Source: Paludibacteraceae bacterium (lineage in GTDB: Bacteria > Bacteroidota > Bacteroidia > Bacteroidales > Paludibacteraceae). Taken from it: a DNA stretch of 64,000 nt. Positions 1 to 64,000 of this stretch are shown here, in pieces. The stretch's first letter is position 1; each line of letters opens with the position of its first letter. Location: contig JAKSKV010000011.1 in assembly GCA_024401555.1 (NCBI GenBank), forward strand, positions 20,277-84,276. Reading direction: 5' to 3'. The notes beneath the pieces were generated by a model that saw only the letters and a program-made list of their open reading frames with translations, searched no databases and was not told the origin of the DNA. Position numbers and translations under genes: made by a program.

Positions 1-134
1 TTTACACTATTAAGCGCAGAAAAATGCAGTGACATTACATTTTCCGCACTTATTTGTGCAAATATGTAAATTTCTATTGAAAAATTTCGTGCATTCTAAG
101 ACAGGTCGCCGATAGGGAAACCAGTCTGCTCTAT

Positions 135-931
135 GTTGTGAATTGCTTTCAAATTCAATATCTTTGAGGATCAACAACAGTGCACTTAAAAAATAAGTAG
201 TCATGAAGAGAGTTGTGAATTGCTTTCAAATTCAATATCTTTGAGGATCAACAACAGTTTGGAGTCATATATGCTGTTAACGTCCAATGTTGTGAATCGC
301 TTTCAAATTCAATATCTTTGAGGATCAACAACAGTTACGATGCCGAGGGCGCCGTTCTTAAATGCGTTGTGAATCGCTTTCAAATTCAATATCTTTGAGG
401 ATCAACAACAGTTATCTTCTTCTTACTTCTATTTCAACCATAGTTGTGAATCGCTTTCAAATTCAATATCTTTGAGGATCAACAACAGTGGACTATTCGG
501 AAAAATGGACTGCAAAGAGTTGTGAATCGCTTTCAAATTCAATATCTTTGAGGTTCAACAACAGTAAATCAATACATTATGTATGTTTTTCAATGGTTGT
601 GAATCGCTTTCAAATTCAATATCTTTGAGGATCAACAACAGTTGCAGTAGGTTTCAACAGAGCTTCAGACAAGTTGTGAATCGCTTTCAAATTCAATATC
701 TTTGAGGATCAACAACAGTGGACAATACATACCTTATCCTGATCAAGGAGTTGTGAATTGCTTTCAAATTCAATATCTTTGAGGACCAACAACAGTAGAA
801 AAGGCTTTGTGCGGTTATCGTACAAAGTTGTGAATTGCTTTCAAATTCAATATCTTTGAGGACCAACAACAGTGGCGTGTACGATCAATTGATTGACGAG
901 AAGGTTGTGAATTGCTTTCAAATTCAATATC
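135..931 (+). CRISPR. Type II-C CRISPR array, 10 full repeats plus one truncated repeat
   Basis: Ten 47-nt repeats start at 135, 212, 289, 366, 443, 519, 596, 673, 750 and 827. They separate ten spacers of 30 nt (29 nt for 490-518). An eleventh repeat at 904-931 stops after 28 nt. Each repeat begins GTTGTGAAT and ends CAACAACAGT; length and sequence match Bacteroidota II-C repeats. Repeat orientation is fixed by the tracrRNA anti-repeat at 5602-5621, so crRNAs are read on the + strand, opposite to cas9. Repeats 3-8 have C at position 10 where 1, 2 and 9-11 have T. Repeat 6 has a T at position 36 in place of A, and repeats 9-10 have C at position 37. No convincing repeat precedes 135. Confidence 0.97.
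136..166 (+). promoter_or_regulatory. Promoter inside CRISPR repeat 1 (present in all ten full repeats)
   Basis: Within each full repeat, TTG at repeat positions 2-4 and TATCTTTG at positions 25-32 are 20 nt apart. This fits the Bacteroidota promoter (TTG, 19-21 nt, TAnnTTTG) exactly. Transcription would start near repeat position 36-39, about ten nt before the spacer. The T/C and A/T variants between repeats lie outside both boxes. The truncated repeat at 904-931 has lost the TTTG. Promoters inside repeats are known for Neisseria and Campylobacter II-C arrays; activity here is inferred. Confidence 0.55.
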
Positions 932-1185
932 ATACAGTTTTCGTCACACGATACCACGGCGCACTCATTTTCAAGCAAAGCGGACAGCAGTCCAGAAGTG
1001 ATGGTGATCTGTTTATTATCAAGAATCACGAAACCAATATCCTCTATCGGACGAGTAACAACGGCGTCATCTTTCGTGTGTTGCGGCATATCACTCTTAT
1101 CCACCTCTGGGAGGCGGATAACCATCTGTTTATTGCGAAGTGACAAATACGCAGCAGTGGTGAAACATAGAGTTTTCTTGATCAT
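932..1185 (-). pseudogene. cas1: cas1, N-terminal 85 codons only, truncated by a CRISPR repeat
   Basis: Reading from ATG at 1183-1185, the product starts MIKKTLCFTTAAYLSLRNKQ and continues with RPIEDIGFVILDNKQITITS and ALLENECAVVSCDEN. These are the conserved N-terminal features of type II Cas1. A full Cas1 is about 300 residues and carries its metal-binding Glu/His/Asp further on, in the missing part. At position 931 the coding sequence runs directly into a reversed CRISPR repeat; the frame stays open to 847, but those residues are repeat and spacer translation. It starts 61 nt after the cas9 stop, the normal cas9-cas1 order. No cas2 is present. The product cannot be an active integrase. Confidence 0.9.
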
Positions 1186-1246
1186 AGTAGCAATTTATGA
1201 TTATACTGATAGTAGCGACACCTTTGAGGCACCACTACTAAAATGT

Positions 1247-4200
1247 CTAATATTCCCCAACACCAACAATTTGTCCGATGTGGTTTACACGGACTTTAAC
1301 AATACAATTTACAAAATTGATGTTTTTAAATTGCTTGTATGTAATGTCTTTAATATCGTGGGTTACAGACGTCTCTAAATGATGACGAAAAACATAATCT
1401 CTTACAGCACTATTCCCATAAACAACTTTTGACATTGTTTGTACTCTGTAAATGTTTTGACTTATTTGATTATAAATTGACGGATCCATCAAATCTACCT
1501 CCTTGGGGTTAAACCCTGTCTTCTCATTAGGGAACACAAAATATTCATTTTGTTTCATAGTGAATAAGAAATGCCATCCATCGTCTTGTCTGTATTCCTT
1601 GTCTATGATTGGTAACCCCATACATTTTCGTATTGTCGCCTCAAAGAAAGAAACTGGGCAGTCTTGTATATTACCCTCTTTATCACGATAGATCGCAACA
1701 TGGTGATTATTGTTAGTACTTACATAATCAGACGGGATTCGTTGACCGTTTTCATCAATGATTATATTGCCAAATTTATCTCTCTTTTCTCGAAGAGAGA
1801 CAACATTACTTTTGCCTTTAATTGTAACACGCTTAATAGCAATCCCTTTTTCTTTATTTAAATAAATTGGATTATTCTCAATATCTGCAAATGCCTTCTT
1901 TGCATCGTTCCCATATTCTTTCAAACGCGCTACAAGAACCTCACGTACTTTGGGGTCTATTATCTTATCTACTTTTAAATCCGGAGTGATTTTTTCTCGA
2001 ATGGTATATTGAACAGCAGGATATAAAACAGTCACTTTGGCAGGCACACAATTGGCATGAATGTCTCCATCTAACCAAATTGGATTTTTATCCAAAGCGT
2101 TTTTACCCGTGAAGGCTTTCTTGGCATCTCCATTAAACTCCGCAAGTCGTTTTGCCAATGCTTCGCGGTAAATCTTCTTGGAAACCATTGAGATGTGTTC
2201 CGCATCAAAAGAGCCACCTACTTTTTCTTCCTTGGTTTCAAAAAAGTTGAGTCGACCATATACCTTCTCGTTATGCAACTGACCTCTAGGCGTTTGTGTT
2301 ACTTGACCTCTAACTAGTCTCTTTTCTCCAGATGCGGTCACTACTTCTGTAACCTTTTTGTTTCTTGCCTTGTTAACATTTTTAGTGGTTACCTTATTCT
2401 TCGCCTTTATTGATACGAGAATGTTCTCCAAATGTTTTTTTGCCTCTTTTCTAAATTGATCAAGGGGCATAGGTGGTATAAATAGAAGCCTTCCTTTCTC
2501 ATTGCGATACAGTTCTTTTCTTTCGATACCATACACAGCACTCGTTCTTTCTGATTTGCTTAGTTTGCTGAAATCATACTCCGACAAATCTATGTAATCA
2601 TCAATGCCTTTTCCTACTCGAGCATTTAGATTATTGAGATACTGAATGTAACTACGTTTGGTAAAAGCAATAGTCAACGCATCCATGGCGTGATGGCGAT
2701 GGTCATTTCTTTTTGTCCAATCTTTGATACGACTAATTGTCCGACCATCTTTGTCTTTGAAGTATTCCACCATACCTAATGCCTCATATTTCTCCCAATT
2801 AAGTTCTTTCATAACATCAACCAATTGCCAATCCTCTCGCAATCTATCTGTAACAGAACCTGTAGTCGCCACAACAGACCGGACAAGGGTTCCTAGAATC
2901 TCCTGAGCTTTTTTCGATATGTATTGAGAGTCACGAAGGTCGCGATTGATGAAGTCATTAGGAATTTCAGACTCTGTCATCAAGAGTTTGTTTCGTTTCG
3001 CCTTACTGATTTGTCCATCTTTGAACAACTTTTCAATACGGTTTTTGTATTCTTCAACCCCACTCTCCCCATATTCTGCTTGCACAAAATCTAATGCTGT
3101 AGCATTGCTCTTTTTGAGGTTTACCGACCTTACCTCTAAGGTCTTATTTGAGAAAGAATCGTCAAACAATTTTGCTTGAGGGATAATATGCTCAATATCA
3201 AACTCCTTGCTGAAGATTTTTTCTTCAGGAATGTAGGTGTTTGAGTATAACGTTTTGAATCCATTTGAAGCAAGTTCTAAATACAATTTGTAACGAATAA
3301 TATCGTTTCGACTCACATTTTCAATGCCAAATTTCCTTGTAATTTCCTCTTTCAACTTTCCATGCAATCGTGTAGTCGCTTCGACATTTGCAGTCATTTC
3401 ACTTCTTTCTTTCGCACTTTTCTTTAGCTCACGCGCCAACTCAATTCGAATTTCATCAGGTCTTCCATAAGTTTCAACCACTCCATTCACAACATGAATC
3501 ATTTGGTTGATAATCTTCTCTACCACTGGGTTGCGTAAACTATTCTTCGGAAGGACATCCAACCTGTCTTTCAAAACTTTATTGTCAATCTCCTCTTTTG
3601 TGAGAGATTGCTTCGAATGTCTATAACCCGCATATTCACAAGCTACACTATATTCATTGCCTTCTTGTAAGTATGGCAATATTTTACGGATAGCCTTAGT
3701 GCTAAGATTTCCGTAATCCTCTTGAAACACAACATTGGCTATTATTCGCGCATATTCCTCCGGCATGTTAGTAATCTCACTAACTTTAGAAACAAGGCTT
3801 TGATCCCCTGTCGCAGAATTGTCTCCTTCATATGAGTATAGAAGATGCCACAATCGGAACATAGGTTGTTGTTCAAATTCAGAAACAGACAACTTAGAAT
3901 CATAGTCAAATGCGATAAAATCGGTTTTAAACCCTTCCGTTTCGAAAATTTGTTTCACGATAGAAAGATTCTCTTCCGCATTTCCTTTGGAGAAATCAAC
4001 GTTATTGTGTCCACTTGTCTCAACAATAGCAGCATACGCCTTAAAGAGTTCCGCTTGAGTACGATTACCTTCTATTTGTTTAAAATTCAGCTCTAATGAT
4101 TTATCATCACCGAACAATAATTTCAACACTTCGCTGGCAGATAGTTTTTCCTTAACACGAAGTTCTTTTATTAAAAGCTCTTTTTCTTCTGGGAACAAGT

Positions 4201-5539
4201 ATCTTCCCGACTCAAAATCCACAAACTTATCTGTGCGTTTGATTTTCCTCTTATTGTCACTAAATTTAACAGTAATATTGTTCAGCACCTGCCAAGTTTT
4301 GAATTCCTGAAATAGAGGAGAGGATTTAGGACACACGTGTGGACCAATAAGCTTTTTCTTAATTTTACCATCGCACTCTATTTCCACTTCCCTACCCTCT
4401 AATTCACAAATTGATATCAACCCCTTTTGCGATTTCAATCTCCTTTGATGGAAAATGATATAGTCTCGTACTTCATGTTTCAGTTCATCAGTAAGTTCTT
4501 TGTGAAACTTAGCTTGTGTTTCCCAAATCCTCTCAAATTCATCCATGTAATCTTGCCTGTAAAAAACTTGGTTTTTCAAACTGAAATGAGGGTTCTTTTC
4601 TAGTTCAGACATCTGATACTGACCTACGGTTTGATTGTTAAAATACAGCACCTTACTACGGTCACTAATACCTCCCAAATAACCACTCGAACCAGAAATT
4701 TGCCCATTGATTTCCTGAAGTACAACAGCCAATTCTTCTAATCCGATTTGTTCGGTCAGGGCATTGCATCTCCACTTATACGTCTCAATCTTTTGATCGA
4801 GGCCTTTAGTAGTCCGTTTCACACCAACGATTTTGAAAGGATCTTTCAAAATGCCCCATGTTTGGCTTTTATTTTTTCCAACCGTTTTTTCTTTTACCTC
4901 ATCAGTCATCTGAGCAGGATAGAAACACTTCTGCACTTGCCATATTTTATCAAATTCCTTCTGCAAATCAGAGCGATAGAAGTCTGGGATCGCAAATTTT
5001 CCTCGCAAGAGACGATTGTACACGAACTGTCCAGGCGTAAGATTTCGATCACACATCTCTATTGCAATTTTCATACCATCAATCAGTTGACCATCTTCCG
5101 TACCTTTGACTTTTCGACTACTTTTATAACCTCGCTTTTTATTGATTTGCAAAAGTATTCTAGCGAATTGCGCTAAAGACACCTCTTCTTCAACCGCTTT
5201 AGCCCTAAGGCGATACGTTTCGAAGGTAGTCGCATTCCCGTTCTCAGTTAGAATACTGTCATCAGAAATAATATTAGATCTTTTCATCGCATCAATCAAA
5301 TGCTCTCTACGAAGTTTGTACCTCTGCAAATTTCTTCGAGCACTTCTTTTATTTGTTCTATCTGCATTTGTAGTAATGCTTTTGCCCTTTTCGAATTTTA
5401 TGCTCTCATCAACTGTCAATGGATTCACTCTAACTCCGAGTTTAATGATAGATGACGTTTCGTCTTGTTTATCTGCCTCATTTACATATGCCCAACCAAT
5501 CGAGTTGGTTCCCAAATCTAAGCCTAAGATTTTTTTCAT
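1247..5539 (-). CDS. cas9: Type II-C CRISPR-associated endonuclease Cas9
   Basis: 1430 residues, a usual length for Bacteroidota II-C Cas9. RuvC-I is ILGLDLGTNSIGWAYVN with Asp8. An arginine-rich bridge helix follows (NKRSARRNLQRYKLRREHL). RuvC-II is IRIELAREL with Glu700, the HNH nuclease is FDIEHIIPQAKLFDDSFSNK with His784, and RuvC-III is HHAMDALTIAF with Asp953. All expected catalytic residues are present and no frameshift is seen, so the enzyme should cut dsDNA guided by crRNA:tracrRNA. The start gives the canonical MKKILGLDLG. The tracrRNA gene lies divergently just upstream and the cas1 remnant 61 nt downstream. The PAM cannot be read from sequence. Confidence 0.98.
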   Translation of the reverse strand: MKKILGLDLGTNSIGWAYVNEADKQDETSSIIKLGVRVNPLTVDESIKFEKGKSITTNADRTNKRSARRNLQRYKLRREHLIDAMKRSNIISDDSILTENGNATTFETYRLRAKAVEEEVSLAQFARILLQINKKRGYKSSRKVKGTEDGQLIDGMKIAIEMCDRNLTPGQFVYNRLLRGKFAIPDFYRSDLQKEFDKIWQVQKCFYPAQMTDEVKEKTVGKNKSQTWGILKDPFKIVGVKRTTKGLDQKIETYKWRCNALTEQIGLEELAVVLQEINGQISGSSGYLGGISDRSKVLYFNNQTVGQYQMSELEKNPHFSLKNQVFYRQDYMDEFERIWETQAKFHKELTDELKHEVRDYIIFHQRRLKSQKGLISICELEGREVEIECDGKIKKKLIGPHVCPKSSPLFQEFKTWQVLNNITVKFSDNKRKIKRTDKFVDFESGRYLFPEEKELLIKELRVKEKLSASEVLKLLFGDDKSLELNFKQIEGNRTQAELFKAYAAIVETSGHNNVDFSKGNAEENLSIVKQIFETEGFKTDFIAFDYDSKLSVSEFEQQPMFRLWHLLYSYEGDNSATGDQSLVSKVSEITNMPEEYARIIANVVFQEDYGNLSTKAIRKILPYLQEGNEYSVACEYAGYRHSKQSLTKEEIDNKVLKDRLDVLPKNSLRNPVVEKIINQMIHVVNGVVETYGRPDEIRIELARELKKSAKERSEMTANVEATTRLHGKLKEEITRKFGIENVSRNDIIRYKLYLELASNGFKTLYSNTYIPEEKIFSKEFDIEHIIPQAKLFDDSFSNKTLEVRSVNLKKSNATALDFVQAEYGESGVEEYKNRIEKLFKDGQISKAKRNKLLMTESEIPNDFINRDLRDSQYISKKAQEILGTLVRSVVATTGSVTDRLREDWQLVDVMKELNWEKYEALGMVEYFKDKDGRTISRIKDWTKRNDHRHHAMDALTIAFTKRSYIQYLNNLNARVGKGIDDYIDLSEYDFSKLSKSERTSAVYGIERKELYRNEKGRLLFIPPMPLDQFRKEAKKHLENILVSIKAKNKVTTKNVNKARNKKVTEVVTASGEKRLVRGQVTQTPRGQLHNEKVYGRLNFFETKEEKVGGSFDAEHISMVSKKIYREALAKRLAEFNGDAKKAFTGKNALDKNPIWLDGDIHANCVPAKVTVLYPAVQYTIREKITPDLKVDKIIDPKVREVLVARLKEYGNDAKKAFADIENNPIYLNKEKGIAIKRVTIKGKSNVVSLREKRDKFGNIIIDENGQRIPSDYVSTNNNHHVAIYRDKEGNIQDCPVSFFEATIRKCMGLPIIDKEYRQDDGWHFLFTMKQNEYFVFPNEKTGFNPKEVDLMDPSIYNQISQNIYRVQTMSKVVYGNSAVRDYVFRHHLETSVTHDIKDITYKQFKNINFVNCIVKVRVNHIGQIVGVGEY

Positions 5540-5565
5540 GGATTTGATCTATTTTTTTTTCTTTG

Positions 5566-5597
5566 GGTGTGAATTTATCAAATTATATTTATATTTG
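5566..5597 (+). promoter_or_regulatory. tracrRNA promoter resembling a degenerate CRISPR repeat
   Basis: TATATTTG at 5590-5597 matches the TAnnTTTG box. Upstream, TGTGAATT (5568-5575) is the same 8-mer found at repeat positions 3-10. The distance from the first T of that 8-mer to the last G of the box is 30 nt in both the repeat and this region. The middle 14 nt are diverged. GTG stands where repeats have TTG. A start near 5601-5603 would place the anti-repeat at the RNA 5' end. Confidence 0.6.
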
Positions 5598-5601
5598 CAA
5601 T

Positions 5602-5680
5602 AATTTGAAAGCAATTCACAATAAGGATTATTCCGTTGTGAAAACATTTAAAGTGGCCACCTTCGGTGGTCGCTTTTTTT
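5602..5680 (+). ncRNA. tracrRNA of the type II-C system
   Basis: The anti-repeat AATTTGAAAGCAATTCACAA (5602-5621) is the exact reverse complement of repeat positions 2-21 in the T10 form of the repeat. It is followed by the nexus-like AAGGATTATTCC and GTTGTGAAAAC typical of Bacteroidota tracrRNAs, then a terminator hairpin (5653-5673) with seven Ts. Expected length is about 75-79 nt. It is transcribed away from cas9. The C10 form in repeats 3-8 would give one A:C mismatch in the duplex. Confidence 0.92.
5653..5680 (+). terminator. Rho-independent terminator of tracrRNA
   Basis: Nine-bp stem GTGGCCACC / GGTGGTCGC (two G:U pairs) with a TTC loop, followed by T5674-5680. Confidence 0.9.
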
Positions 5681-5802
5681 ATGGACAATTTTTATGGACA
5701 AACAGTAGCATTACACGCTGCAACCAGCCCTTTTAATCCACCTGTTTTTCTACCCACAAACAAAATTAGCACTCAAAATCAAAAAAAATCCTCCCAAAAG
5801 AG

Positions 5803-5832
5803 TTGCATATTCAAAATTAATCCCTACCTTTG
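5803..5832 (+). promoter_or_regulatory. Promoter of the tRNA-Leu pair
   Basis: TTG at 5803-5805, 19 nt, then TACCTTTG at 5825-5832: a full match to the Bacteroidota consensus, about 32 nt before the first tRNA. Confidence 0.75.
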
Positions 5833-5864
5833 CACCGCATTTGAGAACAATTTGTTCATTAATC

Positions 5865-5948
5865 GCCCAGATGGCGGAATCGGTAGACGCGCTGGTCTCA
5901 AACACCAGTGGATTCACTTCCATCCCGGTTCGACCCCGGGTCTGGGTA
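5865..5948 (+). tRNA. tRNA-Leu (CAA)
   Basis: 84 nt without CCA. Acceptor arms GCCCAGA and TCTGGGT close with A as discriminator. The anticodon arm is CTGGT-CTCAAAC-ACCAG, giving anticodon CAA. The long variable arm fits a class II leucine tRNA. It is the first of two identical copies 114 nt apart, probably co-transcribed. Confidence 0.96.
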
Positions 5949-5978
5949 CTCAACCTAACAAACAAATAGTTCTCATTC

Positions 5979-6062
5979 GCCCAGATGGCGGAATCGGTAG
6001 ACGCGCTGGTCTCAAACACCAGTGGATTCACTTCCATCCCGGTTCGACCCCGGGTCTGGGTA
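5979..6062 (+). tRNA. tRNA-Leu (CAA), second copy
   Basis: Identical to the copy at 5865-5948, and the repeat extends a few bases into both flanks. It is a recent tandem duplication followed directly by a terminator. Confidence 0.96.
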
Positions 6063-6066
6063 CTCA

Positions 6067-6100
6067 ACCTTCGAAGATTACTTCGGAGGTTTTCTTTTTT
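6067..6100 (+). terminator. Terminator of the tRNA-Leu operon
   Basis: Ten-bp stem (ACCTTCGAAG / CTTCGGAGGT, one G:U) with ATTA loop at 6067-6090, then a T-rich tail to 6100. Confidence 0.9.
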
Positions 6101-6193
6101 ATATTCCTTTTTCACAAGCCGCAATCCGCCTATACAAGACAATGGTCAATCAACGCATTGCCATTTGAATCGTTTTCCGCTAATAAATCGGTG

Positions 6194-6226
6194 AAAAAAA
6201 AGATGGGTAGATCAAAAGACCTACCC
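6194..6226 (-). terminator. Probable terminator of the hybrid two-component gene
   Basis: Inverted repeat with arms GGGTAG (6205-6210) and CTACCC (6221-6226), extended with one mismatch. On the minus strand it is followed by a run of Ts (A6194-6201). It lies about 240 nt downstream of the gene ending at 6469; nothing else was recognised between them. Confidence 0.7.
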
Positions 6227-6468
6227 AATTTCGCAAAGCTTACACAAATACACTCAGATAATGTTCACGTCTCAGTTCAGAATTAAACCATTATTACACT
6301 TTATCAATAATCGTTCTGTCATTGACGTTACAAAGGTAATGCATTTTACCGAACAGAAAACACCTTGAGACGGAAATATTTCAAAAAAATTCTTAAAACT
6401 TCGCACTATCTACCGGACAAAGCCCCGTTAATCGCAATATGTTTGACAATCATCAAAACACCACGCTA

Positions 6469-9400
6469 TTACGACTCCTGGGAAGGTGGATAGCCAAACT
6501 CCGCTCTATACTTCCTGCTAAAGTAGAGAGGATCGTTGAATCCGACGGAATAGGCCACATCGGAAACGCTTCGTCCCTCTCTCAACATTTTCTGGGCACG
6601 GTGAAGCCTAAACTCCGTGATGATCTCCAGAGGAGTCTTATCCGTAATCGATTTCAGCTTACGGGAGAGAGAGGATTTACTCATCGCCAATTCATCCGCA
6701 ATATCATCAATGGAGAATTCAGAATCCTGATAACGCTTCTCCACCACCTGCAAAACACCCCGCAACAGATCGTTCGCCTCCTCATCGATGCGATCCTCCT
6801 CGAAATTACGTGTCAACACCTGCTGTTGCTGCGTTCTACGCCACTGCAATATATTGTGCAACTTCATCAGCAACTCCTTGGCGGAGAATGGTTTGGTGAC
6901 ATAATCGATCGCACCACTCGACAGGCCTCGCAATCTGTCATCCTCATCACTACGAGCGGAGAGGAAGACCAATGGCACATGCATAGTCGGCTGTTCGCTG
7001 CGCAGACGTTTATACATCTCAATACCATCCACAACTGGCATCTCTACATCGGAGATGATGATATCAGGGCGGCTCTCCTTCACGACACGCAAGCCCTCCT
7101 CTCCATTGGATGCCGACACCACATTCACATAAGGTTTCAGCATCTCACAGAGATTGTTCAATATCAACGGATCGTCGTCAACCACCATCACCGTATTACC
7201 ATCCAACAACTCCGCATTTACCTCAAATGTCTCTGACGAGGCCTTTGCTGGAGCAGAGATCTCAGCCAACTCATCCGACTTGGTCAACGAAATGACAATG
7301 GTTGTTCCCTTTCCCTCTTCGCTCTCCAACTGAATCGCACCACCACTCTTGCGGACGAAATCCTTCGTCATCTGGAAACCAAGGCCTGTGCCCTTCTCAT
7401 TGTTCGTACCCAAAGTGGATTCATGCCGTCCGTCACCCATTAGTTCCTCAACTTTCTCCTTCGTCATTCCCACGCCACTATCGGTAATGGACAATCGAAC
7501 AACAGACAACTCCTCCGAAGCGTAAATACGGATAGAGCCACCCATCGGTGTAAATTTCACCGCATTCGACAAGACATTGCGGATAGCCGTTCCTATCATG
7601 CGCCCATCGGCAAACACTTTATGTTTCACATCGGAAGTGTAATCCACGGTTATATTCTTCTCCGAGAGGACACCATTCAGAAGATCCAGAACCTCCGTCA
7701 TAATTTGGTGAAGACTCACGTGATCCATACGGCAAGCCACATCCGACTGTTTACCCCTCGCCCACTCCAAGAGTTTCACCATCACCGACTGCAAATTAAA
7801 CGCAGACAAATAGGTGTCATTCAACACCTTCCATGTGTTCGGAGAGATCTCACGTCGCTTCACAACGCCCTCCAATGCGCCCACAATAGCGAACATCGGA
7901 TTCTTCAAGTCATGTGCCACGACAGAGATCAAACGGTCCTTTTCCCGAAGCACATCCAAAAGTTCTTGGTTACGTTGTTCGATGAATTTTTGCTTCTGAC
8001 CCAATAATTGATTGCTCTCATCCAACTCCTTGGTGCGTTCAGCCACCATTTTCGACAAGAGCTCACGTTGTTTCACGATAGAACGGAATCGGTAGTAGAG
8101 CACACCGGCAACAATCGCAATAAGTCCCAACACCATCAGGAGTGTACACCACCATGTCTTCCACCAAGGCGGTAAGACACGTATGTTCAGCGTAATAATC
8201 TTCGGATCACCCACTCCGTCGCGACGCAACGCCTTCACTTCCAAGACGTAGTCTCCAAAAGGCAAGTGGGAGATCTTCACCTCTCGTTTATCCCCCAAAT
8301 CCACCCATCGGCGGTCCAAGCCATTGATTCGGTAAGAGGCATCCACAATATTCAGGCCAGAGAAATCCAATACATCAAAAGAGATGCTGATATTGGTTTC
8401 ATCATAATTCAAGACCAACTCATTCGTACGAGAAAGAGGAGCAGGCAACAGGTCGCTGCTTGGCAAAACACGCTCTCCAAATAAATAGAGATCAGAGAAA
8501 GAGAGATAGCTAACACCCGACGACTCACGCTTCAAAGTAGGATCAAAGACCATAAATCCCTCGGTGCTGCCAAAATAGAACCGTCCCTTGGAGTCTTGGA
8601 AGGCGGCACGGGAGGTGAAATAGTTGCGGTTGCGGCAACGGTCGTCCAACAAGACCTGATGATAAGTCGCACCATCATAATCGAAATAGAGGATACCATT
8701 GGATCCGCTGGTCCAAAAGTGGCCATCCCTACCCATCAAAATGGAGGAATAATGGCCCGTAGGCAAAAAATCCAACGATTTGAAAGAGGATCCATCCGCC
8801 TCGAAACGAAGGACACCCCGATTGCTCACCACAAAAAGATTACCCGCCTCGTCGCAAGCGCCCTGGAACATCATCAACGGATTGTGGGACTGCGTGGCGT
8901 CTATATCCGGATAGGTGGCCTTCATCTTGCCATTCTCCCAACGCCAAACGGTACGGGAGGTAACGATCCAACGCACGCCCTGCTTCGTTTCCATAAGATG
9001 CTCCACCCATCGGTCTTCCGAGGATATGGTGGAATCGCCTATCAACCGCACATGGTTCCAAATATTCTTCTCCTTGGAATAGCAATAGATACCATCACCC
9101 GCCAGGCCGACGCCCACTTCCCCATTCTGGAAACAGTGCAACACCTTACTGGTACTATATGCGAAACCAATTCCATTGAAAGGATACTGCGTAATCTTTC
9201 CCGTCTCCGTATCATAGGTGCAAGGAACTCCACCCCAAGAGGCTACCCATATCTTTCCATCGACACCCTTCTGTAACGACAAGACATTGTTACTTGTCAA
9301 ACCGTCCTCCGTCTGGATATGTTTCAACAATTTCAGATCGGGAGAGAGCAGATAACAGCCATGTCCATCCGCGCTGACCACGATATTTCCTCGACTATCC

Positions 9401-10470
9401 TCCGCGAAAGAGGTTCCATCCACCAAAGGAAATCCGATATCGGACGAGTGCAGAGAACTGGACTCTTTCGACTCGCCATATCGCCACAAACCTGAATTCT
9501 GGGTACCGATCCAAATATCTCCATCACGATCTTCGAAGAGGGTATGCACCTTCTTCAACTCATCCACATTGATATTGATCGGTGCCTGTCTCTCAAAGCT
9601 CCATTTTCCAGAGTGGCACTCTCCTCGCCAAAGTCCGCTTCCGCTGGTACCCAACCAAATCCTTCCCTTCGAATCCTTGAGGATGGCGGTGATGCACTTG
9701 AAAGGCGTTTCGATCTTTTCCGCACGAAGGATGACACCATCGTCACCGATATGCACGACGCCCAAGGAGCCGATACTGGAAGATATCAATATGCGGTTGT
9801 GGTCCAAACGGACCATCGAGGAGACCATCTCATTGATTTCCGAGAGAAATGTGGGGCCACATCGTTTGAAATCCTTATCCCACACACGGACACCGGGAAA
9901 AGAGCCAATCCATATCCGCCCCCAGTCATCCTCCAACAAGCTACAAGTAAAGATGTCTTGGGTGGCTTGGTATGCGATAGGATTCTTGTCGAAGCGACCG
10001 TTCTCCTTATCGAGCAGATAAAGCCCCGCATTGGTGGAGAGAATCGTTCTACCACCACTGATTGGATAGATTCCCGTCACACATTTGTAGTAAGTGGAGT
10101 CAAAATCCTTGGGCGCCAAATTATGGAATGAATCGGTCATCTCATCATAAGAGACCGCCATTCCGTTGTTACTTCCGAAACAGACCGTGCCATCTTCCAA
10201 AGTGACGGAACGGACGATATCGTTTCGGAACAGTGAAGGATAATCCTCGAAAAAATAGTTCTTGAAATGGACACCGTCGAACTTATTCAAACCATACTCG
10301 GTGGCCACCCATAGGAAGCCATTCTTGTCTTGAGAAATGGAATGGACATAGTTACAGCTCAGGCCATCCTTCACCGTATAATGGTGGAACGAGGCCCACT
10401 CCATTGCCCTTAACGGAGAAAAAGCAAGCAGGAAAACAACTATATATCTTAAAACCCTAATAGAAAACAT
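6469..10470 (-). CDS. Hybrid two-component system regulator (HTCS)
   Basis: About 1333 residues from the chosen Met (MFSIRVLRYIVVFLLAF), which gives a clean signal peptide; an upstream in-frame Met at 10521 gives a poorer N-terminus. Order: periplasmic two-bladed Reg_prop propellers (to about 690), a Y_Y_Y domain, a membrane helix near 770, HisKA with VVAHDLKNP near 850, HATPase with NVLSNAVKFTP near 968, a receiver with VVDDDP near 1097 and phospho-acceptor Asp near 1139 (IISDVEMP), and a C-terminal AraC-type HTH. Such proteins sense glycans and switch on polysaccharide utilisation loci in one polypeptide. No SusC/SusD pair or glycanase cluster lies next to it, so its target cannot be read from context. 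Confidence 0.95.
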   Translation of the reverse strand: MFSIRVLRYIVVFLLAFSPLRAMEWASFHHYTVKDGLSCNYVHSISQDKNGFLWVATEYGLNKFDGVHFKNYFFEDYPSLFRNDIVRSVTLEDGTVCFGSNNGMAVSYDEMTDSFHNLAPKDFDSTYYKCVTGIYPISGGRTILSTNAGLYLLDKENGRFDKNPIAYQATQDIFTCSLLEDDWGRIWIGSFPGVRVWDKDFKRCGPTFLSEINEMVSSMVRLDHNRILISSSIGSLGVVHIGDDGVILRAEKIETPFKCITAILKDSKGRIWLGTSGSGLWRGECHSGKWSFERQAPININVDELKKVHTLFEDRDGDIWIGTQNSGLWRYGESKESSSLHSSDIGFPLVDGTSFAEDSRGNIVVSADGHGCYLLSPDLKLLKHIQTEDGLTSNNVLSLQKGVDGKIWVASWGGVPCTYDTETGKITQYPFNGIGFAYSTSKVLHCFQNGEVGVGLAGDGIYCYSKEKNIWNHVRLIGDSTISSEDRWVEHLMETKQGVRWIVTSRTVWRWENGKMKATYPDIDATQSHNPLMMFQGACDEAGNLFVVSNRGVLRFEADGSSFKSLDFLPTGHYSSILMGRDGHFWTSGSNGILYFDYDGATYHQVLLDDRCRNRNYFTSRAAFQDSKGRFYFGSTEGFMVFDPTLKRESSGVSYLSFSDLYLFGERVLPSSDLLPAPLSRTNELVLNYDETNISISFDVLDFSGLNIVDASYRINGLDRRWVDLGDKREVKISHLPFGDYVLEVKALRRDGVGDPKIITLNIRVLPPWWKTWWCTLLMVLGLIAIVAGVLYYRFRSIVKQRELLSKMVAERTKELDESNQLLGQKQKFIEQRNQELLDVLREKDRLISVVAHDLKNPMFAIVGALEGVVKRREISPNTWKVLNDTYLSAFNLQSVMVKLLEWARGKQSDVACRMDHVSLHQIMTEVLDLLNGVLSEKNITVDYTSDVKHKVFADGRMIGTAIRNVLSNAVKFTPMGGSIRIYASEELSVVRLSITDSGVGMTKEKVEELMGDGRHESTLGTNNEKGTGLGFQMTKDFVRKSGGAIQLESEEGKGTTIVISLTKSDELAEISAPAKASSETFEVNAELLDGNTVMVVDDDPLILNNLCEMLKPYVNVVSASNGEEGLRVVKESRPDIIISDVEMPVVDGIEMYKRLRSEQPTMHVPLVFLSARSDEDDRLRGLSSGAIDYVTKPFSAKELLMKLHNILQWRRTQQQQVLTRNFEEDRIDEEANDLLRGVLQVVEKRYQDSEFSIDDIADELAMSKSSLSRKLKSITDKTPLEIITEFRLHRAQKMLREGRSVSDVAYSVGFNDPLYFSRKYRAEFGYPPSQES

Positions 10471-10592
10471 CTTCAAATATTTGCGACAAATATAGCAATT
10501 TAATGGTAGAAGAAAAAGCACATGTTAAGGATAAACTATCATTTATCGGAAAAATTAAGGAAACAGATGCCACCGCGTAAGAAAAAAAGAAG

Positions 10593-10600
10593 TAAATTTG
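10593..10600 (+). promoter_or_regulatory. -7 box of the glyA promoter
   Basis: TAAATTTG matches TAnnTTTG, 51 nt before the glyA start. No clear TTG at the usual spacing. Confidence 0.5.
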
Positions 10601-10651
10601 CACTTGCGAAATTAACTCGAGGAATTAACAATTAACAACAAGTATATACTT

Positions 10652-11932
10652 ATGGTAAGAGACACAGCAATTTTCGACATTATCGAAAAAGAGCACCAGC
10701 GTCAGCTTAAAGGAATTGAGCTAATCGCTTCCGAGAACTTTGTCAGCGATCAAGTGATGCAGGCAATGGGAAGTTATTTAACAAACAAGTATGCTGAGGG
10801 TTACATCGGACACCGTCACTACGGTGGTTGCGAAGTAGTCGACATGAGCGAAGGTTTGGCAATCGAGCGTCTTTGCAAACTTTACGGCGCAGAGTATGCT
10901 AACGTACAACCTCACTCAGGTGCTCAGGCTAACGGAGCTGTTCTTCTTGCGGTACTTAACCCTGGAGACAAGTTCATGGGATTGGCTTTGGACCACGGAG
11001 GTCACCTTTCTCACGGATCATTGGTAAATACATCTGGTTTGATCTACAAGCCAGTTCCTTATTATTTGAACAAAGAGACTGGTCGTGTTGACTACGACGA
11101 GATGGAGAAGACTGCAAAGGCAGAGCGTCCTAAGTTGATCATCGGTGGTGGTTCAGCTTACTCCCGCGAGTGGGATTACGCACGCATGCGTAAGATCGCT
11201 GACGAGGTTGGCGCACTTTTAATGATCGATATGGCTCACCCTGCTGGTTTGATCGCCGCAGGTTTGCTCGACAATCCATTGAAATATGCTCACATCGTAA
11301 CTTCTACTACCCACAAGACTCTTCGTGGTCCACGTGGTGGAATCATCCTCCTTGCAAAGGATTTCGACAATCCTTGGGGTAAGGTGACAAAGAAGGGTGT
11401 TATCCGCAAGATGTCCTCTATCTTGAATTCAGCAGTGTTCCCAGGTATGCAAGGTGGTCCATTGGAGCATGTCATCGCTGCCAAGGCAGTCGCTTTCGGA
11501 GAGGCACTTCAACCAGAGTTCAAGACATACCAAACTCAAGTGAAGAAGAATGCCGCTGTTATGGCGCAAGCATTCGTTGACAAGGGTTACGCAGTCGTTT
11601 CCGGCGGTACCGACAACCACTCAATGTTGATCGATCTTCGTCCTAAGTTCCCTGAATTGACTGGTAAGATGGCAGAGAGCGCACTTGTTGCCGCTGACAT
11701 CACCACTAACATGAACATGGTGCCATTCGACACTCGTTCAGCATTCCAAACTTCAGGTCTCCGTTTCGGAACGCCAGCCATCACCACTCGTGGTGCAAAG
11801 GAGGAGTTGATGGTTGAGATCGTCGAGATGATAGACACCGTTCTTTCTAACCCAGAGAGCGAGGCAAACATCAAGTCAGTTCGCGAGAAGGTTAACAGCA
11901 TCATGAAGGATTATCCTTTGTTCGCTTGGTAA
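10652..11932 (+). CDS. glyA: Serine hydroxymethyltransferase
   Basis: 426 residues, full length. It interconverts serine and glycine with tetrahydrofolate and feeds one-carbon metabolism; cytosolic PLP enzyme. Family signatures seen: [10 protein letters not shown] near the N-terminus, [17 protein letters not shown], and the PLP-lysine motif [15 protein letters not shown] with Lys222. It is monocistronic between divergent HTCS and a strong terminator. The start at 10652 gives the usual short N-terminus ([11 protein letters not shown]). Confidence 0.98.
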
Positions 11933-11954
11933 TCGATTTCGAATCATAAACGAC

Positions 11955-11986
11955 AAAAAAGGTTGCTCCATTGGGCAACCTTTTTT
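11955..11986 (+). terminator. glyA terminator
   Basis: GGTTGC (11961-11966) pairs with GCAACC (11975-11980), with As before and six Ts after, so it could act in both directions. Confidence 0.9.
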
Positions 11987-12070
11987 GTTGAGGACAAAGC
12001 GATGTTGTTTATATGGACGGAGTGATGATTACACGCCACTCGTTTAAGCAAACACTATTTTACGCCTAAA

Positions 12071-12096
12071 AAGGTGGACCAAGACCACCTTTTTTA
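12071..12096 (+). terminator. Orphan terminator-like hairpin
   Basis: AAGGTGG / CCACCTT stem followed by a T run. No gene is seen between the glyA terminator and this one. The short sequence CACTATTTTA occurs on both sides (near 12054 and 12108), so it may be a small repeat or remnant rather than a gene end. Confidence 0.45.
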
Positions 12097-12207
12097 TGGA
12101 GCATCCACTATTTTATGCATATATTTCAGCTCAAACAGTACACTTCGTCCACCTTTTCAGCAACATCAGATTGTCCAACAGAATTGTAGTTGGGAACTTA
12201 GGACCTT

Positions 12208-12240
12208 AACGGGATTGTTAGCAACACCAATAAGCGCAGG
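12208..12240 (+). repeat. Left copy of 33-bp direct repeat bounding an islet
   Basis: Starts AACGGGATTGTTAGCAACAC and is matched at 14271-14303 with one difference in 33 positions. The two copies bound a 2.1-kb segment holding the transposase and the three-gene ADP-ribosyltransferase module. Confidence 0.85.
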
Positions 12241-12272
12241 GTTAAATCACCCGACAAACATCTTCGTCCGAA

Positions 12273-12400
12273 CCACGCCGTTAGGCGTCAAACGTGGGTA
12301 GCAATAAAATGAATGACGTGACATATTTCCCCGTAGGGGATAAACATCACCAGCCAAACATCATCGACACAAACCACGCCGTTAGGGTAACACGTGGGTA
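12273..12400 (-). repeat. Two REP-like elements next to the transposase
   Basis: Copies at 12273-12300 and 12374-12400 share CCACGCCGTTAGG, end in ACGTGGGTA and have similar upstream flanks (AAACATC). Their reverse complement (TACCCACGT...CTAACGG) matches the elements at 14046-14065, 14091-14120 and 14252-14282 in the opposite orientation. The first copy can fold (ACGCC-GTTA-GGCGT). Confidence 0.7.
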
Positions 12401-12409
12401 ACATATCAT

Positions 12410-12868
12410 TCATACATCTTCCAACAAATACCGCTCGTCATATTCCACACCAAAATCTTTCAACGTCTGCAAATATTCTTCTCGAAACGTACGTTTCTTA
12501 TGATGTTCCTCTTGCCCCTTTATATAATCAATCACCGAATCAACATGCGATTTGCTATACGAAAAGGCTCCATAGCCTTCCTGCCACTCAAAATGGAAAC
12601 GAGACATTCTATTCTGATTGATCCACTGAGAAGAACATCGTTTTACTTCTTTCATCAAATCCGACAAACTCTCACTCGCTCTAAATCCGAAAAACACATG
12701 AACATGATTCGACGTTCCGCCAATGGCTAACATTTTGTTTCCCCTTGACTGAACAATTCCACTAATATAACCATATAACTTCTCTTGAAAGCCTTTTTCT
12801 ATCAACGCTTCCCTATGTTTCACTGCAAAAACACAATGAATATGTATTTGGGTGTATGTATTAGGCAT
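12410..12868 (-). CDS. REP-associated tyrosine transposase (Y1_Tnp, IS200-like)
   Basis: 152 residues from MPNTYTQIHIHCVFAVK; the longer frame from 12922 adds a non-family extension. The HUH motif is SNHVHVFFGF, and the candidate catalytic Tyr lies in EGYGAFSYSKSHVD, followed by YIKGQEEHHKKRTFREEYL. This is the single-domain Y1 family that nicks and joins single-stranded DNA at hairpins. No IS200-type ends were found, but short inverted GTGGGTA-type elements lie on both sides, as for RAYT proteins that move REP sequences. It looks intact. Confidence 0.88.
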   Translation of the reverse strand: MPNTYTQIHIHCVFAVKHREALIEKGFQEKLYGYISGIVQSRGNKMLAIGGTSNHVHVFFGFRASESLSDLMKEVKRCSSQWINQNRMSRFHFEWQEGYGAFSYSKSHVDSVIDYIKGQEEHHKKRTFREEYLQTLKDFGVEYDERYLLEDV

Positions 12869-12984
12869 ATAACTCAAATAGATTTTTAATAAAACAAAAC
12901 AATAACATTCTCCATACGACAAATCACAAACAAAACAAAGCGTTGATGACGCCTTTTATTTATGTCGTTGCTCCAACAGTTTGA

Positions 12985-13007
12985 CGCCTTGGGAGCGGTG
13001 GGCGGAT
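12985..13007 (+). repeat. Left copy of inner direct repeat
   Basis: A 23-bp sequence starting CGCCTTGGGAGCGGTGGGCG is repeated exactly at 13989-14011. The match extends upstream in looser form (CCAAC..GTTT..GAC), with about 12 extra nt in the right copy. The pair encloses exactly the three-gene module at 13012-13951. Confidence 0.85.
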
Positions 13008-13011
13008 ATAA

Positions 13012-13254
13012 TCAACAAGCCAATGCTTGGTCAATCATTTCTTTTCTTTCTTCTACAAGATAACTATAAACATACCTTGCAGACTGATAATACAAACCTG
13101 TATTTGCATCACAAAGTTTGGCAAAGGTATTAGATTGATACAAAATATCAAAAGCCTTGCTAACAGGAAGATGATTTTCTTCTGTTAATATGGTTATCAG
13201 ATCGGTTGTGAGCGATTGAACCATAAAATCAAACTCCTGCTTTGTAACATTCAT
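13012..13254 (-). CDS. Small conserved protein, third gene of the DUF3990 module
   Basis: 80 residues, starting MNVTKQEFDFMVQSLTTDL and containing AFDILYQSNTFAKLCDANTG and LYYQSARYVYSYL. No catalytic motif is seen. It is mostly helical by eye and acidic in its middle. Its ATG overlaps the stop of the ADP-ribosyltransferase-like gene by 4 nt, so the two are translationally coupled. From memory, small ORFs of this kind accompany DUF3990 genes in Bacteroidota, but I cannot give it a family name. An antitoxin or accessory role is inferred only from position. Confidence 0.75.
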   Translation of the reverse strand: MNVTKQEFDFMVQSLTTDLITILTEENHLPVSKAFDILYQSNTFAKLCDANTGLYYQSARYVYSYLVEERKEMIDQALAC

Positions 13255-13727
13255 ATCCTAACTAATTTCGATATTGCCAACTCCGTACAAAAAGCATATT
13301 GAAAAGTAATGCCTTTCATATATTTTATTCGTTCCAAGAATGTTTCAAAAGATATGTAACCATTCCTGAAGTTATTTATTTGAGCACCAACTCTATCATT
13401 GGCTATAGGACCATACACAACATCAAAATCATGCAATGTTCGTCCTCGTTCATCATTTCTATGGTCATAAATAAAATGTGCCCACTCCTCTGTATAACTA
13501 TCAAAACTTTTGAACCGTAACATTCCGTCATATATCAACGAATCATCAAAGTCATATGTCATAACGATCGGATCTCCTCCAAGAAAAATAGTTTTTAATT
13601 TTGCCATTTCCTCAGCCTGGGCACAATCATCAGACAAATAGAATGCCTTTCCAAAATCTTTATTAGGTTTAGAATAAGACAAGTCTATCTTGTCAATAAC
13701 CATATTTGAGCCATGATATAGTTTCAA
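13251..13727 (-). CDS. DUF3990 family, ADP-ribosyltransferase-like protein
   Basis: 158 residues. Three motifs sit where H-Y-E type ADP-ribosyltransferases carry their triad: LYHGS (His5), DFGKAFYLS (Tyr30) and FQYAFCTELAI (Glu149). The central YTEEWAHFIYDHRN and DVVYGPIANDRV are family features. The predicted activity is transfer of ADP-ribose from NAD to a protein or nucleic acid; the target is unknown. It is coupled by 4-nt overlaps to a DUF3791-like gene upstream and a small ORF downstream, as in toxin-antitoxin operons. Function is inferred from fold-level motifs and context. Confidence 0.85.
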   Translation of the reverse strand: MKLYHGSNMVIDKIDLSYSKPNKDFGKAFYLSDDCAQAEEMAKLKTIFLGGDPIVMTYDFDDSLIYDGMLRFKSFDSYTEEWAHFIYDHRNDERGRTLHDFDVVYGPIANDRVGAQINNFRNGYISFETFLERIKYMKGITFQYAFCTELAISKLVRI

Positions 13728-13951
13728 GACAAATTTCCTCCCTTTCTTTTACAGAAAGCAGACAAGCCTTCCACCATATCCTCAAATCGTTGCGTATGCA
13801 TAATGCCATAATGAGATTGAATCATATCTAAAGCACCATAGCGACTCAAATAAGACTGAGCCTCCTGACAACTAATGTTATATCTCTTAGCAAACGAGCC
13901 AATCAACATAACCATATATTCTACTATGTCTCGCAAATTATACATACTCAT
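13724..13951 (-). CDS. DUF3791-like small protein, first gene of the module
   Basis: 75 residues: MSMYNLRDIVEYMVMLIGSF..., with YNISCQEAQSYLSRYGALDM, HYGIMHTQRFEDMVEGLSAF and a basic end. The pattern (helical segment, then YGIMHT) fits DUF3791. It overlaps the next gene by 4 nt (ATGA). Being first in the operon and small, it is the likeliest antitoxin for the ADP-ribosyltransferase-like protein, but this is inference. Confidence 0.8.
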   Translation of the reverse strand: MSMYNLRDIVEYMVMLIGSFAKRYNISCQEAQSYLSRYGALDMIQSHYGIMHTQRFEDMVEGLSAFCKRKGGNLS

Positions 13952-13988
13952 ACCTCACTTGCCCCAACTGTTTTGACCTTCGGTCTTC

Positions 13989-14011
13989 CGCCTTGGGAGC
14001 GGTGGGCGGAT
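13989..14011 (+). repeat. Right copy of inner direct repeat
   Basis: Exact 23-bp match to 12985-13007, ending 38 nt beyond the start codon of the module's first gene at 13951. Together with CTTCGGTC just upstream it can form small stems. Confidence 0.85.
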
Positions 14012-14045
14012 TGCAAAGATAATAAAATTTGACAAAAACACACCT

Positions 14046-14282
14046 CGTTTAATCCCTAACGGGATAATGGGGTCAATTCACCTCTTGTTCTACCCACGTT
14101 TAATCCCTAACGGGATTGTTTGTTCACACAACTTTTGTCGGATAAAAGAACCTTATATCACTCCTATGCGTGGCTATTCTTAAATAGGTTGAAACATCTA
14201 TTTAACTTCTAATATCGAATTCGCCTTATGCGTTCTACATCTGCTTTTATTCTTACCCACGTTTAATTCCAAACGGGATTGT
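14046..14282 (+). repeat. Three REP-like elements upstream of the module
   Basis: Copies at 14046-14065, 14091-14120 and 14252-14282 share CGTTTAATCCCTAACGGGAT, the third with small changes. The last two begin TACCCACG. They are inverted relative to the pair at 12273-12400, so the transposase and module sit between oppositely oriented sets. No gene is seen in 13952-14309. Confidence 0.7.
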
Positions 14283-14303
14283 TAGCAACACCAATAAGCG
14301 CGG
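14271..14303 (+). repeat. Right copy of 33-bp direct repeat bounding the islet
   Basis: Matches 12208-12240 with a single difference (G for A near the right end). It lies six nt from the stop codon of the helicase gene. Confidence 0.85.
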
Positions 14304-14309
14304 GAATTC

Positions 14310-16163
14310 TCAATTCTTCTCTCCACTACTCCATTCCCATAATTTCCGATAAAAGGCGTGGTGTGAAAGTGTAGCCGCATTGCCGATAATCATCAGTTTC
14401 ATACGAGCTCTGGTCATCGCCACATTCATACGGCGCAACTCCTTCAAGAAACCAATTTCGCCCTCATCGTTAGAACGCACCAAGCTGATGATCACCACAT
14501 CACGCTCCTGTCCTTGAAAACCATCCACCGAATTGACTGTAATGAATTTACGGAAAGGTTTCAGGAACTTAGACTCTTTGATCAAGTGTCGTAGGTAATA
14601 GACCTGTGCCTTATAGGGAGAGATGATACCAAAATCGATTCGTTCCTCCATGACACGATGCGGGCCAACTTTTTCAATGAATTGCGTCAAGAGAGAGAGA
14701 ACCAATTCACCCTCCATCTTATTCACACGACCTGCGGTTTGGGCCACATACTCCTCCTCAAAGGAGAATTTCTCCGTATTGATCCACTCCATCGGCTCTT
14801 CAAAATCCAGGATGCCTCGACACTTCACCTCGTCCGCCGCCTTTAATTTCCCCTCGTAAAACCAATCGGAGGAGAACTGCATAATCTTTTCGTGCATACG
14901 ATACTGCACATTCAGCAGAGAGACCACTTCGGGCTTGCTCTCTGCCAACTTCTCCATCAAAGTGTGCGACAAGCCGGCTCGTTCCGCTTCAAAACACTTG
15001 ATGGTGGGAGGCAATTGTTTATGGTCGCCCGCAAAAATCACCCGATGCGATTTACATATCGGAATCCAGCAAGCAGCCTCCAACGCTTGAGCCGCTTCGT
15101 CAATGAAAAGAGACTGGAAAGTTCTTCCATATAAAATATTATTCGCCGCACCCACTAAGGTACATGCCACGACACGAGAATCCGTAAAGAGTGACTCACG
15201 GATTTCATACTCTAATGACTCTGCCTTCTCTTTAATGGCCCGGGCCTTGTCACGATTCGTACGGTAAAGTTCTCGGACAGCTTTTCGCATACCCCATAGG
15301 GTGTCATACATCGGATGCGCCTCGAAACGTCGCTCGTAAGTATAGGACAACATCTTATCATCCACCCTGGATGGGTTGCCTATACGCAAGACATTCACGC
15401 CACGTTCCACCAACTGTTGCGAGATCCAATCGACCGCCATATTACTCTGTGCACAGACCAAGACTTGGCTCTCCCTGCGCAGAGTCTCATAAATAGCCTC
15501 CACCAAAGTTGTGGTTTTACCAGTTCCCGGAGGCCCATGCACAATGGCGACATCCTTCGCACGAAGGATCTTGTTGATCGCCTCCTCTTGGGATGGATTC
15601 AACCACGGATAACGGATAGCCGAAAAGGAGAAGAATCCCGCCTCTCGCTTTCCTAAAAGAGTCTCCCTAAGATCATAGAGACGTCCATCCTTCACTGCCA
15701 TCACCCGATCCATCGCATCGAACATCGCCTTGTAACTGCTCTCGTCAAAACCGATCTGGACGCCCAAGCGGTCAATGGATTCCAACGCAGCCACATACTC
15801 CCTACCCGGCAAGGTGACAACCAGAGAGGTCGGAGTCGCAAAGTTCACCTGCGAGGTCATCTTGATCAGACGTACCTCTTCGTTGGGAGAGACACTGAAA
15901 AACTGGACGGTCTTTCCATACTCGAAATGGTCTTCCTCATCCTCCAAGGGAGCATGATGTAGCTCCACGACATATTGATTCAGGGAGTTATAATAGGATT
16001 TTCCGACCGAAAGGGGGTAACGACAAACGCCAGCCGTCAACTTTTTGGGAATCGAGATATTAGAGGCTTGAAGATCAAAACTCTTCTTATCAAACTCATA
16101 CTCCATTCTGAGTAAGTCTCTGTGCCTTTGAAGCGATAATATGGAAGAAACGATATTTGTCAT
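14310..16163 (-). CDS. Superfamily 1 DNA/RNA helicase (Upf1/IGHMBP2-like)
   Basis: 618 residues from MTNIVSSILSLQRHRDLLRM; the longer frame from 16244 adds a hydrophobic, non-family stretch. Motif I is IVHGPPGTGKTTTLVEAI near residue 213, motif II LFIDEAAQALEA near 354, then GDHKQLPPT (III), VLNVQYRMH (IV), VNSVDGFQGQERDVVIIS (V) and MTRARMKLMIIGN (VI). An N-terminal beta-rich domain precedes the ATPase core, as in SF1B enzymes that travel 5' to 3'. Common in Bacteroidales as a lone gene; the substrate is not evident. A repeat islet abuts its 3' end. Confidence 0.93.
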   Translation of the reverse strand: MTNIVSSILSLQRHRDLLRMEYEFDKKSFDLQASNISIPKKLTAGVCRYPLSVGKSYYNSLNQYVVELHHAPLEDEEDHFEYGKTVQFFSVSPNEEVRLIKMTSQVNFATPTSLVVTLPGREYVAALESIDRLGVQIGFDESSYKAMFDAMDRVMAVKDGRLYDLRETLLGKREAGFFSFSAIRYPWLNPSQEEAINKILRAKDVAIVHGPPGTGKTTTLVEAIYETLRRESQVLVCAQSNMAVDWISQQLVERGVNVLRIGNPSRVDDKMLSYTYERRFEAHPMYDTLWGMRKAVRELYRTNRDKARAIKEKAESLEYEIRESLFTDSRVVACTLVGAANNILYGRTFQSLFIDEAAQALEAACWIPICKSHRVIFAGDHKQLPPTIKCFEAERAGLSHTLMEKLAESKPEVVSLLNVQYRMHEKIMQFSSDWFYEGKLKAADEVKCRGILDFEEPMEWINTEKFSFEEEYVAQTAGRVNKMEGELVLSLLTQFIEKVGPHRVMEERIDFGIISPYKAQVYYLRHLIKESKFLKPFRKFITVNSVDGFQGQERDVVIISLVRSNDEGEIGFLKELRRMNVAMTRARMKLMIIGNAATLSHHAFYRKLWEWSSGEKN

Positions 16164-16223
16164 AATTACGACAAAGATAGGGATATTTGCGGAGAGATGT
16201 AGACAACAGGGCGAAAGAGGAAC

Positions 16224-16258
16224 AAAAAAAATAGTAGTGGACACTAGCCCACTACTAT
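16224..16258 (-). terminator. Terminator of the large secreted protein gene
   Basis: Ten-bp stem ATAGTAGTGG (16231-16240) / CCACTACTAT (16249-16258), followed on the minus strand by a T run (A16224-16231). It lies 22 nt past the stop codon. Confidence 0.9.
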
Positions 16259-16280
16259 TTCAATATGGAATCAGAAAAAA

Positions 16281-19200
16281 TTACTTGTTAAACACGACCT
16301 CGATGGTTCCCTTAAAGCTATTGCCATTGATCACAGCGCTGTAGAAGTATACGCCAGGATCGGCCATCTTACCTTTGGAGGTCTTACCATCCCAACCATT
16401 TTCTCCCTCAAATACCTTTTGTCCGTAACGATCAAAAATGGTAACCTGACGGCCCTCCAAGAAGGTATCGTTGAGTTCATCCTTTTGGTATGGTGTGAAG
16501 GCAGTTGGAACATGCTTCAAGACATCAATGTTGTACAAATTGGATGGCACAGCCGGACAAACACCGTCACCAACGACCACATAGAACTTAGAGGAATCGG
16601 CAGGATAGAAGGTATAAGACTTAGACAACTCATCCTCATCCCAATACATCAAGGAATCTTTCACCTCTTCATCCACGTCCGCCAACAATTCACCCTTCTC
16701 GTTGTATGCGGCACCAAGAGCGTCGAATCCACTCTTCACTTCAAACCATGCATAGAAGACAGGAGCGAAGTGGCGGGTATCCACCTTCAATGTCACCTCA
16801 TCGCCAAACCAGCATCTCTTCAAACCAGATGGTTCAGACACCAACGTGATCGAATCAGGGTTGAAACGCTCGTTCATATACAAGAGGATACTATCCCTAC
16901 GTACTACCTTATAGTCGCGCCATGCTTGAAGCGCCTCTTTAGAACCAACCTCAGAGAGGCTATCCTCTACGGAGTTCATCACAATTCCGCAAGTTGTGTA
17001 CAAACTATTATAACTGTAGGTGCGGCCACAAGTATTCTCCGCAAAATAATAAATCGGCCTTGGTTGCGCATTGAATGGCACTGGTGTACCAGAAACATAA
17101 TCCGCACCATCCAAGTACCAACCCTCTTTTACCATATTCGCGCCCATAGAATCAACACATACGGATGTCATACTATCCAAAACATGAATCTTCAGCGTAT
17201 CACTTTCACAGACATTCAGGTTCGATGAAAGCATATTGATACGAGGTCTTTCATTAATGGTCAAGTAGGCTGCAGCGGTATCGGAACACTGCGTCAAGGT
17301 ATCCATCACGACAAACACATACTTGCCGCTTTGGCCGAATCGGTTCAAGCGAGTGATCGCATCACGATTGGCCTCGTAAACCTCCTTGTCTGGATGAGCA
17401 AACTTATCGTAATAAGTGGTCTTATTATCACTGAACACCAAATTAGATTCCGCAATCGCATCACGATAGCAATCGTAAGAGAATGTACTTGGAATCTCAC
17501 GGATCGTTCCGTTCGCGCCACCGACCAAGACTCTACCTTGTGCGAAGCGGGCTGAATTTGACCACAAATCGATATAGGATGACTCAGATCCACAAATGGT
17601 CAAGTCATTGGTGGTCACAGAAACAACTGATTTAGGCTCCATCACGATAGCGGTCATTTTAATACTATCAGTGTTACCACACTTATCAGCGAAATAAATA
17701 AAGACATCCGTTGTCTTCTTTATCACCGTTCCCGCAGAAGGCACCTGCCAGATCTTAATATCTTCACTCTCCGTACAGCCATCCACGACATATTGGCCTA
17801 CCTTATTCATCAACTCTGGCGTAGTCATGGTACATTTCTTCACATTAGAAGCGAGAACTGTATCCTTCCAGTCTTCAGGGCGATTGAATCGAGGAGCTAC
17901 CGAATCAACCACTAACACCACTTGTGTCAATGGAGCGCTCTCGTTGCCACACTTATCAGTGGCAATCCAAGTACGCCAGATGGTATAGTTGTTGTAATCA
18001 CAAGAGTGCACATCCTCGGAACGATTTGACTTAATACTCTTCGTGATGACAATCTCCTCCTCCGTAGAGCAATTATCAGTCGATTTAACCGTGACATCAT
18101 TCATGTCAAGGGCAATTTGGATAAGGGAGTCCTGATCACAAGCGATGGTGATGGTATCTACCTTCGTCAAGATAGTTGGAGAAGTGACGTCATGGATAAC
18201 ATACTCTTGATCACAAGTAATCGTGTTGTTACGGACATCAGTCACCAAATAGGTTCTTACCAAGGTATAATCACATGGCGCCTCACCACGCTCGCTCTCC
18301 TCATAACGGAAGGTTCCCTCCTTATATTTCTTTATATCAGAAATCGCGCCTCCGGCTGCCAAGAACTCCTCCCAAGTCTTGATTGGCGTAGGAATCTCTC
18401 CATAACATTCGTAAGTCACATCTTCCAATGGAGGACAGGTCAAAACCGGAGGAACCATATCCTCGATATTGACGATTTGGCTACATACATGTGGCGTCTC
18501 CTCAAATACATATTGGAAAATCCAATCCACTTGGATCTTACCAATCTCATAATGGTCGGTACTATCCTTGCCATCAGAACGACGGAAATCGATGGTGGCC
18601 GCATTACAATCATCTATGGTGATCTCTGGTTTCACCAAACCAGCCAACTTCACCTCCTCGAAGGTCGCGAAGAATGAATCCAACAAGTTAACCGTAACCG
18701 TATCCTTCAACAAAGAACAATCGAACAACTCAGTCTTCACAGTTACAGACTTCTCGCAAGAGTCCTTCATCAAGCCCTTTTGGTCAATGAAGATCCATCG
18801 GATATCGGTCTTACCCAACTCGAATGGCTTGGAATCCCACTTGATTGGATTACCCGTTACAGGATCCACCTCCAACTCACCATTGCGGCGACGTTGTACG
18901 ATCGGAACGATGCTATCGTCGTCACACATATCGTAAGCGGTTGGGAAGGTCATATAGTTCTTCAACGAATCGGCTGGCAAAGAGCATAAGCCAGGCGTCA
19001 AAGTAACGATGATATCCTTATCAATATCACAAGACTCCATCTTCAAAGCCACCGAGTCGATGACATTCACCAACATCATACAAGAGTCTTGGTTACCTGC
19101 TTTGTCGGTGAACAACCAAACGAATCTATGCGTTTCAGTCGGGTATGTGATATTCTTCAACTCATCGTTGCGGTAAACAACTACAGAACTATCCTTTTGC

Positions 19201-22200
19201 TTGATGTAACCGATTACCTCAGGATACAATCTACCGTCGCACACATCGTCGACAAAGAGTTCAGGCAATTCCAAGGCATCGAATGGCACCTCACACTCCG
19301 TAGTGGCGTAAACATCCTTTTCTGGATCCTTACATACGGTATCCAAAATCGGAGGAGTAGTATCCACAACAGAGAGATGTGTCACACAACTATCCATATC
19401 ACCCTTACCATTGTCAAAATACCACACCATCATGTGGTAACCGCGTGGAAGAGAATCGGAAACGCAAGAAGGCAATACCTCGTAGTTGGTAATCTTCAGC
19501 GCCATCTTCTCGATAGGATCCTCCGCACAAATCGCCTCCGTGCCACCGACACGATGTTGTACCTTCTTCACAGGGACAGAGTCATTGGCCGTGAAGAGGC
19601 TTTCGCAATCGATTACCAAAGTGGAGTCGGTTGACTTGTATTGATCATTCAAATACAAAATACGACGAACCATCACTGGGTATACGATTGTATCGTAATC
19701 CTTGGATTGAGAGGCGCTGGTACCCAAATTCTCATACTGGTACGGAGTACCCGAACATGCGTCATAAGTATATTTGGTCTCACAGAAGTAAGAGACTGTC
19801 GCATTAGGGATCTTATCCAAAGAGTTGTATGGAGATGGCGCCAAACAATTGTTTGGATCCACATAAGCCTCCGTATCGTCCGGACAATTATTCGGATGAG
19901 GAGGAATACCTGAAGAGATAATCACCTCTCTTGAACACAATACAGTATCATACTTTTGCGCGTCAAAATCCAAATAGTCACTCGTGAACTCATAAGAGAC
20001 GGTTGTCACACCAATTGGGAAACGATGCTTTAAGAGTTGCTCTGGCGTAATGATCGAATCAACAGCAGATCCAATCACATCACCCGCATCATTGACACAA
20101 TCTCCCGTGAAACGTATGGTCAACTTCACATTTCCGCAATACATCGGGTTAGCGCCTGGAATAGTCAAGAGATTGGCCAATGTATATTTGGTATCTGGAT
20201 TGACGGTTGATTGCGCTTGCGCCGAAGCATACAAATAGTTGCGGTTCGGATTTTTATTTACAGAAGTTCTGATAGGACCTACCGTATCGCAATCGAACAT
20301 ACGCTCCGCATTGTCCACGGAAACGCGGCTATGGCAATACATCGCATTACCGGATGGATCCGCAAATTTCCAAAGAATAAATGTGGTACCTACCTCGTAT
20401 TCGTCATACAAATCCTTATCCATGGTGTACAAGGTGGTATCAACACCTGGATCGGCTGACAAATCTTTCGCTGAACGGCCTGCGTATTGGGCCTTCACCA
20501 TAATAACGGTGTCAGTAAAGGTCAAATCACGAAGCACAGGAATCTCAATATCAAGATTCTCACCAGGCTTTGCCACACAACCGTCGTCTGTCGTAACCTC
20601 CACTTTATAATCTTTCACCAATTCACAGTCCACCTCAACAGCGAATGTATCGAGGATGCTTAACTGATAGTTACAAGTGGCGGTTTTGTGACAACCATCC
20701 TCAATGGTGTAAGTCACATCACCTACGCCGGCAAAGAGCGTCAACGTCGTCTTAGATTTATCGTCACGTTGATCGTTATACAAAACATAGGTGGTATCGA
20801 AACTGTGGATATCCTCTTTCGCCACATAATGAATCTTCACATGCAAAGCAGGATCGTCATCACAGCTGGTCTCATATTTAGGGATTGGCAAATAGATCGT
20901 CGTATCCAACACGCCCTTCTTCAAATAATAGGTCGAAGGTTCGGATAACTGGCTACAATCGATGGTAGGCGCATCGGTGGAGTGGATATAGAAGGTGTCC
21001 TTCAACTCGGCCTTACAAACACCGTTCACCACCTCCAAACCAACTGGGAAGGAAGCATCTTTGGTGTCACACAAAACGCTCTTATCATAACCATCAATAT
21101 GGATGACGCTGTCACTTGTCATGGTAGCTCCCGTGAGGTTCCATGTATAGCCCATCACATCCTCTTTGTTGACCAAAACAATGGTGTCGGAAGACTTCGC
21201 CACACACATGGTGTCCTCTCCACGATAGGTCACAAAATTCAAACGGGAAGCGTCTGGTTGGTCATACAACCAAAGGATGATACTATCCTTACTCTCCGAC
21301 GCAGTGTTGTATTTACCCTCCTCCTTGTTCCAAATATGTGAAGTCACATAGATCTTATAAGGTTGGTCAGGATCGAAGGATCCACTCAAACGGGCATTTT
21401 GATTGACGACCATGTCAGCGGATAGACTGTCGTCAGCCACCACCAAAGAGACTTTCGCCTCCGATTCGGAGATGCCCTTCGGATTCTCCATCCACCACTT
21501 GAATCCATATTTGTCACCATTTTCCAAGATCCAGTCCAATGCGGCGAGATCCTTCAGCTTATAGTGCTCGGTGTATGGATATTCGGTAATACAAACATTA
21601 GAGTGTCCATCGATGCCAGGACCGACAGCCGATCCACAGATTTTACCTCCGACGGCGAAATCCACGCTAATCACATCGTTGTACTCAACATTATCCTTGT
21701 CTTTTCTCTTATAGTCAGCCTTCACGCCATAATAAAAGACGCCCTTGTCCTGTAAACGGATAACAGCACGCTCTTTATGGCCATACTTGTCCAAAAGGAA
21801 CGTCACCTCACCCGGATTCCATGGCGCCTCCGTCGAGTAGGTACCATCCGTATATTTCACCCATTGATAATCTGAATTACGAGGGAAACCAGCCGCATTT
21901 ACAACAACCGTATCTCCCACGCATGCGATACGCGGCGCCAAACATGCGCCAGCCGCCTCTGCGCTAATATAGTCTATCGCCAACTTTGCACAAGTAGGCA
22001 TCTGCTCGAAACGAGGTTCAAAAGTGTAATCGCCTGAATGCTTTGATGGCAGATAACCGTAATAAACCATTTCGAAACGGTAAACAACAGGTTTTTCTCT
22101 CCTATCGCTACCAGGACCCGTAATGGAACGATAATGGTCATCCAATTGATTTCCAAATTTAAAACGCACATCATCGCCCTCGTTTACCAATCCCTCGGCA

Positions 22201-23114
22201 CCAGTCACGTATTCATTAGTATTATCATCATAGATGGCTATATCCATATAATCGACCGTAGCGGTTCCGTGACCTGTACGAGCAATCAATTTTCCTTCTC
22301 TATCGAAACCGCATCCGATGCCTGGCTTGTTTTCAGGCATGATCAAATAGAAACGCATGGTAAAACGATACGTCTGCTCCGCAAACTTATCGTGGGCAAA
22401 GAAGATTTGAAAGAACTGGTTGTTTACATGATCTTTCACATAAAAATGGTTGTTCGGATTTACACCCAAAGAGTCGTCTATGTGTAAAGGCACGCCCAAT
22501 TCCTCTTGGTTCATAATTTTTCCATCATATCCTGAAGCCAAAGCCTTAAAGACAACACCTTGTTCAGAGAAATATTGTTCAAGTCCCGCAGGAGGCGTTG
22601 TGCTCCAATCCACACTGGAAGCGCCAGACATCAAGTTAAAGTCGGTACCTCCATAAAACTCTCCTGTCGTGGTTTGGTGGCAATCCTTTACCTTGCACTC
22701 TGTCTTTTGAAGGACGGTTGCCTTATAGGTTTGCTTGGCTACTTCATCACCATCCTCATTGTATGCAGTCGCGATGACACGGACATACAAATCATGATCC
22801 GTCATCTCGAACGTATTGGATGGGATAGTCAACTTACCCTGCGATTTCCAATCAGACTCATCAATAGAAGTCGCCCACTCATAGGAAAAATGCAATTTAT
22901 CATCCACCGCAACATGCTGCACCTCAAAAGCCACAGGGTCTTTGGGACACGCTGCCACAACACCGAATGTGCTGATCTCCGCAGATTCGAAGGGATTCGA
23001 CTGTGAAAATGCGACAAGGGAGATAAACAGGGAACTCAAAAGCATCAAGAACTTTTTCGCTCCATTACCAACTTTAAGTATCATTTTATTTAAAATTATA
23101 TTTCTCATTATCAA
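16281..23114 (-). CDS. Very large T9SS-exported protein with type-B (CHU_C) sorting domain
   Basis: Up to 2277 residues. The signal peptide is most convincing from Met11 (23084): MILKVGNGAKKFLMLLSSLF, ending AFSQ. The middle is a long series of HYR/Ig-like beta modules marked by recurring DNCS, CDSRV-like and WIATDKCGN-type sequences (e.g. TWIATDKCGNESAP, FVWLFTDKAGNQDSC, TDIRWIFIDQKG). The last ~85 residues (VPTAFTPYQKDELNDTF ... GRQVTIFDRYGQKVFEG ... DPGVYFYSAVINGNSFKGTI) are the gliding-motility-associated CHU_C domain that directs type IX export. Expected role is a cell-surface adhesin or matrix protein; the ligand is unknown. It is monocistronic with a leader of about 215-245 nt. Confidence 0.92.
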   Translation of the reverse strand: MIMRNIILNKMILKVGNGAKKFLMLLSSLFISLVAFSQSNPFESAEISTFGVVAACPKDPVAFEVQHVAVDDKLHFSYEWATSIDESDWKSQGKLTIPSNTFEMTDHDLYVRVIATAYNEDGDEVAKQTYKATVLQKTECKVKDCHQTTTGEFYGGTDFNLMSGASSVDWSTTPPAGLEQYFSEQGVVFKALASGYDGKIMNQEELGVPLHIDDSLGVNPNNHFYVKDHVNNQFFQIFFAHDKFAEQTYRFTMRFYLIMPENKPGIGCGFDREGKLIARTGHGTATVDYMDIAIYDDNTNEYVTGAEGLVNEGDDVRFKFGNQLDDHYRSITGPGSDRREKPVVYRFEMVYYGYLPSKHSGDYTFEPRFEQMPTCAKLAIDYISAEAAGACLAPRIACVGDTVVVNAAGFPRNSDYQWVKYTDGTYSTEAPWNPGEVTFLLDKYGHKERAVIRLQDKGVFYYGVKADYKRKDKDNVEYNDVISVDFAVGGKICGSAVGPGIDGHSNVCITEYPYTEHYKLKDLAALDWILENGDKYGFKWWMENPKGISESEAKVSLVVADDSLSADMVVNQNARLSGSFDPDQPYKIYVTSHIWNKEEGKYNTASESKDSIILWLYDQPDASRLNFVTYRGEDTMCVAKSSDTIVLVNKEDVMGYTWNLTGATMTSDSVIHIDGYDKSVLCDTKDASFPVGLEVVNGVCKAELKDTFYIHSTDAPTIDCSQLSEPSTYYLKKGVLDTTIYLPIPKYETSCDDDPALHVKIHYVAKEDIHSFDTTYVLYNDQRDDKSKTTLTLFAGVGDVTYTIEDGCHKTATCNYQLSILDTFAVEVDCELVKDYKVEVTTDDGCVAKPGENLDIEIPVLRDLTFTDTVIMVKAQYAGRSAKDLSADPGVDTTLYTMDKDLYDEYEVGTTFILWKFADPSGNAMYCHSRVSVDNAERMFDCDTVGPIRTSVNKNPNRNYLYASAQAQSTVNPDTKYTLANLLTIPGANPMYCGNVKLTIRFTGDCVNDAGDVIGSAVDSIITPEQLLKHRFPIGVTTVSYEFTSDYLDFDAQKYDTVLCSREVIISSGIPPHPNNCPDDTEAYVDPNNCLAPSPYNSLDKIPNATVSYFCETKYTYDACSGTPYQYENLGTSASQSKDYDTIVYPVMVRRILYLNDQYKSTDSTLVIDCESLFTANDSVPVKKVQHRVGGTEAICAEDPIEKMALKITNYEVLPSCVSDSLPRGYHMMVWYFDNGKGDMDSCVTHLSVVDTTPPILDTVCKDPEKDVYATTECEVPFDALELPELFVDDVCDGRLYPEVIGYIKQKDSSVVVYRNDELKNITYPTETHRFVWLFTDKAGNQDSCMMLVNVIDSVALKMESCDIDKDIIVTLTPGLCSLPADSLKNYMTFPTAYDMCDDDSIVPIVQRRRNGELEVDPVTGNPIKWDSKPFELGKTDIRWIFIDQKGLMKDSCEKSVTVKTELFDCSLLKDTVTVNLLDSFFATFEEVKLAGLVKPEITIDDCNAATIDFRRSDGKDSTDHYEIGKIQVDWIFQYVFEETPHVCSQIVNIEDMVPPVLTCPPLEDVTYECYGEIPTPIKTWEEFLAAGGAISDIKKYKEGTFRYEESERGEAPCDYTLVRTYLVTDVRNNTITCDQEYVIHDVTSPTILTKVDTITIACDQDSLIQIALDMNDVTVKSTDNCSTEEEIVITKSIKSNRSEDVHSCDYNNYTIWRTWIATDKCGNESAPLTQVVLVVDSVAPRFNRPEDWKDTVLASNVKKCTMTTPELMNKVGQYVVDGCTESEDIKIWQVPSAGTVIKKTTDVFIYFADKCGNTDSIKMTAIVMEPKSVVSVTTNDLTICGSESSYIDLWSNSARFAQGRVLVGGANGTIREIPSTFSYDCYRDAIAESNLVFSDNKTTYYDKFAHPDKEVYEANRDAITRLNRFGQSGKYVFVVMDTLTQCSDTAAAYLTINERPRINMLSSNLNVCESDTLKIHVLDSMTSVCVDSMGANMVKEGWYLDGADYVSGTPVPFNAQPRPIYYFAENTCGRTYSYNSLYTTCGIVMNSVEDSLSEVGSKEALQAWRDYKVVRRDSILLYMNERFNPDSITLVSEPSGLKRCWFGDEVTLKVDTRHFAPVFYAWFEVKSGFDALGAAYNEKGELLADVDEEVKDSLMYWDEDELSKSYTFYPADSSKFYVVVGDGVCPAVPSNLYNIDVLKHVPTAFTPYQKDELNDTFLEGRQVTIFDRYGQKVFEGENGWDGKTSKGKMADPGVYFYSAVINGNSFKGTIEVVFNK

Positions 23115-23333
23115 AAAAGTGTCTACAAATGGCCGTCATTTCATAACTTCACCAAGAATAACCGTGATTCGAAACCACCATATTGTCCTGAACTTATCCT
23201 GCTAAGCAACGAGTCAACTTCAAACATTTCGTGTTTTTCATTCTTCCACAAATCATCAAGAACACCTATCTTCACTGATAAAAACTGAGAGTCAAATAGT
23301 TATGTTCTTCAACATATACCCAGTTTTCGGCGA

Positions 23334-23341
23334 CAAATTTA
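23334..23341 (-). promoter_or_regulatory. -7 box upstream of the large secreted protein gene
   Basis: TAAATTTG on the minus strand matches TAnnTTTG. No TTG at the usual distance. The 23115-23469 gap otherwise shows only AT-rich sequence. Confidence 0.4.
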
Positions 23342-23469
23342 AGTTAATTTTTTCTATTTAGGAACATTTCGCAATAAAAATTGCCCCAAATAACACAACC
23401 TCTCATTTGATTATCAGAAATCAACCATCCTTACATGCCTTTTCACAAACAAACAGACAATTATAAAGC

Positions 23470-23503
23470 AAAAAAGAGGGAGACGAACATCGCCGTCTCC
23501 CTC
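23470..23503 (-). terminator. glyS terminator
   Basis: Perfect 10-bp stem GAGGGAGACG (23476-23485) / CGTCTCCCTC (23494-23503), then Ts on the minus strand (A23470-23475). Confidence 0.9.
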
Positions 23504-23525
23504 CATATCACATCTAATCAAGCAA

Positions 23526-25076
23526 TTAGTCTTGCATCATCTTCTTGAAAAGGTTTCTCATATTAACCGCCTCTCCGATGATTGAGTGAAGCTCAGAGAT
23601 CTTCACGCGATCTTGCTGCATAGAGTCACGATAACGCAATGTTACCGTATTATCCTCCAATGTTTGGTGGTCAACAGTGATACAGAACGGAGTACCGATC
23701 GCATCTTGACGACGGTAGCGCTTTCCGATGGTATCCTTCTCCTCATAAGCGCATCTGTAATCGAACTTCAAATCATTCATGATCTCAGCCGCCTTTTCAG
23801 GAAGACCATCCTTCTTCAACAATGGAAGGACAGCGCACTTAACAGGAGCCAATGCTGGTGGCAATGCCAAAACGACACGCTTGTCGCCACCCTCCAACTG
23901 CTCCTCCTTGTAAGAACCAGCCATCACAGAGAGGAACATACGGTCCACACCAATAGAGGTCTCGATTACGTAAGGAATGTATGACTTGTTCTCCTCTGGA
24001 TCGAAATATTCCAACTTCTTACCTGAGAATTGACCGTGACGGGACAAATCCCAATTGGTACGAGAGTGAATACCCTCCACCTCCTTGAAACCGAAAGGCA
24101 TTTGGAACTCGATATCAGTAGCAGCGTTAGCGTAGTGAGCCAACTTATCGTGATCGTGGTAGCGATACTTCTCATCACCCAAACCGAGTGACTTGTGCCA
24201 CTTCAAGCGGAAATTCTTCCAGTGCTTGAACCACTCCATCTCAGTACCTGGCTTGCAGAAGAATTGCATCTCCATCTGCTCGAACTCACGCATACGGAAA
24301 ATGAACTGACGAGCGACGATCTCATTACGGAAGGCCTTACCGATTTGGGCGATTCCGAAAGGAATCTTCATACGACCAGTCTTTTGAACGTTCAAGAAGT
24401 TGGTGAAGATACCTTGGCAAGTCTCAGGACGAAGGTAGATAGACATGGTGTTCTCCGCTGTTGAACCCACCTCAGTCTTAAACATCAAGTTGAATTGCTT
24501 CACATCAGTCCAGTTCTTGGTACCGCTGATAGGGCAAACGATCTCCTCATCAAGGATGATCTGTTTCAACTCATCCAAATCGTTATCGTTCAATGCCTTA
24601 GCGAAACGTGCGTGAAGAGCGTCTCTCTTCTCCACATTCTCCAACACACGAGGGTTGGTGCTCTTGAACTTCTCAGCGTCGAAAGCGTCGCCAAACTTCT
24701 TAGCGGCCTTCTCCACCTCTTTATTGATCTTGTCATCGTACTTGGCGATTTGATCCTCGATCAAAACGTCCGCACGATAACGCTTCTTGGAATCACGGTT
24801 ATCGATCAATGGATCGTTGAAAGCGTCAACGTGACCAGAAGCCTTCCATGTAGTAGGCTCCATAAAGATAGCCGCATCGACACCAACGATATTTTGGTGA
24901 AGAAGCGTCATGCTATCCCACCAGAATTTCTTAATGTTGTTCTTCAACTCGACACCATTCTGACCATAGTCATAAACAGCACCTAATCCACCGTAAATCT
25001 CACTTGAAGGGAATACAAAACCGTACTCTTTACAGTGAGAAACTAATTGTTTGAAAACATCTTCTTGTGAAGCCAT
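23526..25076 (-). CDS. glyS: Glycyl-tRNA synthetase (class II, dimeric type)
   Basis: 516 residues. It charges tRNA-Gly in the cytoplasm. Features: FPSSEIYGGLGAVYDYGQNG near the N-terminus, the glycine-binding LRPETCQGIF (motif 2 region), RNEIVARQFIFRMREFEQME, and SIGVDRMFLSVM (motif 3). The C-terminal anticodon-binding domain starts near VVLALPPALAPVKCAVLPL. Single-chain eukaryote/archaeal-like form, usual in Bacteroidota. It lies 49 nt downstream of a PPIase gene on the same strand. Confidence 0.97.
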   Translation of the reverse strand: MASQEDVFKQLVSHCKEYGFVFPSSEIYGGLGAVYDYGQNGVELKNNIKKFWWDSMTLLHQNIVGVDAAIFMEPTTWKASGHVDAFNDPLIDNRDSKKRYRADVLIEDQIAKYDDKINKEVEKAAKKFGDAFDAEKFKSTNPRVLENVEKRDALHARFAKALNDNDLDELKQIILDEEIVCPISGTKNWTDVKQFNLMFKTEVGSTAENTMSIYLRPETCQGIFTNFLNVQKTGRMKIPFGIAQIGKAFRNEIVARQFIFRMREFEQMEMQFFCKPGTEMEWFKHWKNFRLKWHKSLGLGDEKYRYHDHDKLAHYANAATDIEFQMPFGFKEVEGIHSRTNWDLSRHGQFSGKKLEYFDPEENKSYIPYVIETSIGVDRMFLSVMAGSYKEEQLEGGDKRVVLALPPALAPVKCAVLPLLKKDGLPEKAAEIMNDLKFDYRCAYEEKDTIGKRYRRQDAIGTPFCITVDHQTLEDNTVTLRYRDSMQQDRVKISELHSIIGEAVNMRNLFKKMMQD

Positions 25077-25125
25077 TACCTTATATAATAAAAAGTATAA
25101 AACTAAAATTACTTCAATAAATCTT

Positions 25126-25938
25126 TTATTTCAAAACCTCGACCTTCATCTTCACATCTTGCAAAGGTCTATCGCCAGGGGCGGTCTTAACGGCTGCGAT
25201 GGCATCGATCACCTCAAGGCCTTCCACCACCTCACCGAACACCGTGTATTCCTTATCCAAGAATGGGGTACCACCCAACTTCTTGTAATCCTCGCGCATT
25301 TGAGCCGGCATCTTGTCGCCGCTCTTACCCTCGAACTCCTTGTCCAACTGAGCGACGATCTCCGCCTGTAGCTTTTGGAGTCCCTCTTGGTCTCTTGCCA
25401 TACGAAGTTTCTTCACCTCCTCGTTTCTCTCGCCGACGATTTGGTAGAAACGAGCCTCCTTCGCCTTGTTGATGGACATATTCTCCATTTGATTCAACTT
25501 GGAATCATCCATCTTATCACCTTGGACAATGTAGAATTGACAACCGGAAGAACGCTTCTCCGGATTCACTTGGTCTCCTTGACGAGCTGCAGCCAAAGCG
25601 CCCTTCTTATGATAGTATTGCGGATAAACGAACTCTGCTGGAATTGTATAGCCAACATCGCCAGCGCCCAATTGCTTAGATGCGGGAGCATTCTTGGAAT
25701 CAGGGTCACCACCTTGGATCATAAATCCCTTGATCACACGGTGGAATAACAAACCATCATAGAAACCCTTTTGCGCCAACTTGATGAAATTGTCACGATG
25801 TTGTGGAGTCTCATTATAAAGTTTTACCTTCATTTTACCATAATCAGTGGTAATCAAGACCATAGTCTCCTTATTTTCAGCATTTACCGTCATAAAAAAT
25901 AGAGTCATTAAAAATGAAACAATCAAATATTTCTTCAT
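25126..25938 (-). CDS. Secreted cyclophilin-type peptidyl-prolyl isomerase
   Basis: 270 residues with a signal peptide (MKKYLIVSFLMTLFFMTVNA). The cyclophilin core has NFIKLAQKGFYDGLLFHRVI, GFMIQGGDPDSKNAP and QFYIVQGDKMDD, and ends LDKEYTVFGEVVEGLEVIDA. About 65 charged residues (NKAKEARFYQIVGERNEEVK and on) are inserted within the core, a feature of Bacteroidales periplasmic cyclophilins. It assists folding of exported proteins by cis-trans proline isomerisation. Upstream of glyS in the same direction, divergent from rpmE2. Confidence 0.93.
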   Translation of the reverse strand: MKKYLIVSFLMTLFFMTVNAENKETMVLITTDYGKMKVKLYNETPQHRDNFIKLAQKGFYDGLLFHRVIKGFMIQGGDPDSKNAPASKQLGAGDVGYTIPAEFVYPQYYHKKGALAAARQGDQVNPEKRSSGCQFYIVQGDKMDDSKLNQMENMSINKAKEARFYQIVGERNEEVKKLRMARDQEGLQKLQAEIVAQLDKEFEGKSGDKMPAQMREDYKKLGGTPFLDKEYTVFGEVVEGLEVIDAIAAVKTAPGDRPLQDVKMKVEVLK

Positions 25939-25972
25939 ACTCGTAAAAATTATTTCACAAAATTACTAATTA

Positions 25973-26005
25973 TTGTTTTTCTGAACAAAAAATTTTGTAC
26001 TTTTG
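25973..26005 (+). promoter_or_regulatory. rpmE2 promoter
   Basis: TTG at 25973-25975, 22 nt, then TACTTTTG at 25998-26005. Spacing is one nt above the usual range. A leader of about 60 nt follows. Confidence 0.6.
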
Positions 26006-26068
26006 CACCGCGAAAAGCGGGATTAAAGTCGAAATAAAAAAAATAACAATAACTAAAAATAAAAGAAA

Positions 26069-26320
26069 ATGAATAAGGAGATTCAACCAGAGAACTACCG
26101 TGTTGTAGTATTTAAGGATTTGTCAAACGGTGACACTTTCTTCTCTCGTTCAACAGTGAACACTAAGGACACTATCGAAATCGACGGCGAGACTTACCCA
26201 TTGGTAAAGCTTGAAATTTCTAGCTCATCTCACCCTTTCTTCACAGGAAAGTCTAAGATGGTCGATACTGCAGGTCGTGTAGATAAGTTCATGAGCCGTT
26301 ACGGTAACCGTAAGAAATAA
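26069..26320 (+). CDS. rpmE2: 50S ribosomal protein L31 type B
   Basis: 83 residues, full length. [56 protein letters not shown] and the C-terminal [15 protein letters not shown] are diagnostic for type B L31, which lacks the zinc-binding cysteines of type A. It has its own promoter and terminator. Confidence 0.98.
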
Positions 26321-26342
26321 TATCCGGGAACAAAATTCCAAA

Positions 26343-26370
26343 AGGGTATCGGAATCCGGTACCCTTTTTT
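26343..26370 (+). terminator. rpmE2 terminator
   Basis: GGGTATCGG / CCGGTACCC stem (one G:U) with an AAT loop, followed by six Ts. Confidence 0.92.
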
Positions 26371-26394
26371 AGTTTTATAACAACCACTTAACGC

Positions 26395-27270
26395 ATGAGA
26401 ATAGTCATATTCGGCAATAAATACAGGGAAGAGGTAATCAAGTACACACAAGAATTGGCGGATGCCTTCCGTCAAAGAGGTGTGGAAATCTGTTTCGAAA
26501 AGGAGTTCTGCGAATTCCTCATCGAGAAGGGATGCGACCTATCCTACCCTCATCATGTTCTCGACGATGAGAACAAAGGCATCGATATGGCTTTCAGCAT
26601 CGGCGGCGACGGTACTTTCATCAAAGCCGCAGCGAAAATCGGCAAAAGCGGCATTCCATTATTGGGCATCAACGCGGGCAGGTTGGGCTTTTTGGCCGAC
26701 GTGTCCGGCTCCGAGATAGGCAATGCGGTGGAAGAGATCATGGATGGCAGATACAAAATAGAGGAGCGTTCACTACTCCGCCTCCACACAGACGACCACC
26801 TCTACACCGATTTCAACTATGCGCTGAACGAAATTGCGATCTTGAAGCGCGACTCCTCCGCAATGATCACCATACACGCCTGGGCCAACGGTGTTTTTCT
26901 CAACACCTACCAAGCGGACGGACTTTTGGTGGCCACTTCGACAGGATCCACCGCCTACTCCATGAGCGTGGGCGGACCTATCGTCGTCCCACAAGCCGCT
27001 AACTTCATCCTCACGCCAGTTGCGCCCCACAGTTTAAATGTCAGACCTATCATCATCCCCGACACATGGGAGATAGAGCTAAAAGTGGAGAGCCGCAACA
27101 AACATTTCCTGATCGCATTAGACGGTCGCAACAACATTTTCACGGACAAGACAACTCTCTCCATCCGGAAAGCGGACTTCGGAATAAAAACAGTGAAGCG
27201 AGAGGACCACGATTTCTTCTGCACACTTCGATCCAAACTCAGATGGGGAAACGACAATAGGGAGGGATAA
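26395..27270 (+). CDS. nadK: NAD kinase
   Basis: 291 residues. Phosphorylates NAD to NADP. The signature FSIGGDGTFIKAAAKIG (GGDG at 70-73, Asp72 catalytic), LGINAGRLGFLAD, and TGSTAYSMSVGGPIVVPQAA are all present. Starts with MRIVIFGNKY, 25 nt after the rpmE2 terminator. The fmt start lies 4 nt beyond its stop, so the two form an operon. Confidence 0.97.
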   Translation: MRIVIFGNKYREEVIKYTQELADAFRQRGVEICFEKEFCEFLIEKGCDLSYPHHVLDDENKGIDMAFSIGGDGTFIKAAAKIGKSGIPLLGINAGRLGFLADVSGSEIGNAVEEIMDGRYKIEERSLLRLHTDDHLYTDFNYALNEIAILKRDSSAMITIHAWANGVFLNTYQADGLLVATSTGSTAYSMSVGGPIVVPQAANFILTPVAPHSLNVRPIIIPDTWEIELKVESRNKHFLIALDGRNNIFTDKTTLSIRKADFGIKTVKREDHDFFCTLRSKLRWGNDNREG

Positions 27271-27274
27271 AAGC

Positions 27275-28243
27275 ATGGAAAAGAAAGATTTACGCATCGT
27301 TTATATGGGCACACCCGATTTTGCGGTCGAACCATTAAGGAAATTAGTGGAGGGCGGCTACAACATCGTAGGTTGCATCACCATGCCAGACAAACCAGCA
27401 GGACGAGGCCACAAAATACAGTACTCGCCCGTGAAAGAGTATGCGCTTGAGCAGAACATCCCATTGCTTCAACCCGAAAAACTAAAAGACGAAAACTTTC
27501 AGGCCGAACTCAAAGCTTGGAACGCGGATCTTCAAATTGTCGTTGCCTTCCGCATGCTTCCCGAATCTGTATGGAATATGCCAAGACTTGGCACCTTCAA
27601 CCTTCACGCCTCCCTCCTGCCTCAATACAGAGGTGCGGCGCCTATCAACTGGGCGGTCATCAACGGCGAGAAAGAGACAGGTATCACCACATTCTTCCTT
27701 ACCCACGACATCGACACGGGCAACATCATCATGCAGGAGAAGGTCACCATTGAAGAGAGCGACAACGTGGGCATCGTCCACGACAAACTAATGTACTTGG
27801 GAGCCGATCTCGTCGTGAAAACCGTAGATCAAATCATCGCTGGCGAGATCAAAACCACCCAACAATCGGAACTTTACGGAAACGAGTCAGAATTAAAGCC
27901 TGCTCCTAAAATATTCAAGGAGACCTGCAAAATCGACTTCAGTCAAGAGGCAAAAACCATCTACAACTTTGTCAGAGGACTATCCCCCTACCCTGCCGCT
28001 TGGTGCGAACTGGTGGATAATGAGGGAAACGCCACCGCGATCAAAGTGTTCGAAGTGGAAATCCTTAAGGAAAGCGCAAGCGACGAGATAGGCCATTTCT
28101 CTTACGACAAAAAGAACATAGACATCGTCGTTAAAGGAGGAAAAATCAGAATCAAATCATTGCAGTATCCTGGAAAAAAGAGACTAAGTTCAGAAGAGTT
28201 TCTCAGAGGATTCAAGATGGAAGATCACAGCCATTTCCAATAG
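27275..28243 (+). CDS. fmt: Methionyl-tRNA formyltransferase
   Basis: 322 residues. Formylates initiator Met-tRNA. The catalytic region TFNLHASLLPQYRGAAPINW (with the HxSLLP motif) and the N-terminal VYMGTPDFAVEPLRKL, MPDKPAGRGHKIQYSPVKEY are typical. The C-terminal OB-like domain ends KKRLSSEEFLRGFKMED. Second gene of the nadK-fmt pair. Confidence 0.97.
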   Translation: MEKKDLRIVYMGTPDFAVEPLRKLVEGGYNIVGCITMPDKPAGRGHKIQYSPVKEYALEQNIPLLQPEKLKDENFQAELKAWNADLQIVVAFRMLPESVWNMPRLGTFNLHASLLPQYRGAAPINWAVINGEKETGITTFFLTHDIDTGNIIMQEKVTIEESDNVGIVHDKLMYLGADLVVKTVDQIIAGEIKTTQQSELYGNESELKPAPKIFKETCKIDFSQEAKTIYNFVRGLSPYPAAWCELVDNEGNATAIKVFEVEILKESASDEIGHFSYDKKNIDIVVKGGKIRIKSLQYPGKKRLSSEEFLRGFKMEDHSHFQ

Positions 28244-28291
28244 CAAAACATTTTTTAACGAAATTTTTTCTTCTTTAAGGGAAAATAAACA

Positions 28292-28299
28292 TACATTTG
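28292..28299 (+). promoter_or_regulatory. -7 box upstream of the sigma factor gene
   Basis: TACATTTG matches TAnnTTTG, 104 nt before the start codon. No clear -33 element. Confidence 0.45.
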
Positions 28300-28402
28300 T
28301 TTCGTTTTAGAATAAAAACACAGAGAATAATATCAACTTTTGTATCACTTAAACGCTAATGCCTATAGATAGACGCCTACTCCATATTTAATTGAATAGA
28401 GT

Positions 28403-28996
28403 ATGATTAATACAAAATCTATGACCGACGAGGAGTTGGTTCAATTATATGAAGGCGGAGTCAATGAGGCATTCGATGCCCTGTTATTGCGTCATAAAGA
28501 CAAGGTCTTTTCGAACATTTTCCTATCCGTCCGCGATAGGGATATCGCAAACGACATTTTCCAAGAGACATTCATCAAGGTGATCTGCACCATCAAGCAA
28601 GGGAAATACACCGAAAAGGGTAAATTCTCCGCATGGGTGATGCGCATTGCCCACAACCTCATCATAGATCAGTTCAGGGTAGAGAAATCGGAGAACACTG
28701 TATCCAACGACGACGATGATAGACAAGATCTTTTCGACACGATCCAACTCTACGACGACAACATAGAGGATGTGATGGTCAAGGAGCAGGTCTATGAAGA
28801 TGTGGTGAATTTGATGAACCACCTTCCCGACAATCAAAAGGAGGTTTTGAAAATGCGTTTTTTCGAGGATCTTAGTTTCAAAGAGATTGCGGACGCCACG
28901 GGCGTAAGTATCAACACCGCCTTGGGAAGAATGCGTTATGCCGTGATGAACCTCCGCAAATTGGCGGAAGACAACGACGTGACGCTTTGGCCGTAA
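28403..28996 (+). CDS. ECF-type sigma-70 family RNA polymerase sigma factor
   Basis: 197 residues. Sigma region 2 is seen as YEGGVNEAFDALLLRHKDKV, DIANDIFQETFIKV and FSAWVMRIAHNLIIDQFR. Region 4 is LPDNQKEVLKMRFFEDLSFK and EIADATGVSINTALGRMRYA. An acidic linker (SNDDDDRQDL) joins them. No anti-sigma gene is adjacent: a terminator and tRNA-Asp follow. It would direct RNA polymerase to a subset of promoters; the regulon is not evident. Confidence 0.93.
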   Translation: MINTKSMTDEELVQLYEGGVNEAFDALLLRHKDKVFSNIFLSVRDRDIANDIFQETFIKVICTIKQGKYTEKGKFSAWVMRIAHNLIIDQFRVEKSENTVSNDDDDRQDLFDTIQLYDDNIEDVMVKEQVYEDVVNLMNHLPDNQKEVLKMRFFEDLSFKEIADATGVSINTALGRMRYAVMNLRKLAEDNDVTLWP

Positions 28997-29019
28997 AGGA
29001 TCACTTAGAGGAGATAACA

Positions 29020-29056
29020 GAAAGCAAGGGATGACTGGTTCGTCTCTTGCTTTTTT
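29020..29056 (+). terminator. Sigma factor gene terminator
   Basis: Imperfect stem with GCAAG and CTTGC ends, then TTTTTT. Confidence 0.75.
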
Positions 29057-29121
29057 GATGTTCGCACATATAGGCAAAATTAAAGACAAAAAAAGAGGAA
29101 AGATCTTCATCTCTCCTCTTG

Positions 29122-29195
29122 CGGTGCGGACGGGACTCGAACCCGCGACCCCATGCGTGACAGGCATGTATTCTAACCAGCTGAACTACCACACC
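29122..29195 (-). tRNA. tRNA-Asp (GTC)
   Basis: 74 nt. Acceptor GGTGTGG pairs with CCGCACC (one G:U) and the discriminator is G. The anticodon arm CATGC-CTGTCAC-GCATG gives GTC. The rest of the 28997-29348 gap holds only the sigma terminator and AT-rich sequence. Confidence 0.97.
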
Positions 29196-29348
29196 TTTGG
29201 ACAACTGCTTTTCTCAATTGCGATGCAAAGATAGACATAAATTTGAACATTGCAAACACTCCGTCTCTTTTTTTTCAAAAAATGCAATTTTTAAACAGAC
29301 GCATCGTTATATTGATAACGAGGCAAGCCCCTAAAAACAGACAAAGAG

Positions 29349-30131
29349 ATGGAACTAATTGATACACATTCACACCTTTACGAGCCAGAATTTGACGAAG
29401 ACAGGAAGGAGGCTATCGACCGCCTTGCGGAGAAATCGGTCAATGAAGTTTATCTTCCCAACATCGACAGCGAGAGCATCGACCGCCTCTTGCAACTCCA
29501 TCACTCGGACAAGGAGAAATTTCACATTATGATGGGGCTCCACCCCACCAGCGTCAAGGACAATTTCCAATCGGAATTAGAGATAATTCGTCAACGATTC
29601 TCCGGAGAAGAGATCTGCGGCATCGGAGAGGTAGGCATAGATCTCTACTGGGACAAAGAGTTCCTCGACCAACAAACCGCCGCATTCGAGACACAAATCG
29701 ACTGGGCACTATCGATGGATCTTCCCCTCATCATCCACACGCGTAAAGCATTCGAAGAGACATTCCGTTCTATCAAGAAGTTCAAAGGGAAACCCTTGAG
29801 AGGTATCTTCCACTGCTACTCCGGCTCCAAAGAGATTGCGGAGGAGATCTTCAAATTGGGAGACTTTTCCTTAGGCATCGGAGGCGTTCTGACATTTAAG
29901 AACGCAGGATTAGCCGAGGTTGTGACGGATATCCCATTGGAGAAATTGGTGTTGGAGACCGATTGTCCCTATCTCACGCCCGCCCCTTTCAGGGGACAGC
30001 GAAACGAATCTTCCTACGTTTACTATGTGGCAGAGAAGTTGGCGGCTCTCAAAGAGACCTCAATCGAGAAAGTGGCGGAAATCACCACAGGAAACGCCAA
30101 GAAGATTTTCAGCGTAAAGCACACGGTTTAA
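29349..30131 (+). CDS. tatD: TatD family metal-dependent hydrolase
   Basis: 260 residues. IDTHSHLYEPEFDEDR carries the metal-binding HxH. CGIGEVGIDLYWDKEF, LPLIIHTRKAFEET, GIFHCYSGSKEIAEEI and KLVLETDCPYLTPAPFRGQR complete the family pattern. It is a cytosolic TIM-barrel nuclease/hydrolase linked to DNA repair. No partner gene is coupled to it; a promoter follows before the next gene. Confidence 0.95.
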   Translation: MELIDTHSHLYEPEFDEDRKEAIDRLAEKSVNEVYLPNIDSESIDRLLQLHHSDKEKFHIMMGLHPTSVKDNFQSELEIIRQRFSGEEICGIGEVGIDLYWDKEFLDQQTAAFETQIDWALSMDLPLIIHTRKAFEETFRSIKKFKGKPLRGIFHCYSGSKEIAEEIFKLGDFSLGIGGVLTFKNAGLAEVVTDIPLEKLVLETDCPYLTPAPFRGQRNESSYVYYVAEKLAALKETSIEKVAEITTGNAKKIFSVKHTV

Positions 30132-30143
30132 GCGGAATAATTA

Positions 30144-30151
30144 TATCTTTG
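30144..30151 (+). promoter_or_regulatory. -7 box upstream of the FAH-family gene
   Basis: TATCTTTG matches TAnnTTTG; leader about 90 nt. Confidence 0.5.
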
Positions 30152-30246
30152 TATAGTTTCCAATTTTACCCTCCTCGCCTATCAGTAAGGGGGTAATACT
30201 GGCGAAATGGGGCGTTGCCGCTCCCTGAAAATTAAAAAGATAAGAT

Positions 30247-30858
30247 ATGAAAATATTAGCAGTTGGTTGGAATTATTCAGACCATGTACAAGAACTTAAT
30301 CCAGGGCTAAAACCCAAGAGTCCCGTCATATTCATGAAGCCAGAGACGGCGTTATTGAAAGATAACAAGCCATTTTACCTCCCAGATTTCTCGGAAAGGG
30401 TAGATTACGAATGCGAATTGGTGGTACGAATCTCCAAAATGGGAAAGAACATCTCCGAAAAATTCGCCAATCGCTACTACGACGCCATCGGATTAGGTGT
30501 GGATTTCACCGCAAGGGATTTACAAAACGAATTCAAGAAGATCGGTTCCCCATGGGAGATCTGCAAAGGATTCGACAATTCCGCCCCTGTCAGTGAGTTC
30601 ATCAGCAAAGAGGGATACGATCTGAAAAACCTACACTTCTCACTGAAGAAGAACGGAGAGGTTGTCCAAAACGGCAACACTGCGGACATGGTGTTCAGCG
30701 TGGACGAAATCATCGCCTACGTCAGCCGTTTCTTCACACTCAAGACAGGCGACCTCATCTTCACAGGCACACCCGTAGGCGTCGGCCCTGTGAAAATAAA
30801 TGACCATTTAGAGGGATTCATCGAAGAAAAACAAATGTTCAGTTTCGATGTCCTATAA
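30247..30858 (+). CDS. Fumarylacetoacetate hydrolase family protein
   Basis: 203 residues, the compact single-domain form of the family. MKILAVGWNYSDHVQELNP, VIFMKPETALL, RVDYECELVVRI (the metal-binding Glu pair), AIGLGVDFTARDLQNEFKK, PWEICKGFDNSAPVSEF and TGDLIFTGTPVGVGPVKIND are diagnostic. Members act as acylpyruvate hydrolases or oxaloacetate tautomerase/decarboxylases; the exact substrate is not resolvable. Only 18 nt separate it from porU, so the two are probably co-transcribed. Confidence 0.93.
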   Translation: MKILAVGWNYSDHVQELNPGLKPKSPVIFMKPETALLKDNKPFYLPDFSERVDYECELVVRISKMGKNISEKFANRYYDAIGLGVDFTARDLQNEFKKIGSPWEICKGFDNSAPVSEFISKEGYDLKNLHFSLKKNGEVVQNGNTADMVFSVDEIIAYVSRFFTLKTGDLIFTGTPVGVGPVKINDHLEGFIEEKQMFSFDVL

Positions 30859-30876
30859 ACCAATAATTTCCAGATT

Positions 30877-33800
30877 ATGAAGATTAAACAGATTATCAGC
30901 AGTATCGTCGCAGCCATCATCACGGTTACGGCCAGCATAGACACCCTATCCGCGGCGACCTATGCGGAGCACTCCGTCCTATCCAAGGGATCGTGGAAAA
31001 AGATCAGCGTCAAGGAGAGCGGCGTATGCAAGATAACCTACGACCAACTCAAGGGAATGGGTTTCTCCCATCCCGAAAAAGTGAGTGTTTACGGATATGG
31101 CGGCGCACAACTCAGCGAATTGTTCAACCTGCCTAAGACCGACGACCTCAACGAGACACCGATCTACGACTCCGGATCGGCCCTCTACTTCTATGCACAG
31201 GGTCCAAGAATCTGGAAACACAAGACACTCATGAGCGACCATCCGTTCGAAATCAACTCAAACCTTTACGCCACAGAAGGCTACTATTTCCTCTCGGAGA
31301 ATAGCGGCCAGCGAAACATTATCGCAATGGCAGAGACGATTGAAGAGGATGAAGAAGAGGTGGTGATCGACAAGTATATGGAACACATGGTCCATAAAAC
31401 CGAGAGCATCAACCCTTCCAAATCAGGAAAAGGATGGTTCGGAGACCAAACGCCAAGCGGAAAGAGCTTCGACGTCACCTTCAATGTTCCCGACATAGAC
31501 CTAACGGAGGAGGCGATCGTTTACCTTAACTTGGCAGCAGTTTCCAACAGAACCAGTCAAAGCAACATTTACATCAACGGGGATTTCTACAAAAGCGTTT
31601 CATACGGTCTCGCCTCCGGACACACCGCCGGTGTCGCCGGCCGCGCCACAATCACCTACACACCTGTAGGCGAGCGAAACAACGTAAGCATCTCATACAA
31701 AGGAAATTCCGACGTTGATAAAATGTGGGTGGAACAGATCGTATTTTGCGCCTACAAAAAGTTGACGGCTAACGACGGTATTGTCTATTTCAGAGATCCT
31801 CGGACCAGCACCCCGGACATCTACAGATACGATATCCAAGGGGGCGATTCCAAAATGATCGTTTGGGACATCACCCACCCTACCAACACGCAACAAATCC
31901 CTACGCAAACCACGGGAGACGGAATCTCTTTCAGAAGAAATCCAGTGGAGATGGAGGAGTTCGTAGCGTTCGACCCTCAGTCCAACAAATTCGTCAAAGC
32001 GGAATTCGTGGAGAATGTGAAGAACCAAGACCTTCACGCTTGCAAGGGATACGATGCGATCATCATCACACCGCAAGAGTTCATCTCCGAAGCGCAACGA
32101 CTTGCGGCACTCCACGAAGAACATGACAACATCTCTTCCTTAATAGTTACGCCGACAGAGATTTTCAACGAGTTCTCGTCCGGAACACCAGACGCCAGCG
32201 CCATTCGTTGGTTCTTGAAAATGTTCTACGACAGAGGCGAAGCAAGGAAGAGCGTCATCCTATTCGGAGACGGAACATTCGACAACCGAGACATTCTCAA
32301 AAGCAACACGAAATATAATTATATATTGACGTACGAAAGCGGCGATCTTTTCGACGAATCTAAATCATACGTGTCAGACGACTACTATTGCTTCCTGGAC
32401 AACAGCAACAACGGGCTCAGCAATGGACGTATGAAAATGGATTACAGCATTGGACGTCTGCCCGTATCGACAATTCAGCAGGCAACCAATATGGTCGATA
32501 AGGTGGAGAAATATCTGACAGACAACCAATTCGGCACCTGGAAGAACAAAGTGTGCCTCATTGCCGACGACAACGACGGAGACACGCTCGCCAGCACGGT
32601 TAACAAGTTCTTCTCCTACTCCGACAACATCGCCAAAATCATCCACGGCAAAGACTCCGCGATGGAGATCCAAAAGATCCACATCGACGCATACACGCGA
32701 ACTTCCGGTTCCAACGGTAACAGATATCCAGAGGCGGAAGCGGCCATCAAGAAGAGTGTCGAGAACGGCGTTATGGTGGTCAATTACATTGGACATAGCA
32801 GTGAGCTTGCCTGGTCAGCTGAACGAATATTCACGCAAGGCGAGGCCGGTTCGCTATTCAACGACAAACGAGGCTTCTGGTTCACCGCAAGTTGCCAATT
32901 CGCACTGTTCGACGACCTCAAATCATCGGGCGGCGAGGATCTTGTCCTGAATCCTAACGGAGGTGCCATGACACTTTTCAGCGCAGCCAGAACCGTTTAC
33001 GACGACAAGAATGACAACATCAACCGTTCCTACATCAGCAATCTATTTGAGCGAGACGCCAATGGAGAGCCGCTCACCATCGGAGAGGTATGCAGACGAG
33101 CAAAATTAGTATTACCCAACGATTCGAACAAGATGTCTTACACCTTGCTGGGTGACCCGCTTTTGAAGATGAAATATCCTGAGGGAAATGTCACGACCGA
33201 TTCCATCACTTTGATCGGACAAGGAAAGACCGACACCATCAGAGCTCTTTCGGAGGTGAAGATATTCGGCCATATAGAGGATAACCAACACCAATTGATG
33301 GATCAGTTCAACGGTGTGGTCAACATCATCATCTACGACAAGGAGACAAGGATGTACACCAAGGGTAATTCATTCAAAGACGAAGATCAGAAAACCCGCA
33401 ACAGACATCCATACACAGACCGTCTCAATGTGTTGTTCTCCGGCAAGGCCGAGGTGAAGAACGGCTACTTCTCCACGGTGATGAAGGTGACCAAAGACAT
33501 CAACTACAACTACGGAACAGGACGCATCTACTATTACGCTTACGATGAAGCGATAGAATACGACGCGGACGGATGTGACGAGTCGTTCATCATAGGAGGA
33601 AGCAACGATGCGGAAATCACCGACAGTTGCGGTCCGAACATCAAACTCTTCATGAACCACAAAGGATTCTTATCTGGCGACAAAGTCAACAACACGCCGG
33701 TTCTTATCGCCGAGGTGGAAGACATCAACGGAATCAATGCCTCTGGTAGCGGTATCGGTCACGACATCACGCTCACATCCGAAGATAAAAAAATCACTGT

Positions 33801-34281
33801 CCTCAACAGCTATTTCAGCTACGACATCGACAGTTACTCCCAAGGAACAATCACCTACCCATTCCCTACCCTTGATCCAGGAAGATACAATGTGAAGTTA
33901 AAGGTTTGGGATTTGCTGAACAACTCATCAGAAAAGAGCATCAGCTTCGTGGTGGATGAAAAGGAACCTATCCGCGTCCACAGCATCGACATCTTCCCAA
34001 GTGTGGCGAAGGAAGAGGCGACGATCAACATCTCACACGACAGGCCACTAACCGTAAAATCCTATAGAATACGAGTCATCAGCTACTCCGGAGCGGAGAT
34101 GCTCAGCACATCGCTTACCACGGAAAGGCTATCACAACAGACATCTTGGACATGGGATCTTACAGACAACAGAGGGGTTAAAGTCACCAACGGGCTCTAT
34201 CTAATCAGGGTGGAGTTCGAAACAGAGGATGGCAAGATAAACGCATTAAGCGACAAAATCATCGTGAGAAGCGATCGTTAA
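30877..34281 (+). CDS. porU: Type IX secretion system sortase PorU
   Basis: 1134 residues with a signal peptide (MKIKQIISSIVAAIITVTAS). The C25 (gingipain-like) peptidase core holds VVNYIGHSSELAWSAER with His640 and GFWFTASCQFALFDD with Cys673, the catalytic pair. The N-terminal region (SWKKISVKESGVCKITYDQL, VSVYGYGG) and the C-terminal VHSIDIFPSVAKEEATINIS are usual for PorU. On the outer membrane it removes C-terminal sorting domains from T9SS cargo and attaches them to A-LPS. Cargo with such domains is encoded elsewhere in the window. Confidence 0.96.
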   Translation: MKIKQIISSIVAAIITVTASIDTLSAATYAEHSVLSKGSWKKISVKESGVCKITYDQLKGMGFSHPEKVSVYGYGGAQLSELFNLPKTDDLNETPIYDSGSALYFYAQGPRIWKHKTLMSDHPFEINSNLYATEGYYFLSENSGQRNIIAMAETIEEDEEEVVIDKYMEHMVHKTESINPSKSGKGWFGDQTPSGKSFDVTFNVPDIDLTEEAIVYLNLAAVSNRTSQSNIYINGDFYKSVSYGLASGHTAGVAGRATITYTPVGERNNVSISYKGNSDVDKMWVEQIVFCAYKKLTANDGIVYFRDPRTSTPDIYRYDIQGGDSKMIVWDITHPTNTQQIPTQTTGDGISFRRNPVEMEEFVAFDPQSNKFVKAEFVENVKNQDLHACKGYDAIIITPQEFISEAQRLAALHEEHDNISSLIVTPTEIFNEFSSGTPDASAIRWFLKMFYDRGEARKSVILFGDGTFDNRDILKSNTKYNYILTYESGDLFDESKSYVSDDYYCFLDNSNNGLSNGRMKMDYSIGRLPVSTIQQATNMVDKVEKYLTDNQFGTWKNKVCLIADDNDGDTLASTVNKFFSYSDNIAKIIHGKDSAMEIQKIHIDAYTRTSGSNGNRYPEAEAAIKKSVENGVMVVNYIGHSSELAWSAERIFTQGEAGSLFNDKRGFWFTASCQFALFDDLKSSGGEDLVLNPNGGAMTLFSAARTVYDDKNDNINRSYISNLFERDANGEPLTIGEVCRRAKLVLPNDSNKMSYTLLGDPLLKMKYPEGNVTTDSITLIGQGKTDTIRALSEVKIFGHIEDNQHQLMDQFNGVVNIIIYDKETRMYTKGNSFKDEDQKTRNRHPYTDRLNVLFSGKAEVKNGYFSTVMKVTKDINYNYGTGRIYYYAYDEAIEYDADGCDESFIIGGSNDAEITDSCGPNIKLFMNHKGFLSGDKVNNTPVLIAEVEDINGINASGSGIGHDITLTSEDKKITVLNSYFSYDIDSYSQGTITYPFPTLDPGRYNVKLKVWDLLNNSSEKSISFVVDEKEPIRVHSIDIFPSVAKEEATINISHDRPLTVKSYRIRVISYSGAEMLSTSLTTERLSQQTSWTWDLTDNRGVKVTNGLYLIRVEFETEDGKINALSDKIIVRSDR

Positions 34282-34301
34282 CAAGATACAGATATCATGA
34301 G

Positions 34302-34331
34302 AGGGCATAGGTTTTACTTATGCCCTTTTTT
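34302..34331 (+). terminator. porU terminator
   Basis: GGGCATA (34303-34309) / TATGCCC (34319-34325) followed by Ts. Confidence 0.9.
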
Positions 34332-34457
34332 CATTTCAAAGAGACGTCCAAACATAAAATAGGGCATAACACAACGAATAAAAAGCTATTAGGTTAATTT
34401 TCAACATTTTTTTTATACATTCGCGATAACATTGTTATTAAACATATTTAGAGCGAA

Positions 34458-35159
34458 ATGACAAAAAAAGGAGAGGTCGAAAATCCAAGCATAGAAGAGG
34501 TGTCTTCTGTATGGAGTGTACTCGACGAAGAACAACTTAAGTACTTAAAGGCCAACTATGTTGTACGCAAGTACAGAAAAAACGAAATGGTATATTGCGA
34601 AGGTGAAACACCTACCCATGTACTATTGGTAGCCAAAGGTAAACTTAAGATTTACAGAATCGGAACCGGAGGAAGAAGCCAAATCGTCAGAATGGTAAAA
34701 CCAGGAGAGATGTTGGCTTATAGAGCAATGTTCGCGCAAGAGAACTTTGTCACCAACGCTTGCGCATTCGAGCCCTCAGAGATTTACATGATTCCGCAAG
34801 AGGTTATCCACAACCTTCTCAAGCAGAACAGCGACCTGTCGTGGTATTTCATCCAAAAATTATCGACAGACTTAGGCATCGCGGACAAACGCGCCGTCAC
34901 ACTCACGCAAAAGCATGTCAGAGGTCGTTTGGCAGAGTCACTTCTCTTCCTTCGCGACAATTACGGATACGAAGAGGACAACGCCACCATCAACGTGAGA
35001 CTTTCCCGCGAGGATTTGGCCAGCCTATCCAACATGACTACCTCCAACGCCATCAGAACCCTTTCTGGTATGGCCCACGAGAACATCATCGAATTGGATG
35101 GTAGAAAGATTAAAATATTAGACGAAAAATACCTCGTCACACTTAGTAAAATCGGATAA
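34458..35159 (+). CDS. Crp/Fnr family transcriptional regulator
   Basis: 233 residues. The N-terminal cyclic-nucleotide-binding fold has FYCEGETPTHVLLV-type sequence (MVYCEGETPTHVLLVAKGKL) and MVKPGEMLAYRAMF. The C-terminal Crp HTH contains LSREDLASLSNMTTSNAIRT. No Fe-S cysteine cluster of Fnr type is seen, so the ligand is unclear. The next gene (tyrA) starts one nt after its stop, suggesting one transcript. Confidence 0.93.
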   Translation: MTKKGEVENPSIEEVSSVWSVLDEEQLKYLKANYVVRKYRKNEMVYCEGETPTHVLLVAKGKLKIYRIGTGGRSQIVRMVKPGEMLAYRAMFAQENFVTNACAFEPSEIYMIPQEVIHNLLKQNSDLSWYFIQKLSTDLGIADKRAVTLTQKHVRGRLAESLLFLRDNYGYEEDNATINVRLSREDLASLSNMTTSNAIRTLSGMAHENIIELDGRKIKILDEKYLVTLSKIG

Positions 35160-35160
35160 A

Positions 35161-36003
35161 ATGACCATAGGAATTATCGGATTGGGCCTTATCGGAGGCT
35201 CTATGGCAATAGACCTAAGAAGAGCGAAATTCGCCGACCACTTCATCGGAAGCGACCGCTCTGAACTCAATGCGCAGACCGCTCTGAGAATTGGGTTAGT
35301 GGACGAGATCCTCCCCAACGAGGAGTTGATCCAAAAGAGTGATTTAATTCTTTTGGCAGTCCCTGTAAATGCGGCGACAAGACTGCTCCCTGAAATATTG
35401 GACAAAATCAACGACAACCAAATCGTCGTTGACATCTGCTCCACCAAAGAGAAACTTGTGGATTCGGTTCACTACCACCCCAAAAGGAAGAACTACGTCG
35501 CATCCCATCCAATGGCAGGCACGGAGTTCAACGGTCCTTGGGCAGCTGTTCCCAACCTGTTCGCAGGCAAAGCGGGTATCATCTGCAATGCGGAGGACTC
35601 AGACCACAATGCGGTAGAGACTGTAACAAAGATGTACGATGCGCTGAACATGCGTGTCATCTATATGCGCGCTTCGCACCACGACGTTCACACAGCCTAC
35701 GTCTCCCACCTATCACACGTCATCTCTTTCGCACTTGCTTTGACAGTGCTTGATAAAGAGAAGAACGAAAAGAACATCTTCGATTTGGCATCGGGAGGTT
35801 TCGCCTCCACAGCGAGATTGGCGAAGAGCAACTCGGACATGTGGGTACCGATCTTCATGCAAAACAAGCAGAATTTGCTCTCCGTGATGGATTCTTATAT
35901 GGAAAGACTAACACAATTCAAGAAGGCGTTGGAAGAGAATGACGAGCAAACGCTTAGAAGCCTCATAGACGACGCTAATCGAATCAAAAGATATTTAAGG
36001 TAA
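35161..36003 (+). CDS. tyrA: Prephenate dehydrogenase
   Basis: 280 residues. Oxidatively decarboxylates prephenate to 4-hydroxyphenylpyruvate in tyrosine synthesis. The N-terminal Rossmann motif is IGIIGLGLIGGSMAIDL. SHPMAGTEFNGPWAA, the HDVHTAYVSHLSHVISFALA helix and GGFASTARLAKSNSDMW are characteristic. There is no chorismate mutase or ACT domain. Coupled to a Crp/Fnr regulator upstream. Confidence 0.94.
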   Translation: MTIGIIGLGLIGGSMAIDLRRAKFADHFIGSDRSELNAQTALRIGLVDEILPNEELIQKSDLILLAVPVNAATRLLPEILDKINDNQIVVDICSTKEKLVDSVHYHPKRKNYVASHPMAGTEFNGPWAAVPNLFAGKAGIICNAEDSDHNAVETVTKMYDALNMRVIYMRASHHDVHTAYVSHLSHVISFALALTVLDKEKNEKNIFDLASGGFASTARLAKSNSDMWVPIFMQNKQNLLSVMDSYMERLTQFKKALEENDEQTLRSLIDDANRIKRYLR

Positions 36004-36023
36004 TTACTTCACACAAGAAACCG

Positions 36024-36058
36024 AAAGGACGCTTATACGACAAATATAAGCGTCCTTT
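36024..36058 (+). terminator. tyrA terminator (probably bidirectional)
   Basis: AAAGGACGCTTATA / TATAAGCGTCCTTT, a 14-bp stem. It also lies just past the end of the convergent LRR gene. Confidence 0.9.
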
Positions 36059-36073
36059 TCATATAAAGGCGAC

Positions 36074-36880
36074 TCACCTTGCCCTTAGATGAATAACAGT
36101 GCTATCCATTTTAACAATCCCATTTATATTTTCGTAGAAAATTTTATTTTCAGACCTAATAAGTTTTAAGTTTTCACAAGGGTCTAAATAGATTTTCCAT
36201 ATATGATCAGGCACATATAATTCCTCAATAAAAGGATTGCTAAAAAAAATTATTTCACGCACATAGTTAAGGACCCGATAACATTTATCCTTCTTCGCTT
36301 GTGGATAAACAATCAATCTATCACCACAATATAGTACACCATCAGAACTTTTGCACCAACAAGTACTATCTCTCACCTCTATGGATTCAAGACTATAACA
36401 ATCGTGCAAAGAATTAGAGGTTGCAAACAAATTATTAAAAGACAAACTTTTTAAACTCTTACAATGATCAAATGTTCCCATATCAAGACCAATAGAGTCG
36501 GGCAAGATCACATTTTTTAGATTATCGCAAAACTTGAAAGACCCCAAAAGGCCTCGAACTTTAGGAGGAATCACCAGGTTATCCAAAGAAGTACAATATA
36601 TAAAAGATTCTTTCTGAATATTATTCAATGAATTAGGGAGAATAATTTCCCTCATTGATTTAAAACCGATAAATGAATGGAATTGGATACACTCAATACC
36701 CTCTTTAATCTCTACCCTAACACACTTATCACAAAACTTGTTGACATCATGACTTAGGATTGTCCCCTTACCGGCAATGATCAAAGAGGAATCCTTTTGA
36801 CGATAAGTGTATGTAACCTTTTCTTGAGAAAATGCATTACAACACAGCAACAAAGTAATTAACAATAATATATTCCTCAT
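36074..36880 (-). CDS. Secreted leucine-rich (BspA-like, LRR_5) protein
   Basis: About 268 residues from MRNILLLITLLLCCNAFSQ, a clear signal peptide; the in-frame Met at 36937 adds 19 non-signal residues. LRR_5-type units follow (FIGFKSMREIILPNSLNNIQ, FCDNLKNVILPDSI, HCKSLKSLSFNNLF). No sorting domain is seen at the C-terminus (MDSTVIHLRAR). BspA-like proteins are surface or periplasmic binders; the partner is unknown. Confidence 0.85.
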   Translation of the reverse strand: MRNILLLITLLLCCNAFSQEKVTYTYRQKDSSLIIAGKGTILSHDVNKFCDKCVRVEIKEGIECIQFHSFIGFKSMREIILPNSLNNIQKESFIYCTSLDNLVIPPKVRGLLGSFKFCDNLKNVILPDSIGLDMGTFDHCKSLKSLSFNNLFATSNSLHDCYSLESIEVRDSTCWCKSSDGVLYCGDRLIVYPQAKKDKCYRVLNYVREIIFFSNPFIEELYVPDHIWKIYLDPCENLKLIRSENKIFYENINGIVKMDSTVIHLRAR

Positions 36881-37029
36881 CACGATATCCTTAAAAACAT
36901 CCGTTATACTACTAGGGTTGAAATTCACATCTCCCAAGAGACCATCTTAGCATATGCTCAACAAATAGTATTAAATGGCTTGACAAGTCCTAAATAACCG
37001 TTACAGTTTTAGACTTAATTTATACAGGA

Positions 37030-37037
37030 CAAAGATA
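37030..37037 (-). promoter_or_regulatory. -7 box upstream of the LRR gene
   Basis: TATCTTTG on the minus strand matches TAnnTTTG; leader about 145 nt. No TTG at standard spacing; the region upstream is a long palindrome. Confidence 0.45.
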
Positions 37038-37046
37038 GTACTTTTT

Positions 37047-37084
37047 AGAAGATTGTTGCAGGACTAGTCCTGCAACAATCTTCT
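37047..37084. repeat. Perfect 38-bp palindrome
   Basis: Arms AGAAGATTGTTGCAGGACT and its exact complement meet with no loop. Ts follow on the + strand, as in a terminator, but no + strand gene ends here. The rest of 36938-37200 shows nothing recognisable. Confidence 0.8.
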
Positions 37085-37200
37085 TTTTTGTATTTTTTTA
37101 TCCTCAATCTTCTTTGGGTGTGCATTTGGCAAATGCACTCACCAACATCTTCCACTTCCATTACAAAACTTCATCAATACCGTGTCCCTTCATTTACTTG

Positions 37201-37764
37201 TCAATAAACCTTAGGCACTTCCTCAGAAATCTTTTGTGGATAACATTGCATAACAGCATCTTGCTCGTCTGCTGTCAACTCTTCGAACATTCGACCAGAG
37301 AACATCTGAACAGACAATTCATTACGAAGTTCACTATATGCAGCCAGCAACTCGTTCTGAACGTCTAAGAATGATTGATATGAGGTGCCTTGTTCGTTAT
37401 TCAAATAGATAATGTGCTTAGAAGTGATCAACTGCGTACCTAATAAAGGAATATCCACAGACTCCTTCACAGGAAGATTCTCCTTATTGGATGGGTTGGC
37501 GATAAACTCCTTCGCTCTATCCTTCAACTTTTTCACGTCCGTCATCTCGCCATTTACCATCAATTTGTCGTTACTACAAACAAGAACAACCATGATGTTA
37601 CGTTTGTCATCCACATCATCATTTGTTGCCACCTCTTCGACAGGAGGAGGCAAGGTTCTTGACAGACCCATTTCCGTAGCCACAGGCGCAGAATTAGGTC
37701 CGGACTGTCTCTCTCCGGAACAAGCTGCCAATAAAATCAAGAAGATAAAATACTTAACTTTCAT
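37201..37764 (-). CDS. ExbD-derived periplasmic lipoprotein (exbD paralogue without membrane anchor)
   Basis: 187 residues. From GLSRTLPPP onward it aligns along its length with the ExbD protein at 38370-38969 (shared KLMVNGEMTDV/RLMVNGEMMDV, ITSKHIIYL/ITSKHVISL, EELTADEQDAV). The ExbD transmembrane helix is gone. In its place is a lipoprotein signal, MKVKYFIFLILLAACSG, with lipobox LAAC and Cys15 as the lipid site. A terminator separates it from the exb operon, so it should be expressed on its own. Likely a membrane-tethered periplasmic domain that may modulate ExbBD; function is inferred. Confidence 0.85.
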   Translation of the reverse strand: MKVKYFIFLILLAACSGERQSGPNSAPVATEMGLSRTLPPPVEEVATNDDVDDKRNIMVVLVCSNDKLMVNGEMTDVKKLKDRAKEFIANPSNKENLPVKESVDIPLLGTQLITSKHIIYLNNEQGTSYQSFLDVQNELLAAYSELRNELSVQMFSGRMFEELTADEQDAVMQCYPQKISEEVPKVY

Positions 37765-37841
37765 AAAATAAAAGACACTTATAAGGATGGTAAATGAGAA
37801 AAAATCAAGAACTCAAATCAAATTAAAACAAGAGCTCTTTC

Positions 37842-37873
37842 AAAAAAAAGAGGGTAACATTGCTGCTACCCTC
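37842..37873 (-). terminator. Terminator of the exbB-exbD operon
   Basis: GAGGGTA (37850-37856) / TACCCTC (37867-37873) with Ts on the minus strand (A37842-37849). Confidence 0.9.
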
Positions 37874-37893
37874 TTCTCTATTTAGCGTGAAAA

Positions 37894-38370
37894 TTAATAC
37901 TGATTAGTTTTCTCGTTAGCTGTGTAGTAAATCTTCAAGGCGTATGCCTTTCTCAAGACTTGCTTCACATCTGTCACGATACCCATCTTTGTGTCCTTGT
38001 CAACCTTCAATGATACAATCATTTGGTTTTGATCGTTCTCATTCATAGCTTGACGTTTCACAGCGATGTACTCACCAACCTCTTCCACTCTCTTTGCGAA
38101 AGCGTCGTCCAATTGGACACGAGCCTCAGTACCGTTAGTCTTTCTAAGCTCAGCTTTAGGAACTCCGATGTAGATATACTTAGCCAAAGACTTCTTCTCG
38201 AGTTTTTGCAACTCGGTTGCCTCAGGCAACTTTAAATCCACCATCATGGTAGTCTCCTTCATGGTTGTTGTCGTCATAAAGAAGAACAACAACATGAAAA
38301 TGATATCTGGTAGTGATGCCGTACTAATTGCAGGCAACTTCTTACCACCCTCTTTACGAAACTTTGCCAT
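37894..38370 (-). CDS. exbD: ExbD/TolR family proton-channel component (second copy)
   Basis: 158 residues. The N-terminal anchor is SLPDIIFMLLFFFMTTTTM with the conserved membrane Asp (LPDIIF), preceded by a basic stretch (MAKFRKEGGKKLPAIS). A periplasmic domain follows (VDLKLPEATELQKLEKKSL). Works with ExbB to turn proton flow into energy for TonB-dependent uptake. Its start codon overlaps the stop of the first exbD (TAATG). Last gene of the operon. Confidence 0.93.
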   Translation of the reverse strand: MAKFRKEGGKKLPAISTASLPDIIFMLLFFFMTTTTMKETTMMVDLKLPEATELQKLEKKSLAKYIYIGVPKAELRKTNGTEARVQLDDAFAKRVEEVGEYIAVKRQAMNENDQNQMIVSLKVDKDTKMGIVTDVKQVLRKAYALKIYYTANEKTNQY

Positions 38371-38969
38371 TATTGCGCTCCTCCATTTACTTGTCCATAA
38401 TTCTTAGGCTCTGCCTCAGAAATCTTTTGTGGATAATATTGCTTAACAGCATCTTGCTCGTCTGCAGTCAACTCTTCGAACTTACGACCAGAGAACTTCT
38501 GAACTGACAATTCATCACGAAGTTCACTATAGGCAGCCACCAACTCGTTTTGAACGGCGATGTATGCTTGGTACGAAGTACCACGGTCATTTTGCAAAGA
38601 GATAACATGCTTAGAAGTAATCATCTGCGTTCCCAAAATCGGAATTTGAACAGCCTCCTTTGCAGGAAGGTTCTCGTCGTTTGTTGGATTAGCGATAAAC
38701 TTCTTAGCCTTTTCTTTCAACTTAGAAACGTCCATCATCTCTCCATTGACCATCAAACGGTCGTTGCTATTAACGAGGATCATCATGATGTTACGCTTAT
38801 TGACATCAACATCTTTTGTCTTCTCTTCGTTGGTTGCAGGAGGTGGCAAGGTTCTTGACAAACCTTTATCTGTAGCCATAGACGTGGTCACAAGGAAAAA
38901 GATAAGTAGCAAGAAAGATATATCCGCCATTGAACTTGCGTTAATCTCTTGTATTTCTCTTTTTTTCAT
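38370..38969 (-). CDS. exbD: ExbD/TolR family proton-channel component (first copy)
   Basis: About 199 residues from MKKREIQEINASSMADISF; an in-frame Met three codons earlier (38978) is possible. The single membrane helix carries the conserved Asp (MADISFLLLIFFLVTTSM). The periplasmic part has the long Bacteroidota-type insert, starting GLSRTLPPPATNEEK. It is the source of the lipoprotein paralogue downstream. Sits between a four-helix membrane protein and the second exbD. Confidence 0.93.
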   Translation of the reverse strand: MKKREIQEINASSMADISFLLLIFFLVTTSMATDKGLSRTLPPPATNEEKTKDVDVNKRNIMMILVNSNDRLMVNGEMMDVSKLKEKAKKFIANPTNDENLPAKEAVQIPILGTQMITSKHVISLQNDRGTSYQAYIAVQNELVAAYSELRDELSVQKFSGRKFEELTADEQDAVKQYYPQKISEAEPKNYGQVNGGAQ

Positions 38970-38981
38970 GACGAGCAATTT

Positions 38982-39437
38982 TTAGAATTTCTTAAACAAA
39001 GAACTGCACAAAGTTGCCACACATGCGACGATAGCCAATACAAACGCACTGGTCATGCACATGTTTGTCAAACGATAAACGTATGGTTCTTGTGAACCCT
39101 CGTAACCGATGATGTTAATTGGATTGGTATCAGCTCCAAAGTAAGTAGCAAGGAGAAGAACCGCCAAAACACCGAAAGCCACAAGTGGAACAAGAACTGC
39201 CTTAGGGTTAGACGCAACCTTATTAGCGAATGACAATGCTGCCAACGCTATAGTCGCCAAAGCAGCGATGACAATGAACGTGAAGGCCAAAGTAATGAAT
39301 GATGAGGTAAATGTAGGAGCCTCAAAGTCAATACCATTGCAATTCACAGTCTCCTCGCTTCCGAAGAAGAACAAGAGGGAGAAGAGAATTGTAATCGCCA
39401 TCAACGCCCAAAGAATATACTTAGGGAAATTTTTCAT
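38982..39437 (-). CDS. Four-helix membrane protein of the exb cluster
   Basis: 151 residues with hydrophobic segments near 7-25, 46-70, 81-99 and 125-147. The first loop has ETVNCNGIDFEAPTF. A protein of this kind lies between exbB and exbD in many Bacteroidales; no biochemical role is known to me. The starts and stops of the operon are spaced by 3-51 nt, pointing to one transcript. Confidence 0.85.
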   Translation of the reverse strand: MKNFPKYILWALMAITILFSLLFFFGSEETVNCNGIDFEAPTFTSSFITLAFTFIVIAALATIALAALSFANKVASNPKAVLVPLVAFGVLAVLLLATYFGADTNPINIIGYEGSQEPYVYRLTNMCMTSAFVLAIVACVATLCSSLFKKF

Positions 39438-39488
39438 GACTTGATTATTTTCGTTATTATGACTTAATTAATTATTCTAACCGATCAA

Positions 39489-40355
39489 TTAGAAATTTGT
39501 AACAGAAGTGCTGTTAGAAGATGCGGCTGAACCATTGTTCTCAACAATCATATCAAGCAACTTGATAGAAGAATCCTCCATCTCAGTAGTCAAAGCCTCG
39601 ATACGAGTCAAGATAAAGTTCAAGAACAATTGAAGAATCATAGCAACGATCAAACCGAACACTGTAGTCAACAAAGCGACCTTGATACCACCGGCAACGA
39701 CTGTTGCAGAGATATCACCTACTTGTTGGATCTTATCGAATGCTTGGATCATACCGATAACGGTACCCATAAATCCCAACATTGGAGCAAGTGCGATAGT
39801 CAAAGAGATCCAAGTGATGTTCTTCTCAAGAGAACCCATTTGAACGCTACCGTAAGAAACAACTGTCTTCTCAACAGCCTCAGGACCCTCAGCGAATCTT
39901 GACAAACCTTGGTTGAAGATAGATGCGATAGGACCTCTTGTCTTAGCAGTGTAATCCAAAGCACCTTGTACGTTACCGTTCTTCAAGAAATCCTCTACGG
40001 TATCAACGAACTTCTTAGTGTTGATAGAAGAGAGGCTCAAAGTGATGATACGCTCGATACACAAAGCCAAACCGATGATCAAACACAATGCAACGATTGC
40101 CATGAATCCGGCACCACCCTCGATGAACTTAATCTTCAAAGCTTGGAACATACCTTGATTTGAAGGAGCCTCTACTGCAGGAGTTGCAGCAGGAGCTGCT
40201 GCAGGAGCTGGTGCAACCTCAGGAGCAGGAGCAGCCTCTTGTGGAGCAGCAGTTTGCTCAGTGAACTCATCGAAAGAATCTTGAGCGAAAGTAGCATTCG
40301 TAATTCCGAAAGCCATCGCTCCAACTAATGCTAATGATGCAAAAATCTTTTTCAT
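39489..40355 (-). CDS. exbB: MotA/TolQ/ExbB proton channel family protein
   Basis: 288 residues. A signal-peptide-like start (MKKIFASLALVGAMAFGITN) is followed by a proline/alanine-rich stretch (AAPAPEVAPAPAAAPAATP), then the channel domain. FMAIVALCLIIGLALCIERI is the first core helix, and LAPMLGFMGTVIGMIQAF plus VALLTTVFGLIVAMILQLF form the pore helices. It is the first gene of exbB - 4TM - exbD - exbD. It energises TonB receptors. Confidence 0.95.
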   Translation of the reverse strand: MKKIFASLALVGAMAFGITNATFAQDSFDEFTEQTAAPQEAAPAPEVAPAPAAAPAATPAVEAPSNQGMFQALKIKFIEGGAGFMAIVALCLIIGLALCIERIITLSLSSINTKKFVDTVEDFLKNGNVQGALDYTAKTRGPIASIFNQGLSRFAEGPEAVEKTVVSYGSVQMGSLEKNITWISLTIALAPMLGFMGTVIGMIQAFDKIQQVGDISATVVAGGIKVALLTTVFGLIVAMILQLFLNFILTRIEALTTEMEDSSIKLLDMIVENNGSAASSNSTSVTNF

Positions 40356-40397
40356 TTTACTTATTGATTAATTATTAATTATTGTTTTACTAATTTG

Positions 40398-40485
40398 CGG
40401 AGAGAGGGGGATTCGAACCCCCGATACGCTTTTGGCGCATACACGCTTTCCAGGCGTGCCTCTTCAGCCACTCGAGCATCTCTCC
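40398..40485 (-). tRNA. tRNA-Ser (GGA)
   Basis: 88 nt, acceptor GGAGAGA / TCTCTCC with discriminator G. Anticodon arm CACGC-CTGGAAA-GCGTG gives GGA. A long variable arm fits serine. It lies 42 nt upstream of exbB on the same strand. Confidence 0.96.
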
Positions 40486-40567
40486 TGACTTCATATCAAA
40501 ATCGGGTGCAAATTACAAAAAAAATAGTTACGAAACACCTATTGTTGAAAATTATTTTATCTAACTG

Positions 40568-41104
40568 TTACAGAAACATTTGGCACCAATTATCAAAGCG
40601 TTTCAAGGTCTCTTCTCCATATTTTTCCAACTTCGCGCGGGCCTTTTTCACATTTCGTTCCTCTCCTAAATGCGTTTTCGAAAAAAATTTGTCCGCAAAA
40701 CAGATGATCTGCTCCTCCAAAGAGAGCGGCAACATCTCCCTACGCGGGATAGGCAAATTGGCCTCTATGATGTGCGCCAAAGAGAGTCCCGCACCCGTAT
40801 GGCGTTCACAAACCAACGCATGCTTCTCAAAACCCTCGGCTTTCAACATATCACTACCCAAATAACCATGACAAATATAGGCACAATCACCGTCACAATA
40901 GAGATCCGGGGCATAAGTCTTGATGATGCCTATGTCGTGAAGCATAGCAGCTTCCTGAATAAACTGCATATCCGCATTGAGTTCCGGCTTTCTTTGCGCT
41001 ATACGCAAAGCCATATCCGTCACGTCATACGAATGGTTTAACAAGATCTCCTTACACTTGGGATTCTGTTCGTAATATTTATTTATGATTTCTAATGGAT
41101 CCAT
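40568..41104 (-). CDS. HD domain phosphohydrolase-like protein
   Basis: 178 residues. ILLNHSYDVTDMALRIAQ gives the first His and AAMLHDIGIIKTYAPD gives the HD pair. YICHGYLGSDML and ALVCERHTGAGLSL provide further metal ligands. Small single-domain HD proteins hydrolyse phosphate esters or nucleotides; the substrate is unknown. Stands alone between tRNA-Ser and transketolase. Confidence 0.88.
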   Translation of the reverse strand: MDPLEIINKYYEQNPKCKEILLNHSYDVTDMALRIAQRKPELNADMQFIQEAAMLHDIGIIKTYAPDLYCDGDCAYICHGYLGSDMLKAEGFEKHALVCERHTGAGLSLAHIIEANLPIPRREMLPLSLEEQIICFADKFFSKTHLGEERNVKKARAKLEKYGEETLKRFDNWCQMFL

Positions 41105-41193
41105 AACGCTCTCATTTACGCAAAACTAATAAAAATTTATGAAATACGGAGGAAGAAAAGGCAAGAAAGTCGGTCAAAACCATACATACCAGC

Positions 41194-41229
41194 AAAAAAA
41201 TAAGCGGAGAGACACACGCCTCTCCGCTT
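41194..41229 (-). terminator. Transketolase terminator
   Basis: Perfect stem AAGCGGAGA (41202-41210) / TCTCCGCTT (41221-41229), followed by Ts on the minus strand. Confidence 0.92.
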
Positions 41230-41250
41230 CCTATTCGAAAAATAAGGCAA

Positions 41251-43287
41251 TTACAACTTCAAGAAGTCGCAAACCTCATTGAATACAGACTCACCTGTGA
41301 AACCGAACTTCTCGTCCAACACCGTATAAGGAGCCGAATAACCGAAGTGGTTCAATCCGTGAACATATCCGTTCTTGCCAACCAATCCGCTAATAGTCAA
41401 CGGCATACCTGCGGTCAATCCATAAACTGGCAAATTAGAAGGAATGACGGACTCTTGATAAGCGGTGCTCTGGGTGCGGAACAATCCTTCTGAAGGAGCA
41501 GAAACGATTCTGATCTTCAAGTTCTTCTTCTCCTCAAGCAACTTAGCACCCTCGAACAAGGTGGAAACCTCGGATCCGCTGGCCACCATCACCAAATCAG
41601 GTGTACCCTTCACATCCTTCACGATGTAGGCGCCCTTGTCAGCCTGCAACGCTTGCTCATAACGACTGCCTTCGCAAGGGATGTCAGTGATATTTTGACG
41701 GGAAAGGATCAAAGCCGTTGGCGTGTCCACATTCTCCATCGCCATCTTCCAAGCGACCGTAGTCTCGTTCACATCAGCCGGACGCAACACCAACATGCTG
41801 TTCTGGCCCTTGTGGTTCTTCACGTGCTCCATCAAACGGACTTGCATCTCATGCTCAATCGGTTGGTGGGTAGGTCCATCCTCTCCCACTCTGAAGGCAT
41901 CGTGGCTCCAGATGTACTTTACAGGGATACGCATCAAGGCTGCCATACGATACGCAGGCTTCATATAGTCTGAGAAGACGAAGAAGGTACCGCAAGCAGC
42001 GAAGACACCACCATGAAGGGCGATACCGTTCATGATACATGCCATGGTCAATTCTGACACACCCGCATTCAAGAAGGCGCCAGTGAAGTCTCCCTTAGCA
42101 AGAGGTTTGGTGTTCTTCAAGAATCCGTCTGTCTTATCTGAATTGGAAAGGTCTGCCGAAGAGACAATCATATTCTCCACCTTTTGGGCAAGGACACCCA
42201 ATACAGTAGCGGAAGCGGCGCGAGTGGCTTGGTTAGCCTTTTGCACGATACTTGCATAATCGACCTCAGGAGCCTTACCGCTGAAGAAGCGCTCCAATTT
42301 AGCGGACAATTCAGGATTTTGTTTCGCCCAAGCAGCTTGTTCAGCCTTCTTTTGAGCAGCAATCTTAATTAACTCATTCTTACGATCCTCATACAATTTT
42401 TGCACCTCTGGGAAGACTACAAATGGATTCTCAGGGTCAGCACCCAAGTTTTGGAATGTCTTCGCGATAGAGACACCAGCCTTCGACAACGGTTGGCCAT
42501 GTGTATTGACCTGATTCTCCTTGGAGGAACCATCCTCAGCCAAACAGCCGACACCCATAGTGGTCTTACCGATGATCAAAGTAGGACGTTCCTTCTCCTC
42601 ATTCGCCTTTTTCAAAGCATCGATGATCTGAGCGGCATCATTACCATTGATAGTGATGACATTCCAATCCCATGCCTTATACTTCATAGCGATGTCCTCG
42701 GAATCCACCTCATCCACCTTGGTAGAGAGTTGGATGTTGTTGGCATCATAGAACATGATGAGGTTATGCAAACCAAGGTGTCCCGCAATACGACCAGAAC
42801 CTTGGGAGATTTCCTCCTGGATACCACCGTCGGAGATAAATGTATAGATCTTGTGGCTCATCCACTCACCGAAACGCGCGCAAAGGAAACGTTCCGCGAT
42901 GGCAGCACCCACAGCCATGGTGTGGCCTTGTCCCAACGGACCGGATGTGTTCTCGATGCCGTGCTTGAGGCTCACCTCAGGGTGGCCTGGCGTTTCGCTG
43001 CCCCATTGACGGAATGACTTGATGTCATCCATGGTGAATTTGCCAATCAAATGCAATACGGAATAGAGCATTGGAGACATATGTCCCGGATCCAAAAAGA
43101 ACCTATCACGATTAATCCAATTAGGATCAGAAGGATCGTAAGTAAGGAATTGGGAGTATAGAACGTTGATGAAATCAGCACCGCCCATTGCACCTCCCGG
43201 GTGTCCGGAATTAGCTTTCTCTACCATCGCGGCAGCTAAAACCCTGATATTGTTAGCCGCACGATTAAGCGTTTGAATGTCTGCCAT
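41251..43287 (-). CDS. tkt: Transketolase
   Basis: 678 residues. Thiamine-diphosphate enzyme of the pentose phosphate pathway. NSGHPGGAMGGADFINVLY, GPLGQGHTMAVGAAIAER, SDGGIQEEISQGSGRIAGHL (TPP motif region) and HDAFRVGEDGPTHQPIEHEM are family hallmarks. Ends FNEVCDFLKL. Monocistronic. Confidence 0.97.
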   Translation of the reverse strand: MADIQTLNRAANNIRVLAAAMVEKANSGHPGGAMGGADFINVLYSQFLTYDPSDPNWINRDRFFLDPGHMSPMLYSVLHLIGKFTMDDIKSFRQWGSETPGHPEVSLKHGIENTSGPLGQGHTMAVGAAIAERFLCARFGEWMSHKIYTFISDGGIQEEISQGSGRIAGHLGLHNLIMFYDANNIQLSTKVDEVDSEDIAMKYKAWDWNVITINGNDAAQIIDALKKANEEKERPTLIIGKTTMGVGCLAEDGSSKENQVNTHGQPLSKAGVSIAKTFQNLGADPENPFVVFPEVQKLYEDRKNELIKIAAQKKAEQAAWAKQNPELSAKLERFFSGKAPEVDYASIVQKANQATRAASATVLGVLAQKVENMIVSSADLSNSDKTDGFLKNTKPLAKGDFTGAFLNAGVSELTMACIMNGIALHGGVFAACGTFFVFSDYMKPAYRMAALMRIPVKYIWSHDAFRVGEDGPTHQPIEHEMQVRLMEHVKNHKGQNSMLVLRPADVNETTVAWKMAMENVDTPTALILSRQNITDIPCEGSRYEQALQADKGAYIVKDVKGTPDLVMVASGSEVSTLFEGAKLLEEKKNLKIRIVSAPSEGLFRTQSTAYQESVIPSNLPVYGLTAGMPLTISGLVGKNGYVHGLNHFGYSAPYTVLDEKFGFTGESVFNEVCDFLKL

Positions 43288-43474
43288 TTTACTTTATTAT
43301 TGTATAGGATTCGTACAAAAAATTTCTAACCGCGAAGGTAAGAAAAAATCACGAGCTTTCGAGAGAGAAGGTGGGCAAAAAAGGAGAAAAGTTGTATCGT
43401 TTTAAAAATCAAAAAATTACAAAAAACAAAAGGACAATAAAAAGCTCGAACATCCGACCATTGTTGTGAAACGG

Positions 43475-43655
43475 TTGTAGGGGTGGTCCTTGTGGCCACC
43501 CGCAGGGCGTTGTTGGAACCGGTCCATTCTGCACACCAGGGGGCGTATTGCACCCCAGGGGCGTATGCAATACGCCCCTACACCAACGGCACATTTTTCA
43601 CCGAAGGCAACCGTATTTTTCACCGCAGGCAACCACAAGGGTTGCCCCTACGGCG
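43475..43655. repeat. Cluster of palindromic intergenic repeats (REP-like)
   Basis: The 24-bp palindrome around GGCGTATGCAATACGCC (43558-43581) recurs at 47355-47378. About 80 nt before it (TGTAGGGGTGG, CTTGTGGCCAC, GGCGTTGTTG) also match 47292-47354. A tandem TTTTTCACCG/AGGCAACC unit follows. The first 190 nt of the 43288-43792 gap show nothing else. Confidence 0.75.
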
Positions 43656-43717
43656 CAAAACCCACCGATGTCGACCGTAATTATTATTGTATATTTTACA
43701 CATTTAATATTTTTCAT

Positions 43718-43725
43718 TATATTTG
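43718..43725 (+). promoter_or_regulatory. -7 box upstream of the Rpn-family gene
   Basis: TATATTTG matches TAnnTTTG; leader about 65 nt. Confidence 0.5.
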
Positions 43726-43792
43726 CATCGACATAGAAAATTCATATCTGGATTTTTCTGCCTGATTTTTAATTTAATAAATAATTTGCACC

Positions 43793-44668
43793 ATGGGAGT
43801 TTACATGGATTTACGCAGCGATTACGGATTCAAATTCTGCATGCAGGACGAGACCGTGATGAAATCTTTCCTGAACGCTATCTTGGAGGGCGAAACCGAC
43901 AGGATAACAAGTGTACAATTCAAAAATGTGGAGGTGCCTCAACCTCAAAAAGACGAGAGAGGCGTCAACTTCGACCTGCTCTGCACCACGGAGCGCGGCG
44001 AAACCATCCTCATAGAGATGCAGAACGCTCCGCAGAAATTTTTCAAGACACGGGCCGCCTTCTACATCTCGAACATACTGATCAAACAGTTCACACGAGG
44101 GTTCAAGTGGGAGAAGATGAGACAGGATATCTCCCGCATTTTCGGCATCTTCATCATGGGTGGCCGCAACAAATGGCTGAACAAGCCCATCACCCGAACG
44201 AGCGTGTACGATCGGGACGAGCTGGAGGAGTTTTGGGACCGCAATCACAATTTTTTCTTATCTTTGCCTAATTTCAATTTGGACAAGGGAAACATCACGC
44301 CCAAGAACATTTGGATGCACTTTTTTAAGAAATTAGGAACAATGGATAGAATCGACCCATCAGTATATGAGCGAGCGGACGAAGGCCTGCTCAGACTATT
44401 GGAGAAAGCCAATGTGGCCAATCTCTCCGAAGAGGAGTATGCCCAGTACGAGGCCAGCATGAAAGCCCTCGAGGACGAGGTGGACATGGAGCAGTATGGG
44501 TATAGCAATGGTTATAGCAGAGGTGTGGAAGATGGTATGGAAAAGGGGATGGAACAAGGAAGAGAAGAAGAACGAAAAAAACTCATTTCTAACCTGCGTT
44601 CATCCGGCTTCACCAATGAGCAAATCGCCGAACTGCTATCCATTACCCTTGAGGAAGTGGAGAAATAG
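43793..44668 (+). CDS. Rpn family / PD-(D/E)XK nuclease-type protein
   Basis: 291 residues. The N-terminal MDLRSDYGFKFCMQDE, GVNFDLLCTTERGETILIEM (D...ExE/Q, the PD-(D/E)XK core with Asp and Glu) and QNAPQKFFKTRAAFYIS are typical of the PDDEXK_2 / Rpn group. The C-terminus is a charged, glycine-punctuated helix (GVEDGMEKGMEQGREEERKK) and a small helix-turn segment (FTNEQIAELLSITLEEVEK). Rpn proteins are associated with recombination and recently with phage defence; often annotated as transposases. Met5 is an alternative start. It stands in an accessory region between REP clusters. Confidence 0.9.
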   Translation: MGVYMDLRSDYGFKFCMQDETVMKSFLNAILEGETDRITSVQFKNVEVPQPQKDERGVNFDLLCTTERGETILIEMQNAPQKFFKTRAAFYISNILIKQFTRGFKWEKMRQDISRIFGIFIMGGRNKWLNKPITRTSVYDRDELEEFWDRNHNFFLSLPNFNLDKGNITPKNIWMHFFKKLGTMDRIDPSVYERADEGLLRLLEKANVANLSEEEYAQYEASMKALEDEVDMEQYGYSNGYSRGVEDGMEKGMEQGREEERKKLISNLRSSGFTNEQIAELLSITLEEVEK

Positions 44669-44689
44669 AAATTCTTCACACAAATAATA

Positions 44690-44725
44690 CCACCGCCATC
44701 ACAGCAAATGTTGTGATGGCGGTGG
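44690..44725. terminator. Terminator-like perfect hairpin after the Rpn gene
   Basis: 14-bp perfect stem CCACCGCCATCACA / TGTGATGGCGGTGG with an 8-nt loop and a T-rich right flank. It lies between convergent genes and may serve both. Confidence 0.65.
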
Positions 44726-44734
44726 TTGTTTCAG

Positions 44735-44761
44735 GGAGCCAGCCCTTCGGGACAGGCTCCC
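44735..44761. repeat. Hairpin just past the lectin-like gene
   Basis: GGGAGCC and GGCTCCC arms with a partly paired interior, about 32 nt beyond the stop codon at 44794-44796. A second small stem (GACG / CGTC) lies between them. Confidence 0.6.
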
Positions 44762-44793
44762 AATGATCTAATGACGCTCCTTCGTCGCTATAA

Positions 44794-46434
44794 TTACTCC
44801 TGGACGAGGCGAACACTGCGACCGTAGTAGCGGCTGACGGTGTTGTAGGTGCCCACACCGCCGAGGTAGTTGAAGAGGATGATGTACGCGCTGTCATAGC
44901 TGTCGTACGTACTCAACCAGTAGAAGCCGTAGGAGCCGACATCGCTGACCGAGGTACCTTTGCGGCCGCCCGCAGCAGGCAAGAAGACCGCCCCCTGCTC
45001 CTCCAACACCTGCCAATCCAATGCCGAGAAACTATTGCTATCAAAATCCGTACTACCCAATTTCACAGATAACACACAGTTTGCTTCCTCCCAATCATCT
45101 GGGAAAAGCAGAAATCCCGGAACGCCCTTTACTGTAGCAAATGTTCTCAAATTCTCACAATTCATTCTTCCCGAGTATAAATAAATCAACTCACCCTGAG
45201 ACAAAACACGCCACTGTCCCTTCTTGTCACCTCCATTAGAGATCGCATTGTAAACGCCCCAGTCATAGTTGGCACTTGTCCCTGTCAGATCAAGGGATGC
45301 CTGATTTGTGGAAGGTCCATATCCATATGTATTATAGGTCGCATCTACAGTTGCCTTGGACGTTGAGTACGGCATATAGTTCTTATTATAGGCATCCTCA
45401 CTATTATGGTAACCTGAGGTGCCCCATCCGAAAAGATCAATCCAACCATCGTAGGTGGCTGAGATGTTCTTGTTATCCTCTCCTATCATATCGTACTGGT
45501 TCTCAGCAAATCGCCAAATGCCAGTGCTCGCCTGATACTGCAAGTTACCCATAGAGAAGCTGATCTGGGTGGAGTCACTAACGGAAAATCTGCCAGGAAG
45601 CCTGCCATTAGGCTTTTCAACGATCATCTCCACCTTTGCCAAACGCATACAGAAACCGAAGATGCGATCTCCACTATCCATCGTGGCTTCAGAACGCATA
45701 ATGAGATATTGGGCATCTACGGAACCATCTGAAGTAGATGTCCAGTAGTTACCAGTTTTTTCTACCTCGTCGATATCCGCACCCAGACGGAAACCTGCAT
45801 AAGGCAGAAAGAGAGCTCCCAAAGACTCCATCCTTGTCCATTCGTCACCGCTGTAAACATTCGTTTTGAAATCTTTCGCACCACCAAAGAAATCCAAATC
45901 GCGAGGAAGTATACAGCCGTCGGGCAACAGCATATAGCCCTTCACACCGTTAACGAGGGCTTGGGAACGAAGGGACTCTGCGCCCTCACGTTCTTTGAGG
46001 ATGTAATTCCACTCGTCCGCACTGAGTGTACTCCAGCCTCCTCCGTTGGAGATGGTATTGAAAACTGTCCACTCCAAAAGGTCAATCCATCCCGCATAGT
46101 TAGAAGAGGCATTCTTGTTGCCCTCCCCTATCACATCGTACTGGTTCTCAGCGAAGCGATAAGTGTTGGAAGAGGCACAATACTGGAGGTTACCCTGTGC
46201 GAAAGAGGCCTGCTTGTTGACAGAGATGGAGAACTTGCCAGGAAGCACCCCGTCGGTCTTCACAACAGAAGGCACAGGCTCCTCCTCTCCCTCCACATAC
46301 GTAACCCTAGACACCTTCTCCACATCGTACTTCACTTCCGTTCCGTCCGTCTGCTCCACCTGCATATAGGTGGTCGCCTGCGCCATGAAAGTGGTCATGA
46401 TCGCAGTAAATAATAAAATGACTTTTTTTCTCAT
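44794..46434 (-). CDS. Secreted two-repeat protein with lectin-like C-terminus
   Basis: 546 residues. A signal peptide (MRKKVILLFTAIMTTFMAQA) and a short N-terminal domain (TTYMQVEQTDGTEVKYDVEK) are followed by two copies of a ~210-250 residue module. Each starts LPGKFS/LPGRFSV and has GNLQY.AS, YRFAENQYD/WRFAENQYD, IGE.NKN and GWIDL. Each ends in a WLST/WTST...R.YGRSVRLV or FCMRLAK segment, the style of FGE/C-type-lectin folds. The last ~50 codons are nearly all NNC/NNT, as in retroelement-diversified tails. Second gene of an operon with 46451-46921. Function unknown; surface binding is plausible. Confidence 0.8.
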   Translation of the reverse strand: MRKKVILLFTAIMTTFMAQATTYMQVEQTDGTEVKYDVEKVSRVTYVEGEEEPVPSVVKTDGVLPGKFSISVNKQASFAQGNLQYCASSNTYRFAENQYDVIGEGNKNASSNYAGWIDLLEWTVFNTISNGGGWSTLSADEWNYILKEREGAESLRSQALVNGVKGYMLLPDGCILPRDLDFFGGAKDFKTNVYSGDEWTRMESLGALFLPYAGFRLGADIDEVEKTGNYWTSTSDGSVDAQYLIMRSEATMDSGDRIFGFCMRLAKVEMIVEKPNGRLPGRFSVSDSTQISFSMGNLQYQASTGIWRFAENQYDMIGEDNKNISATYDGWIDLFGWGTSGYHNSEDAYNKNYMPYSTSKATVDATYNTYGYGPSTNQASLDLTGTSANYDWGVYNAISNGGDKKGQWRVLSQGELIYLYSGRMNCENLRTFATVKGVPGFLLFPDDWEEANCVLSVKLGSTDFDSNSFSALDWQVLEEQGAVFLPAAGGRKGTSVSDVGSYGFYWLSTYDSYDSAYIILFNYLGGVGTYNTVSRYYGRSVRLVQE

Positions 46435-46450
46435 ACTATTCTAATTTCAA

Positions 46451-46921
46451 TTATTTACGAATGATTTTAAACGATTGGTTTTCCACTGAGAGCAAATAAA
46501 CGCCTGGTTGATTAGGCAACTTCACAAGAGCCTCACCTGTCTCGTCAATGGCGGTTCTACACCAGGCCACACCATTGACACCCACCAAGGCAACAGCCGA
46601 TTTGGGCGACGCATTACTAATCCGAACGGTCGATTCGTCCACTCTCGTCACACAGATGATCGGTGCATTGCTCTCCTGAACCTTTGTGGTCATGTTACTC
46701 TCGGTGAAGTGATAATCCTTCACATCGTTGATGGCGTAACTGGTGGAGGCGTCATCATTCACCACCAAGTCACCATTCTCATAGGTCACCACCGGTTTGT
46801 CCCTCAGAAGGAAACTGTACTGCTCCCCGCTTTTCAGCTCCACGGTCATATAGCTAACCTCTGCTTGGGTGGCAAAGGAGACTCCGACCAGACCTAAAAA
46901 CATTAATAATCTCTTTCTCAT
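46451..46921 (-). CDS. Small secreted protein with Por-type C-terminal tail
   Basis: 156 residues. Signal peptide MRKRLLMFLGLVGVSFATQA, then YMTVELKSGEQYSFLLRDKP, similar in style to the N-terminal domain of the next gene (YMQVEQTDGTEVKYDVEK). The C-terminus VKLPNQPGVYLLSVENQSFK resembles type-A T9SS sorting domains. It precedes the lectin-like protein by 16 nt, so they are co-transcribed. Role unknown; perhaps a surface-display partner. Confidence 0.75.
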   Translation of the reverse strand: MRKRLLMFLGLVGVSFATQAEVSYMTVELKSGEQYSFLLRDKPVVTYENGDLVVNDDASTSYAINDVKDYHFTESNMTTKVQESNAPIICVTRVDESTVRISNASPKSAVALVGVNGVAWCRTAIDETGEALVKLPNQPGVYLLSVENQSFKIIRK

Positions 46922-47006
46922 ATTCTAAAAATTAAATTTGATTGACACTTATATGGCAAACAAACCTGATTGTCTGGATTGATACGTCCAGACAAGACAA
47001 CGTACG

Positions 47007-47048
47007 ACATCCCGTAGAGACGCACAACTGTCCGTCCCTACGGGATGT
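47007..47048. repeat. Inverted repeat in the 5' leader
   Basis: 16-bp arms ACATCCCGTAGAGACG / CGTCCCTACGGGATGT with one mismatch and a 10-nt loop; resembles palindromic repeats dispersed in Bacteroidota. Confidence 0.7.
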
Positions 47049-47078
47049 ATATCATCATAATCTATTGATTTATAGGAA

Positions 47079-47112
<34 letters not shown>

Positions 47113-47195
47113 ATACAAATATCTGACATTGCCAAATATCCGCCACAAGATTTAATATTGGATTGCACACTCACCATACCTTTCATTCGTTTTTG

Positions 47196-47225
47196 CAAAG
47201 GTAGGCAAATTTATCGCCCAAGCAA
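47196..47225 (-). promoter_or_regulatory. Promoter of the 46921/46434 secreted operon
   Basis: On the minus strand TTG (47223-47225), 19 nt, TACCTTTG (47196-47203): full consensus. Start near 47190 gives a leader of about 270 nt containing the TG tract and an inverted repeat. Confidence 0.75.
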
Positions 47226-47291
47226 ATATTCGAATTGATTTTTTCAAATGCACGGATTATGTTATTTATGCGTTAATTCGTTGTGATACCA

Positions 47292-47450
47292 TTGTAGGGA
47301 TGGCCCTTGTGGCCACACGCGGCGTTGTTGAATCCGGCACGCCCTGCATCCCCGGGGGCGTATGCAATACGCCCCTACGGCACGCCACTCATCATTATCG
47401 CAAACCGAGGTGCGACGCATTGTAGGGGCGTTTTGAAAACGCCCTGTCGG
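47292..47450. repeat. Second cluster of palindromic intergenic repeats
   Basis: 47292-47378 matches 43476-43581 in order and mostly in sequence, with an identical 24-bp palindrome at 47355-47378. A separate palindrome GGGCGTTTT / AAAACGCCC lies at 47426-47443. No gene seen in 46922-47531. Confidence 0.75.
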
Positions 47451-47480
47451 GCAATGCGAATCACCCCATTGTATATAAAC

Positions 47481-47510
47481 AAAAAAAAGGGAACCCTTTC
47501 GGATTCCCTT
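47481..47510 (-). terminator. tsf terminator
   Basis: AAGGGAA (47487-47493) / TTCCCTT (47504-47510), then Ts on the minus strand. Confidence 0.88.
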
Positions 47511-47531
47511 TCCTTATGATGAAGAATTTGA

Positions 47532-48524
47532 TTATTCCTCGTTCAAAGTGAAGCGCTTGAATGCAGTAGCAGTCAAGTTCTTTGAAACTGATGCCATGTA
47601 TTGAGCGACATTGATCTTAGCCTCCTTAATGAACGCTTGATTCAACAAGGTTTGCTCCTTGTAAATCTTTTGGATACGTCCGTTAACGATACCGTCGATC
47701 ATAGGTTGCTTCAAGTTAGCAGCAGCTTGCTCAGCAACAGTTGCCTTAATCTCGCGAGCCTTAGCAGCTTGCTCAGCAGTGATCCATCCCTTCTCTTGGT
47801 TAGACTCGATGTGAGCCTCAGAGTCAACGTGAGCAGGATTGATACCAGCCTTTTGCAAAGCGGCGTCAACTTGCTTTTGGATCAACTCAGCCTTAGTCTT
47901 CTCAGTTGCGATCTCACGCTCCTTCTCAACATAGTCAGCAGGAACATCCTTCTCTGAAACTGCGATAGGGTTCATAGCAGCAACTTGCATAGCAACATCC
48001 TTGTATGCTTGAGCATCCAAACCAGCCTCATTGAAGGCAACAACTGATGCCAACATGTTTCCTGGGTGGATGTATGCTACTGTAGCAGCACCATTTACGA
48101 ACTCATAGCAACCCAACTCCATCTTCTCACCAGTCACACCAGAACGGTCAGTGATCAATTGTTGGATAGAAGAGTTTCCGATCATAGTGTTGTTCAATGC
48201 CTCCAAAGAAGCAGGCTTAGTCTCCATAGCCTTGTCCAAGATTTGCTTAGCCAATGCTACGAAATCAGCGTTCTTAGCAACGAAATCGGTCTCACACTTC
48301 AAAGCTACGACAGCGGCGAAATCACCGTTAGCGGCAGCCAATACACAACCCTCAGAAGCCTGACGGTCGCTTCTCTTTGCAGCAATTGCTTGACCTCTCT
48401 TGCGGATAAGCTCGACAGCCTTGTCGAAATCGCCGTTAGCCTCTTCTAGAGCCTTCTTGCAATCCATCATACCCGCACCAGTCATGGTACGCAATTTACT
48501 GATATCAGCCAATGAAACAGCCAT
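47532..48524 (-). CDS. tsf: Translation elongation factor Ts
   Basis: 330 residues. Nucleotide exchange factor for EF-Tu. It starts with MAVSLADISKLRTMTGAGMMDCKKAL (first 20: MAVSLADISKLRTMTGAGMM), the UBA-like N-domain, then LKCETDFVAKNADFVALAKQ and VAAMNPIAVSEKDVP. Longer than the E. coli protein, as usual in Bacteroidota. 21 nt downstream of rpsB. Confidence 0.97.
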   Translation of the reverse strand: MAVSLADISKLRTMTGAGMMDCKKALEEANGDFDKAVELIRKRGQAIAAKRSDRQASEGCVLAAANGDFAAVVALKCETDFVAKNADFVALAKQILDKAMETKPASLEALNNTMIGNSSIQQLITDRSGVTGEKMELGCYEFVNGAATVAYIHPGNMLASVVAFNEAGLDAQAYKDVAMQVAAMNPIAVSEKDVPADYVEKEREIATEKTKAELIQKQVDAALQKAGINPAHVDSEAHIESNQEKGWITAEQAAKAREIKATVAEQAAANLKQPMIDGIVNGRIQKIYKEQTLLNQAFIKEAKINVAQYMASVSKNLTATAFKRFTLNEE

Positions 48525-48545
48525 AATAATCTTTTGTTTTAATTA

Positions 48546-49376
48546 TTAATCCTCAGATACCTCAAACTTGCTAGCAACCTTAGCGTTAAGAGCGTCGCCA
48601 TCTACGTTAGCCTTACCCTTCTTCGCTACTCTCTTTCTCTCCTTCTTCTCTGCAGGAGCCTCGTTAGCCTCGTTCTCTTCCTTCTCAACCTTTCTCTCGT
48701 CCAAGCCCTCCTTGATAGCACCACAAAGTGCGTTCAAGATAACCTCTACTGACTTAGTAGCGTCGTCGTTAGCTGGGATTACGAAATCAACGTCGTTAGG
48801 GTTAGAGTTAGTATCTACGATACCGTAAACTGGAATACCCAATCTCTTAGCCTCTCTTACAGCGATGTTCTCCTTAGTTGTGTCAACTACGAACAATGCG
48901 GATGGAAGTCTTGTCATGTCAGCGATGCTGCCCAAGTTCTTCTCCAACTTAGCACGTTGACGAGAGATTTGAAGTTTCTCTCTCTTAGAAAGGTTATCGA
49001 AAGTACCGTCGTTAGACAATTTATCAATAGAAGCCATCTTCTTAACTGCCTTACGGATAGTTGGGAAGTTGGTCAACATACCACCAGCCCAACGCTCAGT
49101 TACGAATGGCATAGCAACCTCAGCAGCCTTGTCAGCGACAACTTGCTTTGCTTGCTTCTTAGTTGCAACAAAAAGAATCTTCTTGCCCGATTTTGCAACT
49201 TGCTTCATTGCAGCAGCAGCCTCTTCAACCTTTGCTACAGTCTTGTGAAGATCAATAATATGGATACCGTTACGCTCCATGAAGATGTAGGGTGCCATAG
49301 CTGGGTTCCACTTTCTTTTCAAGTGACCGAAGTGACATCCTGCCTCTAATAATTCATCAAAATTAGTTCTTGACAT
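48546..49376 (-). CDS. rpsB: 30S ribosomal protein S2
   Basis: 276 residues. FDELLEAGCHFGHLKRKWNP, MERNGIHIIDLHKTV, FVATKKQAKQVVADKA and RWAGGMLTNFPTIRKAVKKM are diagnostic. Has the lysine/glutamate-rich C-terminal tail common in this phylum. Follows rpsI after 149 nt and precedes tsf, the usual rplM-rpsI-rpsB-tsf order. Confidence 0.98.
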   Translation of the reverse strand: MSRTNFDELLEAGCHFGHLKRKWNPAMAPYIFMERNGIHIIDLHKTVAKVEEAAAAMKQVAKSGKKILFVATKKQAKQVVADKAAEVAMPFVTERWAGGMLTNFPTIRKAVKKMASIDKLSNDGTFDNLSKREKLQISRQRAKLEKNLGSIADMTRLPSALFVVDTTKENIAVREAKRLGIPVYGIVDTNSNPNDVDFVIPANDDATKSVEVILNALCGAIKEGLDERKVEKEENEANEAPAEKKERKRVAKKGKANVDGDALNAKVASKFEVSED

Positions 49377-49525
49377 TTTCTTTACTTTTTAATCGTTTAC
49401 ATTCTTAATAATTACAATCTGTCGGTAGTCCGAAAACAAATACAATCCGAAGTCCGACCGATTTAGATACTAAACGTACTCTCTTATGAAGCCATGCCAA
49501 ACAAGTGGCAAGCCCCATCCAAGCA

Positions 49526-49912
49526 CTAACGTTTACTGAACTGGAATCTCTTTCTAGCCTTAGGACGACCTGGTTTCTTACGCTCAACCTCACGAGCATC
49601 GCGAGTCAAGAATCCTTCAACCTTCAATGCTGGCTTGTTCTCAGCGTCAACCTTAACCAATGCGCGGGCGATAGCCAAACGCAAAGCCTCTGCTTGACCC
49701 TTGAAACCACCACCATCCAATACAGCCTTGATATTGAACTTCTCAGCTGCGTTGATAGCATTCAACGGTTGCTTTACGACATATTGCAAAATTCCTGAAG
49801 GAAAGTATACAGTTACATCCTTGTTGTTGATAGTGATCTGGCCATTACCCTCACTAAGGTAAACGCGTGCAATAGCAGCTTTTCTTCTACCTACGGTATT
49901 AACTACTTCCAT
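49526..49912 (-). CDS. rpsI: 30S ribosomal protein S9
   Basis: 128 residues. NTVGRRKAAIARVYLSEGNG, GGGFKGQAEALRLAIARALV and the C-terminal KKPGRPKARKRFQFSKR that enters the decoding centre. Four nt after rplM. Confidence 0.98.
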   Translation of the reverse strand: MEVVNTVGRRKAAIARVYLSEGNGQITINNKDVTVYFPSGILQYVVKQPLNAINAAEKFNIKAVLDGGGFKGQAEALRLAIARALVKVDAENKPALKVEGFLTRDAREVERKKPGRPKARKRFQFSKR

Positions 49913-49916
49913 GTTT

Positions 49917-50372
49917 TTACTTAATTGAGTTTAAATCTAAAACTTTAGGTTGTTGAGCAGATTGCTCGTGCTCGCTACCAGCGTAAACGTAAAGGTTACC
50001 AAGAATAGCATCACCAAGACGGTTCTTAGGCAACATACCCTTTACAACTTTTCTGATAAGCTTCTCTGGGCTCTTCTTCAAAAGATCACCAGGGGTGAAC
50101 TCTCTTTGACCACCAGGATAACCCGTAAATCTCAAATAAATACGGTCAGTAGCTTTGTTACCAGTGATTTTAACTTTAGCTGCGTTGATAACAATCACGT
50201 TGTCTCCACAGTCTACATGAGGGGTGAAATTTGGCTTGTACTTGCCTCTCAAAAGCTTAGCAACTTTTGACCCCAAACGTCCCAATGATTGGTCCGCTGC
50301 ATCTACGACAACCCACTCTTTCTTAACGGTTGCCTTGTTAGCAGAAATGGTTTTAAAACTTAAAGTATCCAC
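49917..50372 (-). CDS. rplM: 50S ribosomal protein L13
   Basis: 151 residues. VVDAADQSLGRLGSKVAKLL, GKYKPNFTPHVDCGDNVIVI, YLRFTGYPGGQREFTPGDLL and VKGMLPKNRLGDAILGNLYV are family signatures. First gene of the ribosomal operon, with a good promoter about 100 nt upstream. Confidence 0.98.
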   Translation of the reverse strand: MDTLSFKTISANKATVKKEWVVVDAADQSLGRLGSKVAKLLRGKYKPNFTPHVDCGDNVIVINAAKVKITGNKATDRIYLRFTGYPGGQREFTPGDLLKKSPEKLIRKVVKGMLPKNRLGDAILGNLYVYAGSEHEQSAQQPKVLDLNSIK

Positions 50373-50468
50373 TTTAATTTGTTTTTAATTAGTTAATTAA
50401 TCATTCACTCGCTTTCGGCTTCGGGCAAGCCTACGGCATTTTGACTATTTTGGATAATAATTCGGTCG

Positions 50469-50498
50469 CGAATTTACCTAAAAAATTTCTTTCCGCAA
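50469..50498 (-). promoter_or_regulatory. Promoter of the rplM-rpsI operon
   Basis: Minus-strand TTG (50496-50498), 19 nt, TAAATTCG (50469-50476; one mismatch to TAnnTTTG). The ~90-nt leader contains a short stem (GGCTT / AAGCC at 50417-50431). Confidence 0.55.
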
Positions 50499-50622
50499 AA
50501 TGTTTTATCAATATTTATTCACCCGCACAAGTCATGATCACATCAGAGGTGAATATACATTCCCATCCAAGGCGACAAGATTCGCACGTAGATGTATCGC
50601 TAAGGGCGAATACAATTCGCTC

Positions 50623-51411
50623 CTACTTTCGTTCCATCGCCTTTGCCTCGTTCCAATAACGGTCCATCTCCTCCAAGGTCAGATCTTTCAGCTCCCTACC
50701 CTGCTTCATAGCCTGCGCCTCGACATGGTTGAAACGGCGAATAAATTTCTGGTTACATTTCTCCAAAGCGTTTTCCGGATTGATTTTATAGAGTCTGGCC
50801 GCATTGATCATGCTGAACATCAAATCGCCAAACTCCTCCTCCATCTTCTCCGCATCCATATGGTCGATCTCAACTTTCAATTCATCGAACTCCTCCTTGA
50901 CCTTATCCCAAACTTGCTCCTTCTCTTTCCAATCAAAGCCAACATTGCGGGCCTTGTCTTGGATACGGTAGGATTTGATCAAGGCAGGCAACGCGTCGGG
51001 CACACCCGACAATACGGTCTTATTGCCATCCTTCTCCTTCCGCTTGATCTGTTCCCAAGTCTGCTCCACCTCACCAGCAGTTTTCGCCGCACCCTCGCCG
51101 AACACATGCGGATGACGGAAGATCAATTTGTCGCACAACGAATTGCAGACATCCGCGATATCGAAGTCATTGGTTTCGGAGGCGATCTTGGAATAGAACA
51201 CGATGTGCAGCAAGACATCGCCCAACTCCTTCTTTATCTCGCCCTTCTCCTGCTTCATAATCGCATCGACAAGTTCATAGCACTCCTCAATGGTGTTGGC
51301 ACGGAGCGACTCAAATGTCTGTTTCTTATCCCACGGACACTTCTCCCTGAGTTCATCCATCACCTCCAAAAGGCGTTGGAACGCTTTTGACTTTTCATCC
51401 ATCGTATTCAT
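50623..51411 (-). CDS. mazG: Nucleoside triphosphate pyrophosphohydrolase
   Basis: 262 residues with the two MazG domains of the full-length family. The first has LREKCPWDKKQTFESLRANT, EECYELVDAI, ELGDVLLHIVFYSKIA. The second has FDELKVEIDHM...EEEFGDLMFSMINAAR. Degrades non-canonical or excess NTPs to NMP and pyrophosphate. 27 nt downstream of a glycosyltransferase gene. Confidence 0.96.
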   Translation of the reverse strand: MNTMDEKSKAFQRLLEVMDELREKCPWDKKQTFESLRANTIEECYELVDAIMKQEKGEIKKELGDVLLHIVFYSKIASETNDFDIADVCNSLCDKLIFRHPHVFGEGAAKTAGEVEQTWEQIKRKEKDGNKTVLSGVPDALPALIKSYRIQDKARNVGFDWKEKEQVWDKVKEEFDELKVEIDHMDAEKMEEEFGDLMFSMINAARLYKINPENALEKCNQKFIRRFNHVEAQAMKQGRELKDLTLEEMDRYWNEAKAMERK

Positions 51412-51438
51412 AATTCACAAATCTTTATTCATAATCAC

Positions 51439-52629
51439 CTACGCCTCTTGCCAAACGGTCAATTTCTTTCGACCGATACGGGCAATAGTTCTCGCTTGAA
51501 GCGAAAAGAGTGGCAACACGATATCAAACAACGGAATTGAGAGGGCGAACTTACGCTCCTCCAAAGCATTGGATGTCTTTCTGAAAATCACCAATTGCAT
51601 CACATAACGCATCACCGCCAAGAAGGCGAAGATTCCCAAAGAGATGTACTCACCCCACGCCAATAGAATAACCGCCAAAACCAACGACAACACATAGTAA
51701 AGATAACGGGTCGAGAGTTCCATGCCAATGCGGAATTTCGTTCCGAACTTATATTCATCGAAGGTGTCCATCTGACGTTCACGCTGATACATAAAAGACT
51801 TCATGGAGAGTTCCCGATGCGACCATGTCACCGCATCGGCATCCGCGCAGACACGCGTATTGCCCGCCTTGGTGAGGTCCCGAATAAGAAGGTCATCGTC
51901 ACCATCCTCTAATATAAGGTGAGAGGAGAATCCCTTCTTCTCATAAAATAGTTTCTTGGAATAGGATAAGTTGCCACTGACACCGCGATAGGCCTTGTCA
52001 GCCATGGCGAATCCCATGAACCGCATGGATTGGAACATCGTGTCGAAAGCGATCATCTTGTCCAAGATGCCCTCGTTACCCTTATGACCCGTATAACCCA
52101 AAACCACGCCGGTACCACTTGCGTAATTGCGCACGACATGCGCCAACCACTGTTTGCTGGCAGGTTCGCAATCCGCATCCAAGAATAGCATGTGGTCGTA
52201 ATGGGCGGCCTTGATACCCACGGTCAGGCACATCTTCTTACGGCTCGTATATTTCGCGCCCATAGGAAGGAATGTCTGGTAAAGGTTATCATGCTTCTCC
52301 ATCAGATTCTTCAACAAATCCGAGCTCTCATCCGTCGATCCGTCATTGACGACAATCACCTCAAACTTCGGATAGAGTTGTCCCAACACTTTCGGCAAGA
52401 AACGGGCAAGGTTTTCAGACTCGTTTCTAGCACATATAATAATAGAAACCGGAGGTTTTGCGGTGGAGAGACGCACATCGTTCCGATCCATTCTCTTCTT
52501 TAGACGGGCAATACCATTATAGTAGCGCAAATAGAAATAGACTTGTATCCCAAGGGCGAAGACAAACAGCCCCAATATCACCCAGAAATAAATAGGATAC
52601 TCAACTAAACTATTCAAATATTCTTCCAT
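51439..52629 (-). CDS. Membrane glycosyltransferase, family 2
   Basis: About 396 residues from MEEYLNSLVEYPIYFWVIL; Met at 52653 is an alternative. N-terminal helix near 12-32, then a GT-A domain: VSIIICARNESENLARFLPK, FEVIVVNDGSTDESSDLLKN, DHMLFLDADCEPASKQWL (DxD), and a QRERQMDTF-type Q/RxxRW region. Two or three C-terminal helices follow (YLYYVLSLVLAVILLAWGEY, FAFLAVMRYVMQLVIF). Transfers sugars from nucleotide donors at the inner membrane; product unknown. No polysaccharide cluster surrounds it. Confidence 0.9.
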   Translation of the reverse strand: MEEYLNSLVEYPIYFWVILGLFVFALGIQVYFYLRYYNGIARLKKRMDRNDVRLSTAKPPVSIIICARNESENLARFLPKVLGQLYPKFEVIVVNDGSTDESSDLLKNLMEKHDNLYQTFLPMGAKYTSRKKMCLTVGIKAAHYDHMLFLDADCEPASKQWLAHVVRNYASGTGVVLGYTGHKGNEGILDKMIAFDTMFQSMRFMGFAMADKAYRGVSGNLSYSKKLFYEKKGFSSHLILEDGDDDLLIRDLTKAGNTRVCADADAVTWSHRELSMKSFMYQRERQMDTFDEYKFGTKFRIGMELSTRYLYYVLSLVLAVILLAWGEYISLGIFAFLAVMRYVMQLVIFRKTSNALEERKFALSIPLFDIVLPLFSLQARTIARIGRKKLTVWQEA

Positions 52630-52747
52630 ACCAACAGACACACATGTGGACATCAGTCCATCATTAACACTTGATTTGTGGGTTCTATATTATAACTTAT
52701 AAAATGGTGTGAAGCACCCCAAAGGAGCGCCTCACCATCACCATTTA

Positions 52748-53914
52748 TTAAAATTCTGTGGAGAGATAGCCCTGTGGCAATCGTCTCAAATTATAGCCGG
52801 AGGCCATGATCTCACCATACGCTCCAGCGGAACGGATCGCTAAGTAATCGCCTCGTTTCGTGCCATTCAAAAGAATCTCCTTGTCGAACACGTCAGAAGA
52901 CTCACAAATAGGACCAACCACATCATACTTCTCCTCATCGGCGTCGGAAGAGATGTTCTCGATACGGTGGTAAGCATCGTACAATGCAGGACGGATCAAA
53001 TCGGTCATACCGGCATCCACAATGGCGAATTGCTTCTCCTTGCCCTTCTTCACGTAGGTAACCTTCGTGATCAAACTACCACATTGAGCTACCAATGAAC
53101 GACCTGGCTCGCAGTGCATGGTTTGACCAGCACGCAATTTCAAGTGCTTTGCGAACAAGCGGAAGTATGACTCGAAATCCGCGATCGGCATGTGGTTAGG
53201 ATGCTCATAATTGATACCCAAACCTCCACCTATATTGATGTTCTCTAACTTAACACCCCAAGACTCGAACTTCTCTTGCAAATCGTTCACACGAACGCAA
53301 AGGTTCTCGAAGGAACTGAGATCGGTAATTTGCGAACCAATATGGAAATGCAAACCGATCAACTTCAAATTCTTCATGCCGGCAATCATCTTCACCACAG
53401 ACTCCAAATCATCCATATTGAAGCCGAACTTGTTCTCGTTCAGACCAGTGGTGATATAGTGATGCGTGTGGGCGTCCACATTCGGATTGACACGCAGTTC
53501 GATGTTCGCAACCTTTCCCTTTGCCGCCGCCAACTCGTTGATCACTTCCAACTCAGGGATAGACTCCGCATTGAAGCAGAAAATATTATACTCCAAAGCC
53601 AAATTGATTTCAGGATCGGTCTTTCCAACACCGGCAAAAACAATCTTTGAAGCGGGGAAGCCAGCCTCAACAGCCGCCTTCACCTCATTACCGCTCACGC
53701 AATCAGCGCCAAAGCCCTTGCTTGCGATAATAGACAATACCTTGGGATTCGCATTGGCCTTCACAGCATAATGAACCTCCACATTATTGGCGCTGGACTC
53801 CTTCTTTACCAAGTCCAGTGTTTGGTTCAACAAATCCACATCGTAATAATAGAAAGGTGTCTGCACCTTCACAAACTTTTCTACGGGGAAACTTCCCTTA
53901 ACAACTTGTGCCAT
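52748..53914 (-). CDS. lysA: Diaminopimelate decarboxylase
   Basis: 388 residues. Final step of lysine synthesis, PLP dependent. VEVHYAVKANANPKVLSIIA contains the PLP Lys52. GVGKTDPEINLAL, LIGLHFHIGSQITDLSSFEN, NIGGGLGINYE and HCEPGRSLVAQCG (EPGR) follow; PICESSDVF is the C-terminal active-site motif. Starts directly after the aspartate kinase stop, so the first and last steps of the lysine route are coupled. Confidence 0.97.
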   Translation of the reverse strand: MAQVVKGSFPVEKFVKVQTPFYYYDVDLLNQTLDLVKKESSANNVEVHYAVKANANPKVLSIIASKGFGADCVSGNEVKAAVEAGFPASKIVFAGVGKTDPEINLALEYNIFCFNAESIPELEVINELAAAKGKVANIELRVNPNVDAHTHHYITTGLNENKFGFNMDDLESVVKMIAGMKNLKLIGLHFHIGSQITDLSSFENLCVRVNDLQEKFESWGVKLENINIGGGLGINYEHPNHMPIADFESYFRLFAKHLKLRAGQTMHCEPGRSLVAQCGSLITKVTYVKKGKEKQFAIVDAGMTDLIRPALYDAYHRIENISSDADEEKYDVVGPICESSDVFDKEILLNGTKRGDYLAIRSAGAYGEIMASGYNLRRLPQGYLSTEF

Positions 53915-55228
53915 TTAAAACAATTTATTATTCAATTGGTTCAACGCTATATTTTTATTCTTATCGTCCACCAAAAGGGTGATGTTATGCAAGCTGCCTC
54001 CGTAAGAGATCATTTGCACAGGCAACTCCTTCACCGCCTCCAAGACAGTATTGGAAGCGCCCTCGCCACCTCGCATATCACCCACCACACAGATGATGGT
54101 CATATTCTTATTTACGGTCACCGTTCCGAAGGTCTTCAAATCATCCACGATCTCCTCCAAATATTTGTCGTTGTCAATCGTGATGGAGACACCGATTTCG
54201 GATGTGGTGATCATATCGATCGCAGTCTTGTGTCCCTCGAACACCTCGAAGACACGACGCAAGAAACCATGCGCCAAAAGCATCTTCACGGATTTGATCT
54301 TAATCATGGTGATGCCATCCTTCGCGGCGATCGCCTTGACAGCGCCGTTCGGCATCTCGGAAGAGACATAAGTACCCTCCTTCTCCGGTTGTGTGGCATT
54401 CATCAAACGGATAGGCATATTGGCCAATTTTGCCGGCAAAATGCACATCGGATGAATCACCTTATCCAAGAAATAGGAGAGTTCGGCGGTCTCGTCGAAA
54501 TTCAAGGATTTAATGCTGCGAGCATCCTTTACGACGGAAGGATCGATATTATAGATACCATCGGTGTCACTCCAAATCTGCACCTCTTCCGCACGGGCTG
54601 CCACACCAATCAATGTCGCGGAGTAGTCACTACCTCCGTTGCCCAAATTATCGATCTCGTTGTAGGCGTTGCGGCAAATGAAGCCCTCCGTCACGAAGAC
54701 ATCGGCAGCCTTACCCGCCTCCATCAACTCGGAGAGAGTTCCCTTGATGAAATTGACATCCGGTTCGTCATTTTTGTCGGTCTTCATAAAATCCAAAGCG
54801 TTCAAATGCTTCGCCTTCACGCCGATACACGACAAATAGGCTACGAAGAGTTCCGAAATCAACAACTCACCCTGTGCGACGATAATCTTCTCCTCGTACT
54901 TGGTAAATAGTTCCTTCGCTGTCTCTCGGACCACCGAGAAGGAGTTGTCCACTACCTTCTTCATCTCCACCTTCTTCGCATTGTCGGAGAAGAGGTCGTC
55001 CACCAACTTCACATACTGAAGTTCCAAATTATTCATCAACTCCTTCGCACCATCCACATTCTTCTTGTAGAGGTAATCAGCCACCTCCGCAAGCGATTGA
55101 CGGGAACCGTTGATAGAAGATAGGACTACAATGTCACCCTTCCCCTTCAAAGCGGCAACTTGCTTTGCCACCTCTTGGATCTTTGCGGCGGAAGTCAAAG
55201 TGGAACTTCCATATTTCAATACTTTCAT
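53915..55228 (-). CDS. lysC: Aspartate kinase
   Basis: 437 residues, monofunctional. The N-terminal motif is MKVLKYGSSTLTSAAKIQEV, where most family members have K-F-G-G-T-S. EGFICRNAYNEIDNLGNGGS, DYSATLIGVAARAEEVQIWS and DTDGIYNIDPSVV (WTDGDGIYTADP-like) follow, then two ACT domains (ITMIKIKSVKML..., TVNKNMTIICVVGDM). Phosphorylates aspartate to start the Lys/Thr/Met branch; ACT domains imply feedback control. Contiguous with lysA and 21 nt after purT. Confidence 0.95.
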   Translation of the reverse strand: MKVLKYGSSTLTSAAKIQEVAKQVAALKGKGDIVVLSSINGSRQSLAEVADYLYKKNVDGAKELMNNLELQYVKLVDDLFSDNAKKVEMKKVVDNSFSVVRETAKELFTKYEEKIIVAQGELLISELFVAYLSCIGVKAKHLNALDFMKTDKNDEPDVNFIKGTLSELMEAGKAADVFVTEGFICRNAYNEIDNLGNGGSDYSATLIGVAARAEEVQIWSDTDGIYNIDPSVVKDARSIKSLNFDETAELSYFLDKVIHPMCILPAKLANMPIRLMNATQPEKEGTYVSSEMPNGAVKAIAAKDGITMIKIKSVKMLLAHGFLRRVFEVFEGHKTAIDMITTSEIGVSITIDNDKYLEEIVDDLKTFGTVTVNKNMTIICVVGDMRGGEGASNTVLEAVKELPVQMISYGGSLHNITLLVDDKNKNIALNQLNNKLF

Positions 55229-55249
55229 ATCCTATGATTTCAAATTTTA

Positions 55250-56431
55250 CTAAATCTCAATCTTTAATTTTCCGTACATTTGGTTCACCTTTTCCCTCGC
55301 CTCCTCCACGGATGCGCCTCTGGCCAACAAAACTGCCATACGGCGATGGTCATGGACATCTGGTTTTCCGAAAATACGGATAGAGGTATCCGGCAAAGCG
55401 AGCGCCTCATCCAATCCCTCAAAAGTAACGTTCTCGCTATCACCTCTTACGACAACCGCCTTGGATGCGGATGGACCATGGAACGCAATATTAGGGATAG
55501 GCAAACCAAGAATAGCTCTTACGTGCAGTGCAAACTCCGAAAGGTCTTGGGAAATCATGGTCACCATTCCTGTGTCATGCGGACGAGGAGAGACCTCGCT
55601 GAAGATAACCTCATCTCCCTTCACGAACAACTCCACGCCAAATATTCCACGTCCGCCCAATGCGTCCGTAATCTTCTTTGCGAACTCCTGTGCCTTCTCC
55701 AAGGCTCCATTATTCATAGGTTGCGGCTGCCAAGACTCCTGGTAGTCGCCATCTTTTTGCCAGTGGCCGATAGGAGGCAAGAAACTGGTTCCATCCTTAT
55801 GGCGGACGGTCAACAAGGTGATTTCGTAATCGAAATCAACAAATCCCTCCACAATCACCTTACCTGCACCTGCTCTACCACCCTCTTGGGCGATGGTCCA
55901 AGCTTTCTCAATATCCGCTTCACTCTTGATAACGCTCTGTCCGTGACCGGAAGAACTCATAATCGGTTTCACCACGCAAGGGATGCCAATCTGCTTCACA
56001 GCCTCCAGATATCCCTCTTTGGTCGCGGCGAAACGGTATGGGGAAGTTTTAAGTCCCAACTCCTCTGCCGCCAAACGACGGATACCCTCACGGTTCATCG
56101 TAAGGAAAGTGGCACGGGCTGTAGGTATGACATTGTAGCCCTCCTTCTCCAACTCCACCAAGGTAGATGTGGCGATCGCCTCCACCTCCGGGATGATGTA
56201 ATCGGGTTTCTCTTCGGCAATGATTTCAGCCAATCGAGCGCCGTCCAACATAGACAACACATACGATTTGTGAGCGACCTGCATCGCAGGGGCATTCTCG
56301 TACTTATCAAGAGCAATCACTTGAATTCCAAGACGTTGCAACTCGATAGCCACCTCTTTACCCAACTCGCCAGATCCACACAAAAGGGCTTTCTTTCCAC
56401 CCTTTTTATACACTGTTCCGAATTTCGTCAT
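55250..56431 (-). CDS. purT: Formate-dependent phosphoribosylglycinamide formyltransferase
   Basis: 393 residues, ATP-grasp enzyme using formate and ATP to make FGAR in purine synthesis. [57 protein letters not shown] and [20 protein letters not shown] are diagnostic. First gene of an apparent purT-lysC-lysA run. Confidence 0.97.
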
Positions 56432-56532
56432 ACTATCCGATTTTAAAAATTATTTTAAGGTCCAAAGGTAATCATTTGGACGGAAATCGCACAATCAAAA
56501 TGGATAAAAATACCATCAGTCCATAAAGAAAA

Positions 56533-56562
56533 GGGGGAACGAGACACTTGCCCCATTCCCCC
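56533..56562 (-). terminator. Terminator of the GH9 gene
   Basis: GGGGGAA (56533-56539) / TTCCCCC (56556-56562), followed on the minus strand by a T-rich stretch. Confidence 0.75.
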
Positions 56563-56585
56563 AAAAGAAATCCTTTCAAAAAAGA

Positions 56586-58361
56586 TTATTTCTTCATCAC
56601 TTTGTAGCCAACCGCTACGCCCTTAGACGCCACCTGCAACACATAGTTTCCCGCAGGGACATCGGACATCTCGACGATTTCACGGACAGCATCCACCTTC
56701 ACCTTTTTCACCTCCACGCCACTCAATGTGACAAGGGTTGCCGTCACGTCATCTCCTGCATAAATATTCTGATCGATGACCATATAGTCGTCAAAAATGG
56801 TAGGATATACAGAAAAATGGTTCTCCGACAACGCATTCTCCACCTCGGTACCGAAACTGGAAGGGTCCTTCTCTGCCGCAATACGCGCTATGGCCATAAT
56901 GAACGGCGCATTGTAGTCGCAACCGCCCTCTGTCTCCGTATAAGAGGCACCGCCCTCGATGACGTTTTCAAACCTACCAGTTCCAGAAGGTCCACCAATC
57001 AGGCCTCCACTCGCGAACATGAAATCAGCCCTGTTCTTTACATCCGATGGTGGGTTATCGTTTCTTCCCATCGCATTTCTATGGTGGATGCGATAGGTCA
57101 TATCTCCCTTGAATCCATGGAGGAAAGTATGATTGAACTCGTTCTTACCAAGCATATAATCCACCACACGGGTGACGAAGTTTTTCGCCTCTTTGGCATT
57201 CACCACTTCACCCACGACCCCGTCGTCCATCAGCTTCAACAACAAAGAGGTAGCTGCCGCGGCACCACACGCCAACTTGTTCGTACCCCACAATTGCCCG
57301 TTCACATAAGGGAATCCGTTAGAATCGGCCTTGCCATTGGAGATGTGGAAAGCAACATTCTTTGCCATGTGATCCACGAAATTACCACCCTGTCCATTAT
57401 TGGCTTTCGGATCATCCTTCACCACATAGTAATAGGCGAAATCCGCCATCGTATCCCACGCCAAAGGATATTTAGACTCCCATTTACCAGACAAGTAACT
57501 TTTCGCATCTTGCTTGTAGCTCTGCTCTCCCGTCAGACGATAGAGCAACATGGAGGCCAAAGCCAATTCGTCTGTCCACTCCGCATTAGGGCTTCCATAA
57601 AAACTAGGGATAGCAGCGTGTTGCGATTTATTCTTTTTGGCGAAATTATAAGCCTTCAAGGCATACTCCTTACAAGTAGCTCGATAGACCTCATCTGGAT
57701 ACTTCAAAGCCATCAAAGCCAATGCGGAGGCGTAGTTGGCAGCCTGCGGGCCACCCTTGTCAGAGGCGGTATAGAATGGACGGGGATCACCTCCGTTATC
57801 CACGCCCATCATGGATTGATGGGAAGAGGTGCACCAAACTCGGTGATCTAAATCGCCATTGCCCACATAATAGACAAAAGTATTATCATTGATGAAACTC
57901 TTCATGAAGAAATCGGTAGCCACTTTCGCCTCGTCCAAGACATCCGCAATGCCATTCGGTGCGCCATACGCTCCATCGTAATTATCTTGGAACGCCTGTG
58001 GCCACAAATCATAAGCCACCAAGAGAGAGACTGCGGCGTAACCCATGGTCGTTCCCACCTTGATATGGTCACCACAATCGTGCCAACCACCTGTCAAATC
58101 GTAGTTGCCGTTTCCGCCACCATTCATGGCACCTTTGCCATCTTTTGTATGACAATATTTAGGAGAAACATTCGGATTGTTCTCCAGCATCCAGTTGTGA
58201 GTGTCTCCGCAACGTTGTCCACCAAAGAATTTCAATCCCATGTTGATCGCTGTACGATAATCCGCAGCGGTGTAGGCCTCCGAATAAGAGGAGAAATCGT
58301 ACGCCGAAGCAGAACTTGCGACACCCAAGAGAGTGGCGCCTACTATCCATTTCTTCATCAT
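56586..58361 (-). CDS. Glycoside hydrolase family 9 endoglucanase with T9SS tail
   Basis: 591 residues. Signal peptide MMKKWIVGATLLGVASSASA. GH9 catalytic domain: AAINMGLKFFGGQRCGDTHN-like start (INMGLKFFGGQRCGDTHN), GNYDLTGGWHDCGDHIKVGT with the catalytic-base Asp pair, FLHGFKGDMTYRIHHRNAMG (active-site His) and a late TETEGGCDYNAPFI with the acid Glu. The last ~75 residues (LSENHFSVYPTIFDDYMVID ... GNYVLQVASKGVAVGYKVMK) form a type-A sorting domain. Predicted surface or secreted cellulase cutting beta-1,4-glucan, exported by T9SS and processed by PorU. No SusC/D or other glycanase is adjacent. Confidence 0.95.
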   Translation of the reverse strand: MMKKWIVGATLLGVASSASAYDFSSYSEAYTAADYRTAINMGLKFFGGQRCGDTHNWMLENNPNVSPKYCHTKDGKGAMNGGGNGNYDLTGGWHDCGDHIKVGTTMGYAAVSLLVAYDLWPQAFQDNYDGAYGAPNGIADVLDEAKVATDFFMKSFINDNTFVYYVGNGDLDHRVWCTSSHQSMMGVDNGGDPRPFYTASDKGGPQAANYASALALMALKYPDEVYRATCKEYALKAYNFAKKNKSQHAAIPSFYGSPNAEWTDELALASMLLYRLTGEQSYKQDAKSYLSGKWESKYPLAWDTMADFAYYYVVKDDPKANNGQGGNFVDHMAKNVAFHISNGKADSNGFPYVNGQLWGTNKLACGAAAATSLLLKLMDDGVVGEVVNAKEAKNFVTRVVDYMLGKNEFNHTFLHGFKGDMTYRIHHRNAMGRNDNPPSDVKNRADFMFASGGLIGGPSGTGRFENVIEGGASYTETEGGCDYNAPFIMAIARIAAEKDPSSFGTEVENALSENHFSVYPTIFDDYMVIDQNIYAGDDVTATLVTLSGVEVKKVKVDAVREIVEMSDVPAGNYVLQVASKGVAVGYKVMKK

Positions 58362-58445
58362 GATCTATTCAATTAACATTCTTAAAACTCCCCAAGCCTA
58401 TTTGGAAAGTAACAATGGTTCACGGGGCAAAGGTAAGAATTATTC

Positions 58446-59711
58446 TTATTTCTCACTCATCTTATCCATGAAGAACTGCCTCACCTCACTCCACTTGTAA
58501 TAAGGGGCCACATCACTCTTCAACGGAAGATCCACCTCCCTTTCGTTCAACATAATCTTCACGAGAATGTCAGGGTTCTTCTTTGATTTATAGAAAATCA
58601 TTTGGACATTGGAGGCCATCGGAATGATTTTATATTCGTTCCAATATTTCATGACATCATCCAAATTGGTCAGTTGGTCACGGCAGCCCTGCAACTCCAT
58701 CAAGGCGGTCAACGGAAGGATCGCGATGTCGTGGCCAAAACGCAAGTTCGCCTGTACATCTCCACTCGCCAAGGCAGCATCCGCATCATTGATCATGACA
58801 CTCAACAAATCATTCGCAAAGAAGCGGCTTCTGTTTTGCGTCAACGGGCAAGGGCCGTAAGCGCCATACCACCACGCATTCTGCACTACCCAGTTGTTGT
58901 AAAGTTCCTCCTTGGTCCAGATATCCTTGAAATTGATGTCGGAATCGTCGCAGACCAAGCTATTGTTTACCTCATAGAACTTACGCATAAAGCCAATCGT
59001 ATCGACATGCTTCGCCACATAATCCATATCGGAGAAGAGCTGTTTCACCATACGGGTAGGATGAATGAGTCGATAGTGCAAATCGCCAAATCTATTCGAC
59101 CACGCCGTATCGGCCAAACGGCGGTTCTTATCCTCCATCGGATCGTTGGAGATATAATACATCAGACGCTTGCTGGACTCTCCGCGGATATCCAATGTGG
59201 GTTGCATCGCCTTCAATTGCTGGCAAAAAGCATCCATACTCATGATGCAACGGCCAGAGGTGGAGGCTTTGATCTCTATCACCGCATTTTTCTTAAACAC
59301 CTTCGGGAAGGAGTGGAACATACGATCGGCGATGGCTCGGTGTTGCGCCACGCCCTTTGTGGTCAAATCACCGGCACGATCGTAATAACGGTTATACATC
59401 TTCTGGAAACGATCCTTCACGGTCAAACCCGTGGCGGTCAACGCATGGGCGGAATCGGCCTTTGCGAAGATTTCATAAAGATTCTTATAGTCGGCCGCCG
59501 TGTGGTGGTAGCGGGAACCATGTCTGCCATAGTGGCTGATATAGAAGGCTTCGTAACCCTTGGGCGCCTTGGTTTGTTGAGGGAACGACGTTGGATAGGA
59601 GGTATAGTTACCTGCCGTATACTCAATGTGTTCCATCATATACTCTTTGGTGGTCTGCGCAGAGAGCGCGCAACAAAAAGAAAGGCCCAACATGGCCAAT
59701 TTCGTCTTCAT
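58446..59711 (-). CDS. Secreted histidine-type phosphatase (MINPP-like)
   Basis: About 421 residues from MKTKLAMLGLSFCCALSAQ; Met at 59723 is an alternative. The catalytic motif is FYISHYGRHGSRYHH (RHG), with a second active-site pair expected near LRFGHDIAILPLTALMELQG (HD). Members hydrolyse inositol phosphates or other phosphomonoesters in the periplasm. Lies 85 nt upstream of the GH9 gene, same strand. Confidence 0.9.
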   Translation of the reverse strand: MKTKLAMLGLSFCCALSAQTTKEYMMEHIEYTAGNYTSYPTSFPQQTKAPKGYEAFYISHYGRHGSRYHHTAADYKNLYEIFAKADSAHALTATGLTVKDRFQKMYNRYYDRAGDLTTKGVAQHRAIADRMFHSFPKVFKKNAVIEIKASTSGRCIMSMDAFCQQLKAMQPTLDIRGESSKRLMYYISNDPMEDKNRRLADTAWSNRFGDLHYRLIHPTRMVKQLFSDMDYVAKHVDTIGFMRKFYEVNNSLVCDDSDINFKDIWTKEELYNNWVVQNAWWYGAYGPCPLTQNRSRFFANDLLSVMINDADAALASGDVQANLRFGHDIAILPLTALMELQGCRDQLTNLDDVMKYWNEYKIIPMASNVQMIFYKSKKNPDILVKIMLNEREVDLPLKSDVAPYYKWSEVRQFFMDKMSEK

Positions 59712-59853
59712 AGGAAATATCATATTATATTCTTTAAAATTTCACACAACACTGGAGGATGGACCTCGGTTCACAAAGATAAGGAAAAGAAACCGCACCA
59801 AGCATATTGGCGCTCATATTCTTACTTAAATTCCAATAACAATTTACAATCTA

Positions 59854-60210
59854 TTAGGGTCCCAAGACAACACCCAATTCATTAAGCGTTTCTGGAATTT
59901 GTCTCTTTACCTTCTTCCCCTTTTTCGTTCGTATGAACATTATTACCTTACAATCACAATTGGTATCTGCAGATCTTACAATTTCCATTTCCTTAATCAT
60001 CTTGGGGTTAATGGATGTCAAACCACCATCGTTTTTACGCACTTCAGATTGCTCGGTAAGGACAACACCATCAACCACAACATAATCGATCTTAGTATTG
60101 CCATTTATATACAGACATGGGCAAGATGACGTTGAATCACTTTCCTTTGAATCGCAGTATGCAGAAAGAGAAATAAGGAGGGATGAGATGCAAAGAACTA
60201 TTTTTTTCAT
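59854..60210 (-). CDS. Small secreted protein resembling an isolated TonB-receptor plug segment
   Basis: 118 residues, signal peptide MKKIVLCISSLLISLSAYC. The mature part DYVVVDGVVLTEQSE, LTSINPKMIKEMEIVRSADT and CKVIMFIRTKKGKK follows the pattern of the receptor plug domain (VVDGV ... LNP.DIESIEVLKDA ... GVIIITTKKGK). No barrel or carboxypeptidase-like domain is present. Two adjacent Cys pairs (SCPC, CDC) are unusual for a plug. Its start overlaps the stop of a lipoprotein gene by 4 nt. Function not known. Confidence 0.7.
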   Translation of the reverse strand: MKKIVLCISSLLISLSAYCDSKESDSTSSCPCLYINGNTKIDYVVVDGVVLTEQSEVRKNDGGLTSINPKMIKEMEIVRSADTNCDCKVIMFIRTKKGKKVKRQIPETLNELGVVLGP

Positions 60211-60686
60211 CGGTGTCTCACAGAATTTTCATACTGCTTCCATAATTCAGACGCAAACTCTTTCGAACGCTCTTCCGCTTGATTGGTAAACTGATACTTC
60301 AAGTAATACTCCACCTTACCATCTTTTGATTTAGAAACGAATCCGTTTCCGACAATAGCATATTCGTCAAACGATTTCTGAATGATCTCGCCATCCACTT
60401 CCCAAAACACGAGATTTTCCATAGGCGAACCTAAGATCATATAATGTTCAGGGAAATCATAGAAATTCGTTGATGAATCACTCGTGTCCGTACAGGCATA
60501 AAGGAACTCCGCTGCCGACATCGGAAGAACGACCACATCCAAGGGATGGAAAGAAGAATCCCTTCCCGATTCACTACCATTTTGTCCAGAATCATCTAAA
60601 CCCTCCTCTTTTTCGCAAGAAGTTAGCGTTACGGCGCCCAACATAGAGAAGAACAAAGCCGCAATCATTAAAAAATGTTTTTTCAT
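60207..60686 (-). CDS. Hypothetical lipoprotein
   Basis: 159 residues. Signal MKKHFLMIAALFFSMLGAVT with lipobox LTSC, then an acidic linker (EKEEGLDDSGQNGSESG). The body (VVLPMSAAEFLYACTDTSDS, MILGSPMENLVFWEVDGEII) is not recognised. Translationally coupled to the plug-like gene. The 60687-60938 gap upstream holds only AT-rich sequence and a weak stem. Confidence 0.75.
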   Translation of the reverse strand: MKKHFLMIAALFFSMLGAVTLTSCEKEEGLDDSGQNGSESGRDSSFHPLDVVVLPMSAAEFLYACTDTSDSSTNFYDFPEHYMILGSPMENLVFWEVDGEIIQKSFDEYAIVGNGFVSKSKDGKVEYYLKYQFTNQAEERSKEFASELWKQYENSVRHR

Positions 60687-60938
60687 GATTTAATAAAATA
60701 AATGCTTAATACGTGTATTAGAATTGCTATATACAATAAATCAAAACTCCCAATCGTTACCTTTCCCACTTCTAAAAAGATCCCCGACAATCAATTATCA
60801 CAGCAACACCACAAAGATAAAAAAAGAACAACACAAAACGCAATATTTATACACAAAAGCACCGACTCCAACAAGGAATCGACGCTTTTTTATTTAAATA
60901 TCAATGTAACTTCCTCTTATTGACACACCAATAAACCA

Positions 60939-61346
60939 TCACACCAATGTCAACACAAACTCCATCAGAGTGGCTATCTGCACTTTAGGGAAATCTATTG
61001 ATTTCAGGACTTCAAAATGAGCATCATTCGTCACTATCAATTCTGCATTTGACGCAATAGCACAATCCACGAATTTATTATCATCGGGATCTGCTTCTAT
61101 CACATTAAAATGATAAAAAGATGTCTGAAACTTCGTTGTGCTTAAATGAGCAATAGCTTCCACAACATTTTGTGCTATTTCTCTTGAAGTCTTTTGTGCT
61201 AGAATCTCTTCATATTCATCTAGTATTTCAGTACTAACGCACAAAGCAATCTCTCCAGAAAGAATCTTTGACCACACACTATGGTATGGACTTTTAGACG
61301 GCAAGGATTGAAGCAAACAATTAGTATCAAGTACAATTTTTTTCAT
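60939..61346 (-). CDS. PIN-domain toxin
   Basis: 135 residues. KKIVLDTNCLLQSLPSKSP gives the first acidic residue, ALCVSTEILDEYEEIL the second, and DPDDNKFVDCAIASNAELIV TNDAHF the C-terminal acids (read in two parts: DPDDNKFVDCAIASNAE and TNDAHF). Likely RNase of a type II toxin-antitoxin pair. It begins one nt after the upstream small gene. Confidence 0.9.
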   Translation of the reverse strand: MKKIVLDTNCLLQSLPSKSPYHSVWSKILSGEIALCVSTEILDEYEEILAQKTSREIAQNVVEAIAHLSTTKFQTSFYHFNVIEADPDDNKFVDCAIASNAELIVTNDAHFEVLKSIDFPKVQIATLMEFVLTLV

Positions 61347-61347
61347 T

Positions 61348-61563
61348 CTATTTTCGATAAGGTGTCCTCATATGTTCTTTTCCCCATTCTTCGATAATAT
61401 TTTCACTCACTACGCCAGATTCCCACAAGTCATCAATGGATTTTTGTGCTTTCTGGGCAAAAAAATGCGCAATCAAATTCTTGAATTCATCAAGATCCGA
61501 CTGTGTTTTAATGCAATTTACCGCATCCAATATTTCCAATTGTGCCAATTCCGAATAGGACAT
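61348..61563 (-). CDS. Probable antitoxin partner of the PIN toxin
   Basis: 71 residues from MSYSELAQLEILDAVNCIKT; the frame is open to 61620 but the extra segment is basic and unlike the family. Mostly helical, with ALEHFFAQKAQKSIDDLWES-like sequence (IAHFFAQKAQKSIDDLWESG). No clear DNA-binding fold is seen. Position immediately ahead of the toxin is the main evidence. Confidence 0.75.
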   Translation of the reverse strand: MSYSELAQLEILDAVNCIKTQSDLDEFKNLIAHFFAQKAQKSIDDLWESGVVSENIIEEWGKEHMRTPYRK

Positions 61564-61637
61564 ATTATCATTTTTTTTGTAAAAATAGCTCTTTCTCATA
61601 CAAAATCCAAATGATTTCATAAGGTAGATTCAAAAAA

Positions 61638-62456
61638 TCACCACTCATACCCAAAACCATACTTCTCATGCAATCGCTTCAATGTGCCATTTTCCTGGCA
61701 TGAACGGATGATATCGTTCACGTAGAGAAGCAACTCTTCGTCTCCTTTCCGCATCAATACGCCCATCAAGCTATGCGTGAAAGGTTGGTCGATCAATGGG
61801 GAGGCCAGCCGTTCGTCGATTTGCGCATAATAGGTCGCCTCGACAATCTCGGTGATCATGATATCCGCCACGCCTTCGGCTATCAGTGCAGGGATCTCCT
61901 CGTTCTTAGGGTGCACGACAATCTGCGCCTTGGAGAGATGCTCGTGGGCAAATTTCTCATTCAGTCCGCCAGGATTGACCATAACCTTTACATCGGGTTG
62001 GTCGATATCCTCCAAGGATCGGAAACGGTCGGACTGCTCCTTACGGCAGAGGATCGTCTTGCCATTGCGAAGGTATCCATCACTCATCAGCATGATCTCC
62101 TTACGGGCGTCGGTAATCGTAATGCCACACATGGCTATGTCGAAGAGCTCCTCGTTCAGCATATCACTCGTGAGCGTAGGCCAAGAAGTAGGGACGAACG
62201 TCACTTCCACACCTAACTCCTTACCGATAATCTCCGCGAAATCGGCATCGAAGCCCCAATAGGTATTGGTTTTCGGATCGAGGTACGACAAAGGACGGTA
62301 GTCGCCCGTTGCGCCGACACGCAATGTGCCTCGCTGACGTATTTCTTCAATTTTCCCGGAAGTGTTTTTCGCATCGGAAGCGTCGCAGCCAACAAATCCC
62401 AACAAACTCAGCAGCAGTGATGCTAGTAGAATTACGGATGAGAATACTCTTTTCAT
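61638..62456 (-). CDS. Periplasmic solute-binding-type protein, cyclohexadienyl dehydratase-like
   Basis: 272 residues. Lipoprotein signal ending GFVGC. The SBP_bac_3 fold is seen as RGTLRVGATGDYRPLSYLDP, YWGFDADFAEIIGKELGVEV, FVPTSWPTLTSDMLNEELFD and IAMCGITITDARKEIMLMSD. TGDYRPLSY and PTSWPTL match PheC-type cyclohexadienyl (arogenate/prephenate) dehydratases more than amino-acid transporters, and no ABC permease or ATPase gene is adjacent. So an aromatic-acid dehydratase role is favoured but a transport role is not excluded. Confidence 0.75.
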   Translation of the reverse strand: MKRVFSSVILLASLLLSLLGFVGCDASDAKNTSGKIEEIRQRGTLRVGATGDYRPLSYLDPKTNTYWGFDADFAEIIGKELGVEVTFVPTSWPTLTSDMLNEELFDIAMCGITITDARKEIMLMSDGYLRNGKTILCRKEQSDRFRSLEDIDQPDVKVMVNPGGLNEKFAHEHLSKAQIVVHPKNEEIPALIAEGVADIMITEIVEATYYAQIDERLASPLIDQPFTHSLMGVLMRKGDEELLLYVNDIIRSCQENGTLKRLHEKYGFGYEW

Positions 62457-62518
62457 GGTTCAAAAGAAGCGCCACCCCATAATTGGAATGACGCTTCGTT
62501 AATATGGTATGAAAAATA

Positions 62519-63580
62519 TTATTTCTTATTGATGTAATCAACGATCCATGCGCCGACCTCTTTGGTACCATACTTAGCGCCACCGGCTACTTGGATTTCT
62601 GGGGTACGGACATTCTGATCCAAAGAAGCGTCAACCGCCTCACGAACCAACTTGCCTTCCTCCTTCAAACCGAAATACTCGAACAACATGGCAACAGAAA
62701 GGATTTGCGCCAATGGGTTGGCGATGTTCAATCCCTTCGCCTGTGGCCAAGAACCGTGGATAGGCTCGAAAACTGGCGTATGCTCACCTGTAGAGGCAGA
62801 TGGAAGCAATCCCATAGAACCAGTGATGCAAGAACCTTCGTCAGTCAAGATATCACCGAAAGTATTCTCAGTCACCATAACGTCGAAGAACTTAGGCTCT
62901 TGGATCATACGCATAGCGGCATTGTCCACGTACATGAAATCGGTAGTCACATCTGGATATTGAGGAGCCATCTCTTGTGCAACCGCTCTCCACAAACGTG
63001 AGGATGCCAATACGTTAGCCTTATCTACAACGGTCAAGTGCTTGTTGCGTTGTTGCGCATACTTGTAAGCCTCCTTCAAGATACGCTCCACCTCCACACG
63101 GCTGTAAGCGTTGGTATCGTATGCGTAGTCGCTACCCTCTTTCTTCTCACCGAAGTACATACCGCCGGTCAACTCACGGATACATACGAAATCAGCCCCC
63201 TTTACCAACTCATCCTTCAATGGGCTCTTGTGAACCAAGCAGTCAAATGTTTGAACAGGACGGATATTGGCGAACAAGCCCAACTTCTTACGCATCGCCA
63301 ACAAACCTTGCTCTGGGCGAACCTTTGCGGAAGGGTTGTTATCGAACTTAGGATCACCTACTGCTGAGAAGAGAACCGCGTCAGCCTCCATACAAGTTTT
63401 GAAAGTCTCCTCTGGGAATGGATCACCTACCTTATCGATAGCGTCCGCACCGCAGATAGCGTGCTTGTAAGTCACCTTGTGACCAAACTTATTACAAACG
63501 GCTGTCATGACATTGACACCTTGCTCAGAGATCTCTGGTCCGATACCATCACCTGGCAATACAGCAATTTTTAATTCCAT
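62519..63580 (-). CDS. leuB: 3-isopropylmalate dehydrogenase
   Basis: 353 residues. Oxidative decarboxylation in leucine synthesis, NAD dependent. [66 protein letters not shown] and [20 protein letters not shown] are hallmark segments. 22 nt downstream of the leuA-type gene. Confidence 0.98.
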
Positions 63581-63602
63581 TGTCTTTTTTCTTTATAATA
63601 AA

Positions 63603-64000
63603 TTATTCAATTGTCTCTTTTGTTCTTTCGGGCGCCTGCTCGTAAAGATCCTCAATCAAGTTAAGCATCTTGAAAGTCGCCTTGATGGCCGACTCCATCT
63701 GGTCGGCGTCCAAACCTCTGGTTCGGTAATTTTTACCGTCGAAGCACCATGAAATGCAAGTTTGTACCAAAGCGTCCGTTCTACCTCCTGGAGGAATAGT
63801 TACCGCATAGTTGGTCAACCAAGGGAACTTGCGCTGCAACTTCTCGCGATAGATATGTCGCACCGCACGTACAAAGGCGTCATACTGACCATCACCCGTG
63901 GCAGTCTCCTCAAAGGATTGGCCATTCACCTCCACGCGCACACTGGCCAAAGGCTTCAAACCGTAGCTGGTGCTGACCAAGTAACTGTCCAACTTCACAC
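63603..64000 (-). CDS. 2-isopropylmalate/citramalate synthase-type protein, C-terminal part (cut by window edge)
   Basis: The last ~132 residues are visible; the frame is open past 64000, so the gene begins outside. SYLVSTSYGLKPLASVRVEV, DGQYDAFVRAVRHIYREKL, LTNYAVTIPPGGRTDALVQT and a regulatory tail match the LeuA_dimer allosteric domain that follows the HMGL-like catalytic barrel. In Bacteroidales a second leuA-like gene commonly precedes leuB; whether it makes isopropylmalate or citramalate cannot be told from this end. Confidence 0.9.
   Translation of the reverse strand, partial: VKLDSYLVSTSYGLKPLASVRVEVNGQSFEETATGDGQYDAFVRAVRHIYREKLQRKFPWLTNYAVTIPPGGRTDALVQTCISWCFDGKNYRTRGLDADQMESAIKATFKMLNLIEDLYEQAPERTKETIE

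Follow-up and report, generated by a model that had tools for sequence, protein, structure and literature searches.

Introduction

The closest described systems to the locus reported here are CRISPR-Cas loci of other Bacteroidota. In Riemerella anatipestifer the type II-C locus, as presented in the available parts of PMC6008519 and PMC5006608, begins with cas9, has its tracrRNA upstream of cas9, repeats of 47 nt, spacers of 30 nt and an array lying beyond the cas1/cas2 region, and in these respects our locus is alike. The same sources report that cas1 and cas2 are both needed for the acquisition of new spacers. It is precisely here that the two loci differ: in R. anatipestifer cas9 is separated from its array by cas1, cas2 and a 107-bp leader, and our locus has only the first part of cas1, running straight into a repeat.

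CRISPR loci deprived of adaptation genes are already published, so that what we describe is a known kind of event and not a new system. Flavobacterium branchiophilum is reported to have a II-C locus without cas1; its anatomy is not given in the accessible text of PMC8092290, while ours displays the break, the loss of the leader and a repeat stump. In Bacteroides fragilis a single deletion through cas1 and neighbouring cas genes of a type I-B system was likewise proposed, and placed after spacer acquisition (available part of PMC5704556); there, however, the effectors cas3, cas7 and cas8 were lost, cas2 was kept and interference is gone. Finally the type VI-B locus of Flavobacterium columnare resembles ours as an effector and an array without cas1 and cas2, but according to the accessible sections of PMC8092290 its array is written by the Cas1 of another locus, whereas we found here neither a matching integrase nor a leader. 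Our search of the literature available to us for a II-C deletion running from cas1 into a repeat returned no description. We consider it likely that the present locus is a II-C system shortened by deletion, which has lost adaptation and kept interference.

The join between cas1 and the array

The window, i.e. the whole stretch of 64,000 nucleotides analysed, corresponds to bases 20277-84276 of contig C13 in a 3.52 Mb draft genome (G000; 159 contigs, completeness 99.83%). The contig extends 20 kb further left, so that the join is far from contig ends. The locus comprises the following features:

1..134, plus strand: flank outside the array on its oldest (crRNA 5') side, without leader-like conservation
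135..873, plus strand: ten complete 47-nt repeats, R1-R10, with spacers S1-S9 between them, from repeat matching
159..166, plus strand: TATCTTTG, nt 25-32 of R1, fitting the Bacteroidota promoter box TAnnTTTG
797..826, plus strand: spacer S9, with a near-match in contig C84 of the same genome
874..903, plus strand: spacer S10, the last before the join, from the reading of the array
904..931, plus strand: repeat stump R11, nt 1-28 of 47, an exact 28-nt match
847..1185, minus strand: ORF of 112 aa, made of 85 cas1 codons and then the antisense of R11, S10 and R10
931..1185, minus strand: cas1 remnant, codons 1-85, type II Cas1 by profile and alignment
1247..5539, minus strand: cas9, 1430 aa, RuvC and HNH motifs present
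about 5590..5681, plus strand: predicted tracrRNA, with a TATATTTG box at 5590 and an anti-repeat from about 5602-5621

The complete repeats start at 135, 212, 289, 366, 443, 519, 596, 673, 750 and 827, and the ten spacers S1-S10 are each 29-30 nt long. A genome-wide search found this II-C repeat on contig C13 only. At the other side of the join cas1 starts at 1185, 61 nt beyond the end of cas9, and its frame enters the repeat stump at 931. This base fits either side, closing the match to the repeat or, read on the minus strand, supplying the G of codon 85; cas1 and the repeat therefore overlap by a single base. The 112-aa ORF that results is probably meaningless.

A previous, sequence-only reading of this DNA had proposed that 85 codons of cas1 meet, at 931/932, a repeat truncated to 28 nt, and both the coordinates and the profiles bear it out. 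The 85-codon fragment is matched by Cas1_II of PADLOC (E 7.7e-19) and by cas1_NMENI of NCBIfam (E 2.5e-15; its 56.5 bits fall short of the model cut-off of 120, as expected of a fragment), and its identity to the Cas1 proteins adjoining related Cas9s reaches 67%; Pfam, queried with the fragment by itself, listed nothing at E 0.001. A chance match or a misreading is ruled out by the two profiles together with the Cas1 alignments. In the alignment the remnant stops before the three catalytic residues of Cas1, as these are designated in the available part of PMC6008519. The fragment could not serve as a clock of decay: it departs at 6 of 36 columns conserved in 80% of the sequences, as many departures being found in 5 of 78 relatives, and is unremarkable at the columns conserved in 90% and 95%, so that the count gives no clear signal.

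The sharpness of the join raises the question of an assembly fault, by which cas1 would have been wrongly fused to the array when in reality cas1-cas2 is complete at this place. The genome is a draft known from one assembly; besides, arrays often break assemblies, and the contigs of many relatives end in or at the array. On the other hand the single base shared at the join would leave no repeated word to mislead an assembler, no leftover contig carries the remaining cas1, cas2 or the repeat despite the high completeness, and the outer borders of the locus both fit a gene order conserved in four congeners. We thus regard a fault of this kind as improbable.

The undeleted form in relatives

Scanning the GTDB contigs with this Cas9 confirmed 238 candidates, the best 80 of which were analysed as loci; in three of these (L024, L060 and L078) the contig stops at the place of cas1, which leaves 77 judgeable. 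In 75 of the 77 a full-length cas1, with a closed frame of about 300 residues, directly follows cas9. The two exceptions have a cas1 interrupted by a frameshift (L049) or by a stop (L073), and cas2 still follows in both. The array lies about 450-900 nt past the cas1 stop, with cas2 in between where read. The order cas9-cas1-cas2-array that had been supposed usual for such loci is thus that of the relatives, with the leader placed between cas2 and the array, and the undeleted form is present in nearly all of them.

In four of these loci (L020, L025, L035 and L044) the distance from the cas1 start to the first repeat is about 1.37-1.55 kb, from which we estimate that 1.1-1.3 kb are missing in our locus, any lost repeats and spacers coming in addition. 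The list of ORFs at 1-10000 contains no further cas gene of the locus, although such genes could have left with the deletion. In the congeners, only cas9, cas1 and cas2 are found between the flanks of L114, L115, L118 and L119, and one ORF more in L116.

To compare orientations we kept the 55 arrays with at least four identical copies of a repeat of 41-51 nt. In 53 of them the crRNA strand is opposite to that of the cas genes, as it is in the window. With the gene order of the relatives, this common orientation means that one deletion suffices, and both agree with the earlier proposal of a single deletion from inside cas1 into a repeat, removing most of cas1 together with cas2 and whatever part of the array lay between. 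By contrast, of seven congener loci that were read, six (L114, L115, L116, L118, L119 and L128) have array and cas genes in the same direction, the exception being L120. An inversion of the array in our locus was nevertheless dropped as an explanation, since 53 of 55 arrays in the wider relatives are arranged as in the window, and since the locus occupies another site than those of the congeners.

The side of the array that was lost

Which end of the array receives new spacers was addressed with the 28 arrays of this set having both ends in the contig, L042 being omitted as its array precedes cas9. An imperfect terminal repeat occurs at the far end of 20 of the 28, and at the near end of only one, the second array of L048. 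Comparison of the 40-nt flanks between loci also gives a higher mean pairwise identity on the cas2-to-array side, 0.40, than on the far side, where it is 0.27 with no consensus. Taken together, the degeneracy of the far repeat and the likeness of the near flank indicate that the near side, that of cas2, is the leader side. The congeners with reversed arrays (L114, L115 and L119) have their imperfect repeats on the cas2 side, which is again the crRNA 5' end. Transcription of II-C arrays towards the variable end is reported in the accessible text of PMC8092290. In the window R1 is not degenerate, whereas the far ends of most relatives' arrays are, a point that counts against our reading.

No leader is found on the cas1 side of the array in the window. 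As this is the side where the leader should be, the genes of the integrase and the site of integration have both been lost. That the deletion struck the leader side, as these comparisons of sequences support, is an addition to the earlier account.

Cas1 and Cas2 elsewhere in the genome

It had been argued that the locus could no longer learn, on condition that no other cas1/cas2 serves it, and a search of the whole genome bears directly on this point. Pfam profiles gave one Cas1 and one Cas2 match across the genome, adjoining each other on contig C72. A full II-C Cas1 query recovered its residues 1-89 at the window locus and, besides, only the Cas1 of C72, 36% identical over 98 residues. The II-C Cas2 query retrieved nothing credible in this genome (best E 0.5), while it found its counterpart in the four congeners searched (G013, G003, G015 and G010). 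Contig C72 also encodes matches to Cas10, Csm3, Csm4, Csm5 and Cas6 together with CARF nucleases, and carries 61 copies of a repeat of 37 nt unlike the 47-nt repeat of the window; by its gene content this second locus is type III-A-like. These searches thus found no other type II cas1 or cas2 in the draft genome, which is 99.83% complete, and the sole intact pair goes with an unrelated repeat.

This pair could in principle still add spacers to the window array in trans, in which case the array would not be frozen. The same genome does hold an intact Cas1 and Cas2, and a precedent is provided by F. columnare, where the II-C Cas1 serves the VI-B array (PMC8092290, in its available part). But the repeat of C72 differs in length and sequence from that of the window, its Cas1 is distant from those of type II-C, and the leader is missing together with the part of the terminal repeat that adjoined it, this loss of the integration site being a further count against rescue. 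We discarded this candidate on the basis of the repeat, the Cas1 identity and the missing leader; it appears to us extremely improbable. The proposal of a locus unable to learn thus agrees with what we found: no integrase for its repeat, and no leader-repeat junction.

Retained parts with a probable role in interference

Cas9, tracrRNA and the ten spacers had also been described as intact, and they look so by motifs, conserved columns and predicted duplex. The cas9 frame has no stop or frameshift across its 1430 codons, and the protein matches TIGR01865 at 473 bits for a cut-off of 100. Of 282 columns that are conserved in 97% of the aligned sequences it departs at 4, which is in the range of the 77 relatives (median 3, range 0-36). 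The predicted tracrRNA folds into two hairpins, the last one followed by a T run as in a terminator, although Rfam gave no family at threshold over 1-6300 of the window. Its predicted pairing with nt 1-21 of the repeat is a duplex of 21 bp at -27.8 kcal/mol. Repeats shortened to 28 or 22 nt are predicted to form the same duplex as the full 47 nt, at -27.8 kcal/mol; by comparison, 200 shuffled 28-mers reach on average -10.1 and at the lowest -17.1 kcal/mol.

The promoter-like box gives a further view of the array. TAnnTTTG is a promoter motif of Bacteroidota (PMC10309648), and internal promoters are reported for the II-C repeats of Flavobacterium, as far as the available parts of PMC8092290 and PMC10309648 go. 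It is present in 48 of 50 relatives' repeats for 2.5 expected on shuffling, starting at nt 23-27 in nearly all, and is a general aid to reading the II-C arrays of Bacteroidota. In the window the TATCTTTG box is kept in every one of R1-R10 and is cut in its middle in R11: the stump retains the segment that pairs with tracrRNA (nt 1-21) and has lost half of the box (nt 25-32). With the box in R1-R10 and the pairing segment in R11, all ten spacers have a promoter-like repeat before them and a pairing segment after them. Effector and array thus both appear intact, as judged from their sequences.

Exact 22-nt patterns of S3, S5, S7, S8, S9 and S10 found no protospacer in IMG/VR, where a gapped pattern of S9 had no match either. 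Against phage records, the whole array matched Riemerella phages by segments resembling the repeat and gave three further hits at chance level, near E 0.9. From these searches, no sign emerges that the spacers target anything current. S9, however, corresponds to a site of the same genome starting at C84:33016, apart from three bases inserted at C84. Located between two ORFs, this site is a hairpin resembling a terminator, and the S9-like sequence occurs in this genome only among 358 of the family. Its surroundings may be a phage-like element, the profile matches of its proteins being mostly weak, and the site would fit an element that escaped S9; one case proves nothing.

These observations bear on the idea that the locus is wholly dead, with no crRNA made and nothing cut since adaptation was lost, its decay being merely pending. 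The six spacers without a current target in IMG/VR go in this direction, as does the imperfect match of S9 to its own genome. Nevertheless the uninterrupted cas9, its conserved columns, the predicted pairing of the tracrRNA and the promoter-like boxes are all retained, and the three-base insertion at C84 would be as in a tolerated self-match. A dead locus therefore seems unlikely, and we keep to the reading of a locus that has lost adaptation and not interference.

Genomic site of the locus and other losses of cas1

The locus adjoins a tRNA-Leu gene, where this genome has a net excess of about 5.8 kb, and is bordered on the opposite side by a gene that we take to be mannose-1-phosphate guanylyltransferase-like. 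Four congeners (G012, G003, G013 and G002) have at the same site a few hundred bases and no II-C locus; for the fifth one examined, G015, the fetched stretch is without the tRNA. The insertion looks recent, its site being unoccupied in these congeners. Most congeners have their II-C system at a different site and in a different orientation, and the usual place, beside a dxs-like gene, is empty in this genome. The G+C content is 0.35 for the array and 0.37 for cas9, against 0.45 for the rest of the window, and the best-segment identity of this Cas9 to any relative found is at most 65%. These four features—a position not occupied by II-C in the congeners, low G+C, empty dxs-like site and distant Cas9—point to a separate gain, and judging from them the locus was probably acquired independently of the II-C systems of the congeners.

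We also surveyed the family for other shortened cas1 genes. Among 358 genomes, 95 had a match, making 99 rows with nine short cas1 frames. Six of the nine reach the end of a contig or come close to it (G242, G309, G125:C125, G350, G175 and G125:C114:5185); the three real ones belong to the present genome, to G015 and to G125:C114:1070, the latter being a frameshifted remnant of cas1 before a cas9. The present genome alone joins a repeat. In G015, of the same genus, cas1 goes on to residue ~155 and then passes in frame into its last residues, without the stretch that carries the three catalytic residues, and it is followed by cas2, a leader-side gap and an array. By its position and content this deletion is different from ours and has hit another II-C locus, which suggests that the loss of cas1 is not unique to one genome within the genus.

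Discussion

The assembled sequence has the join, lacks the genes and the leader, keeps the other parts intact and places them at a site that is empty in congeners; from this we infer a single event and a genuine join, with crRNAs still produced and Cas9 still cutting. The ancestral II-C locus would have had the tracrRNA, cas9, cas1, cas2, the leader and the array. One deletion with nearly homology-free ends would have begun at codon 85/86 of cas1 and ended at nucleotide 28 of a repeat. With it would have gone the catalytic part of cas1, the whole of cas2, the leader, the portion of at least one repeat that faced the leader, and possibly further spacers. The addition of spacers should now be impossible, there being neither an integrase for the repeat nor a leader-repeat junction. 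The ten crRNAs are most likely still made and matching DNA would be cut, providing an immunity that is heritable but frozen.

One may go further and imagine that the breakpoint is not arbitrary: of the deletions able to abolish adaptation, one would have been retained that turned off a last promoter that had become useless and left each spacer its promoter and its tracrRNA-pairing tag, and frozen Cas9 loci might be favoured as a compact and movable form of heritable immunity. We find this quite unlikely. If true, the insertion of 5.8 kb and the second, independent knock-out of cas1 in the genus would reflect selection against adaptation with interference retained.

With the reading of a shortened locus that still interferes, the finding offers a readable, natural split of adaptation from interference at a Cas9 locus, the integrase and its landing site having gone seemingly at once. 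If the join proves common to sister strains, the ten spacers would be a fixed marker that can be dated, and the locus would serve as a test of the time for which Cas9 immunity persists when it can no longer be updated.

Insertion site and neighbouring genes

The inserted type II-C locus directly adjoins tRNA-Leu-like sequence in the window, and one or two copies of tRNA-Leu(CAA) lie at the matching position in four congeners:

Window 5863-6070: two tRNA-Leu-like copies, in tandem

Elsewhere, the cas1 of the type III-A-like locus has as its neighbour a gene for a protein which PADLOC assigns to PDC-M16B:

L084 (type III-A-like locus) 10598-12067: 489-aa protein with DUF7017 and TOTE S1/CSD domains, adjoining cas1

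Variety of Cas9 and direction of the array

Five congener loci (L114, L115, L116, L118 and L119) have their cas1 and genomic site in common, the first 50 residues of cas1 being identical between L115 and L116, and again between L114 and L118. Their Cas9 proteins diverge widely and range from 1246 to more than 1690 residues; these loci look as if cas9 had been swapped within a retained adaptation module. The array is co-directional with the cas genes in six of the seven congener loci read (these five and L128, not L120), whereas this holds for only 2 of 55 arrays in the wider relatives (L002-L081). The imperfect repeats remain at the crRNA 5' end.

Losses within cas1 were also seen in other loci. 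In the congener locus L120 (G015:C111) the cas1 at 5332-5832 has an in-frame internal deletion that took out the catalytic segment; cas2 and the array are retained. L124 (G125:C114) carries at 981-1372 a frameshifted cas1 remnant followed by cas9, after which a second cas1 start is found at the contig end.

Spacer and repeat matches

Spacer S9 matches its own genome, with three inserted bases, at L152:11017-11049 (G000:C84:33016-33048). The matching site falls in a hairpin resembling a terminator, within what may be a phage-like element. Besides, several Riemerella phage records hold pieces matching the window repeats, e.g. H1 (OR089151.1) at 29301-29492, which possibly represent a small phage-borne array.

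A promoter-like box in the repeats

The II-C repeats contain a motif known as the Bacteroidota promoter box:

Window repeats, nt 25-32: TAnnTTTG

With eight further arrays excluded by hand, 48 of 50 relatives have this box in their II-C repeat, positioned around nt 24, against 2.5 expected on shuffling. In PMC10309648, TAnnTTTG is positioned before cas9 and TTG is given for the repeat. The recurrence of the box among the relatives suggests that each II-C repeat may have its own promoter.
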